Below are positions 1 through 64,000 of a DNA stretch of 64,000 nucleotides, one piece after another. A model generated the notes under the pieces. It saw only the letters and a list, made by a program, of their open reading frames with translations, was not told where the DNA came from and did not search any database. The translations under genes and the position numbers were made by a program. Position 1 is the first letter of the stretch. Each line of letters opens with the position of its first letter. Source of the stretch: Acutalibacter muris (GTDB taxonomy: Bacteria; Bacillota; Clostridia; Oscillospirales; Acutalibacteraceae); contig NZ_CP021422.1 in NCBI RefSeq assembly GCF_002201475.1, positions 992,001 to 1,056,000 of the forward strand, written 5' to 3'.

Positions 1-1
1 A

Positions 2-1792
2 AAAGCTGTGATTTTTGGCAGGCATATGAACAGGTACTACTTACGCTTCGCCCCGGTGCTGCTTATGGGGCTTCTGGCCCTTGTGGCTGTGGACTATTTC
101 CAGCTGGTGATACCGAACCTGTACCAGATGGTCATAAACGGTATAAACCAGGGCTATGTGGAGGTAGACGGACAGACGCTGCCCTTTGACATGGACTTCC
201 TGCTGGACAGGGTGTGTATGCCCATGGTGGGCGTTATCTTGGTGATAGTGGCCGGGCGCTTCTTTTGGCGGCTCTGTTTTATGGGCAGCGCCATTCGCCT
301 TGAGACGGACCTTAGAGACAGGATGTTTGATAACTGCAAGAACCTATCCCGAGAGTTCTACCAGGAAAACAAGGTGGGCAACCTCATGAGCCTTTTTACC
401 AATGACCTGGACACCGTGCAGGACTGCTTCGGCTGGGGCGTGCTGATGTTCTTCGACGCGCTGTTTATGGGCGGCATGGCCATTGTGAAGATGTGGGGCA
501 TGAATCCGCTGTTAACCGTGCTGTCCATGATACCGATGGCGTTTCTGCTGTGCTGCGCCACCATAATCGGGCGCAAGATGATGAAGCGCTGGGAGATACG
601 CCAGGAGGCCTTTTCAAAGCTTTCCGACTTCTCTCAGGAGAGCTTTTCCGGCATAGCCGTCATTAAGGCCTTCGTGAAGGAGGCCAAGGAGCTCTTGGCC
701 TTCAAGGACCTCAATAAGGAAAATGAGGTGGCCAACATCAACCACACCAAAATATCCGTGCTCTTTAGGATTTTCGTCTCCCTCTTTATTGAGAGCGTGG
801 TCTGCGTTATTCTGGGTTACGGCGGATATCTGGTTTATTCCGGCATATTCAACGCCGGGCAGCTGGTGGAGTTTATCGGCTACTTTAACGCGGTGATATG
901 GCCCATCATGGCCGTGGGCGAGCTTATCGACATGACCTCCCGGGGCCAGGCCAGCATGAACCGGGTCAGCGAGCTTCTGGACGCGGCCCCTACCGTGGTG
1001 GACAGGCCCGGGGCAGAGCCCATAGAGCGTGTCAAGGGTGGCATTGAGTTTCGGAACCTTACCTTCCGCTATCCCGACGGTGAGTACGACGCGCTGGAGA
1101 ACATCAGCTTCAAGATAGAGCCCGGAGAGAACGTGGGCCTTGTGGGCAAGACTGGCTCGGGCAAGACTACTCTCGTTGACCTTATCCTCCGCACCTATAA
1201 CGTGCCCGACGGCACGCTGCTTATTGACGGCAAGGACGTGAATGACATCACCATCCGCTCCCTCCGGGACGGCTGCTCCTATGTGCCCCAGGACAACTTC
1301 CTGTTCTCGGACACTATCGAGCGCAACATCGCCTTCGGCGTGGAGGACTATGATGACAAGACCATAACCCAGTACGCCAAATTGGCGGACGTGGCCAACG
1401 ACATAAAGAAGTTCCAGCACGGCTATCACACGGTGCTGGGTGAGCGGGGCGTGACGGTCTCCGGCGGACAGAAGCAGCGTATCTCCATCGCCCGGGCCCT
1501 TATGAAGAACGCGCCTATACTTATTCTGGACGACTCCGTGTCGGCGGTGGACACCAAGACCGAGCGTTCCATTCTGCAAAACCTCCGGGAGACCCGGGCG
1601 GGCAAGACCACCATACTTATCGCCCACCGCATCTCCACCATCGAGCAGATGGACAAGGTGCTCTTTATCGACGAAGGCAAGCTGGTGGCCGCGGGCACCC
1701 ATGAGGAACTCTACCGCACCTGCCCCGAGTACACAAAGATGGTAGATTTGCAGAAGCTTGACGAGGAAGGAGCTGAACATCATAATGCGTGA
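2..1792 (+). CDS. ABC exporter half-transporter, subunit 1 of a heterodimer (5' end may lie outside the window)
   Basis: Fused membrane and ATPase domains (about 594 residues) of an ABC-type multidrug exporter. Six membrane segments fill roughly residues 15-300; the ATPase domain carries Walker A GKTGSGKTT near residue 380, signature SGGQ near 484 and Walker B ending LILDDS near 505, with H-loop AHRIS. The Walker B has Asp where the catalytic Glu normally sits, which in families such as LmrCD, BmrCD and TM287/288 marks the degenerate-site subunit. The frame is open to the window edge; possible starts are GTG at 8 and ATG at 26. It overlaps the next exporter gene by 8 bases, so the two are translationally coupled partners. 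Substrate unknown. Confidence 0.9.
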   Translation, partial: KAVIFGRHMNRYYLRFAPVLLMGLLALVAVDYFQLVIPNLYQMVINGINQGYVEVDGQTLPFDMDFLLDRVCMPMVGVILVIVAGRFFWRLCFMGSAIRLETDLRDRMFDNCKNLSREFYQENKVGNLMSLFTNDLDTVQDCFGWGVLMFFDALFMGGMAIVKMWGMNPLLTVLSMIPMAFLLCCATIIGRKMMKRWEIRQEAFSKLSDFSQESFSGIAVIKAFVKEAKELLAFKDLNKENEVANINHTKISVLFRIFVSLFIESVVCVILGYGGYLVYSGIFNAGQLVEFIGYFNAVIWPIMAVGELIDMTSRGQASMNRVSELLDAAPTVVDRPGAEPIERVKGGIEFRNLTFRYPDGEYDALENISFKIEPGENVGLVGKTGSGKTTLVDLILRTYNVPDGTLLIDGKDVNDITIRSLRDGCSYVPQDNFLFSDTIERNIAFGVEDYDDKTITQYAKLADVANDIKKFQHGYHTVLGERGVTVSGGQKQRISIARALMKNAPILILDDSVSAVDTKTERSILQNLRETRAGKTTILIAHRISTIEQMDKVLFIDEGKLVAAGTHEELYRTCPEYTKMVDLQKLDEEGAEHHNA

Positions 1793-3668
1793 ATATCTTC
1801 CTGTACTGATAGTGGGCGGCATAATCGGTATGTTCGCCCTGGTGTTCCTTATCGCGTACTTAGTGGCAAGGCGCAAAAACGTCCTTGAGAACCGGGAGCG
1901 GAATATGCCAGACTCCGAGATAATCCGGCGGCTTCTGGCCTACGCGAAGCCCTATAAGTGGCAGTTTGTACTGGTTTTCTTCGTAATGCTGCTGTCCATC
2001 GGATATGAGGTCATATCGCCTCTTCTGGTGGGCCATATCGAGGAGACCGTGGTGGGGGATTTTGAGATGTCCTATCTGCTGACGGTTGTGGGCGGCTATG
2101 TGGGCATACTCTTAGTATCCCTGGTGTGTACCTATATCCAGGCCATGGTCCTGCAAAAGGTGGGCCAGAAGATACTCTCCGCTATGCGTGAGGACGTGTT
2201 CACACATATAGAGAGCCTTAGCCACGCCCAGCTTAACGACATCCCTGTGGGCAAGCTGGTCACGAGGGTCAGCAACGACCCCAACGCCATCTCCTTCATG
2301 TTCACCAACATCATCGTGACCCTTGCAAAGAACGTGATGGTGATATTCGGTGTGCTGGCGGCCATGCTAATGCTTAACTATATGCTGACCCTGATGGTGC
2401 TCTGCTTTGTGCCTTTCGTGGTGCTCTTTACCATCATATTCAGAAAGTTCTCCCGCTCGGTGCACCTGAGAGTGAACGACGCCACCACCGACCTTAACAC
2501 CTACCTTTCGGAGAACCTCTCGGGTATCAAGATAACCCAGATATTCAACCAGGAGCAGCGCAAGATGTCCGACTTTTTACAGCGCTCCCGGACCCTGCAA
2601 AGGGCCAAGCGCAGCCGTATGTTCGTCTTCGGCATCTTCCAGCCAATGGTCTATATGCTCTATATCTCCTCGGTGCTTTGCCTTCTGTACCTTGGGGGCA
2701 AGGGCTATATCGGTAACTGGACGGTCTTCGGACAGACGGTGTCCAGCGGCATTATCGTATCCTTCTATATGTATATCTCCAAGTTCTTCAACCCCATCCA
2801 GCAGCTGGCCGAGCAGTTTGATATGCTCCAGCGCTCCTTCGCGGCGGCTGAAAAGATATTCACCGTCATGGACATGGTGCCAGAGGTGGTGGACACACCG
2901 AACGCCCGGGAGCTGACGGACATCAAGGGGGAGATAGAGTTCAAGGACGTATGGTTTGCCTATAACCCCGGCGAGTGGGTCTTAAAGGGCGTTAGCTTCC
3001 ATATCAGTCCAAGGCAGACTGTGGCCTTTGTGGGCTCCACGGGCTCGGGCAAGTCCACCATACTGTCCCTTATATGCCGCAACTACGACATACAGAAGGG
3101 GCAGATACTGATAGACGGTGTGGACATAAAGGATATAAAGATAGCGTCCCTCAGAAAGCACTTCGGCCAGATGCTCCAGGACGTGTTCCTGTTCTCGGGC
3201 AGCATTAGGAGCAATATCGTCCTACGGGAGGAGTTCCCAGAGGAGGACGTCAAAAAGGCCTGCGAGTATGTGAACGCCGACAAGTTCATCTACCGCTTAG
3301 ACAACGGCCTTGACGAGGTGGTGCGCGAGCGGGGCAACAACTTCTCGGCGGGCCAGCGGCAGCTGCTGAGCTTTGCCAGGACCCTCCTCCATAAGCCGGC
3401 GGTGATGATACTGGACGAAGCCACTGCCAATATCGATACGGAGACGGAACTGCTTATTCAGGATTCCTTGGAGAAGATGAAGAATATTGGCACCATGCTG
3501 ATAGTGGCTCACAGGCTTTCCACTATCCAGCACGCGGACAATATCATACTCCTGTCCCACGGCGAGATTCTGGAGCAGGGCACCCACCAGGAGCTGCTAA
3601 AGCAGAAGGGCCGGTACTATAACCTCTACACCTTGCAGTACAATAAGGAGCAGCTCCAGAGGGCGTAA
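1785..3668 (+). CDS. ABC exporter half-transporter, subunit 2 of a heterodimer
   Basis: Second exporter half (627 residues from ATG 1785; an upstream in-frame TTG at 1758 is less likely because the ribosome site GAGGAAGGAG ends shortly before the ATG). One extra N-terminal membrane segment precedes the six-helix exporter core; Walker A GSTGSGKST is near residue 416, signature SAGQ near 520, and a canonical Walker B ILDEA near 540. The altered signature here and the Asp in the partner's Walker B fit the usual heterodimer arrangement, with one degenerate and one consensus ATP site. It is the last gene of the pair and is followed directly by a hairpin terminator. Confidence 0.92.
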   Translation: MREYLPVLIVGGIIGMFALVFLIAYLVARRKNVLENRERNMPDSEIIRRLLAYAKPYKWQFVLVFFVMLLSIGYEVISPLLVGHIEETVVGDFEMSYLLTVVGGYVGILLVSLVCTYIQAMVLQKVGQKILSAMREDVFTHIESLSHAQLNDIPVGKLVTRVSNDPNAISFMFTNIIVTLAKNVMVIFGVLAAMLMLNYMLTLMVLCFVPFVVLFTIIFRKFSRSVHLRVNDATTDLNTYLSENLSGIKITQIFNQEQRKMSDFLQRSRTLQRAKRSRMFVFGIFQPMVYMLYISSVLCLLYLGGKGYIGNWTVFGQTVSSGIIVSFYMYISKFFNPIQQLAEQFDMLQRSFAAAEKIFTVMDMVPEVVDTPNARELTDIKGEIEFKDVWFAYNPGEWVLKGVSFHISPRQTVAFVGSTGSGKSTILSLICRNYDIQKGQILIDGVDIKDIKIASLRKHFGQMLQDVFLFSGSIRSNIVLREEFPEEDVKKACEYVNADKFIYRLDNGLDEVVRERGNNFSAGQRQLLSFARTLLHKPAVMILDEATANIDTETELLIQDSLEKMKNIGTMLIVAHRLSTIQHADNIILLSHGEILEQGTHQELLKQKGRYYNLYTLQYNKEQLQRA

Positions 3669-3686
3669 CAAGGATCAAAAAAAGAA

Positions 3687-3710
3687 GGGGGTGAGCGAAA
3701 GCTCATCCCC
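3687..3710. terminator. Bidirectional terminator between exporter and nhaC
   Basis: A 10-bp stem with one G-T pair and a GAAA tetraloop lies between two convergent genes. A-rich sequence on the left and CCTTTAAATT on the right give a weak U-tract in both directions. Confidence 0.75.
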
Positions 3711-3718
3711 CCTTTAAA

Positions 3719-5110
3719 TTACTTCTTTTCCTTCGGCATACTCTTCCCCAGCAGCGCCAACCCAATGGCCACCAGCGGGTTTATCCATCCAAAGAACGTA
3801 AACGGCCCATACTGCCAGGCCGAAACCCCCAGCATACCCTCGGTGAACCCGGCCCCGGTGCTGTAGGGCACAATCCCCCCGAACACCGTACCCGCGTCCT
3901 CAAGGGCGCGGCTGAGATTCTTAGGAGCCAGCTCATACTTCTTATAGAGGGGCCTAAACAGCCGCCCAGTCATAATGATAGCCACATACTGCTGGCCGGT
4001 GCCAATAAGTACGCCCCAGGCGGTGAGGATGGTAGCCACTACCAGCCCGCGCTCGGACTTGACGTGTGCCAGCACCTTCTCCACCAGGGAGGTGGCCATG
4101 CCCGTGCGCTCGAAGATACCGGCGAAGCTCAAGGCTATGACCATCAGCGCCACAGTGCGCATCATGCTCATAATGCCGCCCCGGTTCAAAAGCGTGTCCA
4201 CTGTATCGACGCCGGTGGAGGCTGAAAAGCCGTTCATGACCCCCTGGAGCAGGGAGCCAAACTCCGCCCCCTGAATAAACAGCGCCGACAGGAACCCCAA
4301 AAGCGCCGCCCCCAAAAGTCCCGGCAGGGCCGGTATCCGCAGCACCACCATTATGAGCACCAGCACCGGCGGCAGAAGCAGGAGAGGGTTAATGACGAAG
4401 TTTGCTTTAAGGGTATCAAGGGTCAGCTGCACCTGGGAGCTGTCTGCGGCGCCGCCGCCGAAGACAAAGCCCAATATGCCGTATATGACGATGCAGATGA
4501 CATATGTAGGGGTGGTGGTGAACATCATATGCCGGATATGGTCAAAGACGTTGGTGTCGGACACAGAGGGGGCAAGGTTGGTGGTGTCCGAAAGAGGGGA
4601 CATCTTGTCCCCAAAGTAGGCCCCGGAGACAATGGCCCCCACGGTTATGGCGGAGGGTATGCCGATGGCCTCGCCCACGCCGAACAGGGCCACCCCCACT
4701 GTGCCTATGGTGGACAACGAGCTGCCGATGGCCAAAGACACCAGGGAACAGAGCAGTAAAGCCGTCACCAGGAAGAACCGGGGCGAGATTATCTGTAAGC
4801 CATAGTAGACCATGGTGGGGATAATGCCCCCGGCCATCCAGGCGGCTATGAGTATGCCGATGGACATGATGATGAGCAGGGCGGGGAGAGCGGGGGCTAT
4901 TGCCCCCTGTATTCCCTCCAGCATGTCCTGCCAGGAGAAGCGGTGCAGGGCCCCGACGGCGGCGGCAAAGACAGCCGCCAGCAGCAGGGGCACGTGGGGG
5001 GCGCTGCCCAGTACGGCGGTGAAGGACACCACCAGGGCGATGAGCACCCCGAAGGTCAGAAGGGACAGCCAGAAGCCTACTGGCCTTGATACGCTGTTTT
5101 TTGTGTTCAA
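3719..5110 (-). CDS. nhaC: Na+/H+ antiporter, NhaC family
   Basis: 463-residue polytopic membrane protein with about 11-12 hydrophobic segments and the NhaC-family pattern, including GAIVSGAYFGDKMSPLSDTTN around residues 160-180 and a GTGQQYVAIIMTGR stretch near the C-terminus. NhaC proteins exchange sodium (in some members malate/lactate or amino acids) for protons, so the exact substrate is an inference. The best start is TTG 5110, 8 bases after GAGGAGG. It stands alone, with a perfect palindrome over its likely promoter. Confidence 0.85.
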   Translation of the reverse strand: MNTKNSVSRPVGFWLSLLTFGVLIALVVSFTAVLGSAPHVPLLLAAVFAAAVGALHRFSWQDMLEGIQGAIAPALPALLIIMSIGILIAAWMAGGIIPTMVYYGLQIISPRFFLVTALLLCSLVSLAIGSSLSTIGTVGVALFGVGEAIGIPSAITVGAIVSGAYFGDKMSPLSDTTNLAPSVSDTNVFDHIRHMMFTTTPTYVICIVIYGILGFVFGGGAADSSQVQLTLDTLKANFVINPLLLLPPVLVLIMVVLRIPALPGLLGAALLGFLSALFIQGAEFGSLLQGVMNGFSASTGVDTVDTLLNRGGIMSMMRTVALMVIALSFAGIFERTGMATSLVEKVLAHVKSERGLVVATILTAWGVLIGTGQQYVAIIMTGRLFRPLYKKYELAPKNLSRALEDAGTVFGGIVPYSTGAGFTEGMLGVSAWQYGPFTFFGWINPLVAIGLALLGKSMPKEKK

Positions 5111-5135
5111 CTCAAATTCCTCCTCAAAAGCTAAA

Positions 5136-5154
5136 GTATACTAATTTAGTATAC
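5136..5154. promoter_or_regulatory. Perfect 19-bp palindrome over the nhaC promoter (candidate operator)
   Basis: GTATACTAA-T-TTAGTATAC is a perfect inverted repeat with 9-bp arms and a one-base centre, about 25 bases upstream of the nhaC start. It contains a TATACT -10-like element, so a dimeric repressor bound here would block transcription. The binding protein is unknown. Confidence 0.55.
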
Positions 5155-5258
5155 CATAGCCTTCCCTTGCAGTCAACAGAATTATATGCCCAATTCCTCG
5201 GACATTTATTAGCAGTTTCGCATAGAAACACCCGGGGGTTTTTCGGTAATTTTACATA

Positions 5259-5287
5259 TTGAGATTTTTTACTTATTGTTATATAAT
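5259..5287 (+). promoter_or_regulatory. Sigma-A promoter for the ABC-2 exporter operon
   Basis: TTGAGA (5259-5264), a 17-base spacer and TATAAT (5282-5287), about 100 bases upstream of the ATPase start codon at 5387. Confidence 0.7.
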
Positions 5288-5386
5288 TTATTTCCCTGCC
5301 CTCAAAAGGGAGCAGGGCCCGCAGCGGCTGGCGGGACGTCATCAGGAAAGCTCTTTAAACTCAGGAATCTGAAAGGAGTGTTCTGT

Positions 5387-6175
5387 ATGATTGAAGTAAA
5401 GGACCTGAAAAAGACCTTCAGGGTCGCCCGGCGTGAGGGAGGCTTCGGCGAGGCCGTAAAGGCCCTGTTCCACCGGGAGTACGAGGAGATACACGCCCTG
5501 GACGGCGTAAGCTTCTCCATCGCCGACGGCGAGATGGTGGGCTATATCGGCCCCAACGGCGCGGGCAAGTCCAGCACCATCAAGGTGCTAAGCGGCATTC
5601 TGACCCCGGACAGCGGCAAATGCACCGTGGCGGGCCGCACGCCCTGGAGGGAGCGCCGGGCCCATGTAAAGGACATAGGCGTGGTGTTCGGCCAGCGCTC
5701 CCAGCTCTGGTGGGACGTGCCGGTAATCGACTCCTTCGAGCTATTAAAGGAAATCTACAGCATACCGGCGCAGACGTACAGGAAAAATCTCGATGAGCTC
5801 ACTGAAACCCTGGACCTCTCAAAGATAGTCTGCACCCCCGCCCGGCAGCTCTCCCTGGGCCAGCGTATGCGCTGCGAGATAGCGGCCTCGCTCCTGCACG
5901 ACCCCAAGGTGCTCTTTCTGGACGAGCCCACTATCGGCCTGGACGCGGTGTCGAAGCTGGCGGTGCGAGACTTTATAAAGCTTCGGAATAGAGACTTCGG
6001 CACCACCGTTATCCTTACCACCCACGATATGCAGGATATCGAGGCCCTTGCCAGCCGTATCATACTCATCGGCAAGGGGAGAATACTGCTGGACGGCACG
6101 TTAGCCGACATCCGCCGGGGCGGGGAGCACATCGACGAGACCGTGGCCGAGCTCTATAAGAAGTTCGACGTGTGA
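5387..6175 (+). CDS. ABC-2 exporter ATP-binding protein
   Basis: 262-residue ATPase. Walker A GPNGAGKSS is near residue 55, a signature-like LSLGQRMR near 155 and Walker B LFLDEPTIGLD near 175. The SLGQ signature and the N-terminal extension before Walker A are typical of ATPases paired with ABC-2 permeases of the ABC2_membrane_6 (formerly DUF990) type. ATG 5387 is chosen over an upstream GTG because GAAAGGAG lies 8 bases before it. The first of three co-directional genes; two permeases follow with almost no spacing. Substrate unknown. Confidence 0.9.
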   Translation: MIEVKDLKKTFRVARREGGFGEAVKALFHREYEEIHALDGVSFSIADGEMVGYIGPNGAGKSSTIKVLSGILTPDSGKCTVAGRTPWRERRAHVKDIGVVFGQRSQLWWDVPVIDSFELLKEIYSIPAQTYRKNLDELTETLDLSKIVCTPARQLSLGQRMRCEIAASLLHDPKVLFLDEPTIGLDAVSKLAVRDFIKLRNRDFGTTVILTTHDMQDIEALASRIILIGKGRILLDGTLADIRRGGEHIDETVAELYKKFDV

Positions 6176-6185
6176 GGTCCTGGAC

Positions 6186-6989
6186 ATGAGAAAATACTTA
6201 GCATTTTTCATAACACGCTTCAATATGGGTCTACAGTACCGTGTGGCGGCTCTGGCGGGCCTTGCCTGCCAGTTCTTCTGGGGGGCTATGGCAATACTGG
6301 CGTTCAAGGCCTTCTACGACACGGACCCCGCCTCCTTCCCCATGACCCTGCCCGCCATGTCCAGCTATATCTGGCTCCAGCAGGCCTTACTTACACTTTT
6401 GACTATGGGCGGCATAGACAACGAGTTCTTCAACGTCATAGAGAACGGCAACGTGGCCTATGAGCTCTGCCGCCCGGTGGACGTGTACGCCATGTGGTAC
6501 TCCCGCTCGGCGGCCACAAGGGTGTCGAACGCGCTCTTACGGTGCATACCTGTGCTGATAGTCGCCGCCCTTATCCCGGCCCCCTACGGCCTAATGGCTC
6601 CGCCGGACCTGCTAACTTTCCTGACCTTTCTGCTGTCCCTGCTGCTGGCCCTGGCGGTAATAAACTCCATGGGCATGATAGTGTACATGATAACCTTCCA
6701 CACCATCACCCCTCGTGGGGTAAGGCTCATCGCGGTCAATATCTGCGACTTCTTCTCTGGGGATATAATCCCGCTGCCCTTCTTCCCGGCGGGCTTCAAG
6801 GAGTTCGTGGAGCTCCTGCCCTTCTCGGCCACGGCCAACGTGCCCCTGCGCATCTACTCCGGGGACCTGCACGGCCCGGAGATGGTGAAGCTCCTGCTCT
6901 TGCAGGCGTTCTGGGCCGTGGTGCTCATAGCTGTGGGAAAGGTAATTGAGCAGAGAGAGCTCAGACGAGTAACTATCCAAGGAGGTTGA
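6186..6989 (+). CDS. ABC-2 family permease, first subunit
   Basis: 267 residues with about six hydrophobic segments (first near 15-45, last near 240-255) and a conserved GDIIPLPFFP-type motif near residue 200, as in the ABC2_membrane_6 family. It would form a membrane heterodimer with the next gene, powered by the ATPase just upstream. Ends two bases before the ATG of the next gene. Confidence 0.85.
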   Translation: MRKYLAFFITRFNMGLQYRVAALAGLACQFFWGAMAILAFKAFYDTDPASFPMTLPAMSSYIWLQQALLTLLTMGGIDNEFFNVIENGNVAYELCRPVDVYAMWYSRSAATRVSNALLRCIPVLIVAALIPAPYGLMAPPDLLTFLTFLLSLLLALAVINSMGMIVYMITFHTITPRGVRLIAVNICDFFSGDIIPLPFFPAGFKEFVELLPFSATANVPLRIYSGDLHGPEMVKLLLLQAFWAVVLIAVGKVIEQRELRRVTIQGG

Positions 6990-6991
6990 GC

Positions 6992-7768
6992 ATGAAACTA
7001 TATCTAAAATACTTCGAGATACACCTGAAAAGCGTCATGCAGTTCAAGGGCTCCTTCATCACCACCCTGATATCCCAGTTTTTGACCTCCTTCACGGTGT
7101 TCCTGGGGATAACCTTCATGTTTGGGCGCTTCCACATGGTCCACGACTTCACCTATCAGGAGGTAATCCTTTGCTATGCCATAATGTTAATGGGCTTCAG
7201 CCTGTCCCAGCTTTTGGCCTCGGGCTTCAAGGTCTTCGACACCATGATAGCAAACGGCCAGTTCGACCGCATACTCTGCCGCCCCAGAAACGAGATATTC
7301 CAGGTGCTCTCACAGCGGGTGGACTTCGTGCGCCTGGGGATGCTGTTCCAGGCCGTGGTGATGCTTATCTACGGCCTTATCACCTGCCCGGTGGACTGGA
7401 GCTTTCTCCGGGTACTGACAGTAATACTCATGATACTGGGCGGCTTCGTCCTGTTTTCGGCCCTGTTCCTGCTGGACGGCTCCATCGCCTTTTTCACTCT
7501 CCAGGGCCTAGAGGTGATGAACGTGTTCACCTACGGGGCCATCGAGCACGGCAAGTATCCGCTGTCAATATATGGCAGGGAGATGCTCACCTTCTGCACC
7601 TTCGTGGTGCCCTACGCCCTGGTGCAGTATTATCCCCTGACCTACGTGCTGGGCCGTTCGGACCGGGCCTGGTATATGCTGCTGCCAATCCTGGCCTGCC
7701 TGTTCGCGGTGCCCTGTTGGGTGGTCTGGCGCATAGGCGTACACAAGTACAAGTCTACAGGTTCCTGA
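6992..7768 (+). CDS. ABC-2 family permease, second subunit
   Basis: 258 residues with about six membrane segments, paralogous in layout to the preceding permease (ABC2_membrane_6 type). The start is ATG 6992, six bases after GGAGG; a TTG two codons earlier overlaps the ribosome site and is rejected. Completes an ATPase-permease-permease exporter. Followed 12 bases later by the GNAT-Nudix gene, probably in the same transcript. Confidence 0.85.
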   Translation: MKLYLKYFEIHLKSVMQFKGSFITTLISQFLTSFTVFLGITFMFGRFHMVHDFTYQEVILCYAIMLMGFSLSQLLASGFKVFDTMIANGQFDRILCRPRNEIFQVLSQRVDFVRLGMLFQAVVMLIYGLITCPVDWSFLRVLTVILMILGGFVLFSALFLLDGSIAFFTLQGLEVMNVFTYGAIEHGKYPLSIYGREMLTFCTFVVPYALVQYYPLTYVLGRSDRAWYMLLPILACLFAVPCWVVWRIGVHKYKSTGS

Positions 7769-7780
7769 GAGGAGGACGCT

Positions 7781-8746
7781 ATGATAGAGACAAATGACCT
7801 GATACTGGACAAGGCAAAGCAGGAGGACTGGCTCTCCATGTACAAAAATGTCTGGAGCCGCTCGGAGTCCTTCCAATATATGGTAATCGAGAACAGTCCA
7901 AACCAACAGGAGGCCCAGGCACGCATGGAGCGCACCATCGCTTTTCAGCAGGGCCGCGAGTCTTATACAGTCTATCTCAAATCTACCCGCGAGGCCATCG
8001 GCTTCACAGGCATAGCCCCGCTGGAGGGCAATACCTGGGAGGAGACCGGCATCTGCATCGGTCCCGACTTTTGGGGGCGGGGCTACGGCTGGCAGATTCT
8101 TCGGGCGCTCCTTGCCCACGCCAAAGAGCTAGGAGCGAAGGAGTTTGTCTACTCCTCTTGGGCGGAGAACCTTGCGTCCCGGGCTCTGGCAGCAAAGGCG
8201 GGGTTTGTGCAGTACGGCACGGAAAAGCACGTCAGGGAGCACGACGGCAAAGAGTACACTCTCCTAAAGTTCAAGCTGTCCCTGGCGGATAAAACCGACT
8301 GGCTCTTTAGGACCCCAGAGGGTATCTGCCACGTCCGCGTGGCGGCGGTGCTAATACGCGGCGGCAGGCTTCTTGCGCAGAAAAGCGGCGGGACTTATGC
8401 CCTGCCTGGCGGGCATCTGCGCTTTGGCGAAACCACTGTGGAGGCGCTCGTCCGAGAGCTTAAAGAGGAGATGGGCGTGGAGGCTGCCTGTCGGCGGCTG
8501 CTATGGACCGAGGAGAATTTCTGGCGGTGGGGGGATAGGGAGGCACATAATCTGTGCTACTATTATCTTATTGATGCCAACGGTTCCGCGCCCGAGGAGG
8601 GCGTGCTTATGCGGGATAACGACTCCGTGACCTTTCACTGGCTGCCAATAGCAGAGCTGGACGGAGTGGAGATATACCCGACCTTCTTAAAGAACGAGCT
8701 ACCGAACCTCTCAGACTACCCTAAACACTTTATACGTAGAGATTAA
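7781..8746 (+). CDS. Fusion of GNAT N-acetyltransferase and Nudix hydrolase
   Basis: 321 residues with two enzymatic domains. Residues about 5-165 are a RimJ/RimL-like GNAT fold (GFTGIAPL strand, then GPDFWGRGYGWQ as the acetyl-CoA loop). Residues about 185-315 are a Nudix domain with a full box: G-x5-E-x7-RELKEEMGV from G at about residue 208. GNAT enzymes acetylate amines; Nudix enzymes cleave nucleoside-diphosphate-linked compounds, and neither substrate can be read from sequence. ATG 7781 follows GAGAGGAGG. It sits at the end of the ABC-2 exporter operon and is followed by a strong terminator. Confidence 0.88.
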   Translation: MIETNDLILDKAKQEDWLSMYKNVWSRSESFQYMVIENSPNQQEAQARMERTIAFQQGRESYTVYLKSTREAIGFTGIAPLEGNTWEETGICIGPDFWGRGYGWQILRALLAHAKELGAKEFVYSSWAENLASRALAAKAGFVQYGTEKHVREHDGKEYTLLKFKLSLADKTDWLFRTPEGICHVRVAAVLIRGGRLLAQKSGGTYALPGGHLRFGETTVEALVRELKEEMGVEAACRRLLWTEENFWRWGDREAHNLCYYYLIDANGSAPEEGVLMRDNDSVTFHWLPIAELDGVEIYPTFLKNELPNLSDYPKHFIRRD

Positions 8747-8758
8747 CCAAGATAAAAA

Positions 8759-8795
8759 GCTGGTCCCCTTTCGGGGCCAGCCCTTTCTTTTTTTT
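8759..8795 (+). terminator. Rho-independent terminator after the GNAT-Nudix gene
   Basis: Stem GCTGGtCCCC / GGGGCCAGC with one bulged T and a TTTC loop, followed by CCC and a long T-run (8784-8795). Confidence 0.9.
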
Positions 8796-8884
8796 GCCTG
8801 CGGCAAAACCAGACCTTGGGGCGCTGCCCCAAACCCTGCCAGGTGCCTAGACGCACAAGAGTTTGCTTTGCAAACTCTTGTGCG
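8792..8884 (-). repeat. Dispersed three-hairpin repeat, copy 1
   Basis: Three consecutive perfect hairpins, each with a 3-base loop: 8792-8808 (7-bp arms), 8816-8832 (7-bp arms TTGGGGC/GCCCCAA) and 8852-8884 (15-bp arms, loop TTT). The same element occurs in opposite orientation near 21,305-21,397. The outer base pair of the middle hairpin differs between copies but stays paired (T-A here, G-C there), which suggests the structure is maintained. It lies at the 3' end of the efflux operon. Confidence 0.8.
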
Positions 8885-8889
8885 CCTCG

Positions 8890-10149
8890 TTACTCGTGCC
8901 TCAGCGCGTCAATCGGGTTCAGATTCGCCGCCTTCACCGACGGTATCAGCCCAAAGATTATCCCGATAATCATCGAGAACACCACGCCGAATATAATGGC
9001 CGGCACGCTTATTGCCACCGGCGTCTGGGCCACCCGGGAGATTATCTCCGCAAGCCCTATCCCGGTCCCCACGCCCAGCACGCCGCCCATGCTGGTGAGC
9101 ACTGCGGCCTCCGTCAAAAACTGCCAGAGTATCCGGCTCTTCTTCGCCCCGATGGCCTTCTTCAGGCCGATCTCGCGGGTACGCTCCGTTACCGATACCA
9201 GCATGATGTTCATAACGCCGATGCCGCCCACCAAAAGGGAGATGCTGGCTATCCACACCAGCTGCTGGTTCGTGGCGTTAGAAAGGTCCTGCAACTCCTT
9301 TGCCTGCTCCAGAGTGTCCTCGGCCTTATAGACGATGCCGTTCGTGTTGGTGTTATAGGTGTTCAGAAGGTCGGCTACCGCTTTTCCCACACTGGACATG
9401 GCCTCGGTATAGCTGACCTGCACGGCCACCTCCTGTGGCTCGTCATAGGCAAACAGCGCCGGCCACAGGGAATTTGGAAGAAAGACCGCGCTGGAATTCT
9501 GTGAGTTGGCATAGATCCAGTAGTCCTCCATGGAGTTTATAACCGGCTCGAACTTGGTGTCCAGCTCCACAACTCCCACCACCGTCAGGGCGATGGAGTT
9601 GCACTCTATGGTCTTGCCGATGGGGTCCTCCCCCTGGAACAGGCTTTTGGCGGCGTTTTCGTCCAGTATCACCACCGGCCTAAAATCGTCTATATCGTTT
9701 GGCACGAAGAGCCGTCCCTTTTTAATGGTATAGCCGCAAGTGCCAAAATAGGCGTTGTCCACCCCAAAGGTGGGGCAGCCCGAAAGAGTGGCGTTGCCGT
9801 AAAAGAAGCTGGCGTTATAGGACCGCTTGTTATAGGCTGCCGCCGATTCCACTTCTGGCAGATCCAGTATGGCCCCCATGGTCTCCTCGGTAATAAGGGG
9901 CACGCCGTCGGGGATGCCCTCGTCCATGGTATAGGGGTAGTTGCCGTCCGTGGAGTGGTACAGCTGAATCCTTGTCACATTGTTGCCCGCGCCGATAAGG
10001 TTCTGTTTTATCTGCTCGTTGGTGCCCTTTATGGTGGACACGATGGAGATGATGGAGGCGATACCGATGATTATGCCCAGCATTGTCAGAAACGAGCGCA
10101 TCTTATGGGCCCATATGCCCTGGAAGGACAGGCGTATATTCTCAATCAA
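8890..10149 (-). CDS. MacB-type ABC transporter permease
   Basis: 419 residues. An N-terminal membrane segment (about 18-40) is followed by a large extracellular MacB_PCD domain (about 45-285) and a C-terminal FtsX domain with three membrane segments, including the GGIGVMNIMLVSVTERTREIG motif typical of MacB permeases. Unlike E. coli MacB, the ATPase is a separate protein. It is the last gene of a four-gene minus-strand operon and overlaps the upstream adaptor gene by 8 bases. Likely exports peptides, lipids or drugs; substrate unknown. Confidence 0.9.
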   Translation of the reverse strand: MIENIRLSFQGIWAHKMRSFLTMLGIIIGIASIISIVSTIKGTNEQIKQNLIGAGNNVTRIQLYHSTDGNYPYTMDEGIPDGVPLITEETMGAILDLPEVESAAAYNKRSYNASFFYGNATLSGCPTFGVDNAYFGTCGYTIKKGRLFVPNDIDDFRPVVILDENAAKSLFQGEDPIGKTIECNSIALTVVGVVELDTKFEPVINSMEDYWIYANSQNSSAVFLPNSLWPALFAYDEPQEVAVQVSYTEAMSSVGKAVADLLNTYNTNTNGIVYKAEDTLEQAKELQDLSNATNQQLVWIASISLLVGGIGVMNIMLVSVTERTREIGLKKAIGAKKSRILWQFLTEAAVLTSMGGVLGVGTGIGLAEIISRVAQTPVAISVPAIIFGVVFSMIIGIIFGLIPSVKAANLNPIDALRHE

Positions 10150-12166
10150 GGATTATCCCTCCTCCATCTTCCGTTTCAAAAGTGATGCCCTCCTCGGTCC
10201 TGCCTGTGATAACGCCGCCCTCAGGAATATCCTGGGCCGGGTCGCTTTCAACAGGTTCGCTTACCTCCCCGCCGTCCTCGGGGAAACTTTCATAGGGGAG
10301 CTCTCCCGAGGAACTGTCCACGCCGGAGCTGTCCCCGCTGCCGTCAGGGTACGGCGGCTCTTTGGTCTCCTCAAGGATAACCCGCACGCCCTCTTTAACG
10401 TCCGGGCCGTAGGGGAAGGCAATGAACTCGTCCTGGCCTATGCCGGACTTTATCTCCAGGGACTGGCCGCCCCATATGCTCTTGCCCACGGTGATATAGG
10501 ACTTCATTAGCCTGTTGTCCTTCCCGGCCTTCATTACGTAGTAGCCGGAGTCGTCCTCGCGGATGTACATCTTGTCAAGATAATATGCGTCTGAGCCGCT
10601 GGTGTCGTTGACCTTCATGCTGATGTCCACATAGGTGCCGTTCTGCACAGTGTCGTCCGCGTCTAAGAGGACCGCCGTGAACTCATAGTTAGAGGTGTTG
10701 GGGTTGGAGTCCGAGGAGTAGTAGTAGTTGCTGCCCTCCGCCGGGTAATCGGAGATGGACAATATCTGGGCGGTATAGGTCATGCCGTTCATCCAGGAGT
10801 TAACAGAAATCTCGTCGCCCACGTTTACGCTGCCCAAAAGGGCCTCGTTCAGGGTGCCGTTCACATAGTATTGCTGTGCGCCGGACACCACCAGGAAGGG
10901 CTTGCCCTCGGCGGTGGCGGAGTCTATATCGATAAGGCTGCGGACCTGGCCGTCCACGTTGCTGAGCACCGTGGAGTTTTCCAGGGCTCTGTTGGCCTTG
11001 TCAAGGTCCAGTTGGGCCTGCTTCATTTCGTGCTGAAGGGTGGTGAGCTCCTGCTTCTTGTCTTTGATAAGCTTATTGAGCTCCTCCTTGGTGTAGTTCA
11101 TGTGGTTATAGTTATCCGGCTCCGGGGTGGGCTTTGGGGTGGGAGTGGGGGTAAGCGCGGCCCGGTAGCTCTCCGGGGCCTCTATAGCGTCGTCGACTAT
11201 ATCCGCCGCGGCGGATACGCCGTTTAAAAGCCCGGGCAGGCTTACAGAGCCGGAAAAGCCTGTGCCGTCCAGGGTGACCGAGGACAAGAGCTCGCCGTAA
11301 TTGGAATCCTTCTCCCTAACCTCGAACACCGCCGCGAAGGGGCTGATGAGCTTTGGTGAAGGGGAGGGGGTGGGGGACTCCGAGGGGTCCGGGGAAGCGC
11401 TGGGCTCTGGCGAGCTGTCCGGGCCGGGAGAGGGCTCCGAGCTCGAATCAGGACTCACAGAGGGCTCCACCGAGGGCTCCGGGCTGGGCACAAGGCCCAG
11501 AAGAAGCTTTAAAAAGTCCGGGGTCAGCTTATAGCCATCCTTGCAGAGGAACACATAGGGGTCCGCCGCTGTGCCCGAACCCTTATAGGGTATGGAGTCC
11601 ACCGTCAGCTCGGTGTACACGTTCACGTCCGCCGGGGGTATGGGGCTGGGCGAGGGTGTGGGCGTGGGTCTTGCCGTGGGCCTTGGTGTGGGCGTGACCC
11701 TGGGCTTCGGGGTCGGGGTGACCTTGGGCCTTGGTGTGGGCGTTGGCTCCACATAGGCCTTGGTATTTTGCAGCTTTTTAAGCTGCCTGTTGGCCTCGTC
11801 TATCCTCACCTGCACCTGCTTCTGGGCGATGGTTTTGGACTCCACGTCCAGTTCAAGGGCCTCCCGGTTATACTGCAAAAGGGGGTCCCCAATCGCAACC
11901 TGCTGGCCCTCCTCCACGAATATCTCGCTGATGGATTTGGAGGAATCGGGATAGAGCTCCTGCATATAGTCAGCGACAATATTGCCGCTGGTGGAGGTCT
12001 GGTCGCCCCAGTAGGTGTTTGACACATACATCATGGGGACCACCTCGACGGTCTTCTGGTCGTTCTTATAGTTTATATACTGCACGCCGCCTATGATGCC
12101 GCCAATAAGCACCACAGCTACAACGCCCAGAATAATGAGACGCTTTTTAAGTTTTTTATTCTTCAT
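10142..12166 (-). CDS. HlyD/MacA-type adaptor with a proline-rich insert in its hairpin
   Basis: 674 residues. One N-terminal membrane anchor (about 8-27), a lipoyl half, first coil to about residue 135, then a long Pro/Thr/Ser-rich stretch (TPTPRPKV-type repeats about 140-180, PSPEPSVEPS-type repeats about 228-280), a short structured piece with GTAADPYVFLCKDG, then the second coil (about 355-400), second lipoyl half and beta-barrel domains. Normal adaptors have a continuous coiled-coil hairpin; here its tip is replaced by low-complexity sequence. Second adaptor of the operon; its 3' end overlaps the permease and its start overlaps the ATPase. Confidence 0.85.
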   Translation of the reverse strand: MKNKKLKKRLIILGVVAVVLIGGIIGGVQYINYKNDQKTVEVVPMMYVSNTYWGDQTSTSGNIVADYMQELYPDSSKSISEIFVEEGQQVAIGDPLLQYNREALELDVESKTIAQKQVQVRIDEANRQLKKLQNTKAYVEPTPTPRPKVTPTPKPRVTPTPRPTARPTPTPSPSPIPPADVNVYTELTVDSIPYKGSGTAADPYVFLCKDGYKLTPDFLKLLLGLVPSPEPSVEPSVSPDSSSEPSPGPDSSPEPSASPDPSESPTPSPSPKLISPFAAVFEVREKDSNYGELLSSVTLDGTGFSGSVSLPGLLNGVSAAADIVDDAIEAPESYRAALTPTPTPKPTPEPDNYNHMNYTKEELNKLIKDKKQELTTLQHEMKQAQLDLDKANRALENSTVLSNVDGQVRSLIDIDSATAEGKPFLVVSGAQQYYVNGTLNEALLGSVNVGDEISVNSWMNGMTYTAQILSISDYPAEGSNYYYSSDSNPNTSNYEFTAVLLDADDTVQNGTYVDISMKVNDTSGSDAYYLDKMYIREDDSGYYVMKAGKDNRLMKSYITVGKSIWGGQSLEIKSGIGQDEFIAFPYGPDVKEGVRVILEETKEPPYPDGSGDSSGVDSSSGELPYESFPEDGGEVSEPVESDPAQDIPEGGVITGRTEEGITFETEDGGGIILD

Positions 12167-13199
12167 GGTCCGCCCCCTCCCTTCCTGCGGCGGCCATGCG
12201 CTCTAAAGAGGCGATAATGCTCTGGCCGCTGATTTCCTCCTGGGGCTTTTGGGTCTTCGGATTTGAAGGCTCCTGTTTGGGAGCAGGGGCCGGGGGAGCC
12301 TGGGGCTCCGGGGCCCTTGGGGCGGGCGCCGGCTCCTGTCCGCTTTCGGGAGATTGCCCCTTTTCGGGGTCCGGCTTGTGCCGCCCAGGCATATGGGGCA
12401 GCTTTGGCGGCACAAGGGATTGCCGCGGCTTCTTCACCTTCTGGGGAGCCGGTATAGCGGCCTGGGACGGTTTGGGCGCGGGCGGGGCCGGCTCTGCCTG
12501 GGGCGCGGCCTTGGGCTTTATGGGCCTGCCGTCCGGGCCCAGCAGCAGGCCGTCCCTGATGTGCAGGGTGCGCTTCGCGTGGGCGGCTATTTCCGGCTCG
12601 TGGGTTATCATGACTATTGTGACGCCCTCTTGGTTCAGGCTCTTGAATATCTCCATTATCTGCTCGCCGGAGCGGGTGTCCAACGCGCCCGTGGGCTCGT
12701 CGGCCAGGAGTATCTTGGGATTATTTACAATGGCCCTGGCTATGGCCACCCGCTGGCACTGGCCGCCGGAGAGCTGGGTGGGCTTAAAGTCCGTGCGGTC
12801 TCCAAGGCCCACCCGCTCCAAGGCCCTGCGGGCTATCTCGTTGCGCTCCCGCTTGCGTACCCCGGCATAGAGAAGGGGCAGGGCCACGTTCTCAAGGGCC
12901 GACTGGCGGGACAGTAGGTAGAAGCTCTGGAACACGAAGCCTATGCTTTTAAGGCGCACCTCGGACATACGCTTCTCGCTGACGGCGGCAATGTCCTCCC
13001 CCTCCAGAATATATTCCCCGGAGGTGGCGCTGTCAAGACAGCCGATGATATTCATAAGGGTGGTTTTGCCGGAACCCGAGGGGCCCATTATCGCCAGGTA
13101 CTCCCCCTCGCTGACCGTAAGGGATATGCCGCCCAGCACCGGCACCTCCATCTTGCCCTGTAAATAGGTCTTATAGATATCGCGAAGCTCTAACATCAT
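12156..13199 (-). CDS. MacB-type ABC ATPase with a long proline/alanine-rich tail
   Basis: 347 residues. The first about 225 are a LolD/MacB-family ATPase: Walker A GPSGSGKTT, signature [14 protein letters not shown], Walker B ILLADEPTGALD and H-loop. The remaining about 120 residues are a Pro/Ala/Lys/Gln-rich cytoplasmic tail that this family normally lacks, ending in a more ordinary stretch (SGQSIIASLERMAAAG). The gene overlaps its neighbours by 4 bases upstream and 11 downstream, so all four subunits are probably co-translated. Confidence 0.9.
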   Translation of the reverse strand: MMLELRDIYKTYLQGKMEVPVLGGISLTVSEGEYLAIMGPSGSGKTTLMNIIGCLDSATSGEYILEGEDIAAVSEKRMSEVRLKSIGFVFQSFYLLSRQSALENVALPLLYAGVRKRERNEIARRALERVGLGDRTDFKPTQLSGGQCQRVAIARAIVNNPKILLADEPTGALDTRSGEQIMEIFKSLNQEGVTIVMITHEPEIAAHAKRTLHIRDGLLLGPDGRPIKPKAAPQAEPAPPAPKPSQAAIPAPQKVKKPRQSLVPPKLPHMPGRHKPDPEKGQSPESGQEPAPAPRAPEPQAPPAPAPKQEPSNPKTQKPQEEISGQSIIASLERMAAAGREGADHEE

Positions 13200-14941
13200 T
13201 GTACCGGCTCACCCCCAACATCGTCGCCGCCTCGGGGCATGATGGCGTTATCGTCATCTGGCAACGGGTCCGTTTCGTCCTCGCCGCCCTCGGGAATTAC
13301 GGGCACAGCGCCCTCGTCATAGCCCAGGCCCGGGTCAACACCAGAATCCACACCAGAATCCACACCAGGGTCTACGCCCGGGTCAACACCCGGATCCAAG
13401 CCCGGGTCAACGGCAGGCTCATCACCGCCTGGTATGGTCATGGCGGACGCGTCGGTGGTGGTGGGCCCGCCCTCTATCAGGTCCTCTGCGGGTATGGTGA
13501 TGTAGTCGGAGGCCGCAAGGCCGCTGATTATCTCATAAAGCCCCTCTCCGGCGTCGTACTGGCCCAGCATCACCGGACGCTTCTCAAGCCTCTCGTCCTC
13601 GCCCCGTGCCCAGACATATCCGCTGCCGTCCTCCTCTACCACCAGGTACATCTCGGGCAGCCACATGCCCGTGCGGGAAACAGAGGCTCCAGTGTCCGGC
13701 TCAATATACACGTGCTGGCCAAGGATAAGCCCCTCGGGAGCGTCAAGGGTCACAAAGAAGTTGTACTTGGAGGCCTTCTCGCCGCCGCCGCCGTAGTCAT
13801 ACATATTGTTGTTGTCCTGCACCGGCTCATGCTCGATGGACTCTATCATGCCGGTCCAGCGGCTGTCTGGGTCCACCCGGGAGCGCACCGTGACGGTCTG
13901 GCCCTCTGAGAGGGAGTTAAGGTTCATCTCGGTGACGGTGCCCTTTATCCTGAACTCCCCGGAGGAGAGTATGCTCATAAAGGGCAAAGGGTTGCCCTGG
14001 GAGTCAGTGGCGGGGGTCGTGTGTATTTCCTGAACGGTGCCGTCCACCTCGGAGAAAACCTGGTTATTCTCAAGGGAATCCCGAAGCTTGTCAAGCTCCG
14101 ACTGCTTTACCGAGCGGTCATACTCCCTGGACTTTATCTGAAGCTCCACGGACTGTATCTCCACGGTGTACTTGAACTGGTCGTCCTTGCTGGCCTCCTT
14201 CTGCTCCTTCTCAAGCTGGGTCTTATTGTCGTTAAGGACCGTCAGCTCGTTGGCAATACCCTCCAGCTCCAGCTCCGCCTGACGTATGGACAGATCCATC
14301 TCCCCGGTGTCATAGCTGAAAAGCGCCTGTCCGGCGGTGACCATGTCCCCCTCATGGACCAGCACCTCTGAAACGGTGCGGGTATCGTCCTTATTGACCT
14401 TGGTTATCTTCTGGGGCTCCACCAGCCCCGAGTACCTGGGGTCTAGGTCCGACATCACGCCGGTAATGGAGGATACGGGGGTAACATAGACCGGGGAGGC
14501 GTTCTGGGCGGCGAAGTAGCCCCGAAGGCCGAAGAACCATACGCATAGGCCCACAAGGATTACCAGTACGATTATCCCCGCGGCGATAAGCCCCTTTGCC
14601 TTGCCGTCCAGCCTATGTCCCTGGGCCCTGCGCATTGGCAGGTTTGTGGATTTCGGAGCCATATGCGCCGCCTCATAGGGTGCGGCAGGCTGTGGAGCCA
14701 TATTTTGCGGCGCCGCGTTTTGCTGCGCCGCAGCTTGCGGCGCGACAGCCTTCTGTGCCGTATTTTTTGGCGCATCAGTTTGCGACGCCGCAGGCTGCGG
14801 GGAGGGCTTCTGCGCAGCGCTCTGCGATGGCTTTGGGGCGGCCTGGGGCGGCGCGGCGTGTTTTGGGGCGGGGGACCGTGGCGGCGCGGCCTTGGGGTCC
14901 TGTTCGGGCTTATGTTCCATGTTCCGATTATCCTTATCCAT
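13196..14941 (-). CDS. HlyD/MacA-type adaptor with low-complexity N-terminus and C-terminal VDPG repeats
   Basis: About 581 residues. The N-terminal about 105 residues are Ala/Pro/Gln-rich and should be cytoplasmic; a membrane segment follows (about 120-140), then lipoyl, coiled-coil (about 205-280), second lipoyl and beta-barrel domains, then a tail with repeats of VDPG/VDSG type near residues 510-545. The first gene of the operon, so the operon encodes two different adaptors for one ATPase and one permease. ATG 14941 is used; an in-frame TTG at 14947 is closer to the AAAGGAG site and is possible. The DNA at 13,331-13,425 is a short tandem repeat encoding the VDPG units. Confidence 0.85.
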   Translation of the reverse strand: MDKDNRNMEHKPEQDPKAAPPRSPAPKHAAPPQAAPKPSQSAAQKPSPQPAASQTDAPKNTAQKAVAPQAAAQQNAAPQNMAPQPAAPYEAAHMAPKSTNLPMRRAQGHRLDGKAKGLIAAGIIVLVILVGLCVWFFGLRGYFAAQNASPVYVTPVSSITGVMSDLDPRYSGLVEPQKITKVNKDDTRTVSEVLVHEGDMVTAGQALFSYDTGEMDLSIRQAELELEGIANELTVLNDNKTQLEKEQKEASKDDQFKYTVEIQSVELQIKSREYDRSVKQSELDKLRDSLENNQVFSEVDGTVQEIHTTPATDSQGNPLPFMSILSSGEFRIKGTVTEMNLNSLSEGQTVTVRSRVDPDSRWTGMIESIEHEPVQDNNNMYDYGGGGEKASKYNFFVTLDAPEGLILGQHVYIEPDTGASVSRTGMWLPEMYLVVEEDGSGYVWARGEDERLEKRPVMLGQYDAGEGLYEIISGLAASDYITIPAEDLIEGGPTTTDASAMTIPGGDEPAVDPGLDPGVDPGVDPGVDSGVDSGVDPGLGYDEGAVPVIPEGGEDETDPLPDDDNAIMPRGGDDVGGEPVQ

Positions 14942-15011
14942 AAGCAAAAGCGCTCCTTTATGCCAGATTCATTACAAAAGGGCAGAAAAGGCCCACAGTA
15001 CATTCCTTAAT

Positions 15012-15040
15012 ATTATACATCATCCCGGGCCGTATATCAA
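15012..15040 (-). promoter_or_regulatory. Promoter of the two-adaptor MacB operon
   Basis: On the minus strand: TTGATA (15040-15035), a 17-base spacer and TATAAT (15017-15012), about 70 bases upstream of the first adaptor gene. Confidence 0.7.
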
Positions 15041-15110
15041 CCGATTTTGCCCCCTATATCTTAAATATTTTTTTAAGAAACTGTAAATTTGTCCGGGGCC
15101 CGCCAGAAGG

Positions 15111-15139
15111 TTGCTTTTGGCGGCGGTTTAAGGTATACT
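15111..15139 (+). promoter_or_regulatory. Promoter of the RNase H gene
   Basis: TTGCTT (15111-15116), 17-base spacer and TATACT (15134-15139), about 45 bases upstream of the start codon, which has AGGAGG before it. Confidence 0.6.
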
Positions 15140-15182
15140 CAATAGTATATAGACGATAAATGCACACAGGAGGTAACAGAAT

Positions 15183-15785
15183 ATGGCGAAAAAATTTTAC
15201 GCTGTCCGTGTGGGCAGAGACGGCCCGGGCATATATGACGCCTGGGACCAGTGCAGGACACAGGTCCACGGCGTGGCGGGGGCCGTATACAAAAGCTTCC
15301 CCACCAGGGAGGAGGCCGAGTCTTTCCTCAGTGGCGGGGAGGCTGAAGCTGATACCGCGCAGCCAGACCCGGAGGGCGCGATAGCCTATGTGGACGGCAG
15401 CTACGACAGTGCTACCGGGGACTTCTCCTGCGGGGCGGTACTTTTCCTGAACGGCGGGGAGATCACCTTTTCAGAGCGTTTTCACGACCCGGAGCTGTCG
15501 AGTATGCACAACGTGGCCGGGGAGATAATGGGAGCGCTCACCGTCATACGCTACTGCCTGGAGCAGGGTGTCCCAGCCCTTACAATATACCACGACTACG
15601 AGGGCGTGGGCCGCTGGGCGGACGGCGGGTGGAAAGCAAACAAGCCCGGCACCCAGAGCTATGCCGCAGAGTGCCGGGCCGCAAGGCGGTCCATGAAGCT
15701 GAGATTCGTGAAGGTAAAGGGCCACTCCGGGGATAAGTACAACGATACGGCGGACGCCCTGGCCCGGAAAGCCCTGGGGCTATAG
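15183..15785 (+). CDS. rnhA: Ribonuclease H with N-terminal viroplasmin-like domain
   Basis: 200 residues. The first about 45 form the viroplasmin/RNase H N-terminal domain (KKFYAVRVGR ... YKSFPTREEA), known to bind RNA-DNA hybrids in eukaryotic-type RNase H1. Residues about 65-200 are the nuclease, with catalytic acidic residues visible in AYVDGSYD, GEIMGAL, IYHDYEGV and NDTADALA. It removes RNA from RNA-DNA hybrids during replication and repair. Strong AGGAGG ribosome site and its own promoter; convergent with the next gene. Confidence 0.93.
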   Translation: MAKKFYAVRVGRDGPGIYDAWDQCRTQVHGVAGAVYKSFPTREEAESFLSGGEAEADTAQPDPEGAIAYVDGSYDSATGDFSCGAVLFLNGGEITFSERFHDPELSSMHNVAGEIMGALTVIRYCLEQGVPALTIYHDYEGVGRWADGGWKANKPGTQSYAAECRAARRSMKLRFVKVKGHSGDKYNDTADALARKALGL

Positions 15786-15803
15786 TTACCGGGGTTTTAC
15801 TGT

Positions 15804-16967
15804 TTATCCCTTAACAGCCTTTTCAAGCCGCTCGAGGGCCTTCATAAGCTCGTCCCTGGGCACGGCCAGATTCACCCGCTCGAAGCCGATGCCCTCGTCC
15901 CCGAACATATACCCCTCGTCCAGGAACAGTTCGGCCTCTACCATCATATTTTCCAGCTCCTCCTTGTTCTTTCCAAGGGCCGTGCAGTCCAGCCAAAGGA
16001 GATAGGTGCCCTGCAATTCGATGGCCTTTATCTCGGGCAGTCTTTCGGCTATGAAATCCACCGCCGCCTGACGGTTGCCGTCGATGACCTGGACCATTTC
16101 CTTTGCCCACTCCTCACAGCGGGTATAGGCAATGCGGCAGGCCTCAAGACCAAGGGCCGAGGGCCCGCCAAAGCCGAGTATCTCCTTAAAGCGCTTTCTG
16201 TCCTCCTCATCGGGGATAATGATATTCGAGGTCTGCATGGTGGCGAGGTTAAAGGTCTTGCTGGGGGCGGTGCACACTATAATGTTGTCAGAGGGCTTCG
16301 CCACGTTATGTATGGTGGTGTGCTTAAACCCGGGCATGATGATGTCGAAATGTATCTCGTCGCTTATAATGCGCACCTTATGCTTCCGGCAGATATCGCA
16401 TATCCTTGTAAGCTCCTCCGCGCTCCAGACCCGGCCCACAGGGTTATGGGGGCTGCAAAGGAGCAGCATTTTGTTGTTTTCTTCGGCGCAGAGCTTTTCA
16501 AACAGGTCGAAGTCGATGATATATGTGTTGTCCTTATATATCAGCGGGCAGCGGGCGACTTTGCAGCCGTGGCCCTCGATAGCCATGTAGAAGGGATAGT
16601 ACACCGGCGTGAAGGTGATAACGCCCTCCCCGGGCTTACAGTAGGCCTCCACCGAGACCTTCAGTGCCTCCACGACCCCGTGGGTGCCCACTATCCAATC
16701 GGGCTCGATATGCCAGTTATGCCGCCGCTCCATCCAGGCGCAGACCGCGTCGTAATACTCTTTGGTGGGCCCGGTATAGCCCAGGATATGGGTGTCCATA
16801 AACTCCTTAAGTCCCTCGGCAATCTCCGGGGGATTCTTGAACTCCATGTCCGCTACAGAGAGGGGCACCGGGCTGTATTTAAGCTCCGGCTTCTTTTCGC
16901 GCATACCGTCCCACTTGCCGCTGCCGTGGGTAGAACGGTCGATAAGTGTGGTGAAATCGTACTTCAT
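15804..16967 (-). CDS. MalY/PatB-type aminotransferase (putative cystathionine beta-lyase)
   Basis: 387-residue fold-type I PLP enzyme. The cofactor-binding lysine is in APSKTFNLA (about residue 232), preceded by CSPHNPVGRVW and SDEIHFDI, the pattern of the MalY/PatB subgroup. Such enzymes cleave cystathionine to homocysteine, pyruvate and ammonia, and some have regulatory roles. First of four minus-strand genes when read by position, last in transcription order after the PHP, methyltransferase and nth genes, with 15 bases to the PHP gene. Confidence 0.88.
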   Translation of the reverse strand: MKYDFTTLIDRSTHGSGKWDGMREKKPELKYSPVPLSVADMEFKNPPEIAEGLKEFMDTHILGYTGPTKEYYDAVCAWMERRHNWHIEPDWIVGTHGVVEALKVSVEAYCKPGEGVITFTPVYYPFYMAIEGHGCKVARCPLIYKDNTYIIDFDLFEKLCAEENNKMLLLCSPHNPVGRVWSAEELTRICDICRKHKVRIISDEIHFDIIMPGFKHTTIHNVAKPSDNIIVCTAPSKTFNLATMQTSNIIIPDEEDRKRFKEILGFGGPSALGLEACRIAYTRCEEWAKEMVQVIDGNRQAAVDFIAERLPEIKAIELQGTYLLWLDCTALGKNKEELENMMVEAELFLDEGYMFGDEGIGFERVNLAVPRDELMKALERLEKAVKG

Positions 16968-16982
16968 TTTGCATACGCTCCT

Positions 16983-17843
16983 TTAATCTATAATATGATT
17001 TATTAGTTTTGAAACGGAGTCCAGGCTTACAAACTGGCCCCCGATAACCTGCTTCTGCTTGCTGAAAAAGCTGCCATGATAGTCCGTTCCGCCGGAGATA
17101 TACAGCCCCCGCTCCCGGCACAGGGCCAGAAGCTCCCGCTGGAGCCCGAAGCCGTGGAGGGGGTGTATGCACTCCACGCCCTCTATGCCCGCCTGCAAAA
17201 TGCCCTCAAGCTCCGACCAGAACCCGGCGTTGTCCCCGCCGTACTGGTCATAGGGTATCTGCTCCCCCGGATGGGCGAGTATAGGCACGCCGCCCGCACC
17301 CCTGACGGTCTCTATGGCCTCTTTAAGGCTAATAAACTTGATGGTATTGGTCTTAAACCCGTACTGGCCGTAATACTTCAGCCCCTCTAAAAGCGAGCCG
17401 GTAAGTCCGATGTCCATGAGATAGTTCAGCAGCCTCCAGCCGCCCCGGCCGCCCGGTATCTCGTACCCGTTATAATCAGCCTCGGCCACGCCAAGGCTGT
17501 CCAGCTCCATGCGCCGGAGCAGGTCGAGGTTATACCCCTCCTGCATATCAGCGTTATGGGCGCATATGTCAAGCAGACACCTGTCCTTTACGTCAACCCC
17601 GAAGCCCAGCATATGGTACTGTTTCCCCTCATGGATAACGTCCAACTCCACCCCGGGTATCAGCTTCACGCCAAGCCTGTCTGCTTCGCGGAACGTGTCC
17701 TCAGTGTACGCCGCTACGGTGTTGTGGTCGGTTACGGACAGAAATTCAACGTTATTCCGTGCCGTCAGCGCCAGTACCTCATGTACCGAATCGCTGCCGT
17801 CGGACAGATTTGTGTGCACGTGCAAATCGGCAAACTGTTCCAT
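16983..17843 (-). CDS. PHP-domain phosphoesterase
   Basis: 286 residues. The PHP metal-binding motifs are present in order: DLHVHTNLSDGSDS near residue 7, VTDHNTV near 39, ILAHPGEQ about 196, CIHPLHG about 237 and GGTDYHGS about 262. The family hydrolyses phosphoesters; the closest known activities are 3',5'-nucleotide/oligonucleotide phosphatase or RNase AM-like 5'-3' exonuclease, so a nucleic-acid end-trimming role is inferred. Ten bases separate it from the upstream methyltransferase gene. Confidence 0.85.
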   Translation of the reverse strand: MEQFADLHVHTNLSDGSDSVHEVLALTARNNVEFLSVTDHNTVAAYTEDTFREADRLGVKLIPGVELDVIHEGKQYHMLGFGVDVKDRCLLDICAHNADMQEGYNLDLLRRMELDSLGVAEADYNGYEIPGGRGGWRLLNYLMDIGLTGSLLEGLKYYGQYGFKTNTIKFISLKEAIETVRGAGGVPILAHPGEQIPYDQYGGDNAGFWSELEGILQAGIEGVECIHPLHGFGLQRELLALCRERGLYISGGTDYHGSFFSKQKQVIGGQFVSLDSVSKLINHIID

Positions 17844-17852
17844 GATATCCCC

Positions 17853-18686
17853 CTAGTCGCATATAAACGTGACAAATCTGGTTTCTGTTTCCACAACCGG
17901 CAGCGCGTCGAACTCCGCCCCCGGCGCCACCACGCCCACCGGCGTGGGCGGCAGCTTAATGCGTGCGCCCTCGTGGCAGCTTACCCGCCAGCCGCAGCCC
18001 TCCATGAGCTCCGCCAGCCTGTCCTGAGAGTACGCCCCTTCAAGGCCCAGGGCCTTTGCGGCCTCCTGGTTCTCCCGGTCGTCCTCGGGGAAGAATTCGC
18101 AAAGGGCATAGAGCTTTCCACTGCACACCCGCCGCAGCTCCCTGATCACCCGCTCCGGCCCGGGAATGTTCTGAAGCCCCAGACAGGTGGTGACAGCGGC
18201 AACGGAGCCGTCGGGGAAGGGAAGCGCCTTTGCGTCGCAGGCGGTAAGCTTCAGCTGCCCGCTTTTGATCTGTCCCGGGAACCTGCACCCCAGGTGGTCC
18301 TCAAGGACGCTTTCGGAGACGTCAGTGGCGGTCACTTTCGTGTTTAGCCCACAGAGCAGCCGTTCCACCAGCATACCCCGCCCGCTGGCGATGTCCACCA
18401 CCCGGCCGGGGCAGCCCGCCAGCTCTTTGGCGATAAAGTCCAGATGGCTCTCGAATTCGCGTACATAATCCGCCGGGTAGCATTTCCGCCAGGCAAGCCG
18501 GAACAGCTCCGCCGCCTCCCGAAGAAGCCCCCGCTCCTTATAGAGCGCCGACTTGCAGGCCAGGTCCGCGCCGTTAAGGCTCATATTATCAGCTTCGTCC
18601 AGGGTCCTGACAACCTCCGGGTGCTCCCGGAAAAACTGTGAGAGCCCGCTCTGGTTTTCCGCCCAAGCGTCTCTGTTATCGCCCAT
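17853..18686 (-). CDS. Class I SAM-dependent methyltransferase
   Basis: 277 residues with an N-terminal helical part and a Rossmann methyltransferase core (motif I VVDIASGRGMLVERL near 115; post-I ATDVSESVLED near 140; motif near ALPFPDGSVAAVTTCLGLQN). The target is not readable. It abuts nth with no gap and is probably cotranscribed with it. Confidence 0.82.
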   Translation of the reverse strand: MGDNRDAWAENQSGLSQFFREHPEVVRTLDEADNMSLNGADLACKSALYKERGLLREAAELFRLAWRKCYPADYVREFESHLDFIAKELAGCPGRVVDIASGRGMLVERLLCGLNTKVTATDVSESVLEDHLGCRFPGQIKSGQLKLTACDAKALPFPDGSVAAVTTCLGLQNIPGPERVIRELRRVCSGKLYALCEFFPEDDRENQEAAKALGLEGAYSQDRLAELMEGCGWRVSCHEGARIKLPPTPVGVVAPGAEFDALPVVETETRFVTFICD

Positions 18687-19319
18687 TTACTCCACCCCCA
18701 CCCTCCTGCAAAACTCCTTCATGCAGCACTTCTCGCACAGGGCCTTGCGTGCAATGCACACCGCCCGGCCGTGGAGCACCAGCCTGTGGCAGAAATTATT
18801 GGACTCCTCCGGGGGCAGCACCGCCCGCAGGTCCCGCTCTACCTTCTCAGGGGCCTTGTTCTTTGTGAGCCCCAACCGCCCGGAGATGCGTATGCAGTGG
18901 GTGTCGGTGACCACGGCGGGCTTATGGTACACGTCGCCCAGGATAAGGTTTGCGGTCTTTCTGCCCACGCCGGGCAGGCTGAGAAGGTCCTCCATATTGT
19001 CCGGCACCCGCCCGCCGAACTCGTCCCTTATCTTCCGGCAGGCCCCGAGAATATCCCGGGCCTTGGCTCTAAAGAACCCGCAGGAGTGTATAAGCTCCCC
19101 TATCTCCTCCTCGGTGCCGTCACAGAAGGCCTCAAGGGTGGGAAACCGCTCAAACAGGGCCGGGGTTACCAGGTTCACCCTGGCGTCCGTGCATTGGGCC
19201 GCTAATCTTACGGAGATAAGCAGCTGCAGCGGGTCCTCATAGTCCAGCGAGCACAGCGCGTCGGGATATTCCTCTTTCAGGGCGTGTACGGCTTTTATGG
19301 CCAGTTCCTGGGTATCCAT
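18687..19319 (-). CDS. nth: Endonuclease III (DNA glycosylase/AP lyase)
   Basis: 210 residues, the normal length. The helix-hairpin-helix LPGVGRKTANLILG carries the catalytic Lys, and the catalytic Asp is in VVTDTHCIRI. The C-terminal iron-sulfur motif C-x6-C-x2-C-x5-C is intact (CIARKALCEKCCMKEFC). It excises oxidised pyrimidines and cuts at the abasic site. First gene of a minus-strand cluster with methyltransferase, PHP and lyase genes. Confidence 0.96.
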   Translation of the reverse strand: MDTQELAIKAVHALKEEYPDALCSLDYEDPLQLLISVRLAAQCTDARVNLVTPALFERFPTLEAFCDGTEEEIGELIHSCGFFRAKARDILGACRKIRDEFGGRVPDNMEDLLSLPGVGRKTANLILGDVYHKPAVVTDTHCIRISGRLGLTKNKAPEKVERDLRAVLPPEESNNFCHRLVLHGRAVCIARKALCEKCCMKEFCRRVGVE

Positions 19320-19375
19320 CAGGTATCAATCCCCTTTTACATGGTTTTATATAATAATACAACATATTCCGACAG

Positions 19376-19404
19376 TTGACAAGCCAAAAAAGAGAAGATA
19401 TAAT
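19376..19404 (+). promoter_or_regulatory. Perfect-consensus sigma-A promoter for the TraX-like gene
   Basis: TTGACA (19376-19381), exactly 17 bases, TATAAT (19399-19404). The AAAGGAG ribosome site starts a few bases later, so the leader is very short. Confidence 0.85.
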
Positions 19405-19426
19405 ACGAAAAAAGGAGTGTTTTGTT

Positions 19427-20098
19427 ATGTCCTCTGCCGCGCTGCAAATTATCGCCCTTGTCACCATGCTGATTGACCATATCGGCTACCGGCTTTTCCC
19501 CGGTGTGGAGCCCCTTCGGATAATAGGGCGGATAAGCTTTCCCCTGTTCGCCTTTATGCTGGTGGAGGGCTTCATACATACTAAGGGCCGGTGGCGGTAT
19601 CTGGGACGGCTTACCCTGTTCGCGGCCATATCGGAGATACCTTATAAGATATTCTCAAGAGGTGGCCGCTGGTGGCTGCATATCTGGGGAGAGCCCCTTT
19701 GGAACAACGTGTTCTTCGAGCTTATGCTTATCTTCATCGCCGTGTGGAGTATACAGGCGGCCCTTGAGAAAAACAAGCTCTTCTTTGTCCTTACTGGCTT
19801 GTGCCTGGTGCTTGCGGGCCTGATGGGGACTATGTACGGCGTGTACGGTATACTGATGGGAATATGCTTTTATATCTTCCGAAAGGACCGGCTGCTGGCG
19901 GCGGCGTGCCTTATAGCCCTTACCATACTGTACTGCCTGCAAAACTGGAGCCTTTTCCAGATATGGGCCATACTTGCCGCCGTGCCCATCTGGTTCTATA
20001 ACGGCAAGCGGGGACCGCGGCTGCCGAAATACTTCGGGTATATATTCTATCCGGCACATCTTCTGGTGATATGTGCCATACACGGTCTTATAGCTTGA
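19427..20098 (+). CDS. TraX family membrane protein
   Basis: 223 residues from ATG 19427, with AAAGGAG upstream; an in-frame TTG at 19376 lies inside the promoter and is rejected. About seven membrane segments and the conserved start LQIIALVTMLIDHIGY and RIGRISFPLFAFMLVEGF match TraX. In F plasmid TraX acetylates pilin; chromosomal clostridial copies have no known role. Driven by a perfect promoter and followed by the HD gene. Confidence 0.85.
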   Translation: MSSAALQIIALVTMLIDHIGYRLFPGVEPLRIIGRISFPLFAFMLVEGFIHTKGRWRYLGRLTLFAAISEIPYKIFSRGGRWWLHIWGEPLWNNVFFELMLIFIAVWSIQAALEKNKLFFVLTGLCLVLAGLMGTMYGVYGILMGICFYIFRKDRLLAAACLIALTILYCLQNWSLFQIWAILAAVPIWFYNGKRGPRLPKYFGYIFYPAHLLVICAIHGLIA

Positions 20099-20148
20099 TA
20101 ATTCCCGGGGAATATGGTAGACTAAAAGAAAACATTTGGGAGAAGAAA

Positions 20149-20808
20149 ATGGTGACTTACGACGAGATAAAGCGGGACCCGGCCATAAAGACCTATATCG
20201 CACAGGCGGACGCGTCAATGGCGGCCCTGGGCTTTACTGAACACAGCTTTGCCCACGTGGGCCGGGTGGCGGCGGTAGCCGGGGATATTCTCGCAGAGCT
20301 GGGGTATCCTCCGCGTCAGGTGGAGCTGACGCGGATAGCCGGATACCTGCACGATATCGGCAACCTTGTGAACCGTGTTGACCACAGCCAGAGCGGCGCG
20401 GTGATGGCCTTCCGGCTCCTGGACAATATGGGCTTTCCCCCAGAGGAGATTGCCCTTATCGCCACAGCCATCGGCAACCACGACGAGGGCACCGGCGTGC
20501 CGGTAAGCCCGGAGGCCGCGGCCCTGATAATCGCCGACAAGTCCGACGTGCGCCGCACCCGGGTGCGCAGTAAGGCCCCCCACGGGTTTGACATACACGA
20601 CCGGGTGAACTACTCCGTCACAAAGTCGGAGACGGTGATAGACAAGAAGAGCGGGGACATTTGGCTGAAGCTGGAGGTGGACCCGGCTTTCAGCTCGGTG
20701 ATGGAATACTTCGAGATATTTATGGCCCGGATGATACTCTGCCGGAAGGCGGCGGAAAAGCTGGGGCTCAGGTTCAAGCTGGCCATAAACGGCCAGGAGC
20801 TGATATAG
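20149..20808 (+). CDS. HD-domain phosphohydrolase
   Basis: 219 residues from ATG 20149 (GGGAGAAG upstream). Metal-binding HD pattern: HSFAHVGRVA near residue 32, GYLHDIGN near 62-69, then NHDEG and IADKSDVRR. Metal-dependent phosphatases or phosphodiesterases of nucleotides belong here; substrate unknown. Nine bases separate it from the zinc-ribbon gene. Confidence 0.85.
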   Translation: MVTYDEIKRDPAIKTYIAQADASMAALGFTEHSFAHVGRVAAVAGDILAELGYPPRQVELTRIAGYLHDIGNLVNRVDHSQSGAVMAFRLLDNMGFPPEEIALIATAIGNHDEGTGVPVSPEAAALIIADKSDVRRTRVRSKAPHGFDIHDRVNYSVTKSETVIDKKSGDIWLKLEVDPAFSSVMEYFEIFMARMILCRKAAEKLGLRFKLAINGQELI

Positions 20809-20817
20809 GGGGGAGCT

Positions 20818-21288
20818 ATGCAGTATTGTATGAAATGCCGCCATCTCTCGGAGGACGGCCCTGTAAAGTGCCCAAACTGCAAGAGCAGAAAGCTGCGTCC
20901 GGCGGGGGAGGGGGACATGGTATTCCTCTGCAAGGCGGATATGTATGCCGCCGGGAGGATAAACGAGGCCCTTATGGGTGCGGGCATACAGTGCAGGCTT
21001 GAAAACGCAGGGAGCGCCTATTTTAACTTTGACAGCGAGACTTCGCCCACGGACCAGAACATATTTGTGCCCTATGAGACGGTGGACAGGGCGGAGGAGA
21101 CAGCGGCTCGGGCGATGCGGGAGGTCGAGAGTGAGCGGGAGCCCGAGGAGGGCGGGGACGATAGGCCCGGAATGAAGCGGATAGTGGGCGAGGTGCTGTC
21201 GGTGCTGGCGTTCCTGGTGTTGATAATGCTGGCGGTGTACGGCGCGGACGGGCTGGCCAACTGGCTGAAGGGCCTGGTGGGCATGTAA
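20818..21288 (+). CDS. Zinc-ribbon, DUF2007-like protein with C-terminal membrane anchor
   Basis: 156 residues. An N-terminal zinc ribbon (CMKCRHLSEDGPVKCPNC) is followed by a domain resembling the DUF2007 putative signal-transducing family (FLCKADMYAAGRINEALMGAGI ... about residues 40-100), an acidic linker and one C-terminal membrane segment (about 122-142). It has no known activity. Part of the TraX-HD transcript. Confidence 0.7.
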   Translation: MQYCMKCRHLSEDGPVKCPNCKSRKLRPAGEGDMVFLCKADMYAAGRINEALMGAGIQCRLENAGSAYFNFDSETSPTDQNIFVPYETVDRAEETAARAMREVESEREPEEGGDDRPGMKRIVGEVLSVLAFLVLIMLAVYGADGLANWLKGLVGM

Positions 21289-21304
21289 GGACGCGTGTCG
21301 AAGT

Positions 21305-21397
21305 GTTTGCAAAGCAAACTCTTGTGCGTCTAGGCCCCTGGTGGGGTGTGGGGCAAAGCCCCACGACCTGTTGCCGACGACGTTGGCCTTTGGCCAA
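21305..21397 (+). repeat. Dispersed three-hairpin repeat, copy 2
   Basis: Copy of the element at 8792-8884 in the other orientation. The first hairpin has lost most of its left arm (GTTTGC-AAA-GCAAAC core remains), the middle hairpin (arms GTGGGGC/GCCCCAC, loop AAA) and the third (TTGGCC/GGCCAA, loop TTT, 21383-21397) are intact. It follows the stop codon of the zinc-ribbon gene. Confidence 0.75.
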
Positions 21398-21424
21398 GTC
21401 GGGCCAAAAAATACTCAAAAAAAT

Positions 21425-21448
21425 AGCCGTGGCAGCAAGGCCACGGCT
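21425..21448 (-). terminator. Terminator of the metallo-hydrolase transcript
   Basis: Perfect 9-bp stem AGCCGTGGC/GCCACGGCT with a 6-base loop; on the minus strand it is followed by a run of T (complement of 21415-21424). Confidence 0.8.
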
Positions 21449-21454
21449 CGTGTT

Positions 21455-22309
21455 TTACTGTATGTCCTTCCTCCAAATCCGCTCCTTGGAGTATGCGATA
21501 TTAGCCGTCCCCCCATCAAGCCGCCGGTAATACTGGTCCTTCTCCTTGGCATACCAGCAAGCCTTCCCGGTAAACCCGACCGCCTCCACCGCGTCATCGG
21601 TCCCCGCCATTATCTCGTCGCAAAGGGTAATGGCGCTGTCGATTATCTCCGGCTGCTCCAGGGCCCCGCCATGGCCGCCCCAGAGCCCGTCAAAGGCGGG
21701 CTGGAACTTCTTGAAGCGCAGAAGGCTCTCTTTGAATTCCTCAATGGAGGCGGACTCCTCGCCGTACACCAGGGTGTTGCGGTTGCACGCGTCCCCGGAG
21801 TACACCACCCGCCGGTCTCTGTCCAGGAACACCACCGTGCCCCGGGTGTGGCCGGGCACGGCTATGGCCTCCAGCTTCACGCCGCCCAAGTCAAAGATAT
21901 CGCCGTCCTTTATGGGCAGGGTCTTTACCGGCCCCGGAACGGTTACGTCGGAAAGCTTCGGTTCCGTGGGCAAAGGCGCGAACATGGCCCCGCTTTTGGC
22001 AAAGCCCAGGCGCATTTCCATATCGCTGTGTGCGTACATAAGCCAGATGTCATCAGGGGCCAGGTACACCTCTTTATACTCAAAATCCGCGCCGATATGG
22101 TCCACGTGGCCATGGGTGTTCACAAGAGTCACCGGCAGCTCGGTAAGCTCCCGGACAAAGGCCTTAAGGCTTCCAACGCCGGACAGGCCGTCTATAAGAA
22201 GGGCCTTTTCACTGCCCTCAAGGAGAAAGGCCTGCTCGCCACCAAGGCCTGTGATAAGGGTAACGTTATCATATATCTTGCGGGCTTTGAAAAATTTTGA
22301 CTCATACAT
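21455..22309 (-). CDS. Metallo-beta-lactamase-fold hydrolase
   Basis: 284 residues. The HxHxDH metal motif is NTHGHVDHIG near residue 60-70, with further ligands in GHTRGTV and YSGDAC and a late GGHGG. This is the general MBL fold (thioesterase or glyoxalase-II-like), not a beta-lactamase by itself. Located 5 bases downstream of the hemerythrin gene in the same direction, so they share a transcript. Confidence 0.85.
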   Translation of the reverse strand: MYESKFFKARKIYDNVTLITGLGGEQAFLLEGSEKALLIDGLSGVGSLKAFVRELTELPVTLVNTHGHVDHIGADFEYKEVYLAPDDIWLMYAHSDMEMRLGFAKSGAMFAPLPTEPKLSDVTVPGPVKTLPIKDGDIFDLGGVKLEAIAVPGHTRGTVVFLDRDRRVVYSGDACNRNTLVYGEESASIEEFKESLLRFKKFQPAFDGLWGGHGGALEQPEIIDSAITLCDEIMAGTDDAVEAVGFTGKACWYAKEKDQYYRRLDGGTANIAYSKERIWRKDIQ

Positions 22310-22314
22310 GGCTT

Positions 22315-23688
22315 TTATTTCTCCTTTTCCGCAAAAAACCCGTCAACCTCTTTCTTTATCTCCTCCGGCTTCAGTGTCTTCAGCAGATACCCCGAGGGGT
22401 TCAGGGGCATGACCTTTATCATGCTCTGGGGGTCGCGGCGGCCGGTGAGGAAGATGACAGGCACCTTCTCAAACTCCGGCACCGTGCGCAGCATCTCAAG
22501 GGTCTGGGCCCCGTCGCAGACGGGCATCTCATAGTCCAGCAGCACAAGGTCCGGCTGGTTTAAAGAGATGGCCCTGAAGGCCGCCGCGCCGGAATCGGCC
22601 AGCAGTATCTCATAATCCGGCTCCAAAAGGGACTTCATGCCCTGGCGTATGGTGGCCGAGTCGTCCACCACCAGTATCTTCTTGTGCTGGTGTGCTTCCT
22701 CATACCGCTCCTGCGCGCTGCGTTCGTTAAGGTACTTTTCGACCTCCTTCATGGCGTTTTCGCTCTCCAGTGGCGTCAGCACCGAGGCGTCCAAAAGGTG
22801 TGGCGCGATGGCGCAGTAGGCGAAATACCCAGCGCCGCCGGTGTTAAAGAGCAGGCTTACCTGGGGCTTCTCCCGGTCGAATATCTCCCCGAACTGCTCG
22901 AAGGACAGGAGATTCTCCTCTTTTAATTCAAGATTTTTGCCGGTTTCGATAAACTCCATAACCTTGCCCACAAACTGCCGGGCGGTGTACCGAGCGGCGT
23001 GGACCAGCATACTGTCCATGCGGTCTGTCTGTATTCCCAGTATTTTCCCCACGGTGTTTACCAGCAGCTTCTCCTCAAAGACCATCAGCACCTCCTGGCG
23101 GACGTCCTCGCCCTTCGAGCCGTATACCAGCCTGTAGTACACGCCGCGGCCGAATTTCTCGCCGCCATAGGTATCGCTGACCACCTTTGACTCCAGGTGG
23201 AACAGGTCGAAGACCAGCTGGATTATGACCTTTTTAAGAGCCTCAAGCTCGCTTTCGGGCAGAAGTTCCTCCCACTTGCTTATGTGTTTTCCGGCAATGG
23301 CCTGGTCCTCGGTGAGGGTATGGCCTATAAGCCAGCCGGTGCACACACCCAGGAAGTGCTCTATGGCCTCCTGAGAGTAGCCGTCCTGCTCCAGCTCCTG
23401 CTCCAGGGCGGGGAGGGTGTCCTCTCTAAAGCCCTTGTGTATCTTTTTGTGCCGCTCAAGGCCCTCATAGCCCATCGTCGCCATATAGAGCTCCTCGTCC
23501 GCGAAGTGCTTCAGGGTGTGGCCCCGAAAGAACTTTATGCCCTCCTGGCAGGTGCGCTGATAGTTGTCGCCGTTTTCCGAGGAGGCGGTCATAAGCTTAT
23601 TTATTATCTTGAAAAGCCGCCTGTGCTCCTTATCTATCTCCTCTACGCCTATATTATACTCTTCCTGCCACTCAAGCTGATTCTCCAT
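22315..23688 (-). CDS. Hemerythrin - CheX-like - response-regulator receiver fusion
   Basis: 457 residues, three domains. Residues about 5-135 are bacteriohemerythrin with all iron ligands visible (DKEHRR, HTLKHFADEE, HKKIH, GHTLTEDQ). Residues about 150-320 look like a CheX/CheC-type phosphatase domain (NTVGKILGI ... ARQFVGKVMEFIETG). Residues about 335-455 are a receiver domain (VVDDSATIR, phospho-acceptor Asp in LLDYEMP, Thr in FLTGR, Lys in GYLLK). An oxygen- or redox-sensing input coupled to phospho-signalling is inferred. Own promoter, divergent from the glycosidase gene. Confidence 0.85.
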   Translation of the reverse strand: MENQLEWQEEYNIGVEEIDKEHRRLFKIINKLMTASSENGDNYQRTCQEGIKFFRGHTLKHFADEELYMATMGYEGLERHKKIHKGFREDTLPALEQELEQDGYSQEAIEHFLGVCTGWLIGHTLTEDQAIAGKHISKWEELLPESELEALKKVIIQLVFDLFHLESKVVSDTYGGEKFGRGVYYRLVYGSKGEDVRQEVLMVFEEKLLVNTVGKILGIQTDRMDSMLVHAARYTARQFVGKVMEFIETGKNLELKEENLLSFEQFGEIFDREKPQVSLLFNTGGAGYFAYCAIAPHLLDASVLTPLESENAMKEVEKYLNERSAQERYEEAHQHKKILVVDDSATIRQGMKSLLEPDYEILLADSGAAAFRAISLNQPDLVLLDYEMPVCDGAQTLEMLRTVPEFEKVPVIFLTGRRDPQSMIKVMPLNPSGYLLKTLKPEEIKKEVDGFFAEKEK

Positions 23689-23721
23689 ACATAATCCTCC
23701 TGTTGTAAGTAGTTTTATTAC

Positions 23722-23750
23722 ATTATATCACAATGTGGGAATCATGTCCA
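23722..23750 (-). promoter_or_regulatory. Promoter of the hemerythrin-receiver gene
   Basis: On the minus strand: TGGACA (23750-23745), 17-base spacer, TATAAT (23727-23722); AGGAGG precedes the start codon. Confidence 0.7.
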
Positions 23751-23783
23751 TTGCAAAAATCGAAAAATTGGCCCTTGTAACCA

Positions 23784-23812
23784 TTGACAGTCAAGTGTAT
23801 TTTATATATACT
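23784..23812 (+). promoter_or_regulatory. Promoter of the GH106-like hydrolase gene
   Basis: TTGACA (23784-23789), 17-base spacer, TATACT (23807-23812), about 45 bases upstream of the start codon. Confidence 0.75.
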
Positions 23813-23855
23813 TATAACGAAGAATAGGAAAATTTTTGTAAAGGAGCGTCAGTGT

Positions 23856-26468
23856 ATGAGCGAGAAAATACGCCGCTTGCTTGAGGGGAAGGGCGAAAAC
23901 TATATCCTTCCCTTCTTCTGGCAGCACGGCGAGGACGAGGGGACCCTCAGACACTATATGCGGGTGATACACGGGGCGAACATCGGCGCGGTCTGCGTGG
24001 AGAGCCGGCCCCACCCGGACTTCTGCGGGCCAAAGTGGTGGGCGGATATGGACACCATACTGGACGAGGCGGAAAAGCTTCACATGAGGATCTGGATACT
24101 GGATGACAGCCATTTCCCCACAGGGTACGCCAACGGGGCAATGAAGGATAAGCCCGCCGGTTTGCAGCGCTGGTACGTCACCTGCCGCCGGTACGCCCCG
24201 TGCTTGGACGGGAGCGTTAATATACCCAAGGAGGAGCTGCGCACTGCCCGGCCCTATGGCGAAGGGGAGAGGGCCAAGATGTTCATGCCACCCGCAGAGG
24301 GGCCTGTGTATACCGACGACAGGCTGCTGGGGGCGTACGCCGTGCGCCTGGATAGCCCAGAGGGCTTTAATAATGGGATAAACCTGGAGGGCCTTGTCAC
24401 AGAAAAGGGCCTCGACTGGACCGCTCCGGAGGGTGAGTGGAGGGTATACCTATTGCAGCTAACCCGCAACAGGGGGGCCCATAGGGACTACATAAACATG
24501 ATGGACAAGGAAAGCTGCCGGGTGCTTATCGACGCGGTGTACGAGCCCCACTGGCAGCGTTATAAGGACCGCTTCGGCGGCGCAATAGCGGGCTTTTTCT
24601 CCGACGAGCCGGAGCTTGGGGACGGCGTGCTCTACGACTTCCACAACGAACTGGGCTGCTCGGAGTCCATGGACTACCCCTGGAGCCGGGAGCTTGAAAA
24701 CAGGCTCCGTGCCCGGCTGGGCGGGGACTTCGCCTGTAAGCTGGCCCTGCTCTGGGAAAAGGGAGGGGAGCAGGACATAACCGCTAGGGTGCGCTATGCG
24801 TACATGGACGAGGTTTCTAAGCTTGTGAAGGAGTGCTTCTCCTGCCAGCTAGGGGACTGGTGCCGTGAGCATGGGGTAAAGTACATCGGCCACCTTATCG
24901 AGGACAATAACCACCACAACCGCACCGGCTCCTCCCTGGGCCACTACTTCCGGGGACTTGCGGGCCAGGACATGGCGGGGATAGACGATATCGGCGGACA
25001 GGTTATGCCCCAATGGGAGGACGTAAGCTACGACAGGGGGGTGTTCCAGCAGCGTGACGGTACCTTCTACCACTACGGCCTGGGCAAGCTTGCCAGCTCC
25101 GCCGCGGCCATAGAGCCGGAAAAGCAGGGCAACTCCATGTGCGAGATATTCGGTGCCTACGGCTGGAGGGAGGGGGTGCGCCTTGAGAAGTACCTTCTGG
25201 ACCACTTCATGGTCCGGGGCGTGAACCACTTTGTGCCCCACGCCTTCAGCCCCAAGGAGTTCCCGGACCCGGACTGCCCGCCCCACTTCTACGCCCAGGG
25301 CCATAACCCCCAGTACCGGCACTTCGGGGCCCTGATGGCCTACTCGAACCGGGTCTGCGAGCTCATAAGCGGCGGGCGGCACATAGCCCCAGTGGCCGTG
25401 CTGTACCATGGGGATTCCGGCTGGAGGGGGGAGGCAGAGCCCAGCGACGCGGTGGGCCGGGCTCTTTACGACCGCCAGATAGACTATGACATTATCCCGG
25501 CGGACGTGTTCACAGAAAGGGACGCGTACCGCACGGAGATAAGCGGCGGGACGCTAAAGGTCAACACCCAGGAGTACCGGGCGCTGATAATACCCCGGGC
25601 CCGCTTCCTGCCCGAGGGCCTGGAGGGGGCCATAGAGGAGCTTAGGGCCGCCGGGGTGCCGGTGTACATTGGAGAGAGTCTGGCAGAGCTTGTACCTGAG
25701 CTTGAAAGCCGGGGTCTTAGGGAGGTGGAAATAGAGCCCGCCAATGACCGGGTAAGAATTTACCACTATGAGCACACGGACGGCTCGGCGGCGCTTATGC
25801 TGGTAAATGAGGGGGATAAGCCCTATTTTGGCAGTGTGAGCCTTTCTGACAGCAGGAACGCCTATGAGTACGACGCGTGGGAGAACGTGATTCGCCCCAT
25901 GGAATGTGAGCGGGCGGGGGACAGGCTTACTGTAAAGGCCGAGCTTGTACCCTTAAAGAGTACGCTTATTATCCTTGACAGCGTGGACGCGCCCGCAGGC
26001 GCCCCGCCAAGGGTCAGCACAGAGGGCACGGAGATACACTTTGCCAAGGCCTGGAGGCGCAGCACCTGCCAGAGCCTTGCCTATCCGAGCTTTGAGGGAG
26101 AAAAGGAGGTGGCCCTGCCGGACGACTTGGCCGGGGAGCAGCCGGAGTTCTCGGGCTTTGTGCGGTATGAGAACGGCTTTGAGAGCCGGGCAGGGGAGCA
26201 GCTGGTCCTGGAGATAACGGACGCGCATGAGGGTGTGGAGCTGTTCATAAACGGAGAAAGCCTCGGCATACAGATAGCGCCGCCCTTTATCTATGATATT
26301 GCCCCGAAAGTAAGGGAGGGGGAGAACTTAGTCCGCATTGAGGTTGCCACCACTCTTGAGAGGGAGATGGCCGCAAGAGACGACCAGCCCCAGATGATAC
26401 CGGGCAGGGCGGAAAAGCCCACATGCCCCTCGGGTATAAACGGCGTGGTGCGGCTCATAAAGAACTGA
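23856..26468 (+). CDS. Large glycoside hydrolase related to family GH106 (alpha-L-rhamnosidase-like)
   Basis: 870 residues from ATG 23856 (AAGGAG 9 bases upstream); no signal peptide, so cytoplasmic. The N-terminal half reads as a TIM-barrel glycosidase (ILPFFWQHG near residue 17, WILDDSHFPTGYANG near 85, FFSDEPELGDG near 245, probable catalytic acid in the last), with a C-terminal beta-sandwich like a galactose-binding domain (about 760-860). The resemblance is to the GH106-like group; the family assignment and sugar are inferred. It is convergent with the sugar ABC operon and both ends share a terminator, suggesting uptake followed by intracellular cleavage. Confidence 0.7.
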   Translation: MSEKIRRLLEGKGENYILPFFWQHGEDEGTLRHYMRVIHGANIGAVCVESRPHPDFCGPKWWADMDTILDEAEKLHMRIWILDDSHFPTGYANGAMKDKPAGLQRWYVTCRRYAPCLDGSVNIPKEELRTARPYGEGERAKMFMPPAEGPVYTDDRLLGAYAVRLDSPEGFNNGINLEGLVTEKGLDWTAPEGEWRVYLLQLTRNRGAHRDYINMMDKESCRVLIDAVYEPHWQRYKDRFGGAIAGFFSDEPELGDGVLYDFHNELGCSESMDYPWSRELENRLRARLGGDFACKLALLWEKGGEQDITARVRYAYMDEVSKLVKECFSCQLGDWCREHGVKYIGHLIEDNNHHNRTGSSLGHYFRGLAGQDMAGIDDIGGQVMPQWEDVSYDRGVFQQRDGTFYHYGLGKLASSAAAIEPEKQGNSMCEIFGAYGWREGVRLEKYLLDHFMVRGVNHFVPHAFSPKEFPDPDCPPHFYAQGHNPQYRHFGALMAYSNRVCELISGGRHIAPVAVLYHGDSGWRGEAEPSDAVGRALYDRQIDYDIIPADVFTERDAYRTEISGGTLKVNTQEYRALIIPRARFLPEGLEGAIEELRAAGVPVYIGESLAELVPELESRGLREVEIEPANDRVRIYHYEHTDGSAALMLVNEGDKPYFGSVSLSDSRNAYEYDAWENVIRPMECERAGDRLTVKAELVPLKSTLIILDSVDAPAGAPPRVSTEGTEIHFAKAWRRSTCQSLAYPSFEGEKEVALPDDLAGEQPEFSGFVRYENGFESRAGEQLVLEITDAHEGVELFINGESLGIQIAPPFIYDIAPKVREGENLVRIEVATTLEREMAARDDQPQMIPGRAEKPTCPSGINGVVRLIKN

Positions 26469-26480
26469 GAGAATAAGAAA

Positions 26481-26507
26481 AGGACCCGCGCTTTTGGCGC
26501 GGGTCCT
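26481..26507. terminator. Bidirectional terminator between the hydrolase and the solute-binding protein
   Basis: Perfect 11-bp stem (AGGACCCGCGC and its complement), 5-base loop, T-run on the right and A-run on the left, between convergent genes. Confidence 0.9.
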
Positions 26508-26523
26508 CAGTTTTTATCGTAAC

Positions 26524-28191
26524 TTACTTACGGGCCTGATACCTGTCATAGGCGGCCTGGGTTATCTCGATGGCCCGGGCCACGCCGTGCTGCTCCAGCT
26601 CAGAGATGAAGGAATCCCAGTTCTCCTCGATATCCAGAGCGCCGCTGATGAACTTGGCGGTGTTCTCCTTGACGCAGGTGCTCATGTCGGCATACAGTGC
26701 CGCGCGCTCGGTGGACTCCTCCTGAGTCAGGGTGACGGTGGGCAGACGCCAGTCGTCCTTGGCGTTGGTGGTCCAGACGGTGTAGCAGGTCTGGTCCTTC
26801 TCGGGCACGCCGCCCAGCTCACGGGTCCAGTCGGACCAGTTGGCAACGCCGGCGGAGGGGCACAGATAGCTGTCCATGGTCTGGGCCAGGGTCCAGCCGT
26901 TCTCATTGTTGGTGATCTTCTCGGTGTAGACGGGCTTGTCGCCCTCGAAGGTGAAGGTGTCGCCCTCAACGCCGTAGTTGGCAAGCAGAGCGCCCTCCTC
27001 GGTGAACAGGTAGTCCAGCCACTTCATGGCCACCTCCCAGTTCTCGCAGTCGGCGGAGATGGCGGTGTTGCCGGAGGTGTAGGAGTCACGAAGGCGGATA
27101 TGCAGCTCGTCGCCCGCGTTCTTCACAGGGGGATTGATGGGGGCCCAGTTCATGTTCTTGTCCTCGGAGGAGCTCTCATAAACTGCGGGCATGGTGTACA
27201 CGGCGGGGATAGCGCCGGTCTTGCCGGTGACAACGGTGGCCATGTCGGCGGTGCGCTCGTCGGTGGACATGAAGTCGGGGTCGATAAGGCCCTCCTGATA
27301 CCACTGGTGCATGATGGTCACGTATTCCTTCCAGGCTTCGTTATAGGGGCCGTAGGTGACCTTGCCTTCGGGAGTCAGCTGCCAGCCGTTGAGCACGCCC
27401 AAACCGGCGGACATCATGCCGAACTCGCCGTCGCTGCCGGAGAAGTTCAGGATGAGGGGAGCGGTAGCGCCCTTCTCGTCCTTGAAGGCCTTTAACACGT
27501 CATGCCACTGGTCGTAGGTCTCGGGGGTCTCCAGCTTTAAATCGTCCAGCCAGTCCTGGCGGATCCACAGGCCCAGCCAGGGACCCTGCTTCTGCTGGCG
27601 CAGCTCATACACCGCGCCCAGGCGGCCGGAGTCGGTGGTGGACAGCAGCTGGTAGTTGATATCGGACATACGGATCTTCTGATAGTTGGGCATATACTCG
27701 TCCACCTTGTCGGTAAGATCCATGAAGTAGCCGTCGTCAATGGCCGCGTCAACGCCCTCGGAGTAGTAGGACGCGCCGTAGCAGATAAGGTCGGGCAGTG
27801 TGCCGGAGGCTATCATCAGGTTGAAGTTGGTCTGATAGTCGGCGGAAGAGACCATCTCGAAGTTGAGATGCACGCCGGTGCGGCGCTCCATCTCCTGATA
27901 GAACTCGTTGTCGTTATAGTCGGTGGTGACTATGGCGGCGTTGGTGCTGGCGGACACGAAATAATCCAGCTCTGTGGGCTCTGTGACGATGGGCAGCTGG
28001 AAATCGCTGGCGGCGGTGTCGCCGCCCTCGGCCTCGGAACTGCTCTCGCCCTCGGTGGAGCCGGTGCTCTCGGAGCTCTCGCTGCTGCTATTGCCGGCCG
28101 TGCTGGAGCCGGATTCCCCGCCGCAGGCGGCCAGGGACAGCACCATCGCAAGGCACAGAAGAACAGCAATAGTCTTTTTTAAGCTTTTCAT
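26524..28191 (-). CDS. Extracellular solute-binding lipoprotein (LplA-type, family 1)
   Basis: 555 residues. Lipoprotein signal with lipobox LSLAACGG (Cys at about 23), a Ser/Glu/Gly-rich linker to about residue 65, then a large family 1 binding domain ending in ...AYDRYQARK. The length and partners (LplB and LplC types) indicate a complex oligosaccharide ligand. Third gene of the transcript after both permeases; an 82-base gap with a small hairpin separates it from lplC. Confidence 0.9.
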   Translation of the reverse strand: MKSLKKTIAVLLCLAMVLSLAACGGESGSSTAGNSSSESSESTGSTEGESSSEAEGGDTAASDFQLPIVTEPTELDYFVSASTNAAIVTTDYNDNEFYQEMERRTGVHLNFEMVSSADYQTNFNLMIASGTLPDLICYGASYYSEGVDAAIDDGYFMDLTDKVDEYMPNYQKIRMSDINYQLLSTTDSGRLGAVYELRQQKQGPWLGLWIRQDWLDDLKLETPETYDQWHDVLKAFKDEKGATAPLILNFSGSDGEFGMMSAGLGVLNGWQLTPEGKVTYGPYNEAWKEYVTIMHQWYQEGLIDPDFMSTDERTADMATVVTGKTGAIPAVYTMPAVYESSSEDKNMNWAPINPPVKNAGDELHIRLRDSYTSGNTAISADCENWEVAMKWLDYLFTEEGALLANYGVEGDTFTFEGDKPVYTEKITNNENGWTLAQTMDSYLCPSAGVANWSDWTRELGGVPEKDQTCYTVWTTNAKDDWRLPTVTLTQEESTERAALYADMSTCVKENTAKFISGALDIEENWDSFISELEQHGVARAIEITQAAYDRYQARK

Positions 28192-28273
28192 TTTGGTTTC
28201 CTCCTAAACAGATTTATGTATGCAAAAGCGCCGTCTCTTATAAAGCTTTGGCGCTGTATGCAGCTTTTGGGCT

Positions 28274-29182
28274 TTACCCCTTGATAGCGCCTATCATAAC
28301 GCCGGACTCAAAGTATTTTTGAACGAAGGGGTAGAAGATGAACATGGGCACGGTGGACACCACGATGGTGCAGTATTTTACCAGCTGCTTATAGAGTATC
28401 GCGTCGGCGGAGTCCCCGGAGCCTAAAACGCTTATATCCACATTGGTGTTGCTGTTGCTGGTGGTGACAAGTATCTCCTTGAGCACCAGCTGCAAGGGGT
28501 ACTTGTCTTTTGAGCGCAGGTATATCATTGCGGAAAACCATGAATTCCAGTTGCCGATTATGTAGTAGAGTATCACCGTGGCCATTGTGGCCTTTATAAG
28601 GGGCAGCATTATCTGGAACAGTATAGTAAATCTTCCCGCGCCGTCCAGCATGGCAGACTCCTCAAGGCTGTCGGGCACGTTTTGCAAAGCCGTGCGCACC
28701 AGTATCAGGTAGAAGGCGCTCATGCAGCCTGGCAGTATCAGGGCCAGGCGGTTGTCAAACAGCCCCAGGTTCTGGGTCACCAGGATGTAAAGGGGCACTA
28801 TGCCGCCGGAAAACAGCATTGTAAAGGATATCAGGAACATGATGGGGCTGGCCCAGAGGAAGTCCTTGCGGGACAGAGCATAGGCCGCCATGACCGTCAG
28901 GAACATTCCAAGGGCGGTGGTGCCGAACACATAGATAAGGGTGTTGAGATAGCCGGTCCATATCCTGCTGTCGGCGAAGACCAGCTTATAGCCGTTTACG
29001 TTAAACTTTTCTATCCTCCAGATAAGGCCCGTCTGGTTCATGACCCAGCCAGCGTCGGAGAAGGACGCGCATATGACGTGCCACACGGGAAGTATGCACA
29101 CGACGATGACCAGCGCGAAGAATACGACATTTATACCGTTGAATATCCTGCTTCCCACTGATCTGTTTCTTACCATTGCCAT
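28274..29182 (-). CDS. Carbohydrate ABC transporter permease, LplC/MalG-type
   Basis: 302 residues, six membrane segments. The cytoplasmic ATPase-contact loop is LEESAMLDGAGRFTILFQIMLPL (EAA motif) near residues 185-210, and the C-terminus ESGVMIGAIKG is typical of LplC proteins. No ATPase gene is present, so it must use a shared MsmK-type ATPase encoded elsewhere (inference). Confidence 0.92.
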   Translation of the reverse strand: MAMVRNRSVGSRIFNGINVVFFALVIVVCILPVWHVICASFSDAGWVMNQTGLIWRIEKFNVNGYKLVFADSRIWTGYLNTLIYVFGTTALGMFLTVMAAYALSRKDFLWASPIMFLISFTMLFSGGIVPLYILVTQNLGLFDNRLALILPGCMSAFYLILVRTALQNVPDSLEESAMLDGAGRFTILFQIMLPLIKATMATVILYYIIGNWNSWFSAMIYLRSKDKYPLQLVLKEILVTTSNSNTNVDISVLGSGDSADAILYKQLVKYCTIVVSTVPMFIFYPFVQKYFESGVMIGAIKG

Positions 29183-29209
29183 TTGGGAGTTCTCCTTTCG
29201 TGATTTTTC

Positions 29210-30169
29210 TTAGAACAGACCGGATTCAGTGTACTTCTTGCTGAAGGTGTTGGCGAATATCAGCAGCACGAAGTTTATGACAGAGTTAAAAAGGGACACA
29301 GCGGTGGAATAGCCGTAGTTGGCCTCCTGCAGGCCCTTGCGGTACACAAAGCTTGAGAGAATGTCCGCCGTTTCGTACACCTGGGGGTTATAGAGCAGTA
29401 TGGTCTTCTCATAGCCCACGGAGAGCATCTGGCCTACCCGCAGTATCAGCATTATCATGATGGTGTCGATAATGCCCGGGATAGTCACCCGCAGTATCCG
29501 CTGGAAGCGGTTGGCCCCGTCTATCTCGGCGGCCTCATAGAGGGTCTGGTCTATGCTTGACAGCGCCGCCACATATATGATGGAGTCAAAGCCTAGATTT
29601 TTCCAGAGGTCCGACACTACATAGATGGTCCGCCAGTTGTCCGGGCTGCCCAAGAGGTTGTCATAATTCCCGGTAACGGCCCCCACTATGGCCGTAATGG
29701 CCCCCTCGGTGGAGCAGAAGTCGATAATGATACCGGCCACCACCACCATGGAGATGAAGTAGGGCATATAGGAGACCGTCTGTATGGTCTTGCGGTAGCG
29801 CTTGCTGCGAAGCTCGTTTAAAAGCAGGGCAAAGAGAATAGTCAAGGGAAACTCTATGCCTATCTGCAAAAGGCTTAGGACGATGGTGTTGCGGATGACC
29901 CGCCAGCTGTAGGCGGAGCCGAAGAAGTCCGCGAAGTTCTTAAGGCCCACAAAGGGGGACCCGAAGAATCCCAGCTTCGGCTTATAGTTCTCGAAAGCCA
30001 TAAGAAGGCCGCCCATTGGGATGTAGTGGAAGATGATATAAAAGGCAATGGCGGGCAGGACCATAATGAACAGCGGCCAGTTCTTTATGAAATCCTTTTT
30101 AATGTTCAGCCACGTGAATTTTCGCGGCCGGCGTGGCGCTGCTTCCAGCGCTGGCGCAGAGTTTCTCAT
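29210..30169 (-). CDS. Carbohydrate ABC transporter permease, LplB/MalF-type
   Basis: 319 residues with a charged N-terminus, six membrane segments and EAA loop LYEAAEIDGANRFQRILRVTIPG near residues 215-240. First gene of the permease-permease-binding protein transcript, 27 bases before lplC. C-terminus KKYTESGLF is characteristic of the LplB group. Confidence 0.92.
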   Translation of the reverse strand: MRNSAPALEAAPRRPRKFTWLNIKKDFIKNWPLFIMVLPAIAFYIIFHYIPMGGLLMAFENYKPKLGFFGSPFVGLKNFADFFGSAYSWRVIRNTIVLSLLQIGIEFPLTILFALLLNELRSKRYRKTIQTVSYMPYFISMVVVAGIIIDFCSTEGAITAIVGAVTGNYDNLLGSPDNWRTIYVVSDLWKNLGFDSIIYVAALSSIDQTLYEAAEIDGANRFQRILRVTIPGIIDTIMIMLILRVGQMLSVGYEKTILLYNPQVYETADILSSFVYRKGLQEANYGYSTAVSLFNSVINFVLLIFANTFSKKYTESGLF

Positions 30170-30490
30170 AACATCGTTCCTTTCCTGCCGCCCTGACTGC
30201 GTAGCGGGAAAAACTTGCAGTAATAATGCCGGGCGGGAATATTTACATATATATTAACAAACTGTTTCAAAGGTGTAAAGCGCCAGAATTTTATATGAGC
30301 GGGGACGCAAAATCTGGTACTAATTTTGCCGGTGTGCCGTTTTTTGTGGAATATAAGCTCTTTTTGCGCAAAAAATGGAACGGCATTTTACTGCCGCTCC
30401 ATAAAACCCGACCTTTAAAAGCTCGCCCTCTTGGCCCCAAGTGAAGAGCTGATATGCATAATCGTGACCGGAAGGTTTCAAAAATGCCGG
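30170..30490 (-). promoter_or_regulatory. Intergenic region: control region of the sugar ABC operon
   Basis: Non-coding 321 bases between the AraC-type regulator and lplB, both on the minus strand. It holds the regulator's terminator (30375-30402) and the upstream region of lplB. A weak candidate promoter is TTGAAA followed after 17 bases by TGTAAA near 30,240-30,270. The regulator's operator is expected here but no clear repeat was found. Confidence 0.4.
30375..30402 (-). terminator. Terminator of the AraC-type regulator gene
   Basis: 11-bp stem with one G-T pair (ATGGAACGGCA/TGCCGCTCCAT), 6-base loop, followed on the minus strand by a T-run (complement of 30370-30374). Confidence 0.75.
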
Positions 30491-32623
30491 CTATTGAGAC
30501 CCGCCCTTGGCATACTGCCCGGGCGTAATGCCTTCATATCGCTTGAAGGCCCGGATAAGCGCCCTCTGGTCCGCATAGCCGGAGCGCTCCGCGGCCTCCC
30601 GGACGCTGGCCCCCTCTGAGAGCAGCGTCTTGGCGTTCTCAAGCCTTACCTTGTGCAGCTCGTCCAGAAGCCCACAGCCGGCGGCGGCCTTATACTGGTG
30701 GCTGAGGGTGGAGAGGTTCATATTGAGATATCCGGCTATCATGCTGGCGTTTAAAGACTGATCTGTAAAATTCTCCCGGATGAACTCCCGGACATTTTTT
30801 GTCAGCTCCTGCTTTACCTGGTCGGGTCCCGGTCCCCAGAACACCGCCCCGAACAGGGACAGAAGCTCCTGCTCCAGCTCCGCCGCTCCCCGGCACTGCC
30901 TAAAGCGGCCCATGGCGGACTTAGCCCTCTCCTCGGGTACATAGGGCAGCAGCAGCTCCACCACGTCGGCATAGCGCCGGCGGATATTCTCCACGGGCAG
31001 GTCCCTGTCCGACAGGTCTTCCTTCAGTATCTTATTGAGGCCCCCGGCGGCGCGCCGCTCCTTTTTGGCGGAGAGGCACTCGGTGAGGGCCCGCTGGTGT
31101 GATAAGAAGTTCTTATAGGACTGTGCGCCTCCGTCCTCAGAGGGGCCTTTGGCGGGCCAGACGCCGCGCCTGCGCTGAAGACCCCAGAAGCTGTCGTGGC
31201 ACAGGGTCCTATAGACTGCCGACCAGGCCACAGGCGCGTCCTCAAGGCGGGTGTGGGTCCCGCTTATGTAGCAGCAAAGGGGAATTGAGAGGGAGCGCTC
31301 GGCGGCAAAATGTACCTCGGCGGCTTCGTCATAGCTCAGCTCCTTCTGCACCAGTACCGCCGCACAGGACCTGAGCTGTAGGCTTACCCCGCCGTTCTTA
31401 TCCAAAAGTATGTTGTCAAGGCCCTCCCTAAGCCGCTGGAGCAGGACCTCGGTTATGTCCGAATCCGCGGCCGGGACAAAGGCCAGCAGCTGGTATGGCT
31501 GGCCCTCCTCCAAAAACTGGGAAAGGGCCGAGGGGCTGTCGGAGAGCCCCTGCAAATACTGGCTGAGCTCCGACTGAACCACCTGAGTGGCAAGGCTCTC
31601 CTTTTCCTGGGCAAAGCTCACAAGGGCGGAGTCCAGCTCTGAGATGGAGCGGTATCCCGGCTTCGGGCCGTCGGTCCCCACATAGGGGAGGAGGCTCTTT
31701 ATGGGCCGGTAGGTGCGCCTGCTCCACAGCACGGCCAGCAGGACGCTGACCACCAGTATGACGGCTATCTCAAGGATTATATCCGTCCAGACTATGCGCA
31801 GCTCCTGATAGTATGCGTCCCGACGGGTGAGAAAGCCATAGCGCACGCCGCTGAGGCCGGACTGGTACTGGGAGTATACATACCGCTGGCCCTCAAGGTC
31901 CATCTCGCCGGAGCTGTCCTCGCTCCGGGCCATGAGCCCGCAGGCCTCGGGAGCCCGCTCGCCGCCGCAGATGAACTTATAGGCCTCGTCGGTGACAAAG
32001 GCCTCGAAGTCCTCGGAGTTCCAGCGGGAGAGGCTCTTGTCCAGCTGTATGACTATCCCCACACAGGACAGAAGCTCCCGGCGGCCGGAGTCGTACTGGC
32101 TGCGAAGCACCATTATCCATCCGCCGCCGCCGTTTTTATACACGGTGGTGATATGCTCTGATGTGCTGCTGCTGTCCAAAAGGGAATAAAAGCTGCTCCA
32201 GGGCAGCTGTAAGTCCCAGGAGAACAGCTCCGCCGACTCCGGGTGGTAGGTGCGCCGGTCGGTCACAAGGAAGCCGCTGTTGGCAAAGTAGCAGAACCCC
32301 CGGAAAAAGGCGGCGTTCTGGCCGATGGCCCGGGAAAGGGACTCGCTGAGGTCGCAAAGGCTGAAGAGCTCCTGAGGGGTTATGGCCTCCTTTTGGGAAA
32401 GGCGTGAGGCCAGGGCGTCCTCGGAGAATATTGACACCAGGTTCGCCGCGTGACCCAGGGTCTGGTCGATCTCCTGGCCCACGGACTGCATGGAGCTCTC
32501 CTGGTCCGCCATTATGGAGGCCTGCACCCGGCTCTCAAGCTGCCCGATGGTGAAAAAGGAGAGCAGCAGCGGCACAAGACAAACGCACAGATACGAGGCC
32601 AAAAACTGCTTATAGACTTTCAT
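30491..32623 (-). CDS. Membrane-bound AraC-family regulator with extracellular sensor domain
   Basis: 710 residues from ATG 32623. Membrane segment near 12-30, an extracellular sensing domain (about 30-255), second membrane segment near 260-285, a cytoplasmic linker, and a C-terminal AraC helix-turn-helix pair (about 610-710: YLNMNLSTLSHQYKAAAG and AAERSGYADQRALIRAFKRYEG). This is the one-component design found next to lplABC systems in Firmicutes; it most likely activates the adjacent sugar operon on binding an extracellular sugar or loaded binding protein. A longer 756-residue reading frame adds an unlikely N-terminus. Confidence 0.88.
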   Translation of the reverse strand: MKVYKQFLASYLCVCLVPLLLSFFTIGQLESRVQASIMADQESSMQSVGQEIDQTLGHAANLVSIFSEDALASRLSQKEAITPQELFSLCDLSESLSRAIGQNAAFFRGFCYFANSGFLVTDRRTYHPESAELFSWDLQLPWSSFYSLLDSSSTSEHITTVYKNGGGGWIMVLRSQYDSGRRELLSCVGIVIQLDKSLSRWNSEDFEAFVTDEAYKFICGGERAPEACGLMARSEDSSGEMDLEGQRYVYSQYQSGLSGVRYGFLTRRDAYYQELRIVWTDIILEIAVILVVSVLLAVLWSRRTYRPIKSLLPYVGTDGPKPGYRSISELDSALVSFAQEKESLATQVVQSELSQYLQGLSDSPSALSQFLEEGQPYQLLAFVPAADSDITEVLLQRLREGLDNILLDKNGGVSLQLRSCAAVLVQKELSYDEAAEVHFAAERSLSIPLCCYISGTHTRLEDAPVAWSAVYRTLCHDSFWGLQRRRGVWPAKGPSEDGGAQSYKNFLSHQRALTECLSAKKERRAAGGLNKILKEDLSDRDLPVENIRRRYADVVELLLPYVPEERAKSAMGRFRQCRGAAELEQELLSLFGAVFWGPGPDQVKQELTKNVREFIRENFTDQSLNASMIAGYLNMNLSTLSHQYKAAAGCGLLDELHKVRLENAKTLLSEGASVREAAERSGYADQRALIRAFKRYEGITPGQYAKGGSQ

Positions 32624-32665
32624 TATCCTTTGGGCCCTCCTTTTTGCAAGTTTTTTAATGTATCT

Positions 32666-32694
32666 ACTATACAGTAAAAACGTCAAAATTGCAA
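32666..32694 (-). promoter_or_regulatory. Promoter of the AraC-type regulator gene
   Basis: Minus strand TTGCAA (32694-32689), 17-base spacer, TATAGT (32671-32666), about 40 bases before the start codon. Confidence 0.6.
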
Positions 32695-32728
32695 GAATTT
32701 TCAACGGGAATATCAGGATTTTCCGGCC

Positions 32729-32758
32729 TTGACACCCTGCGCCCGCATATGGTACAAT
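32729..32758 (+). promoter_or_regulatory. Promoter of the leader-peptide/ABC exporter transcript
   Basis: TTGACA (32729-32734), 18-base spacer, TACAAT (32753-32758). Transcription would begin near 32,765, about 45 bases before the leader peptide start. Confidence 0.75.
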
Positions 32759-32808
32759 CATCGGGAAACCCTCAGGGATTATTATAATTTGGAAAGGAAG
32801 GGTAAGAT

Positions 32809-32865
32809 ATGAAAGTCTGCAAAGCTGGAACCGTACTCATCATCGGGAGGGTTATAAAGCTCTAA
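32809..32865 (+). CDS. Short leader peptide, 18 residues (MKVCKAGTVLIIGRVIKL)
   Basis: A complete tiny reading frame from ATG to TAA, preceded by a purine-rich ribosome site (GGAAAGGAAGGG) about 6-14 bases upstream and by its own promoter. It sits 33 bases before the start of an ABC exporter gene. Codons 12-15 overlap the left arm of a hairpin that competes with sequestration of the exporter's ribosome site. This is the layout of translational attenuators of antibiotic-response genes (compare ermC, and bmrB ahead of bmrCD). The peptide itself matches no leader that I recognise. Confidence 0.65.
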   Translation: MKVCKAGTVLIIGRVIKL

Positions 32866-32892
32866 GTCTTCCTCCCGCAAACTCAGGAGGAA
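32844..32892 (+). promoter_or_regulatory. Candidate translational attenuator with mutually exclusive hairpins
   Basis: Three short segments can pair in two exclusive ways. Segment 1 CGGGAGG (32844-32850, inside the leader) pairs with segment 2 CCTCCCG (32871-32877). Segment 2 also reads TTCCTCC (32869-32875) and pairs perfectly with GGAGGAA (32886-32892), which contains the exporter's ribosome site. A ribosome held at the leader stop codon (32863-32865) would cover segment 2 and free the ribosome site. No T-run follows, so control would act on translation, not termination. Confidence 0.55.
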
Positions 32893-32898
32893 TCTTCA

Positions 32899-34627
32899 TT
32901 GAACAAGAAAAATTTAAAACTGCTGCTCTCCTTTTACAGGCCCTATCGCGGCCTTTTCGCCGCAGACCTTATCTGCTCCCTGGCGGCGGCCGGCATAGCG
33001 CTGGCCGTACCGCTGGGGGTGCGTTACATAGCCGACACGCTGCTGGACGCGGGGGACTTTTCCCTTGTGCTCCGGGCTGGGCTGGCGCTGGCGGCGCTGG
33101 TGGCGGTCCAGGCGCTGTGCACATACTTCTATGACTATCAGGGGCACTATCTGGGCGCAAAGATAGAGCGCGATATGCGCGCCCGGATGTTCTGCCACTG
33201 CCAGCGGCTGCCTTTTTCCTATTATGACAGCCATACGGTGGGGGACCTGATGTCCCGCATAAGCAACGACACCCTGTCTCTGGCGGAGTTTTTTCACCAT
33301 GTGCCCGAGGACCTGCTGATAAATTCCGTCAAGCTGGCAGGGGCGGCGCTGATACTGCTTGCGGTGCACTGGCAGACCGCCTGTATCATATTGGCTTTCC
33401 TGCCGTTTATGACGCTGTTCACCATACATTTTAACAAAAAGATGAACATAGCCATGACAAATGCCCGGGAGAGCATGGGCCACATAAATTCTCAGGCCGA
33501 GGATTCTCTTTCGGGTATCCGGGTGGTACAGTCCTTCGCGGGCGAGAGGATCGAGAAGGAGAAATTTTCAAGGCTGAACCGACGGTTCCTGGAGGACCGC
33601 CGGGCGGGATATCAGAGCGAGAGCCGGCTGTATACCGGCATGGAGGTTTTCGCGGCGGCGATACCAATAGCGGTAGTGGTGTTTGGGGGGGCTTGCTCTC
33701 CTGCGGGGAAGCATGGCGATCTCCGACTTGCTGCTGTTCCTCTTGTATACCGGGTATTTCACCGGGCCGGTACAGAGCCTTGTAAACACCAGCCGTCTGC
33801 TCCAGGAGGGCCGCACCAGCTTCCGGCGCTACCGGGAGCTTATGGACACGCCGCCTGCCGTAAAAGATAAGCCGGAGGCGCAGGCCCCTGCAAGCGTAAG
33901 AGGAGACCTGGAGTTTCGCGGCGTAAGTTTCCGCTACGGCCAGGGGGAGGAGGTCTTCCGGGACCTGAACCTGACCGTCAGGGCCGGGGAATATGTGGCC
34001 CTGGTAGGCGCTTCGGGGGTGGGGAAGACCACTCTCTGCGCACTGCTCCCAAGGTTCTACGAGCCAAGGGAGGGCGCTGTGCTCCTGGACGGCAAAGACG
34101 TGCGGGACATACCTGTTGAAGTCCTGCGCAGGAGTATTGGAGTAGTACAGCAGGACGTGTACCTTTTTACCGGCACCATAGCGGAGAACATAGCCTACGG
34201 CCGTCCCGGCGCCGGGCGGAAGGAGATAATAGAGGCCGCAAAGCTTGCCGGGGCCGACGGGTTCATCCGCGAGCTGCCCGGCGGATATGACGCGGACATT
34301 GGCCCCCACGGGGTAAGGCTGTCCGGCGGCCAGCAGCAGCGCCTGTCCATAGCCAGGGTGTTCCTTAAGGATCCGCCGGTGCTCATACTGGACGAGGCCA
34401 CCAGCGCCCTTGATAACCACAGCGAGAAAGCTATCCAGCAGAGCCTGGAGCGCATAGCCGGACAGAGAACCACGCTGGTCATTGCCCACAGGCTTTCTAC
34501 GGTGCGCAATGCCGGGCGCATAGTGGTGCTGGACGAAAACGGGGTTTGTGAACAGGGGACCCACGAGGAGCTGATGGAGCTGGGCGGCGTGTACGCCGGG
34601 CTCTACAGAGCTTCGGAGGAAATATAG
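32899..34627 (+). pseudogene. ABC exporter half-transporter interrupted by a frameshift in a G7 tract
   Basis: One exporter gene read in two frames. 32899-33690 (TTG start, AGGAGG 8 bases upstream) gives the membrane domain; 33692-34627 gives the end of the membrane domain and the ATPase domain, with Walker A GASGVGKTT, signature [14 protein letters not shown], Walker B LILDEATSALD and H-loop AHRLS all intact. The break is at seven G residues, 33685-33691; with six Gs the two parts join as VVFGGLALLRGSMAIS in one 575-residue protein. Everything else looks functional, so this may be a recent mutation, a phase-variable tract or a sequencing error. Probably a homodimeric drug or peptide exporter. 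Confidence 0.85.
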
Positions 34628-34639
34628 GATATAATTGAA

Positions 34640-34667
34640 GGAGCGGGGGTAACCCCCCGCTCCTTTT
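34640..34667. terminator. Terminator between the ABC exporter and the MATE gene
   Basis: Perfect 10-bp stem GGAGCGGGGG/CCCCCGCTCC, TAAC loop, TTTT after it; between convergent genes. Confidence 0.85.
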
Positions 34668-34680
34668 ATAGTACCGGGAC

Positions 34681-36009
34681 TCAGTAGTGAAACCTCCTCC
34701 GTTTCCCGCCCAAAAATGCCAGCGTCACCACCGCCGCCATGACCTCGGCGGCCACGATGGACAGCCATATGCCGTCTATGCCCCAGATAAGGGGGAATAT
34801 CAGCACCGCCGCCACCTGGAACACCAGGGTCCGCAGGAAGGAGATAAGCGCCGAGGTGAGGCCGTCGTTCAGGGCTGTGAAGAAGGCCGAGCCGAATATG
34901 GCTATGCCGGAGAACAGGAAGGAGAAGGAATATATGCCAAAGGCCCCCACGGTCATGCGGAACAGGTCCGGGTCATAGCCCACGAATACAGCTGATAGAG
35001 GCCGGGCCAGCGCCTCGGCAAGGCCCAGCATGGCGGCGGAGGCGGAAAGTATTATAACTATACTCTTGCGGTACAGGCTTCTTAGTTCCTCCCTGCCGTC
35101 CGCGCCGAAGTGAAAGCTCACTACCGGGGCCACCCCGGTGGAATAGCCGATAAATATCGCCATGAAGATCATGCTGACGTACATCAGCACCCCATAGGCC
35201 GCCACACCGTCCTCCCCGGCGTAATGGAGGAGCTGGGCGTTATAGAGCATACCGACGATGGACATGGAGATATTGCTCATCAGCTCCGAAGAACCGTTGG
35301 TACAGGCCTTTAAAAGAGCTTTCCAGTCAAGGACGGTCCTGCAAAGGCGCAGGCGGCTGGAGTTCCTCCGGCCGAAGTAGAACAGCGGGATTATGCCCCC
35401 CAGCGATTGGCTTATAGCCGTGGCCGAGGCCGCGCCCGCAAGGCCGAAGGGCAGCACGGCGGTAAAAAGCGCGTCCAGCACCATGTTGGCCATCCCCGCT
35501 ATTACCGTCACCATAAGTCCTAGCTGGGGCCGCTCGGCGGTGATGAAAAAGCTCTGGAACTCGTACTGCAGCATTAAAGCGGGCAGCGCCGGCAGTATAA
35601 TGCGGGCATACAGCACGCAGTTTTCCAGCATTTCCCCCTTGGCCCCCAGCCAGACGGCAATGGGGCGGATAAAAATGAAGCCGAAGGCTCCAAGGACAAC
35701 GCCCAAAGCAACGGTCACATACACGAAAAGGGAGAACAACCGTCGTGCCCGTTCGCTGTCCCCCTCGCCCATGGTTCGGGCGATAAGGGCACTGCCGCCG
35801 GCGCCGAACATAAATCCCACAGTGCCCAGTATCATCAGTACGGGCATGATAAAGTTTACGGCGGCAAAGGGGGTCTTGCCCACAAAGTTAGACACGAAAA
35901 AGCCGTCCACCACGCCGTAGATTGAGGTAAACACCATCATTATAACAGAGGGCAGGGTGAAACGGAAGAGCTTTGAATATGTGAAACGGTCGGACAGTTG
36001 GATCTTCAT
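34681..36009 (-). CDS. MATE-family multidrug efflux transporter
   Basis: 442 residues, 12 predicted membrane segments in two six-helix halves; typical features are FTLPSVIMMVFTSIYGVVDGFFVSNFVG at the start and a PxxLMLQYEFQSFF-like helix near 140. MATE proteins export cationic drugs using a sodium or proton gradient. It lies 42 bases downstream of a MarR-type regulator on the same strand, so is likely controlled by it. Confidence 0.92.
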   Translation of the reverse strand: MKIQLSDRFTYSKLFRFTLPSVIMMVFTSIYGVVDGFFVSNFVGKTPFAAVNFIMPVLMILGTVGFMFGAGGSALIARTMGEGDSERARRLFSLFVYVTVALGVVLGAFGFIFIRPIAVWLGAKGEMLENCVLYARIILPALPALMLQYEFQSFFITAERPQLGLMVTVIAGMANMVLDALFTAVLPFGLAGAASATAISQSLGGIIPLFYFGRRNSSRLRLCRTVLDWKALLKACTNGSSELMSNISMSIVGMLYNAQLLHYAGEDGVAAYGVLMYVSMIFMAIFIGYSTGVAPVVSFHFGADGREELRSLYRKSIVIILSASAAMLGLAEALARPLSAVFVGYDPDLFRMTVGAFGIYSFSFLFSGIAIFGSAFFTALNDGLTSALISFLRTLVFQVAAVLIFPLIWGIDGIWLSIVAAEVMAAVVTLAFLGGKRRRFHY

Positions 36010-36051
36010 AAATTACCTCCCAAAAACGTGTGAAAAATGCGTATATAAAAG

Positions 36052-36489
36052 CTAAAGCTCCTTGATTTTTTCCCGAAGCGCGTCAAGGTACCGGCGGGTA
36101 AGGGACAGGTAAAGCTCACGCTCCTCCGGCAGCCAGGAGCCGATGATCTCATCCTCAATACGCATGAGCAGCATAACTGTGCCGTCGCAGAGCTCTCTGC
36201 CCTTCTCCGTCAGGCAGGCCCGCTTCTTACGCCCGTCCACAGACTCAAGATACAGCACCGCCTCCCGCTCCAGCTTCCGCAGGGCAGAGTTTACCGTCTG
36301 CTTGGGAAGGCCGGAAAGGGCGGCAATATTTTTAAGCGGGCACACTCCGTCGAACATACATATGGTGTATAACACATTCATAGCGCTGTCTGTCAGACCC
36401 AGCTTTAATGTGGCCTCATGGTAGACGGCCTCTGTCTCGCCGACGATAAGGTCTAAGCGTATCAGTTGTTCGTGTATGGCTTCAAGCAT
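36052..36489 (-). CDS. MarR-family transcriptional regulator
   Basis: 145 residues with the MarR winged helix: LKNIAALSGLPKQTVNSALRKLEREAVLYLESVDGRKKRACLTEKG at about residues 52-97. The protein should bind the palindrome in its own promoter and repress the regulator-MATE operon until a ligand appears (inferred from arrangement). Confidence 0.92.
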   Translation of the reverse strand: MLEAIHEQLIRLDLIVGETEAVYHEATLKLGLTDSAMNVLYTICMFDGVCPLKNIAALSGLPKQTVNSALRKLEREAVLYLESVDGRKKRACLTEKGRELCDGTVMLLMRIEDEIIGSWLPEERELYLSLTRRYLDALREKIKEL

Positions 36490-36529
36490 ATAGCATCACT
36501 CCTTTTGTACGATATCGGACGTTAATTCT

Positions 36530-36558
36530 ATTATAGTACGGTTTCGTACATTTGTCAA
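36530..36558 (-). promoter_or_regulatory. Perfect-consensus MarR-MATE promoter with operator in the spacer
   Basis: Minus strand: TTGACA (36558-36553), 17-base spacer, TATAAT (36535-36530). The spacer holds the palindrome GTACG-AAAC-CGTAC; a further half-site TCGTAC lies between the -10 and the ribosome site. A dimer bound in the spacer would exclude RNA polymerase, so this is a strong candidate autoregulatory operator. Confidence 0.7.
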
Positions 36559-36579
36559 GAGCTTTTTGAAGCACCGGCA
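36538..36579. repeat. Direct repeat, copy 1 (with 37758-37799)
   Basis: 42 bases matching 37758-37799 with four substitutions, same orientation, carrying the MarR promoter -35 and operator. A further match (GTTTTTGTGGTATA) follows in both places, in copy 2 after about 90 extra bases. The repeats flank the decayed cassette at 36,600-37,750. Confidence 0.75.
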
Positions 36580-36601
36580 GTTTTTGTGGTATATATAAAA
36601 A

Positions 36602-36637
36602 GAGAGCGCCTTCCATTTTGGAACGCGCCCTCTTTTT
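36602..36637. terminator. Terminator-like hairpin after the hypothetical gene at 36644
   Basis: Imperfect stem with arms around GAGCGC-CTTCC and GGAA-CGCGCCCTC, flanked by A-rich sequence on the left and a six-T run on the right. Confidence 0.5.
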
Positions 36638-36643
36638 TATATA

Positions 36644-37159
36644 TTATTGTGAGATATAGTCCTCCCAGTTGACGTCTTCAATACCCATAATATCAATGTC
36701 ACAGTACCCTAGACCAACCAGAAACATACGGTATTTTCCGTCCCTTGCGAAAAGTCCGGGAGGCACCTCAAAACCCCAAGTGCCGTCATGATGATGAGTT
36801 GCTACAGCCATACCGTAGCGACGGCTATATATCTCATGCCAACTGTCCTCATAAAAATAGTCCACATAGAAATCGTCTCCCTGAGTATATCCGCCGCCGG
36901 GAAAACTGAACGTCATCTTTATAAGGACAACGTCATATATGTTTCCGTTAGGATACGGGTAGTCAAAATCTATTCCGGTAAACTGAAGTTCAACATTCGG
37001 GTCCACATCGGTCCTGGCCGCTGGATTTACGTCCTCCCATTTTGGAAATTGTTCCTCAATGCGGTCCTCCCAGGCTGATATGACGGCTATCACAAAGAAC
37101 AGTAGGAGTAAAGTGCCAACAACTATTATAGCGGCCCATCGCTTCTTTATTTTTGTCAT
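36644..37159 (-). CDS. Hypothetical membrane-anchored extracellular protein
   Basis: 171 residues. One N-terminal membrane segment or uncleaved signal (about 8-28), then an acidic, aromatic-rich extracellular part with a probable beta structure (FDYPYPNGNIYDVVLIKMTFSFPGGG, later GTWGFEVPPGLFARDGKYRMFLVG). No family recognised. It lies 10 bases after a decayed protease gene, so it may originally have been that protease's partner. Confidence 0.6.
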   Translation of the reverse strand: MTKIKKRWAAIIVVGTLLLLFFVIAVISAWEDRIEEQFPKWEDVNPAARTDVDPNVELQFTGIDFDYPYPNGNIYDVVLIKMTFSFPGGGYTQGDDFYVDYFYEDSWHEIYSRRYGMAVATHHHDGTWGFEVPPGLFARDGKYRMFLVGLGYCDIDIMGIEDVNWEDYISQ

Positions 37160-37169
37160 ATTGACTCCT

Positions 37170-37621
37170 CTATGGCAGATTGTTAATGAAGCCGGTTAAA
37201 AAGTTGTTCATCAAAATAATAAAATTTCTTGGCTCACCGTCATTTTTCACGCTCGTGGCCACTATCATGCCTTCAACACAATATCCGTAGCCCATTCGGT
37301 ATGAGTAAACCGGCGAGCCGCTTTGTCCTTTATATACGTCAATATCGGTTTCCACCAAATCCAGGAATCTTGACCTGTCTCTCTGAATATACCCGGTCGT
37401 TTGATACATAGTCCAAAGATTCCAGCCTGTCTTTCCGGCAGCGAGATTCAGGTCCTCCGGTCATTACAAAGCTATCGTTAAGCAGCCGTTTCCGTTTTTT
37501 CAACTTGGAGTTCAAGGGAGGCGGGGAGGGGCTCCGTGCTGTCGTCACTCGCACATACAGGTATTTGTGTAAGGCCAACTACAAAAAGCGCACATAGTAG
37601 AACAGCAATAAACTTTTTCAT
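37170..37621 (-). pseudogene. Decayed secreted V8-like (trypsin-fold) serine protease
   Basis: The pieces lie in three frames. 37621-37478 encodes a clear signal peptide (MKKFIAVLLCALFVVG ... VCAS) and ends in a stop after 47 residues; a second frame to about 37,339 holds a charged stretch; 37409-37170 holds the catalytic-serine region ETDIDVYKGQSGSPVYSY. The His- and Asp-containing part of the fold is missing, so it cannot be active. It is driven by a promoter that copies the MarR-MATE promoter. Confidence 0.7.
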
Positions 37622-37749
37622 TAAAAAAACTCCCTTCAACATTTTTGAGAAAAGTCATGACGAACATTTGCGCTTCTTACGAACGATATTTACCAATATG
37701 AGTTTTAGACATCACCCCATCTTTATTGGTTAATTTTTTCTATATAATA

Positions 37750-37778
37750 ATTTTAGCACGATTTCATACGTTTGTCAA
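37750..37778 (-). promoter_or_regulatory. Promoter of the protease remnant (duplicate of the MarR promoter)
   Basis: Minus strand: TTGACA (37778-37773), 17-base spacer, TAAAAT (37755-37750). The spacer carries GTATG-AAAT-CGTGC, a degenerate form of the MarR operator. Confidence 0.6.
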
Positions 37779-37799
37779 GAGCTTTTTGAAGCGCCGGCA
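37758..37799. repeat. Direct repeat, copy 2 (with 36538-36579)
   Basis: Same 42-base unit as copy 1 with four substitutions. See copy 1. Confidence 0.75.
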
Positions 37800-37940
37800 A
37801 AAACCCACGCTGACCGGCCCTATTTGGCCTCCGGGGCGCGAAATGCAGGATATTCTGCCTGGAATGCAGGGCGGACGGCTTTAAACTCCTGCGGTTTTTG
37901 TGGTATACTATAAATAATATAAAATGATAGCTGGATTACA

Positions 37941-37989
37941 GGCGGCCGGGCCGCCTGTTTGAGAATCGGTAGACACCGATTCTCAAACA
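37941..37989 (+). other. Two adjacent perfect hairpins in the 5' leader of the LytTR gene
   Basis: GGCGGCC-G-GGCCGCC (37941-37955) is followed at once by a 15-bp perfect inverted repeat, TGTTTGAGAATCGGT (37956-37970) and its complement (37975-37989), around the loop AGAC. No T-run follows. They lie 36 bases before the GTG start and could be an operator pair, an mRNA structure or a repeat element. Confidence 0.65.
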
Positions 37990-38024
37990 TAATGGTTTTA
38001 CTATTGGCAAAAGGAAGTGCGGGC

Positions 38025-38750
38025 GTGTACCTGGCAGTATGTGACGATAATAAGGAAGATTTAAACTCTATTATCAGCCTGGTGGACATGTGGCAGGTTG
38101 AACACGGCGCCACCCTTTCCCGCCGGGCCTTCCAGAGCACGGTGGAGCTGCTTGAGTCCGCCCGCCAGGAGCGTTTTACCGTCTATATGCTGGATGTGAT
38201 GATGCCCGGGATGGACGGGCTTGAGACAGCCCGGGAGATACGGCGCTTTGACGACGCGGCGGAGATCGTCTTTTTCTCCACCTCTCCGGGCTTTGCCTAT
38301 GAGAGCTATAGGGTGCGGGCGCTGAATTATCTGTTAAAGCCCGTGGAGCAGAGGGCGCTCTTCGGGCTGCTGGGCCAGCTGTACCTTCGGGAACAGCAGA
38401 ACCCCGAGGCCCTGACCTTGAAGACCAGCACGACCATTGTCCGGGTGCCATACGCCCAGATAAGCTTTGTGGAGGTAATCGGGAAGCACCTCTATTTCCA
38501 TCTGACCGACGGCAATATCCGGGAGGTGGCCGGTGCGCTGAAGAATTTTGAGGCCATACTGCTGCCCCGCCCGGAGTTTATGCGGGTGCACCGCTCGTAT
38601 ATTGTCAATATGTTCCAGGTGGAGGAGCTCAGCTCCTCTGGGCTTCGGACCTTTCAGGGGGACAGCCTGCCGGTGTCAAGGCTGTTTTATCCGCAGATAC
38701 AGAAGGATTATATGGCCTTGCTTTTTGAACGGAAGGGGGGAGGAAAATGA
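38025..38750 (+). CDS. LytTR-family response regulator
   Basis: 241 residues from GTG 38025, with AAGGAAG 7 bases upstream; a longer reading from ATG 37959 starts inside the hairpin and is rejected. Receiver domain about 1-118 (CDDN acidic pair, phospho-acceptor in YMLDVMMPGMDG, FFSTS, LLKPV), LytTR DNA-binding domain about 135-235 (FVEVIGKHLYFHL, EFMRVHRSYIVN). Overlaps the kinase gene by 4 bases. Probably controls the lipoprotein/ABC genes that follow. Confidence 0.92.
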   Translation: MYLAVCDDNKEDLNSIISLVDMWQVEHGATLSRRAFQSTVELLESARQERFTVYMLDVMMPGMDGLETAREIRRFDDAAEIVFFSTSPGFAYESYRVRALNYLLKPVEQRALFGLLGQLYLREQQNPEALTLKTSTTIVRVPYAQISFVEVIGKHLYFHLTDGNIREVAGALKNFEAILLPRPEFMRVHRSYIVNMFQVEELSSSGLRTFQGDSLPVSRLFYPQIQKDYMALLFERKGGGK

Positions 38751-40027
38751 GCCCTGTGGACGTTCTGGATATAGTCAACTATGGGCTGGTTTTTGTGTAC
38801 GGTTTGTTTTTGAGCGCGTCCATAGCCGGAGGGTGCAAGGCCCGCCGGGAACGGGTGCTGCTTTATGTAGCCGGCTCGGTGCTTTTGCTGCTGTTGGGGG
38901 GTTCCTGGCTGACTCTCGGACTGAAAGCCACAAAGCAGCTTTATCCTGTTTTGGTGCACCTTCCCACCATCGGGCTGCTGGCTTTCGCCTTTAAAAAGCC
39001 GGTGGGGATATCGCTGGTCAGCGTCTGTACCGCCTATCTCTGCTGTCAGCTGCCGCGCTGCGGCGAGATGGCCATGATTGCGGTCACGGGCTCGGAGCTT
39101 ATGGGGGAGATATTTTACACTGTGATAATATTCCCAATATTCCTGCTTCTGTACAGGTATTTTGCTCCCTCTGCCAGGGAGGCCATAGGCGAGTCCAGAA
39201 AGGCGCTGCTCCTTTTCGGCAGTCTGCCGGTTACCTTCTACATTTTTTCCTTTGCCGCATATATTTACACCGACTTCTTCCACTTCGACAGCTATGTGGT
39301 AGCGGAAATGCTTCCTATTGTAGCGGGGTTGTTTTATATGATATATACCACCGCCTACCGCCAGCAGCTCCAGCGGCGCACCCAGGCGGAGCTTTTGAAC
39401 TCCCTGATGGGCGGACAGCTTAAGCAGGCCGAGAACGATATGGTGTCCCTGCACCAGGCCGAGGCCCAGTCCGCCGCCTATCAACACGATATGCGCCACC
39501 ATTTGGCCGTTATCGACGGCTTTTTGGCCATCGGCAAGCCCGAACAGGCCCAGGAGTATATCCGCCAGGTGCAGGACGACATTGAGGCCATCACCCCAAA
39601 GCGCTTTTGTGAAAACGAGCTGGTGAACCTCTTGTGCTCGTCCTTCTCCGGCAAGGCGGGACGCATGGGCGTGCGGCTGAACCTGGAAACGTCCCTGCCC
39701 GGCAAGCTGGCTATATCCGACACGGAGCTCTGCGCCCTGCTGTCAAACGGCCTTGAGAACGCGCTTAACGCCGTCAAGAGCCTGGAGGAGGAGCGGCGCT
39801 GGGTGGAGCTATACTGCGGCGTGCATCTGGATAAGCTCCTGATAGAGATAAAGAATCCCTATTCAGGCCGTGTGGCTTTTCGGGAGGGAGTGCCCACTGC
39901 CAGTAAACTAAACCACGGCTACGGCTGCCAAAGCATCCACACCATCTCTCAGCGCTGTCACGGGCTCTGCGAGTTCAAGGCGGAAAACGGTATATTCACC
40001 ATGCGTGTGGCGCTGCCAATGCTGTAA
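38747..40027 (+). CDS. GHKL-type sensor histidine kinase (AgrC/LytS-like)
   Basis: 426 residues. About six membrane segments fill residues 8-215; a phospho-acceptor-like HDMRHHLAVIDGF lies near residue 250, and a GHKL ATPase domain follows (LSNGLENALNAV as N-box, GYGCQSI near 390). It forms a two-component pair with the overlapping LytTR regulator. The ligand is unknown; no AgrB/AgrD-type genes are present next to it. Confidence 0.9.
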   Translation: MSPVDVLDIVNYGLVFVYGLFLSASIAGGCKARRERVLLYVAGSVLLLLLGGSWLTLGLKATKQLYPVLVHLPTIGLLAFAFKKPVGISLVSVCTAYLCCQLPRCGEMAMIAVTGSELMGEIFYTVIIFPIFLLLYRYFAPSAREAIGESRKALLLFGSLPVTFYIFSFAAYIYTDFFHFDSYVVAEMLPIVAGLFYMIYTTAYRQQLQRRTQAELLNSLMGGQLKQAENDMVSLHQAEAQSAAYQHDMRHHLAVIDGFLAIGKPEQAQEYIRQVQDDIEAITPKRFCENELVNLLCSSFSGKAGRMGVRLNLETSLPGKLAISDTELCALLSNGLENALNAVKSLEEERRWVELYCGVHLDKLLIEIKNPYSGRVAFREGVPTASKLNHGYGCQSIHTISQRCHGLCEFKAENGIFTMRVALPML

Positions 40028-40041
40028 CAGCTCATTATAGT

Positions 40042-40078
40042 AAGGCTCCGTACCCCTTGCCGGGTGCGGGGCCTTTTT
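40042..40078 (+). terminator. Terminator after the histidine kinase
   Basis: 14-bp stem with two G-T pairs (AAGGCTCCGTACCC/GGGTGCGGGGCCTT), 6-base loop, then TTTTT. It separates the two-component genes from the lipoprotein array. Confidence 0.85.
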
Positions 40079-40213
40079 GCGCGTTTTTGGGGCGGGAAAA
40101 ATTTTTTATTTTTTTTGCTTTTTTATGCAACCAAAATCGAAAAACATGACTTCTTAATATATATAACTGTTTTTAAGGGCCATTCTATGGCCAAAAACTA
40201 GGAGGGTAAAGCT

Positions 40214-41038
40214 GTGGAAAACACAAACTGTAGAAAGCATATTGCTGTCCTGCTGGCCGTCGTCCTGCTGTGCGCGCTGTTCACAGGCTGCAAAAGGGGT
40301 GGAGAGGAGAGCTCCGCCACTACCATGAAGGCCGCGACAAAAGAGGGGGTAAAGGAGCTGCCGATGGTGACAGTGCTGGTGGACCTGTGCCAGTCGGACC
40401 TTACGGCCACGGCGGTCAGCGACCTGCTGAACTCCACCCCCGGCTATGGGGAGGAGTTCATGATAGCCAGTGAGACGCTGCCAGATTTCTGGACCAGTGG
40501 CCAGCGGCGGGAGGCGGCCCTGACCCAGCTAAAGACGGAGATACTGGCCGGTAAGGGCCCGGAGGTGTTTCTCTGCGAGAACCCCATAATGGAGAACGGC
40601 AATATGGGCGGGGCAGTGTTCGAGTTCCCCCGGCAGGCCATGGACAGCCACCTGCTGCTGCCCCTGGACCAGTACATAGAGGAATCGGAGCGTTTGGAGT
40701 GGGACAGGCTTGTATCTTCGGGTATGGGGGCGTTCTTTGATATGTTCTCTAATGGAATTTGGCAGACGTCAAACGGCCAGAACGGCGAGCTCTTAAAGCA
40801 GCTCAACGGCCAGCCGGTGCATATGGGCGTGCCCTGCGCCGGGTGGACCAACACCGAGGAAAACTATAGCCAGTTTTCAGCCCTTTTGGGGCAGATAAAC
40901 GACGCCGTCTTCCACACCCCGGTGGAGCAGGAGTTCGACCGGCTGACCAGGGAGGTCAACGCCGCGGAGGAGGGGGAAATTGAGGATATCGTGCACGAGC
41001 ACTATATGAAGATGCAGATGATGCTGGCTGAGTCGTAA
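40214..41038 (+). CDS. Tandem lipoprotein A: solute-binding protein with internal deletion
   Basis: 274 residues, GTG start with AGGAGGG upstream, lipobox ALFTGC. It aligns with lipoprotein B over its N-terminal about 170 residues (VLVDLCQSDL, LKTEILAGKGPEVFLCENP) and again at the C-terminus (QPVHMGVPC ... HYMKMQMMLAES), but lacks about 180 residues that B has in between. The deletion is in frame, so a shortened protein is made. The first of four tandem relatives. A hairpin GGCCAT-TCT-ATGGCC lies just upstream (40178-40192). Confidence 0.8.
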   Translation: MENTNCRKHIAVLLAVVLLCALFTGCKRGGEESSATTMKAATKEGVKELPMVTVLVDLCQSDLTATAVSDLLNSTPGYGEEFMIASETLPDFWTSGQRREAALTQLKTEILAGKGPEVFLCENPIMENGNMGGAVFEFPRQAMDSHLLLPLDQYIEESERLEWDRLVSSGMGAFFDMFSNGIWQTSNGQNGELLKQLNGQPVHMGVPCAGWTNTEENYSQFSALLGQINDAVFHTPVEQEFDRLTREVNAAEEGEIEDIVHEHYMKMQMMLAES

Positions 41039-41063
41039 AATACTATTCTTGGGGGGAAGTGAC

Positions 41064-42419
41064 ATGAAAAGAAAGATTGCCTTATTGCTGACTTTTCTGT
41101 GCCTGTTTGCAGTGCTTATGCCCGCCTGCCAAAGCGCCGTACAGAACAGCTCCACGGTGACCGACCAAGAAAAGGTCACCGCTGAGCAGATGGAGGAGAA
41201 GTTCGGCGTGCCGGTGGTGCGGGTGGTGACGGACCTGCCAAACTACGACGCCGGGTGGAAGGACGGCCAGCTTTCGGACACCCTTTCGCGCCTGCCCGGG
41301 TACAATAAGGAGTTCATGCTGCTTGTTGAGACCCTGCCAAGGGAGGGGGAGGAGCGGAGTATTGACATAACCCGCATTAAGACCGAGATGATGGCGGGCA
41401 AGGGACCCGACCTGTTCCTCTGCGGGCAGGACACCTATGGAATATGCGGGGCGCTCTACGGCACCTCCGGCTATACAGATCCCTTCTTCACCTTCCCTGA
41501 GCGGGCCATGGAGAACCGGCTGTTCCTGCCATTGGACGAATACATCGAGAAAGCTGAGTATATGGAGTGGGACAAGTTTCTGCCGGTGATTATGGAGGCT
41601 GGCCGCAATAAAGAGGGCCAGCAGATAATCCCCATAAGCTACACCTTTTCGGCCCTCTACGCTGACAGGGAGAAGTACGGCCTTGAGGACTTCGACCGCT
41701 CCATGACCCTCTCTGAGATGAAGCAGAGCGAGAACCCCGCCCTTCGCTATGCCTCCTACAACAGCGCGCCGTTCATGGTGGGACGGATAACCAAGCCCGG
41801 AGAGGACAAGCCCATGTTCACCGAGGAGGAGCTTCTGGGGTATATCCGGGACTACAGTATGCGCGTGCCGGGGGACCTCAGGGACTACCAGGACCTTGAG
41901 GAGGAAAAGGTCTATAATGGTGCGATAATGCGCGTGTTTCTGCCGGAGCCGGGTCTGATCTCGCCTATCTCGGACAAGTTCGTCCTGGGCAAGGGCAGCC
42001 CCGCCTACCGCATAATCCCCGCAAAGAACGCCAGGGGCGGCGTGACCGCCGTTATAAACGAGTTCGCCGCCGTCAACCGAAACGCCCGCTACCCGGACCT
42101 GGCCTTTAAGATAATAGACTACCTGATGAGTACGAAGGTGCAGCAGGACAGCAGCTTTTACCACTCGAGGGTGCTGCTGGGTATGCCGGTGCACATGGAC
42201 CTGGGCAGCGAGGAGTACCCCCTTCGGGACAAGAACTGGTACATGAGCGCCGGGAACTTCGAGGAGTTCTGCGCCGCCCGGGCTGAGATAACCGAGGCCA
42301 AGTTCATCGGCCCTGCGGACAAGGCGCTGTGGGATATCGAGATCTTTGACCAGAAGGGCCTTGAAAAGAGCGTACATGAGCAGTATACACTTATTGAGAT
42401 GCTGCTGGCGGAATCATAA
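41064..42419 (+). CDS. Tandem lipoprotein B: full-length extracellular solute-binding protein
   Basis: 451 residues from ATG 41064 (GGGGGGAAG before it; a frame starting at 41049 adds five unlikely residues). Lipoprotein signal with lipobox VLMPAC, then a family 1-like binding domain: LKTE-like TRIKTEMMAGKGPDLFLC, PLDEYIEKAEYMEWDK, YRIIPAKNARGGVTAVINEFAAVN. C-terminus IEMLLAES. It is the only copy with a complete binding domain and the probable partner of the two permeases downstream. Confidence 0.85.
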   Translation: MKRKIALLLTFLCLFAVLMPACQSAVQNSSTVTDQEKVTAEQMEEKFGVPVVRVVTDLPNYDAGWKDGQLSDTLSRLPGYNKEFMLLVETLPREGEERSIDITRIKTEMMAGKGPDLFLCGQDTYGICGALYGTSGYTDPFFTFPERAMENRLFLPLDEYIEKAEYMEWDKFLPVIMEAGRNKEGQQIIPISYTFSALYADREKYGLEDFDRSMTLSEMKQSENPALRYASYNSAPFMVGRITKPGEDKPMFTEEELLGYIRDYSMRVPGDLRDYQDLEEEKVYNGAIMRVFLPEPGLISPISDKFVLGKGSPAYRIIPAKNARGGVTAVINEFAAVNRNARYPDLAFKIIDYLMSTKVQQDSSFYHSRVLLGMPVHMDLGSEEYPLRDKNWYMSAGNFEEFCAARAEITEAKFIGPADKALWDIEIFDQKGLEKSVHEQYTLIEMLLAES

Positions 42420-42455
42420 ATAATAAGAAACTATTTAAAAAAGGGGGGAAGCGCC

Positions 42456-42662
42456 ATGAAAAGAAAGTTCGCTTTATTGCTCACACTGCTGTGCCTGCTC
42501 GTCGTAATTCTACCCGGCTGCCAAAGAGGTGGGAGAGAGAGCTCCCGAACGGGCCCGGACCTTCAGAGCGAGGAGAGCCGGGATTCCTCGGAGGGCGAGA
42601 CTGCGGAGGAGATAATCTCCGACGCTTATCGGGTGATGGAAATGGAACTGGCGGAAAGTTGA
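42456..42662 (+). CDS. Tandem lipoprotein C: mini-lipoprotein of 68 residues
   Basis: Lipoprotein signal almost identical to B (MKRKFALLLTLLCLL, lipobox ILPGC), then a short Ser/Glu-rich linker and the same tail (AYRVMEMELAES). The whole binding domain is absent, but the frame is clean, with a strong GGGGGGAAG ribosome site. It may be a deletion relic or a functional small lipopeptide of about 47 residues after processing. Its stop codon overlaps a perfect promoter. Confidence 0.65.
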   Translation: MKRKFALLLTLLCLLVVILPGCQRGGRESSRTGPDLQSEESRDSSEGETAEEIISDAYRVMEMELAES

Positions 42663-42687
42663 CAACTATTATGTGTATTGCTATAAT
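42659..42687 (+). promoter_or_regulatory. Perfect-consensus promoter inside the lipoprotein array
   Basis: TTGACA (42659-42664) overlapping the stop codon of lipoprotein C, 17 bases, TATAAT (42682-42687). It would drive the remnant D and the ABC permeases independently of the upstream copies. Confidence 0.75.
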
Positions 42688-42723
42688 AATAAAAACTTTT
42701 ATGCTATTTAAGGAGGACCCATG

Positions 42724-43131
42724 ATGAAAAGAAAGCTTGCCCTATTACTGGTCCTTGTCTGACTGCCCTTCTGCCAGGGTGCAGAAGCAAGCCCGCCACC
42801 ACCTTCATCATAGGGGACGAGAGCAAAAAGGAGCTGCTCTCAGACAAGTAAATAGAGAACGCCCAGTGCACGGACTTCGGCCAGCTGGAGCCGCAATGAT
42901 GAGGGCCAGCAGATACTCCCGCTGACCTTTGACTTCTATGTGACGGCCTATGTGCACTCCTCCTACGTCCTGCCCCGGGAGCGGCCAAGGACCCTGCGGG
43001 AGATGCTGGATAACGAGATGGTGCGCTCTGTAAAGTTGGTCTGCGAAAGGCCGGGCTCCACTCAGGAGGACGTGGAGAAGGCGGCGAGAGAGGCGTACAG
43101 GGCCATTCAGATGATGCTGGCCGAAAGCTAG
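42724..43131 (+). pseudogene. Tandem lipoprotein D: decayed fourth copy
   Basis: Starts with AAGGAGG and the family signal (MKRKLALLLVLV) but meets TGA after 12 codons. Further on, a second frame matches the middle of B (DEGQQILPLTFDFY at about 42,898; compare NKEGQQIIPISYTF) and the end reads AYRAIQMMLAES at 43,096-43,131. Stops and frame changes show decay; an intact lipobox is missing. Confidence 0.75.
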
Positions 43132-43158
43132 AAAAATTCTTAATAGGAGTGATGAGAG

Positions 43159-44022
43159 ATGAAACGCTCGAAAACGGCTTTGCAAGGCTACCTGCTGATA
43201 GCCCCCCTGATGATCGGGTGCCTGCTGTTCTACGCCATACCCTTTGTGCTGGTGGTGCAGTATTCCCTCTCCACCGGCAGCGGGGACGCGCTGTACTTCA
43301 TCGGCACCTACAACTACCAGGACGTGACCGCGAACCATATGTTCACCCTTGCCTTCGGCAACACCATGCGCTTTTTGGCGGCGGCGCTGCCCCTCATCAT
43401 GGTGCTGGCCTACGCCATCGCGCTGCTCATGCAGAAGCACGCCAACAAGCACAAGCTTCTAAAGTCCGTGTTCCTGTTCCCCTACATCATGCCGGTGGTG
43501 GGTGCGGTGATACTGGTGGAGCTGCTCTTTGCCGAGACCGGCCTGGTGCCGGGCATAGCAAACGCCATCGGTCTGCCCATGGTGGACTGGCTTGGCGGGC
43601 CGGCGGCCTTCGGGGTGGTGCTCTTATTGTACCTCTGGAAGAACACCGGCTACAGCGTGATACTGCTGCTGGCGGGGCTTGTGACCATACCAGAGGAGCA
43701 ATACTCAGCCGCCGACCTGGATGGTGCGTCCGGCTGGCAGAAGTTCTACTATATCACCACCCCTCAAATGTGGTACTCGGTTTTCTTCGCCATTATCTTC
43801 TCGCTGATAAACGCTTTCAAGTGTTTCCGGGAGATTTTCCTCATCGGCGGCACCCACCCCAACGAGAACATCTACATGCTCCAGCACTTCTTAAATAACA
43901 GCTTCGAGAACCTGAACTACGCGAAGCTCTCGGTAGCTTCGGTGCTGCTGCTTATCGTGGTGCTTATCGTATTCGCCGCGTTCTACATCTTCGTCCGCAA
44001 AAAGGAGGCGTTTAGGGCATGA
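43159..44022 (+). CDS. Sugar-type ABC transporter permease, MalF-like
   Basis: 287 residues with six membrane segments and EAA loop EEQYSAADLDGASGWQKFYYITTPQ near residues 185-210. ATG 43159 follows AGGAGTGATGAG. Overlaps the MalG-like gene by 4 bases. Expected to work with lipoprotein B; no ATPase gene is nearby, so a shared ATPase is inferred. Confidence 0.9.
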   Translation: MKRSKTALQGYLLIAPLMIGCLLFYAIPFVLVVQYSLSTGSGDALYFIGTYNYQDVTANHMFTLAFGNTMRFLAAALPLIMVLAYAIALLMQKHANKHKLLKSVFLFPYIMPVVGAVILVELLFAETGLVPGIANAIGLPMVDWLGGPAAFGVVLLLYLWKNTGYSVILLLAGLVTIPEEQYSAADLDGASGWQKFYYITTPQMWYSVFFAIIFSLINAFKCFREIFLIGGTHPNENIYMLQHFLNNSFENLNYAKLSVASVLLLIVVLIVFAAFYIFVRKKEAFRA

Positions 44023-44792
44023 GGACAAAAACTTCCCTTGGGGGCAATATCTTCGCGTGGATATTCGCCTTTATCTCCATCGCGCCTTTTGTGTACGTGC
44101 TGGCGCTGAGCTTTTTGACCCCGAAGGGGGTCACCTTCGGGTACTATTACGACGTGTTTTTGGGCACCTCCCAGTACCTTCTGCGCTTCTGGAAAAGCCT
44201 GCTCATATGCCTTGCCATCGTGGCGGGGCAGCTGATAGTCTCGGTGCTGGCGGGGTACGGCTTCGCGAAATGCGACTTCCCCGGCAAGAATGTCCTGCTG
44301 TTCGTGCTGATGATACTGATGGTGCTGCCCCTGCAGGTGACCCTGGCCCCAAACTATATAATGCTGGACAAGCTGGGGCTTTTGGACACCTACTCGGCGC
44401 TGATACTGCCGTCCATCTTCATCCCCCTGGGCACCTTTATATTGACCCAGAGCTTCAAGTCTGTAAGCGACGACATTATCGACGCGGCAAAGCTGGATGG
44501 CTGCGGGCTGTTCCGTCTGCTGACAAAAATCCTCCTGCCCATGAACACCAGCGGCCTTGTGTGCGTCACATTGCTCTCTTTCCTGGATGGCTGGAACATG
44601 GTGGAGCAGCCCATAGCATACATAAAGGACTTCCTGCGCTATCCCATCTCGGTGGCCCTGGCATACGTGCCGCCGGCGGACTCCACCTTACAGCTGGTCT
44701 GCTGCATAATGGTGGTGCTGCCGCCGCTGTTCCTGTTTACCTACTTCAACCGGGAGCTGGTTGAGGGCATTGTATTGGCGGAGGTGAAATAA
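44019..44792 (+). CDS. Sugar-type ABC transporter permease, MalG-like
   Basis: 257 residues, six membrane segments, EAA loop DDIIDAAKLDGCGLFRLLTKILLP near residues 150-172. Directly followed, with no gap, by an unknown membrane protein gene. Confidence 0.9.
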   Translation: MRTKTSLGGNIFAWIFAFISIAPFVYVLALSFLTPKGVTFGYYYDVFLGTSQYLLRFWKSLLICLAIVAGQLIVSVLAGYGFAKCDFPGKNVLLFVLMILMVLPLQVTLAPNYIMLDKLGLLDTYSALILPSIFIPLGTFILTQSFKSVSDDIIDAAKLDGCGLFRLLTKILLPMNTSGLVCVTLLSFLDGWNMVEQPIAYIKDFLRYPISVALAYVPPADSTLQLVCCIMVVLPPLFLFTYFNRELVEGIVLAEVK

Positions 44793-45878
44793 ATGAAAAA
44801 GAAAGCGCTGCTTATATTCACGCTGATATTCTGGATGGTGGCGGCCTGCACCTTTTTGTCCATGAAGGTGGAGCAGGAGATGATACCCCAGGTGACCGCG
44901 GTAGAGCCGGACCGTGGTGTGGGCTGGGACAAGGACCCCACCCTGCCCGCAGACTGCATTATTGAGGACGAAAACGGCCAGCACGTCTACAGCATATACG
45001 AGGGCACCGGCTGGGAGGCCGGGACCCGGGCGGCAGAGGTCAGCGGCTGGTTTCAGATGGAGGACAAGATAATGCTCAGCAACTCCTGGGGCGACTTTGT
45101 CCAGTACAGCTCGAAGCCCCTCAGAGAGGGGGAGCTGCTGGAGGTCCTCCGGGGCGGAGACAAGGTGGAGGACCGGTGGCTGGCGGTGTTCCCCGAGGGC
45201 CTGGAGCTGGAGCTCAACTGGGACGGGGCCGAGCTGCCCAAGGGCGTAAGCGTTGAGGAGTGGAACCAGAACGCCGTGCAGCTGCATATAGACGACGACC
45301 TGGCCCCCTTTATGCAGGGCCGGGCCAAAAGCCGGGTGCCAAATCTTGCCGGGGCCACGGTGTACAGCTTTAACGATATGTACCAGCTTCTGGACAACTT
45401 CACGGCCTTCGGGCTGCTGCTGGGGATACTGACGCTGGTGCTGGTGCTGTGGATATGCTCCTGCGTGTTCTCAAGAAAGGCCAGGCGCAACCGCTGGGCG
45501 CTGATAGTGAACCTGGCATTGGGGCTTGCGCTTCTCATATGCGTGCCCCTGGTGCTGGATTCCATAGACCTGCCCTCGTCCTTGCTTCCTCGGGAGCGGA
45601 TAACCGACTTCGGGGCTATCGCCGGGGCCATGGACCAGTTCTTTGGGGCGCTCAAGGGGTTTGCTCCCCAGGCCGAGGCCGCCGGAGGGCTGTCGGCGGC
45701 CCTGCCGGAGTCAGAGGCGGGACAGGCCATCATAATGGCGAAGAACGACGTGCTGGTCCGTCCAGTGCTGTACGCCGTGTTGGGGGCGCTGCTGGGCGGG
45801 GTCATCGCCTTGGCGGAATACGTGGCCCTGTGGAACGCGAACCGTCCCAGGCTGACAAAGGGGCGGCGCTATAACTGA
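44793..45878 (+). CDS. Unknown membrane protein with an adaptor-like extracellular domain
   Basis: 361 residues. An N-terminal membrane segment (about 5-25), an extracellular region (about 26-205), then three more membrane segments (near 208-232, 240-262 and 325-348). Part of the outer domain (PADCIIEDENGQHVYSIYEG) resembles the C-terminal domain of HlyD/MacA adaptors; this is only a visual likeness. No family is recognised. Its start codon abuts the permease stop codon, so it is probably a dedicated accessory subunit of this transporter. Confidence 0.65.
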   Translation: MKKKALLIFTLIFWMVAACTFLSMKVEQEMIPQVTAVEPDRGVGWDKDPTLPADCIIEDENGQHVYSIYEGTGWEAGTRAAEVSGWFQMEDKIMLSNSWGDFVQYSSKPLREGELLEVLRGGDKVEDRWLAVFPEGLELELNWDGAELPKGVSVEEWNQNAVQLHIDDDLAPFMQGRAKSRVPNLAGATVYSFNDMYQLLDNFTAFGLLLGILTLVLVLWICSCVFSRKARRNRWALIVNLALGLALLICVPLVLDSIDLPSSLLPRERITDFGAIAGAMDQFFGALKGFAPQAEAAGGLSAALPESEAGQAIIMAKNDVLVRPVLYAVLGALLGGVIALAEYVALWNANRPRLTKGRRYN

Positions 45879-45913
45879 AAAAAACAGAGAAGACATAGAA
45901 GGGAAATATATTG

Positions 45914-46636
45914 ATGTATAACGAATACGACGACCCCAAGTTTTTCGGTCAGTACGCCCAAATGCCCAGAAGCAGGCAGGGGCTTTCCGCCGCAGGAGAG
46001 TGGAGCCAGCTTAAAGGGCTGTTCCCGGATATGCGCGGCAGGTCCGTGCTGGACCTGGGCTGCGGCTACGGCTGGCACTGCCGGTATGCCTTGGAGCAGG
46101 GCGCGGCCCGGGTGCTGGGCCTTGATATTAGCGAGAATATGCTGGACGAGGCTGGAAAACGCGGAGGAGAGGGCATAGAGTACCGGCTCTGCGGCATAGA
46201 GGACTATGAGTACCCGCAAGAGGAGTGGGACTTAGCTGTGTCTAACCTGGCGCTGCATTATATCGGCGACCTTGATACTGTGTATGAGAAGGTGTACAGG
46301 ACCCTGCGGCCAAAAGGGGTGTTTCTCTTCAATATCGAGCACCCGGTGTTCACCGCCGGAGTGGGCCAGGACTGGATATACTCCCCAAAGGGCGAGCCGC
46401 TGTACTGGCCGGTGGACGGCTATTTCACACCGGGGGAGCGGGTGACGAATTTCCTGGGCTGCAAGGTGAAGAAGCAGCACCACACCCTGACTCAGATACT
46501 GAACTGCCTTATAGGCCGCGGGTTTCGTATAACCGCTGTGGAGGAGGCAAAGCCCCCGGAGGAAATGCTCTCCGAGCCGGGCATGAGGGACGAACTGCGC
46601 AGGCCGATGATGCTCCTGGTACGGGCAGAGAAATAA
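45914..46636 (+). CDS. Class I SAM-dependent methyltransferase
   Basis: 240 residues from ATG 45914. Motif I VLDLGCGYGWHCRYAL near residue 48, GLDISENMLDEA near 72, and WDLAVSNLALHYIGD near 105; general small-molecule methyltransferase (Methyltransf_11/25 type). Substrate unknown. The last gene before the base composition drops, so it marks the chromosome side of the mobile region. Confidence 0.85.
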   Translation: MYNEYDDPKFFGQYAQMPRSRQGLSAAGEWSQLKGLFPDMRGRSVLDLGCGYGWHCRYALEQGAARVLGLDISENMLDEAGKRGGEGIEYRLCGIEDYEYPQEEWDLAVSNLALHYIGDLDTVYEKVYRTLRPKGVFLFNIEHPVFTAGVGQDWIYSPKGEPLYWPVDGYFTPGERVTNFLGCKVKKQHHTLTQILNCLIGRGFRITAVEEAKPPEEMLSEPGMRDELRRPMMLLVRAEK

Positions 46637-46689
46637 AAGAGAGCCGCCATTAGGCGGACACCCATAAGGAAGTAAATGAATTTTCCGGT

Positions 46690-46722
46690 AAAACCGGCGT
46701 AGCGAAAGGTTACGCCGGTTTT
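46690..46722. terminator. Hairpin overlapping the recombinase stop codon
   Basis: 12-bp perfect stem AAAACCGGCGTA / TACGCCGGTTTT with a 9-base loop; it can terminate in both directions and contains the TAA stop of the recombinase gene. The chromosome-element junction (attachment site) is expected between here and 46,636. Confidence 0.7.
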
Positions 46723-47957
46723 TCTGTACCTGCAGGTATATCCGGTTTATAAAGCGGAATACGGATTTTCCCCACATAAGTAAAATAAATTTCAATGGTG
46801 ACATGCTTTCTCCCGCCGATTCTCTCCGGGCTGTGAATTACGATCCTGTCAATCAGCTCATTTACGGTGGAAGCATCAAGTTCCTGCAAGTCGGAATACC
46901 GGTCTGCAAGCTGGAGAAAGCGCCCCACATCGGCAATCTGTTCCGTCTCATTTTCAATTTCTTGTTCCAATGAGGAAGCAAGTCTCTGAATCTCCGCCTG
47001 TTCCGTTTCATACTGCGCCGAAAGTTTTTGAAAACGGAGGTCACTCAACTTACCCAGAACGGAATCCTCATAAAGTCTTTGGATAATCTTGTCCAAATCT
47101 TCCATACGCTTCTGTGCCCCGGAGAGGGCTTTTCGCTTCTGCGTCAGCTCCGCTTTCCGGCTGGCTTCGTCCTGCGCCAGCATTTCCTGAGTGAAATCAT
47201 CCCGGAACAGCTGTACATAGGACAGCGTTCCCTGAATACATTCCAGAACCCTCTTATAAAGCGTGACCTCCCGGATATAATGAATCTGGCAGGAACCTGT
47301 GTTGCTCTTGTAATTGGAACATACAAAATGATTCTGTGAATCATCTTTGTAGGTATTGCAGGTGCAGTAATAGAGTTTTGCACCGCAGTCGGCACAATAG
47401 ACAAGGCCGGAAAAAATACTTGTTTTCCCTGTCTTTGTCGGTCGGCGTTTGTTTGTCCGTAATTCCTGCACCCGTTCCCGCTGCCCGCGTTCAATGATTG
47501 CCGGCTGTGTGTCCTCAAATATCCGCTGTTTTTCTTTCGGATTCACCATACGCTTTTTGAATTTCAAGGATTTGGTATAGGTCTTGAAGTTGACGGTACA
47601 GCCAGTGCATTCCGTTCTCTCCAATATTGTGGTGACAGATTTGGAACACCACTGGTACAGGTTATCCGGCATTGCCCATCCCTTTTGTTTTGCGTTATAA
47701 GCCGTAACCGTCAGCACCTTGCTCGCTGTCAGGATTTTTGCAATCTGCATGGGGCCTTTCCCCGCAATGCACAGGTCAAAGATACGCCGTACCACCTTTG
47801 CCGCTTCTTCGTCCACAATCCATTTCTTTTTATTCTGTGGGTCTTTCACATATCCATAAGGCGGGTTGCTGGCAATATGTTCCCCGGCCTCCCCGCGTAT
47901 TTTCACAACGGCACGGATTTTCTTGCTGATGTCCTTTGCGTAATAATCGTTGAACAC
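46710..47957 (-). pseudogene. Large serine recombinase lacking its catalytic domain
   Basis: 415 residues covering the recombinase domain (KDISKKIRAV ... ASNPPYGYVKDPQNKKKW), a zinc ribbon (VYCADCGAKLYYCTC ... CSNYKSNTGSCQIHYI), a long coiled coil (about 260-345) and the C-terminal domain (VNELIDRIVIHSPERI). The N-terminal resolvase domain with the nucleophilic Ser, about 130 residues, is missing; a stop codon lies just upstream of 47,957. Such enzymes integrate and excise conjugative elements and usually sit at the element end. This copy cannot catalyse recombination. Confidence 0.85.
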
Positions 47958-48081
47958 AGGTTATTGGGGAAAGGGAAAGCAAACAGGCAAAAATCCAGTA
48001 TTCATGCGGGTTTGCGGCGAGATGGCTCTCAAAAGCTAACCTCACAAAAGACAGATTATTGCACAATCACATATCGTTTCT

Positions 48082-48116
48082 AAGGGAGAATGTTGATTCC
48101 GGTCACATTCTCCCTT
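48082..48116 (+). terminator. Terminator upstream of the parA remnant
   Basis: 11-bp perfect stem AAGGGAGAATG/CATTCTCCCTT with a 13-base loop, followed by TTTT. Confidence 0.75.
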
Positions 48117-48145
48117 TTTTCATACCAAGAAACGAGGTGATTATC

Positions 48146-48460
48146 TTGAACACGCAAATCATCGCCATCGCCAACCAAAAGGGAGGTGTGGGCAAGACCA
48201 CAACCTGTGCCAACTTAGGGATTGGACTGGCACAGGCCGGAAAGAAAGTGCTTCTCATTGACGGGGACCCGCAGGGGAGCCTGACCATCAGCCTGGGCAA
48301 TCCCCAGCCGGATAAGCTGCCCTTTACCCTCTCTGACGCAATGGGCCGCATCCTGACCGATCAGCCGGTCCGCCCCGGCGAGGGGATTCTGCGCCACCCG
48401 GAGGGCGTGGACCTGATGCCGGCGGATATTCAGCTGTCCGGCATGGAGGTGTCGCTGGTA
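48146..48460 (+). pseudogene. ParA-type partition ATPase, C-terminus lost
   Basis: About 105 residues from TTG 48146 (GAGGTGA upstream) with the deviant Walker [18 protein letters not shown] and [10 protein letters not shown]. After SGMEVSLV the sequence runs abruptly into the antisense of an xre gene at about 48,460, so more than half of ParA is missing. Confidence 0.85.
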
Positions 48461-48655
48461 ATCCAGAGAAATCGGCAGTACCTTTGCCAGTGCCTTCAAA
48501 ATCAAAAAGGACGGATTCATCTGCCCTTTTTCAATCTTGGCAATCTGCTTTACAGATACATGGCTCAAATCAGAAAGCTCCTGCTGTGTCAGGCTTTTTC
48601 CTTTTCGGGCTTCCCGCATTTTTTGCCCTAAAGCGGTTAAATCATCAATCGGCAT
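48461..48655 (-). pseudogene. XRE-family helix-turn-helix regulator, C-terminus lost
   Basis: 65 residues from ATG 48655 (GAGGTG 7 bases upstream), with an XRE helix-turn-helix ([30 protein letters not shown]). After LPISLD the frame continues into antisense parA. Joined tail to tail with the parA remnant. The DNA-binding domain itself is complete and could still be functional. Confidence 0.75.
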
Positions 48656-48943
48656 AATCATTCACCTCGAATATATTCTATCGTGCCGATTTACACAAAG
48701 GAATAACCTTATTATGCCGACTAACAGGTATGATTATGCTGTTTTTTTAGTGAGATATAAACGCTATCCTTGTATCACTAACCAAATCAAATTATAATAG
48801 AGGTGGATATTTTTTTGAAAAAATCTGTCCGCTATAACATTTCGCGGACATTTGGGTTTTACAATAGCCTTATCAAATTTTGTTACTGATAGGGTTAAAT
48901 CACAAAGAAAGGGAAAATATATGACGAAAAAATTATATCGAGT

Positions 48944-49032
48944 TATGTTGTTTGTTGGTACTTCAATGATACATCATTCAGCAGCGGGTGTCTTTATTTT
49001 GTGCAATATTTGGTATTTACTCATTTATAGTT
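48944..49032 (+). repeat. 89-bp inverted repeat, left copy (with 53350-53438)
   Basis: 89 bases that recur in reverse complement at 53350-53438 with a single mismatch. Together they bracket the complete two-component/ABC module. The end motif AACTATAAATGAG (or complement) also occurs twice in the palindrome at 53507-53550. Confidence 0.85.
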
Positions 49033-49194
49033 CTGAATCTAATAGAAATAGTAAATAGGGAAAGTATTTCACTTACAGCAAGGCGGGCCAGTTTCCTGTC
49101 AACATGAGCCAGTCTGCCTTGTGTGGATTGATCCGTTATGAAAGGCTTGCTTTTTCCCATTAAGTTCAGTACACTGTCAATCTGACACAAAGCA

Positions 49195-49227
49195 TTTCAT
49201 ACTGTTTCCATATTGCTTTGGTATAAT
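49195..49227 (+). promoter_or_regulatory. Operator box and -10 of the response-regulator/kinase operon
   Basis: Two 10-11-base direct repeats, TTTCATACTG and TTTCCATATTG, occupy the -35 position; TATAAT (49222-49227) follows 6 bases later. The same box with the same spacing precedes the permease gene (51046-51078). OmpR-family regulators bind such tandem sites, so this is the likely binding site of the regulator encoded next to it. Confidence 0.65.
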
Positions 49228-49246
49228 AATGTGAGGAGGTGTAAAA

Positions 49247-49912
49247 ATGGCTGTTTTATTGATTGTGGAAGATGATACTGCCACCAACGTGGCAATCTGT
49301 GAATATATGAGATCCGCAGGGCATATTACCTTGTCGGCCCTTGATGGTGAACAGGGTTTGCAGATTGCAAGGGAGAAATCGGTTGATTTAGTGGTTCTGG
49401 ATATTATGCTGCCGAAGCGAACCGGTTTGGAGGTATTAAAAGAATTGCGCCAAACAAGCAACATTCCTATCTTAATGCTTACCGCCCTTGACGATGAGCC
49501 TACTCAGGCGGCCAGCTTTGATGAACAGGCGGACGACTATATCACAAAGCCCTTTTCCATGCTTTTGCTGGGAAAACGGGTGACGGCCCTGCTGCGGCGG
49601 TGTGGGAAAAGTCCGGAACTGAAACAAATTCAGATGGGCGATATTACGGTGGATTTTGGCGGCTATACTGCTTCCGGGCCGGGCGGCCCTATTGACCTGA
49701 CACCAAAGGAGATCGACCTGCTGAAATTGCTGATAGAGCATAAAGGTCTGGTGCTTACACGGTCGCAGATCTTGGACGAGTTGTGGGGATATGATTACCC
49801 CATCATTGACCGCACGATTGATACCTACATTAAAAATTTACGGAAAAAGCTGAGTCTTAACCGGATTGTAACGGTAAAAGGCGTTGGCTACAAGTATGAG
49901 GAACACCCATGA
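49247..49912 (+). CDS. OmpR-family response regulator (module 1)
   Basis: 221 residues. Receiver domain about 1-118 (VEDD, phospho-acceptor in LVVLDIMLPKRTG, LTALDDE, YITKPF) and a winged-helix DNA-binding domain about 125-220 (LTPKEIDLLKLL, WGYDYPIIDRTIDTYIKNLRKKL, VKGVGYKYE). GAGGAGGTG precedes the ATG. Overlaps its kinase gene by 4 bases. Probably activates itself and the ABC genes through the shared operator box. Confidence 0.94.
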   Translation: MAVLLIVEDDTATNVAICEYMRSAGHITLSALDGEQGLQIAREKSVDLVVLDIMLPKRTGLEVLKELRQTSNIPILMLTALDDEPTQAASFDEQADDYITKPFSMLLLGKRVTALLRRCGKSPELKQIQMGDITVDFGGYTASGPGGPIDLTPKEIDLLKLLIEHKGLVLTRSQILDELWGYDYPIIDRTIDTYIKNLRKKLSLNRIVTVKGVGYKYEEHP

Positions 49913-51024
49913 GAAATTTAAAGCTCTTTACTAAAATCTTCTTATACACCTTTCTGGTAATGCTGTTTGTCACCGTGATGGCTCATGTTTTTCTCTATGT
50001 GCTTGCGCCGCAAATGACCGTAAGCACCAACCGTTTTGTGGAAGGAGCCATTATTGAGAGTGATGTGAATACTGGTATTTTGATAAAATCCGCTATCGGA
50101 AAAGCACTGCCGGTATCCCTGCTTTGCTGCGCCATCATTTCCGCTGGGTGTTCCCTGTTGTTTTCCAGAGCCATGACGAGGCCGATCAAGCAGATTGCGG
50201 TTACAACGGAAAAGATGGAAAAGCTGGATAAGGCTGCAGCCTGCGTGGTGCATACGAAGGACGAGATTGGCGAGCTGGCCGCCCGCGTCAATAAGCTGTA
50301 TGCCAGCCTGCTTTCCACCATTGAAAATCTGGAGGAAGAAAAGCAAAACGTCCGTGAGGCGGAACGGTTGAAAATTGATTTCCTGCGGGCCGCCTCCCAT
50401 GAGCTGAAAACGCCGGTGACTGCCCTGAACGCGATTTTGGAAAACATGATCTTAGGCATTGGAAAATACAAAGACCGGGATCGCTGTCTGTTGGAATGTA
50501 AGGAGATTACCGGGCAGCTATCCTTTATGATTAAAGAAATTTTGGATACCTCCCGGCTGGATTTTACACAGGAGAAACAGGACGCGGGAACCTTTGACCT
50601 GTCTGAGCGTCTTCCGGCAATCTGCGAGCCCTATCAGTTGATTGCGAAGGCAAAGGGACTCGACTTTTCTTTCAGCATACAGGGAAAGTGCCCTGTCCAC
50701 ACGTCAAAGAAAAGCCTTGAAAAGATCCTGTCTAACCTGCTCTCCAATGCGGTCGCTTACACAAAGCCGGGATGCAAGATCACCGTTATATTGAACGCCC
50801 GACAGATAAAAATAGAAAATGAGTGTACGCCCATCCCGCCGGATAAGCTGGCCCATGTATTTGAGCCGTTCTACCGCCCAGACTTTGCCAGAGATCGCAA
50901 AGATGGAGGGAATGGGCTGGGATTATATATTGTAGATACGCTTTCAAAGGCCCTTGGGATGCCCTATCAATTTGAGGCGACCAAAAACCCGCCGGGAATG
51001 TGCTTTACCCTTTATCTCCCATAA
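49909..51024 (+). CDS. Sensor histidine kinase (module 1)
   Basis: 371 residues: two membrane segments (about 8-30 and 65-85) enclosing a short 35-residue outer loop, HAMP domain (about 86-138), phospho-acceptor helix RAASHELKTPVTAL near 162, then ATPase boxes NLLSNAVAYT, DGGNGLGLYIV. The very short sensor loop is typical of kinases that sense through a partner ABC permease in peptide-antibiotic systems. Confidence 0.93.
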   Translation: MRNLKLFTKIFLYTFLVMLFVTVMAHVFLYVLAPQMTVSTNRFVEGAIIESDVNTGILIKSAIGKALPVSLLCCAIISAGCSLLFSRAMTRPIKQIAVTTEKMEKLDKAAACVVHTKDEIGELAARVNKLYASLLSTIENLEEEKQNVREAERLKIDFLRAASHELKTPVTALNAILENMILGIGKYKDRDRCLLECKEITGQLSFMIKEILDTSRLDFTQEKQDAGTFDLSERLPAICEPYQLIAKAKGLDFSFSIQGKCPVHTSKKSLEKILSNLLSNAVAYTKPGCKITVILNARQIKIENECTPIPPDKLAHVFEPFYRPDFARDRKDGGNGLGLYIVDTLSKALGMPYQFEATKNPPGMCFTLYLP

Positions 51025-51045
51025 AGCGATGGCTTTTTTTATCCG

Positions 51046-51078
51046 TTTCATACTGGTTCCATATTGGGGTGCTATGCT
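51046..51078 (+). promoter_or_regulatory. Operator box and -10 of the permease-lipoprotein-ATPase operon
   Basis: TTTCATACTG then GTTCCATATTG (51046-51066), 20 of 21 bases identical to the box at 49195, followed after 6 bases by the -10 TATGCT (51073-51078). It lies between the kinase and permease genes. Confidence 0.65.
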
Positions 51079-51122
51079 GTCAGCGTTGCAACACTTATCC
51101 TATATGAAACGGAGGTCATTCT

Positions 51123-52487
51123 ATGAACTTTATGAATCGAGCGTGGCTGTATATCGTCCGCAAGAGGGGCAAGAGTATCCTTCTTTTTGTCATCTTGCTG
51201 GTGATGGCAACCTTTGTATTGACCGCTCTGGCACTGGGGAACGCTTCGAAAGCCGCCCAGCAGGAGCTGCGGCAAAGCCTTGGCGGGAGTTTTCTCATTA
51301 GCTTTGACTACACGGAAAACAACCCCTATTTGAAGGTGGAAAGCGTGGAGGGCGGAACCCTGATGTATTCCACCCAGCAGATCAGCCCGGAGCTGGTAGA
51401 GCAAATCCGGGAAATTGAGGGGATCAAGGAGTGCAGCGCCACCGTGGAGGGGCTGGCGGCGTTCCCCTCTCTGGAACTATTTACCGGCAATATCCCCATT
51501 GAGGAAGAATTTCGCGCATCCTCAAAGATTTTAAGCACATGGAAAAGCGAGGAGCTTACCCGGTTTACTTCCGGGCAGCTTACGCTGACGCAGGGGCGGC
51601 ATATCCTGCCGGACGACAAAAACAAGGGGCTGATCAGCAAGGATTTGGCTGAGAAAAACGGCCTGAAAATTGGTGACAAAATCCAGACGGACAAAGGCGT
51701 GGAGATTGAGATTGTGGGCCTGTTCTCTCCAAAAGAAATCGAAGGCATCAACGATCAGGTGACAACCTACGATAAAATACAAAACCTTATCATCACCGAC
51801 CTTGCCACTTTGGTGGCTTACGAAAACGGCCCCGCAATACAGGGCTTTAACGAGCTGACGGTATCGGTGAACGACCCGCAGAACATGGAGGAAATCATTT
51901 CTAAAGTAAAGGAAATCAGCGGCGTGGACTGGAAAGGCTTTTCTTTTCTGGTTGACAACGAGGACTATGAAAACGCCGCGTCCTCTTTGGAACAGTTATC
52001 GGAGCTGGTATCCACCATTTTGATGATCGCGCTGATTGTAAGCATCGCCATCCTCTCGCTCATTCTAACCATGTGGGCCAGAACCCGCATCCATGAAACC
52101 GGCGTCCTGCTCTCGGTTGGGATCAGCAAGCTGTCCATCTTAGGGCAGTATATTGCCGAGGTTTTGCTGATTGCGATATTAGCATTTTCCCTCTCTTATT
52201 TCTCCGCCAGCGCCATTGCGGGCCAGATGGGAAACGTATTGCAATCCGGGCAGGCGGTAACGGAGGCGCAGCAGGAAGACGGCTTATCTGCCGGAACCCG
52301 TGGGGAGGCCGGAACAGATACCGGTGAGCCGGAAATCGAAACCCCGGAATTACAGGTTCGTGTACAGCTTGAGGAAATGGGCCTCCTATTCCTGTTGGGG
52401 ATCGGGATTGTAACGGTATCCGCTGGAATATCCTCAATTTCCGTCATGCGGCTGAAACCGCGGGAAATTCTATCGAAAATGAGCTGA
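51123..52487 (+). CDS. FtsX-type ABC permease (module 1)
   Basis: 454 residues. N-terminal membrane segment (about 18-38), a long extracellular domain (about 40-295), then three C-terminal membrane segments with a Glu/Gly-rich insert between the last two (about 375-415). The C-terminus RLKPREILSKMS is shared with the module 2 permeases. MacB/FtsX-type permeases paired with a two-component system usually export or sense antimicrobial peptides; the substrate is inferred only. Confidence 0.88.
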   Translation: MNFMNRAWLYIVRKRGKSILLFVILLVMATFVLTALALGNASKAAQQELRQSLGGSFLISFDYTENNPYLKVESVEGGTLMYSTQQISPELVEQIREIEGIKECSATVEGLAAFPSLELFTGNIPIEEEFRASSKILSTWKSEELTRFTSGQLTLTQGRHILPDDKNKGLISKDLAEKNGLKIGDKIQTDKGVEIEIVGLFSPKEIEGINDQVTTYDKIQNLIITDLATLVAYENGPAIQGFNELTVSVNDPQNMEEIISKVKEISGVDWKGFSFLVDNEDYENAASSLEQLSELVSTILMIALIVSIAILSLILTMWARTRIHETGVLLSVGISKLSILGQYIAEVLLIAILAFSLSYFSASAIAGQMGNVLQSGQAVTEAQQEDGLSAGTRGEAGTDTGEPEIETPELQVRVQLEEMGLLFLLGIGIVTVSAGISSISVMRLKPREILSKMS

Positions 52488-52503
52488 GAAAGGCGGTAAC
52501 GAT

Positions 52504-52692
52504 ATGAAAAAAGTATGGAAAATGTTTTCTGTCCTCCTTTTTGTGGGATTGCTGTTCACAGGGTGTACCCCCAAGGAGAATAAATCAGACGAAACGCAGG
52601 AGCAATCCGGCTCGCCCATCATAGATTACGAGGTGCCGGATAAAGTAAAGGACTATGATTTTGACTATGAATTTGTGCCCGAAGGTGAATAG
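52504..52692 (+). CDS. Small lipoprotein encoded between permease and ATPase
   Basis: 62 residues, lipobox LLFTGC with Cys at about 21, followed by a short acidic tail rich in Asp, Glu and Tyr (DKVKDYDFDYEFVPEGE). It has a clean start and a stop 11 bases before the ATPase start. No family recognised. Its position inside the operon suggests an extracellular accessory of the transporter or sensor. Confidence 0.75.
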   Translation: MKKVWKMFSVLLFVGLLFTGCTPKENKSDETQEQSGSPIIDYEVPDKVKDYDFDYEFVPEGE

Positions 52693-52703
52693 GAGGTGCC
52701 TCT

Positions 52704-53351
52704 ATGGGAATTTTGGAACTGCAAAATCTAACATACTCTTATGACAAAAAGAGGAAGGTGCTGAGAGGGATCAATGCGCAGATGGAGGCGGGAAAAATGT
52801 ATGCCATTCTCGGCCCGTCCGGGTGCGGCAAGACAACCCTTCTATCCCTGCTGGGCGGTCTGGACAGCCCCACAAGCGGGAATATCCTGTTTGAAGGGAA
52901 AGGCATTGCACAGGCCGGATTGGCAGGCCATCGGAAAAAGAATGTTTCTTTTATCTTTCAGAGCTACAACCTGATTGACTATATGACCCCGCAGGAGAAT
53001 GTCCGGCTGACTTCAAAGAAACCGGCACTCCCGTTTCTGGAGCGGCTGGGGCTGACGAGGGAGGAATCCAAACGGAACGTGCTGAAACTCTCCGGCGGCC
53101 AGCAGCAGCGGGTAGCCATTGCAAGGGCGCTCGCAAGCGAAGCTCCGGTGATTCTGGCGGACGAGCCTACCGGCAATCTGGACGAGGATACGGCTGGGGA
53201 TATTACGGAAATCTTGAAAGAAAGCGCCCATCAGATGAAGAAATGCGTGATAGTTGTTACCCACTCAGGTGAGCTGGCAAAACAGGCGGATGTGGTGTTC
53301 CGGCTGAAAAAGGGTGAATTACAGATAGAGCAAAGCGAGAAATCTTCATAA
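52704..53351 (+). CDS. ABC ATPase (module 1)
   Basis: 215 residues of the MacB/LolD class: Walker [10 protein letters not shown] near 37, signature [15 protein letters not shown] near 132, Walker [13 protein letters not shown] near 155, H-loop THS. Closely similar to the ATPase at 59143-59778. Ends one base after the right inverted repeat begins. Confidence 0.94.
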
Positions 53352-53438
53352 CTATAAATGAGTAAATACCAAATATTGCACAAAATAAAGACACCCGCTG
53401 CTGAATGATGTATCATTGAAGCACCAACAAACAACATA
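53350..53438 (-). repeat. 89-bp inverted repeat, right copy (with 48944-49032)
   Basis: Reverse complement of the left copy with one mismatch. It begins at the stop codon of the ATPase gene. Confidence 0.85.
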
Positions 53439-53506
53439 CTCAAACAACAAGGGGGTGTCCGTTGCAAACAGTATACATCATTCCAACAGTATTTACAATT
53501 ACTTTA

Positions 53507-53550
53507 AAACTATAAATGAGCAAATATAGAAATTTGCTCATTTATAGTTT
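53507..53550. repeat. Perfect 19-bp palindrome with 6-base loop
   Basis: AAACTATAAATGAGCAAAT (53507-53525), loop ATAGAA, and the exact complement (53532-53550). The AACTATAAATGAG core is the same as the outer end of the 89-bp repeats. It abuts the start of the 152-base direct repeat, so it may mark a recombination junction. Confidence 0.75.
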
Positions 53551-53699
53551 GAAAAAATAAGCTCTGAAATGCAACAAAAAGGATATAAAATGAAAAATGT
53601 GGTTATCAATACACAAAAAGCAAAGTATTTAGCTCTTTTAGTCATGTTACCGTATATGGCTTTAACATTTTGGCTCTACAATAATGTGAATAGTTTTAA
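53548..53699 (+). repeat. 152-bp direct repeat, copy 1 (with 54096-54247)
   Basis: Identical to 54096-54247 except for one base. It is the 5' part of the DUF3267 gene, here fused to an unrelated permease fragment. Confidence 0.85.
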
Positions 53700-54015
53700 A
53701 CAGGAAAACAGTGTTTTGCGTTCCATTGGCCTGACCCAAAAGCAGCTATGCAAAATGAATATCTGCGAGGGTCTATGCTATGCGTTCTTTGCAACATTGG
53801 CAATCCTGATTGTTGGGCTTCCTATCTCTGTTGTTGCAAGCAGAGAAATAAGTATAGCTACCCTACACGGAAAAGTAGTGCCTTATCAATTCCCGGTTTT
53901 GGAAATGGGTCTATTCATTCTGGTATTGTTCGGAATGGAGCTAATCTTGTCTGTATGGACAATCCGCAGACAGAAAAAGCAATCCCTGATTGAACAAATG
54001 CGGGCTATGGAATAA
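53569..54015 (+). pseudogene. Chimeric gene: DUF3267 N-terminus fused to an FtsX-type permease C-terminus
   Basis: 148 residues. Residues 1-43 equal the DUF3267 protein encoded just downstream (first membrane segment included). From about residue 46 the sequence is the C-terminal part of an FtsX-like permease (LRSIGLTQKQLCKMNICEG ... two membrane segments ... WTIRRQKKQSLIEQMRAM). The fusion point is at 53,700, the end of the 152-base repeat. The frame is open across the fusion, so a product could be made, but a function is doubtful. Confidence 0.75.
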
Positions 54016-54041
54016 GCGTATAAAATTTGGAGGACTTATCT

Positions 54042-54665
54042 ATGGATAACGATAAAAGAAAATTAACAGAAAAAGAATTGAACCGTAAAAATGACTTTGA
54101 AAAAATAAGCTCTGAAATGCAACAAAAAGGATATAAAATGAAAAATGTGGTTATCAATACACAAAAAGCAAAGTATTTAGCTCTTTTAGTCATGTTACCG
54201 TTTATGGCTTTAACATTTTGGCTCTACAATAATGTGAATAGTTTTAATTTAGATGGTATTTCCTGGGGATATGCTGTGGCGTTGCCTTTGCTTATTTTAT
54301 GCCTGATTATCGTGCATGAGCTGATACATGGAATTACCTGGGGGATTTTTGCAAAAAATCATTTTCATGCGATTGATTTCGGAATCGTTAGGAGTACTTT
54401 ATCTCCATATTGCACTTGCTTCGAACCGTTGAAAAAGTGGCAATATCTGTTAGGAACTGCTATGCCTACATTGGTTTTAGGAGGTGGAGGTGCAGCGGCT
54501 GCGGTGATGACAAATCAGTTACTGCTGTTTTTTGCGGCAGAATACATGATTTTATCAGGTGGCGGAGATTTTCAACTTATACTGAGAAGTATATTAACTG
54601 ATAAGCGAGAAAGTTTGTATTGCGCCCATCCTTACGAATGTGCTTTTGTAGTTTTTGAGAAATAG
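54042..54665 (+). CDS. DUF3267 family membrane protein (putative zinc metalloprotease)
   Basis: 207 residues from ATG 54042, 8 bases after GGAGG. Membrane segments near 45-65, 75-95 and two in the C-terminal half; the HELIHG motif in IIVHELIHGITWG gives the HExxH zinc site, and GTAMPTLVLGGGG follows. Proteins of this family resemble site-2-type intramembrane proteases but activity is unproven. Part of its 5' end is duplicated upstream. Confidence 0.8.
   Translation: MDNDKRKLTEKELNRKNDFEKISSEMQQKGYKMKNVVINTQKAKYLALLVMLPFMALTFWLYNNVNSFNLDGISWGYAVALPLLILCLIIVHELIHGITWGIFAKNHFHAIDFGIVRSTLSPYCTCFEPLKKWQYLLGTAMPTLVLGGGGAAAAVMTNQLLLFFAAEYMILSGGGDFQLILRSILTDKRESLYCAHPYECAFVVFEK
54096..54247 (+). repeat. 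152-bp direct repeat, copy 2 (with 53548-53699)
   Basis: The original context of the repeat, inside the DUF3267 gene. Confidence 0.85.
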
Positions 54666-55161
54666 GAACGAATACTATAAATCTAAATTTATTAAGGAGC
54701 TGTATAGAGCAACAAATAGAGTTGGGAGGAACATAAAAACGAGAAGCTATCATGCAGAAGTAATTAATTTGAGCTTGAAAGACAAAAAGATGATAAAAAA
54801 ATTTCCTGTTCTCAAATGTCAAAGTCGTTTTTTGGGTCTATGCAAAATATATACAATTTCAATACCTGAAAAAGATATTGAAGATGAAGTAAAAGCATTT
54901 CAAAAAAACATGAGTACAGCTTTGAAGAAAGAATGGTATATTACATTTCATACATCAGAAAATGCAATTGTAGTTTTTAGAGAAAAGATTTTTGTTATGT
55001 CCTGCAAGGGGATTGTTCCGGTATATAAAAAACGTATTGATACCTCTCATGCGAAAGATAAACAAAGGTGGGATGATATGATACAATATGCAAAATCATT
55101 GGGAGTACCAGATGAACAGTGCGATTTTTTACCAGAGGATTTTACAAAGCAAGAATATTGA
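54655..55161 (+). CDS. Hypothetical protein of unknown family
   Basis: 168 residues, basic and without membrane segments; TTG start overlapping the DUF3267 gene by 11 bases, so translation may be coupled. Contains SYHAEVINLSLKDKKMIKKFPVLKCQ and ends in CDFLPEDFTKQEY. The AT-rich codon use is like its neighbours 53.5-55.2 kb and unlike the rest of the window. No family recognised. Confidence 0.55.
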   Translation: MRNRNEYYKSKFIKELYRATNRVGRNIKTRSYHAEVINLSLKDKKMIKKFPVLKCQSRFLGLCKIYTISIPEKDIEDEVKAFQKNMSTALKKEWYITFHTSENAIVVFREKIFVMSCKGIVPVYKKRIDTSHAKDKQRWDDMIQYAKSLGVPDEQCDFLPEDFTKQEY

Positions 55162-55554
55162 CAATTCCCGACGACAGCGACACCTTATATATGGTGTCTG
55201 CAAAAATATTTACAACGGCGAGGCTACCCGGCTAAAACGGCATCCACTCTGCAGGAAGCACGAACTGTCATTCAGGAGGAAATGCCGCTGGTAATTTGCT
55301 GTAACCTCGACCTACCGGACGGTTCCGGCATGGATTTTCTGGACGAGGTACGGGCCGTACAAGGAGATTCCTTTGTGGTGGGGATGTTCCAAATGAAGAA
55401 TCCCCCTGTCCGGTTTCTGCCGTTCTTTATCCTCACCGAGAACAGCGACCTTTTCACGGAATATGAATACCGGCATGAGGGCGTGAACGACTATATCACC
55501 TCCCCGGTAAATATCCCGGAGCTGATCCGGCGGGTTCTGTTCTTTGTGGAATGA
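55162..55554 (+). pseudogene. Degenerate response-regulator receiver domain
   Basis: The last 90 residues (55282-55554) read as the second half of a receiver domain: VICCNLDLPDGSGMDFLDEVR, then FILTENSD and DYITSPVNIPELIRRVL, with Asp and Thr positions still visible but the final Lys changed to Ser. The first half upstream is broken by stops, although ILTIPDDSDTLYM-like sequence can be read there. No DNA-binding domain follows. Confidence 0.55.
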
Positions 55555-55923
55555 AGTGAGCTTACATATTCAAACATCTGCCTCCACAGCGGGGAAAAGA
55601 AAAAAACCGCTGACGGGCAGAGGATTTCGTGCGCTTTCCTGCACAGCTGATTTCTTCGGCGGTTTTGAGTAATCAAGGCCGCCATTTCTTTTTGCTAAAA
55701 AGCAGACCTCCAGATGACCCTCGGCAATCAGCAGGGGCGGTATATAGGAGGATACCGCCATGTCTGCAATATTCATTTGTAATAGCTATGAGATATATCA
55801 ATTAAAAAAAGCATAGGCCCTCCTCCGGGACATTATAGTTATCTATCAGTATTATCAATCCATATAAATCAGCAAAACGGTTGCCTATATTATATCGCGT
55901 TGTTTCTCTTTTTTCAGCAGGTT
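55555..55923. other. Intergenic region with a possible small frame
   Basis: 369 bases with no well-supported gene. A 68-codon minus-strand frame (55776-55570) has no recognisable product. AAAACCGC near 55,604 and GCGGTTTT near 55,661 could form the base of a long stem. Confidence 0.4.
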
Positions 55924-56169
55924 TCATTCTGTTTCCTCCAAATTCCCGGCCATGATGCGGCGCAGCTTATCCAGCACGCTTTCCGCCCCTTCCTCCGCAT
56001 AATGGGGAATCGTATGGTAGACGGTGTTTCCTTCAATTTCAATTAGTTCTTCCCTGCTGAATTCAAACTCAAAGATGCCGTTCTTGAAATGCTCCGCCAC
56101 CCGCTCGGCAATTTCCGGCTTCAAATATTTAGGAAGTTCGTTCATATCTGCAGGTTTACACAATCGCAT
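55924..56169 (-). CDS. Small hypothetical protein of an integrative element
   Basis: 81 residues, acidic and without membrane segments (ELPKYLKPEIAERVAEHFKNGIFEFEFSREELIEIEG). Start ATG 56169 follows GGGAGGGAG and overlaps the end of the RepA_N gene by 14 bases, so the two are translated together. Such small genes are common beside repA in clostridial elements; function unknown. Confidence 0.6.
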   Translation of the reverse strand: MRLCKPADMNELPKYLKPEIAERVAEHFKNGIFEFEFSREELIEIEGNTVYHTIPHYAEEGAESVLDKLRRIMAGNLEETE

Positions 56170-56521
56170 CTCCCTCCTTCCTTGCAGGCAAAATATTCAG
56201 CGTAATGACCGCCGGACGGCCAAGCCCTTGTTTCCAGCGGACAATCAGGCCGCTGCGCTCCAGTTCCTGAAAAGCCCTTGTCACCACCTGGCGGCTACGG
56301 TGCAGTTTTTCCTTTGCTTCTTCCACCGTAAAATAAAGACGGATCCGGCCGTTCGGGTCTATGTAGCCGTTCTCCCTGGAAATGCCTGCCCGGTCAAAGA
56401 GCAGGGCGTACAGAACCTTTGCATCATTGGATAAATCCAATGGTATCAGAAAACGTGGAAAGGGCAGATAGGGCGGTACGCCGCTGTCCTCCTTGTAAGG
56501 TATCAAAAAATGTTTTTGCAT
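56156..56521 (-). CDS. RepA_N-type replication initiator protein
   Basis: 121 residues matching the RepA_N domain: YLPFPRFLIPLDLSNDAKVLYALLFDRAGIS then a winged-helix-like part (LYFTVEEAKEKLHRSRQVVTRAFQELERSGLI). In Firmicutes plasmids this domain initiates replication; in integrative elements it often occurs alone, as here. A non-coding region with short repeats lies upstream. Confidence 0.8.
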   Translation of the reverse strand: MQKHFLIPYKEDSGVPPYLPFPRFLIPLDLSNDAKVLYALLFDRAGISRENGYIDPNGRIRLYFTVEEAKEKLHRSRQVVTRAFQELERSGLIVRWKQGLGRPAVITLNILPARKEGDAIV

Positions 56522-56895
56522 AGCACACTCCCTTCCATCAATCCATCCCCTTAGATTGATTTGATTGATATTGACTATTTTGTTATTAACTTCTTTTCTT
56601 TTATTTCCGTCTAAATATGGGCTGCCAGAAAGGTCTGGAAATCCAGCGTCTGAAAGAGAGGGACAGGGGTGTCTGGAACGTCAGGTTTTCCAGTCTCTGA
56701 AAATCCAGTATTGGCAAATCCCATACAGGCAGGATATGTAATAAACCGATAAACCGGCAGAATAGAAACCGCACCTAAATGGGATTTTCCAATTTAGGTG
56801 AAAATCCTTCTGCGGACGGTTAAAAGCAGGTTTATGAGGGGCGCAGGAGATTTATCCCTCACGCCCATTGACAGCAGCGTAAAACAGCAGTAAAT
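56522..56895. other. Intergenic region upstream of repA with short repeats
   Basis: 374 bases without a gene. It holds the repA promoter region and repeated words (CTGGAAATCCAG at 56,635; TCTGAAA twice; AAATCC several times), plus a perfect hairpin CACCTAAAT/ATTTAGGTG (56772-56800, 11-base loop). It could be an origin or operator region for the adjacent RepA_N protein. Confidence 0.4.
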
Positions 56896-57297
56896 TCAAT
56901 GCTTTTTCGACTCTAATTGTCCGCATGCCAGCCGCCTTTTCCGGTCGCTGTCCGTTTTCTGCCGGCGGTGAACCTTCGTCGCACAGGACTTGCAGTATTT
57001 GGCCCGGTTAGAACCGGGGCGGAACGGCTGCCCGCAGACGGAACAGCGTTTTAACTCATCCCGGAATAAGAGCACCGTTTCCAGGGACTTGTCCAGCGGC
57101 AGGACAGCAGAGCGGAACCATTTGCAGAGAAGCGAATAGGATATACTCTGGACACATACACATTCCTCACCATTATCCAATGCGATACAGTTACCGTTGT
57201 CATAGTTACAGCATTCATGCACCAGTTTCCGCATCCGACGGTACTGTCGATAGTCCATGACCGGAATCTTTTTATGGATAGTAACACCTCCTTCCAT
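56896..57297 (-). CDS. Cysteine-rich VLP-type protein of an integrative element
   Basis: 133 residues. Contains the Cys-rich segment HECCNYDNGNCIALDNGEECVC, the signature WFRSAVLPLDKSLE and a C-terminal zinc-finger-like part (CSVCGQPF ... CKSCATKVHRRQ). This matches the Cys_rich_VLP proteins seen in Tn916/Tn1549-type conjugative elements; function unknown. The true start may be ATG 57258, since the 57297 ATG overlaps a GGAGG ribosome site. Confidence 0.78.
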   Translation of the reverse strand: MEGGVTIHKKIPVMDYRQYRRMRKLVHECCNYDNGNCIALDNGEECVCVQSISYSLLCKWFRSAVLPLDKSLETVLLFRDELKRCSVCGQPFRPGSNRAKYCKSCATKVHRRQKTDSDRKRRLACGQLESKKH

Positions 57298-57582
57298 ACG
57301 AAAAAATATCCCTCTACTATTCAGTACATTTTTAGGGCAAATTGTGGGGGGCAGCTTGAAAAATTCACAAAAAATTCACATTTGAAGCATATGAACACTC
57401 CCTATAGAACAAAATTCCCTCTATATATCCGTTCATTTTCTCCTCAAAAATTGCCGTCTGTGTTTAGTTATTTACAAAAAATCCGCCGCAGGTTTTCCTG
57501 CAACGGATTTTATGGACTTGGCTGGTATTATTCCTGAAAAACGACCTAGAAAAAAGCAGTAGAAAGTGGTAAAATAGAGAGT
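57298..57582. other. Intergenic region upstream of the IS630 transposase
   Basis: No gene seen. A terminator-like hairpin AATCCGccGCAGG-TTTT-CCTGCaaCGGATT lies at about 57,478-57,510. The left end of the insertion sequence should fall in this stretch but no inverted repeat matching the right end was recognised. Confidence 0.45.
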
Positions 57583-58626
57583 ATGGAATACATAGATTTA
57601 CGAAAACTGAAAAGTGGAGAGCTCAAGCAGGTACGCCGTCAGGTCGTACGCCTCAAACAGATGGGAAAAGCCGGGAAAGAAATTGAGGAATTAACCGGAG
57701 TGCGGCAGAGTCGCGCCAGCGAAATATGGACGGCATATAAGCGAGAGGGAGACAAAGCGCTGGAACCGAAGAAACACGGATTCCAGAAGGGGACGCATCT
57801 GCTTCTGACACCGGAGGAGCAGGCGGAAATACGGGAAACGATTGTTACCCGCCGCCCAGAGGAATTCGGCATTCCTGGGAGTCTGTGGACGCTGAAGAAA
57901 GTGTGTGCATACGTCTGGAAAAGGTATCGGAAAAAGATCTCGGACGGCAGTGTGTCGGATTATATGCGGCGCTGGGGCTTGACGTGCCAGCGTCCGGTCA
58001 AGCGTGCCCGGAAACAGAATCCTTCCCGTATCTAAAGGTGGCGGGAGGAAGAATATCCGGCCATCGACCAGCGGGCCAAGGCAGAAAATGCCGTGATTTA
58101 CTGGGGAGACGAGACTGGAATCGACAACTGCTCGAACTGTGAGCGCGGGTTTGCACCCAAAGGACAGCCTCCTGTTCTGTCGGTGGAAACGAAAAGAGAG
58201 AGGCTGAATATGCTTTCCGCCCTGAGCAGGCAGGGGGACGTTCGCTTTATGATGTACGAGGATTCCATGAACCAGCAGCGCCTGATCCAATTTATGGACC
58301 GGTTGATTCGGACCTCCAACCAAAAGGTTTTCCTGATTTTGGACAACTTAAAGGTGCACCACGGGAAGAAAGCCGCAGCCTGGCTGGACAAGCATCGGGA
58401 TAAAATCGAGCTGTTCTTTCTGCCGCCCTATGCTCCCGAGAGCAATCCGGACGAATATCTCAATCACGCGCTGAAACTTTCGGTCCATTCTGGCGACTTA
58501 CCTCGGACCATATACGATATCCGCCATAAAACTACTTCCTTCATGCGAACATTACAACATTCTCCTGATAAGGTCTCCGCTTTCTTTCAACATAATCAGA
58601 TTTCCTATATTCTTGTTCGGGGGTAA
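57583..58626 (+). pseudogene. IS630-family transposase with an in-frame stop codon
   Basis: One continuous frame of 347 codons with TAA at 58033-58035. The N-terminal 150 residues are a helix-turn-helix domain (GKEIEELTGVRQSRASEIW; winged part up to SDYMRRWGLTCQRPVKRA); the C-terminal part has the DDE residues in YWGDETGID, FLILDNLKVHHG and PPYAPESNPDEYLNH. Reading through the stop joins PSRI and RWREEEYPAIDQ, so a single base change inactivated it. The right end lies at about 58,630, inside the 3' end of the next gene. Confidence 0.85.
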
Positions 58627-59098
58627 TATTCAAATTTATATCCGACACCAGCAACGCTTTTGATATAATCGGACACATCCGGCGAGATTTTCAGTTTCTT
58701 CCGCATATTGCTGATATGGTTGTTGACAGCTTTTCGTGAGTAGTAAGAATAATCCTCATTCCACACAAAATCAATAATCATCTCATAGGTGAACACCCGC
58801 TTTGGATTTCGAATCAGCAATGCCAGTATATCAAACTCCTTAGCTGTCAGATTGACAGTCTGATCCTGAACCCGTACAAGCCTTTGCTCCAGGCATACGT
58901 ACAGGTTGCCCTCCTGAAATTCAGTTAATGATGGATTGTTGCTACGAAGGTATGAAGGAAAACGTGGAACACAGTTTCCCTCATATTCCCGGACAAATTC
59001 AGTCAGTTCTTTTTTTCTTCCAGCATTAAGAACCGCAAATAACTTCTCACCAATCTGTCTGCCGGATTCGGATATATCTAATACAACTAATTTCCCAT
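58605..59098 (-). pseudogene. Winged-helix transcriptional regulator without receiver domain, frameshifted at its start
   Basis: ATG at 59098-59096 has a strong AGGAGG site but reaches TAG after three codons. One extra base right after the ATG would open a frame of about 165 codons running to 58605 without stops. It ends in an OmpR-type winged helix (NLTAKEFDILALLIRNPKRVFTYEMIIDFVWNEDY ... SVAGVGYKFEY). The N-terminal part (KLVVLDISESGRQIGEKLFAVLNAG) is not a complete receiver. The last five residues come from the IS630 sequence, so the 3' end was altered by that insertion. Confidence 0.6.
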
Positions 59099-59142
59099 GT
59101 TACCCCCCTCCTGTTCATTCTGAATATTTCGTTGCTTACCCT

Positions 59143-59778
59143 CTAATTTCCTGCGACCTGCAAGTCACCTTTCTTCAATCGAAAGATAACATCTGCCTGC
59201 TTTGCAAGCTCATTGGAGTGCGTAACGATAACCACGCATTTATTCATCTGGTGAGCACATTCTTTCAAAATCTTCGTGATTTCTGCCGCAGTATCTTCAT
59301 CAAGGTTGCCTGTCGGCTCGTCGGCAAGGATGACCTTTGCATCAGAAGCTAATGCACGGGCAATCGCTACACGCTGCTGCTGACCGCCAGAGAGTTTCAA
59401 AACATTTCGTTTGCTTTCTTCTTCGGTCAGTCCGACACGCTCTAAAATAGGCTGTGGCGGCAGTTTAGAAGTGAGAGCTACATTTTCTTTTGGTGTTAGA
59501 TAGTCAATCAGATTATAGCTCTGAAAGATAAAGGCTACATTATTTTTACGATGTGCCGCAAGACCTGTGATTTCAATGTCTTGTCCATCAAAAAGGATTT
59601 GACCCTCAAGGGGACTGTCTAACCCACCAAGCAGGGAGAGCAGGGTTGTCTTTCCGCACCCACTCGGTCCAAGTATGGCGTACATTTTCCCTGCGTCCAA
59701 TTCAGCACTCACGCCTTTTAACACATTTCGCTTGTTATCATAGGAGTAGCGAACTCCTTTTATCTCCATAATATTCAT
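59143..59778 (-). CDS. ABC ATPase (module 2)
   Basis: 211 residues, MacB/LolD class: Walker [10 protein letters not shown], signature [15 protein letters not shown], Walker [13 protein letters not shown]. Very close to the module 1 ATPase (for example [22 protein letters not shown] in both). Last gene of a minus-strand group with two permeases and a kinase. Confidence 0.94.
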   Translation of the reverse strand: MNIMEIKGVRYSYDNKRNVLKGVSAELDAGKMYAILGPSGCGKTTLLSLLGGLDSPLEGQILFDGQDIEITGLAAHRKNNVAFIFQSYNLIDYLTPKENVALTSKLPPQPILERVGLTEEESKRNVLKLSGGQQQRVAIARALASDAKVILADEPTGNLDEDTAAEITKILKECAHQMNKCVVIVTHSNELAKQADVIFRLKKGDLQVAGN

Positions 59779-59792
59779 CGCTTTCTACCTCC

Positions 59793-61094
59793 TTAGCTCA
59801 TCTTTGAAAGAATATCTCTCGGCTTCAAACGGAACACCGTCCACGATGCAAGTACCACCGAGGCGGCAATAATGGCAATACCGATAAGGTATAGAGGCAA
59901 TAAATATGCCGCTGAAATTTCAACATTAAGCGTTGCTGCACCGGTTGTTACTCTGGACACCAGAAATTCACTTGCTTTTCCTGCAATCAGACCGCCAAAG
60001 AAAACAGAAGTTGCAAAGGCGACAATCGCTACAGCCACCGTTTCCACAAAAAATTGTCCGACAATGCCCGTCTTGCTCTTGCCGATAGACAGGTAAACGC
60101 CAATCTCTTTTTTACGCCCTCTAATCCAAAGAGTTAAAAGAAATGTCAGCACAAGAGAGCTTACAACCACGATAATCACGAGGATAGTGTTTACCAAGCT
60201 CTGCAAGGTTTCAAGCGGTGCTTGTACGACCTCATATTCCTCCGTATCAATGCTGAGTTTCAAGGATTTCCCACGAAGCTCTGACAAGTTCTTTACTTTA
60301 TCATAGACATTTTGGAGGCTTACAGGGTCTTCCACATAAATATCAATCTGTGTATAACCATCTATCTTACGACCAAAGTTTTCAAACATTGTCGTGTAGT
60401 CCACATAGCCGCAGTTTGCGGGTATATCCGATACAGAAAAACCTCCGTTCCCAGAAGTACCCTCCGTACCGTCAAAAATACCAATGATTTCAAGCTTCAC
60501 ATTGCTGTCAGAGTCAAGACAGTACATTGTCATTATATCGCCCACAGACAGCTTATTGTAATCCGCAAGCTCTTTTGAAATCATCACAACATACTTATCT
60601 TCGGGAGTGATGTGCCTGCCCTCCACAAGGCTATATTTTCCGCTTTCAAAATCAGAACTTTTTTCAGAGGAAAGAGCTGCCGTATAAGCAGACGACTCTC
60701 CATAAGGAGTGTAGCTCAAATTAAACGCCGCAGGTAAATATTTAAAGTCCACACCTGCTCCCCAAAATCCTCTCGGATTGTCAGAGTTATAATCTACAAC
60801 GCCGTCCACCTTTGAAATGGCATCTAAAATCTCTGGGGTAATGTAATTGCCATTATAGGTATAGGTCATACCGTATCCGTCTTGGCTCGAATCGTATTGG
60901 TTGGTAGGGTCAATCTCCAAAAATAATTTACCGCCGATAGCTGTCTGCACCTCCTCAGTCGCTCCCTCGGAGGCATCACGGATTGCCAGACCTGTCAGAA
61001 GAAAGGTCGAAATAATCGCTAATATCAAAAACAAAATCGATGTCTTTACTTTCTGTCGAAAGCAGTAAAGAAAAGCTCTCTTTACAAAATTCAT
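59793..61094 (-). CDS. FtsX-type ABC permease 1 (module 2)
   Basis: 433 residues from ATG 61094 (MNFVKRAFLYCFRQK, GGAGG-like site upstream); the longer frame to 61202 overlaps the upstream gene and is rejected. Membrane segment about 18-38, extracellular domain about 40-300, three C-terminal membrane segments, and the end RLKPRDILSKMS. Paralogue of the module 1 permease and of the next gene; a heterodimer of the two permeases is likely. Confidence 0.88.
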   Translation of the reverse strand: MNFVKRAFLYCFRQKVKTSILFLILAIISTFLLTGLAIRDASEGATEEVQTAIGGKLFLEIDPTNQYDSSQDGYGMTYTYNGNYITPEILDAISKVDGVVDYNSDNPRGFWGAGVDFKYLPAAFNLSYTPYGESSAYTAALSSEKSSDFESGKYSLVEGRHITPEDKYVVMISKELADYNKLSVGDIMTMYCLDSDSNVKLEIIGIFDGTEGTSGNGGFSVSDIPANCGYVDYTTMFENFGRKIDGYTQIDIYVEDPVSLQNVYDKVKNLSELRGKSLKLSIDTEEYEVVQAPLETLQSLVNTILVIIVVVSSLVLTFLLTLWIRGRKKEIGVYLSIGKSKTGIVGQFFVETVAVAIVAFATSVFFGGLIAGKASEFLVSRVTTGAATLNVEISAAYLLPLYLIGIAIIAASVVLASWTVFRLKPRDILSKMS

Positions 61095-61108
61095 TACGCA
61101 TATCCTCC

Positions 61109-62488
61109 TTAGCTCATTTTTGTCAGTATCTCTCTTGGTTTCAGCTTCAAGATAGAAGCCGATGAGAGCAGTACGGAAAGCACAACTACGATAAGCTGGC
61201 ATCCATATATCAGCAGGGTTTTTCCAATACCCAGAGTGAGATAGCTGTCAATACTCACTGCATCACTCATTCCATTCTGTAATGCCGCAGCGTTGATAAG
61301 ATTAGGCTGAAAATCCGCAAACAGATGATTACCTAAGTTATGACTTATTCCAAAGCTCGCAGCATAAGAAAACAGAAATGCGATGGCAGCGACACTCAAT
61401 ACTTCTAACAGAAACTGTTTTATGATTTCTCCTTTCGGGATACCTGCTCCTAAAAGGATGCCCGCTTCTGGTATGCGACCTCTGATACGCAAAGTTAAAA
61501 TCAAGGTCAAAACAGCGGCACTCACTATGGAAACACACGCCAACAGGATTTTTATTAAATCCCCTAAAGAAGTAAGACTATCGGAAATTTTGGAATACTG
61601 AAAATCATTCGTGCGGATAAAATGCGTTTTCCAATCAATTTCTTCTATCTGCTGCACCTTAGATACAATCTCATCAAGCGTCTTTGGGTCAGTCACATAA
61701 AAGCCGACCTCGCCTGTATAAACAGACGGTTCGCTTGCAGCAAGCTGTGTCAAAACGTCCATACTTGCGTAAATACGATTTTCTTGTCTGCCAGCGGTTG
61801 CTGTTACATTCGCATCCGCTTCCAGAATATCGTATATTCCGACAATCGTTACAACTGTCTCTTTTCTTTCCCCAGACCACACATCAATGTACTCGCCGTC
61901 AGCTTCTCCAAGCTCGGACGATGACAGGACAATCTTATCCCCAACAGACAAGCCATTTACAGCCGCCACCTCAGAGCTTATCAAAACGGCGTTTGTATCT
62001 GCTTCAGTAATGTGTCTGCCTGCGGCAAGAGCCAGTACCTCGTCTACAAAATCTGTTTCCAAAGCGGAATAGCGAAGTGCTGTAACAGCCCCCATATTGT
62101 TATCCTCGGTGTGTTTCTCTCCGTGGATAAAGGCAATGGGATTGCCTTTGGTAAGCTGTTCGCCTTTGGCATATCCATAATTGATAGGATTGTGGTACGC
62201 AATATTGCCGCAGTTTTGTATCCGCTTTATCTCATTGTCAGTAATACGGATATGATTTTCCGTAACAGTCATTTCGCCATTCTCGTCTGATACAACGCCT
62301 GTACTCGCCCTTAGATAAAAGGCAGCTCCTAAAGCTCCTCGGATGTCACTCGCTAACTTCTCGGATGCGGTAAGGAGTGAAAAACAGGAAATGAGAAAGG
62401 TCGACACGACCATAATGAGCAGAAAGATACTTATGGCTTTTCCTTTTTTACGGAGCAGATACAGACCTGCCCGCTTTTTACAATCCAT
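61109..62488 (-). CDS. FtsX-type ABC permease 2 (module 2)
   Basis: 459 residues with the same layout: MDCKKRAGLYLLRKKGK, membrane segment about 18-40, extracellular domain about 45-305, three C-terminal segments, end KLKPREILTKMS. 14 bases upstream of permease 1. Confidence 0.88.
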   Translation of the reverse strand: MDCKKRAGLYLLRKKGKAISIFLLIMVVSTFLISCFSLLTASEKLASDIRGALGAAFYLRASTGVVSDENGEMTVTENHIRITDNEIKRIQNCGNIAYHNPINYGYAKGEQLTKGNPIAFIHGEKHTEDNNMGAVTALRYSALETDFVDEVLALAAGRHITEADTNAVLISSEVAAVNGLSVGDKIVLSSSELGEADGEYIDVWSGERKETVVTIVGIYDILEADANVTATAGRQENRIYASMDVLTQLAASEPSVYTGEVGFYVTDPKTLDEIVSKVQQIEEIDWKTHFIRTNDFQYSKISDSLTSLGDLIKILLACVSIVSAAVLTLILTLRIRGRIPEAGILLGAGIPKGEIIKQFLLEVLSVAAIAFLFSYAASFGISHNLGNHLFADFQPNLINAAALQNGMSDAVSIDSYLTLGIGKTLLIYGCQLIVVVLSVLLSSASILKLKPREILTKMS

Positions 62489-62586
62489 TTAGGCGTCATC
62501 TCCTTTCTGCTGACAATCATATCTTTTGTTGATTAGTTTTTGGTTAGCATTTGATATGCGTTTCGTTCGTTTTTCCAAACGCAAAG

Positions 62587-62610
62587 AAACCGCCAGATAA
62601 CTGACGGCTT
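62587..62610 (-). terminator. Terminator after the module 2 kinase
   Basis: 10-bp stem with two G-T pairs (minus strand AAGCCGTCAG/CTGGCGGTTT, loop TTAT), followed by TTT. It separates the kinase from the ABC genes, which therefore need their own promoter in 62,489-62,586. Confidence 0.6.
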
Positions 62611-62625
62611 CCTTAGAAGATGATT

Positions 62626-64000
62626 TTAATTTAATTTCAGATAGAACGCAACACCCTTGTCGGTATTCGTGATTTGGTATTCCATTTGGTGCAGGTCAAG
62701 GATAGTCTTTACAATGTATAATCCCAGACCGCTTCCGCCTGTGGCTTTGCTTCGGGATTTGTCCGCCCTGTAAAACGGCGTAAACATATTTTCCAAGTTA
62801 TCCTCATCCAAAAATACGCCTGTATTTTCTACAACCAAAATGTGCGTATCCGTGTCACAATCTGCATAAACCTTAGCATCTGCTTTAGAGTGACGGATGG
62901 CGTTACCAATGATGTTGGATAACGCCTTACCGAACAGGTTGCGGTTGACTGACACACTTATATCTTCGGAGATATTCTGAAAAATAGCAATGTCTTTTTC
63001 AGTCGCCAAAGGCTGCAACTCTATAACTACTTTACTTACCATATCAGTTAAAGAAAGTGTTTCCAAAGAGCTGCCGATGTTCATTGTTTCCATTTTGGTA
63101 ATAGATAGTATCTCTTTAACTAAGTATTCAATGTCCTCGGCGGATTTTAGTGCCTGCGGCAGATATTTGTCGTGGTTCTGGTAATCTCCAAAACCTAATA
63201 TCATATTCTCAAGCTGACCTTTCAGAATAGTCAACGGTGTTTTCAGCTCGTGGGAAACAGCCGCAAAGAAATTCCTGTGCTGTTCCTCCAACCTTTGAAA
63301 TTTCTTAACATCTTTGGTTAGCTGCTGATTTGCCGTTTCCAATTCTTCCATTGTACTTTGCAGCCTTGCCGCCATTGTATCCAGACTGGAAGAAAGTACA
63401 CCGATTTCGTCCTTGCGGTCTGTATCACATCTCCAAGTCATATCAAGCTCGGTCATTCGCTTGGAAATCTGACTGATTTTTGCAATCGGTGCAACAATCA
63501 CTCGGCTGCAAATCAAAGCACTTAGGGCAGATAGAAGCAGAATGACCGTCAATACCAACGGAATAAAGCGGAGCAGCAGACTGAACAGTTCGCTTGCCGT
63601 TTTGGTAAGAGAAATAACAGAAAGCGTATAGCTTGCCTTATCTTCAGAAAAGGTCACATTGGTTGTATAGGTTTGTGCCGTTGACAGGTCATCAGCAATG
63701 GTTTCAAAGTCCCCGAAAGTAACGCTGTTCTTTTCGTTTCCTAACATCGCCACGGCGTTATTCTCAATGCAGAAATTTGTAATCAGCGTCGTCCCTTCCT
63801 CATAGCTTTTGTTTTCCAGAGCAGAGAATAACGCTCCTGCATTGTTCTCAAACTGTTTGCTGCCTGTGAGTTGATAGCTTTGTGGCACGAATATAAGGAC
63901 AATGCCGTATATCAAAATGCTACACAAGGTCAATGCGGTAAAGACCCACAGGAACACTTTTGCACTTAGTGAGTTACTGATTTTCTTTCGCAATTTTGTA
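62626..64000 (-). CDS. Sensor histidine kinase (module 2), start probably just outside the window
   Basis: About 455 residues: two membrane segments (about 12-35 and 142-165) enclosing a sensor domain of about 105 residues, HAMP (about 165-220), phospho-acceptor FFAAVSHELKTPLTIL near 242, ATPase boxes NIIGNAIRHS and GGSGLGLYIV. The only start in the window is TTG 63993 without a visible ribosome site; the frame is open to the edge, so the gene is marked partial. Its response regulator is presumably upstream, outside the window. Confidence 0.92.
   Translation of the reverse strand, partial: TKLRKKISNSLSAKVFLWVFTALTLCSILIYGIVLIFVPQSYQLTGSKQFENNAGALFSALENKSYEEGTTLITNFCIENNAVAMLGNEKNSVTFGDFETIADDLSTAQTYTTNVTFSEDKASYTLSVISLTKTASELFSLLLRFIPLVLTVILLLSALSALICSRVIVAPIAKISQISKRMTELDMTWRCDTDRKDEIGVLSSSLDTMAARLQSTMEELETANQQLTKDVKKFQRLEEQHRNFFAAVSHELKTPLTILKGQLENMILGFGDYQNHDKYLPQALKSAEDIEYLVKEILSITKMETMNIGSSLETLSLTDMVSKVVIELQPLATEKDIAIFQNISEDISVSVNRNLFGKALSNIIGNAIRHSKADAKVYADCDTDTHILVVENTGVFLDEDNLENMFTPFYRADKSRSKATGGSGLGLYIVKTILDLHQMEYQITNTDKGVAFYLKLN

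Follow-up and report, generated by a model that had tools for sequence, protein, structure and literature searches.

The question raised by this locus is whether a short leader peptide gene controls the translation of the ABC exporter gene that follows it. The window, which is the whole 64,000-nucleotide stretch of Acutalibacter muris DNA that was analysed, is part of one 3.8 Mb contig. The first-pass annotation had described a promoter, an 18-codon leader, ribosome sites, and three segments before the exporter, and had proposed a drug-induced translational attenuator. As shown in Table 1, all of these features were read directly at the coordinates claimed. The middle segment is able to pair with either neighbour, and the 1:2 and 2:3 pairings are mutually exclusive in the window; the last segment is the exporter's ribosome site (SD), as had been described. 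The GGAGG of segment 1 ends 12 nt ahead of the leader stop, and the leader has the xGRxxxx-stop form common to its relatives. By eye, a promoter similar to that of the window also lies ahead of the leader in L013 and L014.

Table 1. Positions of the leader, the three segments, and the exporter pieces in the window.
Feature	Position	Strand	Remarks
Promoter, TTGACA-18-TACAAT	32729..32758	+	TG before the -10; 11/12 consensus positions
Leader ribosome site, GGAAAGGAAGGG	32791..32802	+	Read from sequence; purine-rich sites in relatives
Leader ORF, MKVCKAGTVLIIGRVIKL	32809..32865	+	ATG 32809; 18 sense codons; TAA 32863-32865
Segment 1, CGGGAGG	32844..32850	+	SD-like; Gly-Arg in frame
Segment 2, CTTCCTCCCG	32868..32877	+	Anti-SD-like; partner of segment 1 or 3
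Segment 3, GGAGGAA	32886..32892	+	Exporter ribosome site
Exporter frame 1	32899..33870	+	Start codon TTG 32899; ABC transmembrane domain PF00664
Exporter frame 2	33683..34627	+	ATP-binding domain PF00005

The exporter is present from the TTG start as annotated, but its reading frame is interrupted by a frameshift in the genome of the window. The two pieces are in different frames, and the frame changes at about 33640-33700, in a region with a run of G. In the same-genus relatives, the exporter is one uninterrupted frame of 575-581 aa from TTG. The frameshift may be real or may reflect an error in sequencing. A related exporter (L173) contains PF00664 and PF00005 within one chain. The window pieces are MsbA-like and missed the NCBIfam curated cut-offs, which gene pieces could hardly reach. 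Judged by its domains, the window gene is an MsbA-like ABC exporter with a putative transport function. Directly downstream, on the opposite strand (34681-36489), there are genes for a MATE efflux protein and for a MarR-like regulator.

All 29 genus genomes searched have some exporter match, since paralogs are common. Orthologs with at least 57% identity and the start on the contig were found in 17 genus genomes, including that of the window; one further genus ortholog is interrupted by a contig end. The named relatives of the window include Acutalibacter, Neglecta, and Neglectibacter. The search upstream of homologous exporters that the first-pass annotation had suggested showed that the leader and the paired segments are conserved: a leader with an SD-like core lies ahead of 17/17 same-genus exporters (window included). 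In 14 of the 17, the end of GGGAGG and the leader stop are separated by exactly 12 nt, and the other three are altered forms. CCTCC and then the exporter GGAGG follow in 13 of the 14 strict cases; L026 keeps the strict spacing, but CCTTCC replaces CCTCC. L019 has CGGAGG at the same 12-nt spacing without CCTCC, and the spacings in L023 and L027 are 10 and 21. Beyond the genus, the strict form recurs in L048 and L049, and L054 has a shifted form with the pairing retained; L046, whose exporter is 65% identical, is without the leader element.

Further comparison used a set of 22 elements (20 exporters and 2 methyltransferases), which is without L029 and L055 (contig edge), same-genome duplicates, and L046, L056, and L057 (no leader). 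Purine-rich sites resembling that of the window precede the leaders of this set, and the start codon is TTG in all 22 main genes. At E up to 1, a covariance model built on 6 leaders recovered every element of the set except L019 (21/22, its training leaders among them), and gave no match in 12 paralog exporter loci or in L046. These paralogs (36-41% identical) also have no element by pattern. The absence from the 12 paralog loci and from L046 rules out a general feature of such ABC exporters.

The distance from GGAGG to the stop is 12 nt in 18/20 exporters, and that from the stop to the start codon is 27-42 nt in 19/22 elements. Such regular distances would also fit plain translational coupling, in which leader translation opens the SD or supplies terminating ribosomes without any inducer, and segment 1 may hold the ribosome by pairing with 16S rRNA. 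Coupling leaves unexplained the covariation of segments 1 and 2 and the kept C-terminus of one leader class, both described below, and we consider it improbable.

The layout is also found before other genes. The genome of the window contains a second element (G000:C1:808911-809014, minus strand), which lies outside the window and was found by a pattern search of the genus; it has the leader MKNKEFVNYTTPGRADIN and precedes a class I methyltransferase. The class- and order-wide scans yielded a general signature, GGAGGG, 11 nt, stop, CCCTCC, 5-15 nt, GGAGG. Of 289 phylum genomes, 3 matched a strict pattern; besides that of the window, these were one genome from the order and one from outside the class. 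The element outside the class has the leader MTKTFIVTTKIRRVTII before a protein resembling the second methyltransferase cluster. Looser patterns were matched in 40/391 class genomes and 39/394 order genomes, with some matches inside genes. The order-wide scan of 394 genomes gave 45 matches, versus 10 for the reversed control pattern, and a leader and a gene are present at 33 of the 45. Among 81 matches of a scan with the spacing left free, the stop stands directly before CCCTCC 18 times at spacer 14 and once at any other spacer; these 81 are about half of the matches listed, those omitted being mostly repeats and matches in G+C-rich genomes, and the counts are therefore lower bounds. Among viral contigs, 3 of 14 matches have such a leader (L215, L220, and L221), and the other 11 are without one. 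A loose pattern (ATGARA..GGGAGG..CCTCC), found in 61/300 family genomes, was rejected as mostly chance matches by eye. The model R2 had few members outside the genus and matched 16/250 genomes at E up to 0.1; on inspection, the matches in G000, G007, G008, G123, G152, G159, and G249 were judged real, and the nine other genomes were rejected as chance matches.

In total, 43 distinct elements were assembled, each having a purine-rich site ahead of the leader ATG and an ORF shortly downstream, with repeats of the same stretch counted once; L147 and L162 have a leader but no called ORF and were excluded. The genes behind the 43 elements form 12 BLAST clusters, or 11 if the truncated L184 joins its evident relatives. 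The layout precedes ten sequence clusters besides the exporters, mainly GNAT acetyltransferases and SAM methyltransferases. By kind, there are four clusters of GNAT acetyltransferases, three of SAM methyltransferases, the ABC exporters, a NAT_N/GNAT_C protein, a DUF4037 protein, and one protein without a Pfam match. L206 has no match in Pfam or PDB. Two of four GNAT proteins scanned (L139 and L154) have weak similarity, far below cut-off, to aminoglycoside 6'-N-acetyltransferase models, and when one of the acetyltransferases was searched against plasmids, 3 weak records resulted. These comparisons suggest that the window exporter may belong to a family of switches in this Clostridia order, which would also control acetyltransferase, methyltransferase, and other genes. 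The same switch before several kinds of putative drug-modifying enzymes and pumps suggests a shared sensing of stalled ribosomes.

Analysis of the leader peptides showed that 41/43 end in one of two forms, xR[V/A]TI[L/F]-stop or VWRVHAS-stop, in classes that were drawn up after the sequences had been seen. Class I contains 22 leaders under the rule xR[VAD][TS][ITAL][LFVIR]-stop. Class II contains 19 leaders (16 distinct with codons), which are short and typically end in RVWRVHAS-stop. L054 and L060 belong to neither class. The in-frame AGG (Arg) of the leaders is due to the search pattern, which imposes it. The residue two after this Arg is free of the search, and over the 43 leaders it is Thr in 20, His in 12, Arg in 4, Asp, Tyr, and Ser in 2 each, and Pro in 1. 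In class I, Thr occurs in 20/22 leaders with four codons (Thr or Ser is demanded by the class rule), and the terminal Leu in 14/22 with five codons; the spread over several codons indicates conservation of the amino acids themselves rather than of the bases. Within the class I peptides, the middle varies freely and the C-terminus is kept.

The class I Ile is ATA in 19/19 cases, versus 26% of the Ile codons in the downstream genes. The stops are TAA or TAG in class I and TAA or TGA in class II, and all 43 elements have C directly behind the stop. The ATA codon and the C after the stop might reflect a non-antibiotic signal, for example scarcity of a charged tRNA or slow termination, though the CCCTCC pairing would demand the C too. 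The downstream genes are by sequence of the acetyltransferase, methyltransferase, and exporter kinds, with no amino-acid genes among them, and such a signal is quite improbable. In the window-type exporter leaders, mainly K/R at position 2 and GR are kept, and the C-terminal peptide beyond GR is not conserved. The last-but-one residue is Ala, Gly, Ser, or Thr in 14/20 exporter leaders. Ala, Ser, or Thr at this residue favours stalling by chloramphenicol and linezolid, which is taken as a hint. One published abstract states that certain residues at a set position matter (PMC8987054).

The folding energy of the window RNA (141 nt) is ordinary when compared with shuffles (z = 0.50), and four window pieces gave z values of -1.21, -1.75, 0.13, and 0.11. 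Folding energy was rejected as proof, as the stability is within that of the shuffles; the case therefore rests on comparison. Energies within the shuffles are what a chance resemblance without function would give, and this explanation is contradicted by the conservation, the covariation, and the spread to other genes, which make it very improbable.

Covariation was examined at the flank pair, which is formed by the nucleotides that immediately precede GGAGG and follow CCTCC and is unconstrained in the class- and order-wide searches. The flank pair is paired in 33/43 elements, by A-U, G-C, U-A, and wobble pairs. After removal of near-duplicates, 26/36 are paired versus 15.1 expected (p = 0.00015). 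The off-register controls on these 36 elements were mildly raised as well in two cases (p 0.015 and 0.017) and not raised in the third; the next pair outward was not raised (p 0.31). Divided by leader length, the flank pair is paired in 16/22 long leaders (p = 0.043) and 17/21 short leaders (p = 0.021). The L210 and L211 methyltransferases, which are 84.7% identical, have A-U in one and G-C in the other. In a model alignment of 21 elements (19 exporters and 2 methyltransferases, without L019), 94.5% of the cells are paired and both-side changes are found in 5/7 pairs, above any slid version; this alignment was fitted to the structure and leans that way. A test of cis versus trans duplexes on 21 elements (without L014) gave p = 0.011 for segments 1:2, and for segments 2:3 it showed no covariation (p = 0.75). 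All covariation statistics ignore relatedness. With these cautions on the controls, the alignment, and the relatedness, covariation of the leader arm and the middle segment is shown in the aligned sequences, as the first-pass annotation had led one to look for.

The effect of a ribosome was simulated by placing it at each leader codon and folding the RNA downstream; p12 and p23 are the pairing of segments 1:2 and 2:3. Three zones were found over the 43 elements. With an early ribosome, 1:2 forms in the long leaders; with a mid-leader ribosome, 2:3 forms and the SD is shut; with a ribosome at the last three codons, the SD is free in both long and short leaders. Without a ribosome, the SD of the window is shut by the predicted hairpin (p23 0.99), and p23 is 0.85 in the short leaders. 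The window SD stays shut at all ribosome positions except the last two codons, where it is partly opened (0.25). In the long leaders without a ribosome, the mean p12 is 0.64 in the 43-element set and 0.59 in the 22-element set, and in the model this pairing would leave the SD open without a stall. The SD opening in the 22-element set is 0.23, 0.15, and 0.06 with the ribosome on the last codons, versus about 0.28 with an early one.

A possible mechanism is as follows. The leader would be translated from its own ribosome site. During normal passage of ribosomes, the CCTCC of segment 2 would pair with segment 3 and the exporter SD would be shut; in an empty leader, according to the predicted fold of the window, segment 2 would likewise close it. 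A ribosome held on the last codons or the stop would sit on segments 1 and 2, so that the exporter SD would be freed. The hold would probably be caused by a translation inhibitor acting together with the C-terminal residues. In elements whose stop abuts CCCTCC, the 1:2 hairpin has its centre at the stop and a length of about one ribosome footprint, so that both of its arms would lie under a ribosome parked there.

That the leader switches access to the SD is a well-supported prediction, because of the conservation, the covariation, and the lack of a terminator-like site in the window at 32500-33100. We infer the position of the ribosome, the inducer, and the induction itself, drug induction being suggested by the kinds of downstream genes. 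The element might be a translational attenuator whose probable trigger is a ribosome held at the leader end; we hold this view tentatively, with slightly less than even confidence. The masking of the middle segment by a held ribosome, as first proposed, fits the window fold and the elements in which the stop abuts CCCTCC. It is at odds with 6 of the 18 exporters having CCTCC, in which this motif lies 10-36 nt beyond the stop, and the long leaders on average open the SD with an early ribosome too.

A CCTCC at least 10 nt past the stop means that the late hold cannot apply as such to those 6 exporters, and an early stall, as in ermB or trp, therefore has to be weighed. A ribosome near the leader start would let segments 1 and 2 pair and the SD open; finishing ribosomes would hide segment 1, and segment 2 would shut the SD. 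The covariation of segments 1 and 2 and the distant segment 2 of the 6 exporters are consistent with this. So is the simulation of the long leaders, in which a ribosome at least 11 codons from the end gives a mean p12 of about 0.8-0.9 (0.5-0.85 in the 22-element set) and a freer SD, as well as the commonest residues at class I positions 2-4, which are K, then N/H/Y, then T/S. However, in the short leaders, which have about 12 codons, only the first two offer space for such a stall, the window fold keeps the SD shut with an early ribosome, and it is the C-terminus, not the middle, of the class I peptides that is kept. An early stall is rather unlikely.

The late hold could also be extended to the whole set of elements. 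One ribosome-sensing module, with two C-terminal peptides and the stop centred in a ribosome-long hairpin, might have been recruited order-wide before putative resistance genes that form eleven sequence clusters and represent about six kinds of protein, and might read a ribosome parked at the stop via an arrest peptide that would be new (RVTI[L/F]-stop or VWRVHAS-stop). We regard this wider reading as possible but doubtful. If true, one sequence signature would mark inducible genes of gut Clostridia that are nameless in standard annotation, and would point to new drug- or termination-dependent arrest peptides. It would also predict which commensal acetyltransferases, methyltransferases, and exporters respond to ribosome inhibitors.

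Several known systems are similar in part. In the cat-86 type, one hairpin shuts the SD and a ribosome on the leader opens it, as proposed here; unlike the present element, this type is not known to have a second pairing partner inside the leader. The erm-type attenuators (ermC and ermB) also have a short upstream leader and hairpins sharing a segment, with the SD or start shut until a stall (PMC11264731, PMC10219788). The present element differs from them in having no erm gene, in its SD/anti-SD/SD segments, in its peptides, and, in the wider set of elements, in a stop that abuts the shared segment. For the cplR uORF of Clostridioides difficile, translational attenuation is reported with a clostridial leader and an anti-SD element that shuts the SD (PMC10201436). 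The cplR uORF differs in its three-codon uORF (MRI), its ABC-F gene, and an SD inside a U-tract transcription terminator; a cplR-type uORF was ruled out here by the 18-codon leader and the lack of a terminator-like site. The bmrB leader of bmrCD in Bacillus subtilis likewise precedes an ABC multidrug exporter, which is induced by ribosome inhibitors (PMC4191407), but acts by transcription attenuation via a terminator inside its coding sequence. Transcription attenuation of the bmrB type was ruled out on the same lack of a terminator-like site. By analogy, the predicted design is like that of the erm-type attenuators and the cplR uORF, and unlike that of bmrB.

A described RNA family was rejected, as no Rfam 15 family reached the gathering score over the elements in the window and 17 element loci; the two Rfam hits in the 17 loci, to a tmRNA and a group II intron, lie outside the elements. 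The leader peptide strings were not found among the best-ranked literature matches, and the matches gratil (sea urchin) and rratil were rejected as chance words. No description of the element was found in the listed titles and abstract openings on leaders with GNAT genes, gut-bacterial attenuators, bmrCD leaders, and Clostridia uORFs, subscription papers and preprints being outside this search; Acutalibacter combined with leader peptide gave no literature match.

Some minor observations were made at other loci. In L119-L123, RNHCP-like genes follow a similar arrangement (leader, GGGAGG arm, CCTCCC arm, and GGAGG). The L119 gene matches PF12647, an RNHCP domain, and in L120-L122 the first arm is just past the leader stop, which gives a different geometry. 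In G1024, a repeat at four places (GGAGGCAAG..TAAGCCTCCC..GGGGAGG) matches the pattern, and its L183 copy failed the filter for the 43 elements. A tmRNA gene (L175, 367-718) and part of a group II intron (L160, 2372-2447) are near elements, and may hint at mobile DNA.
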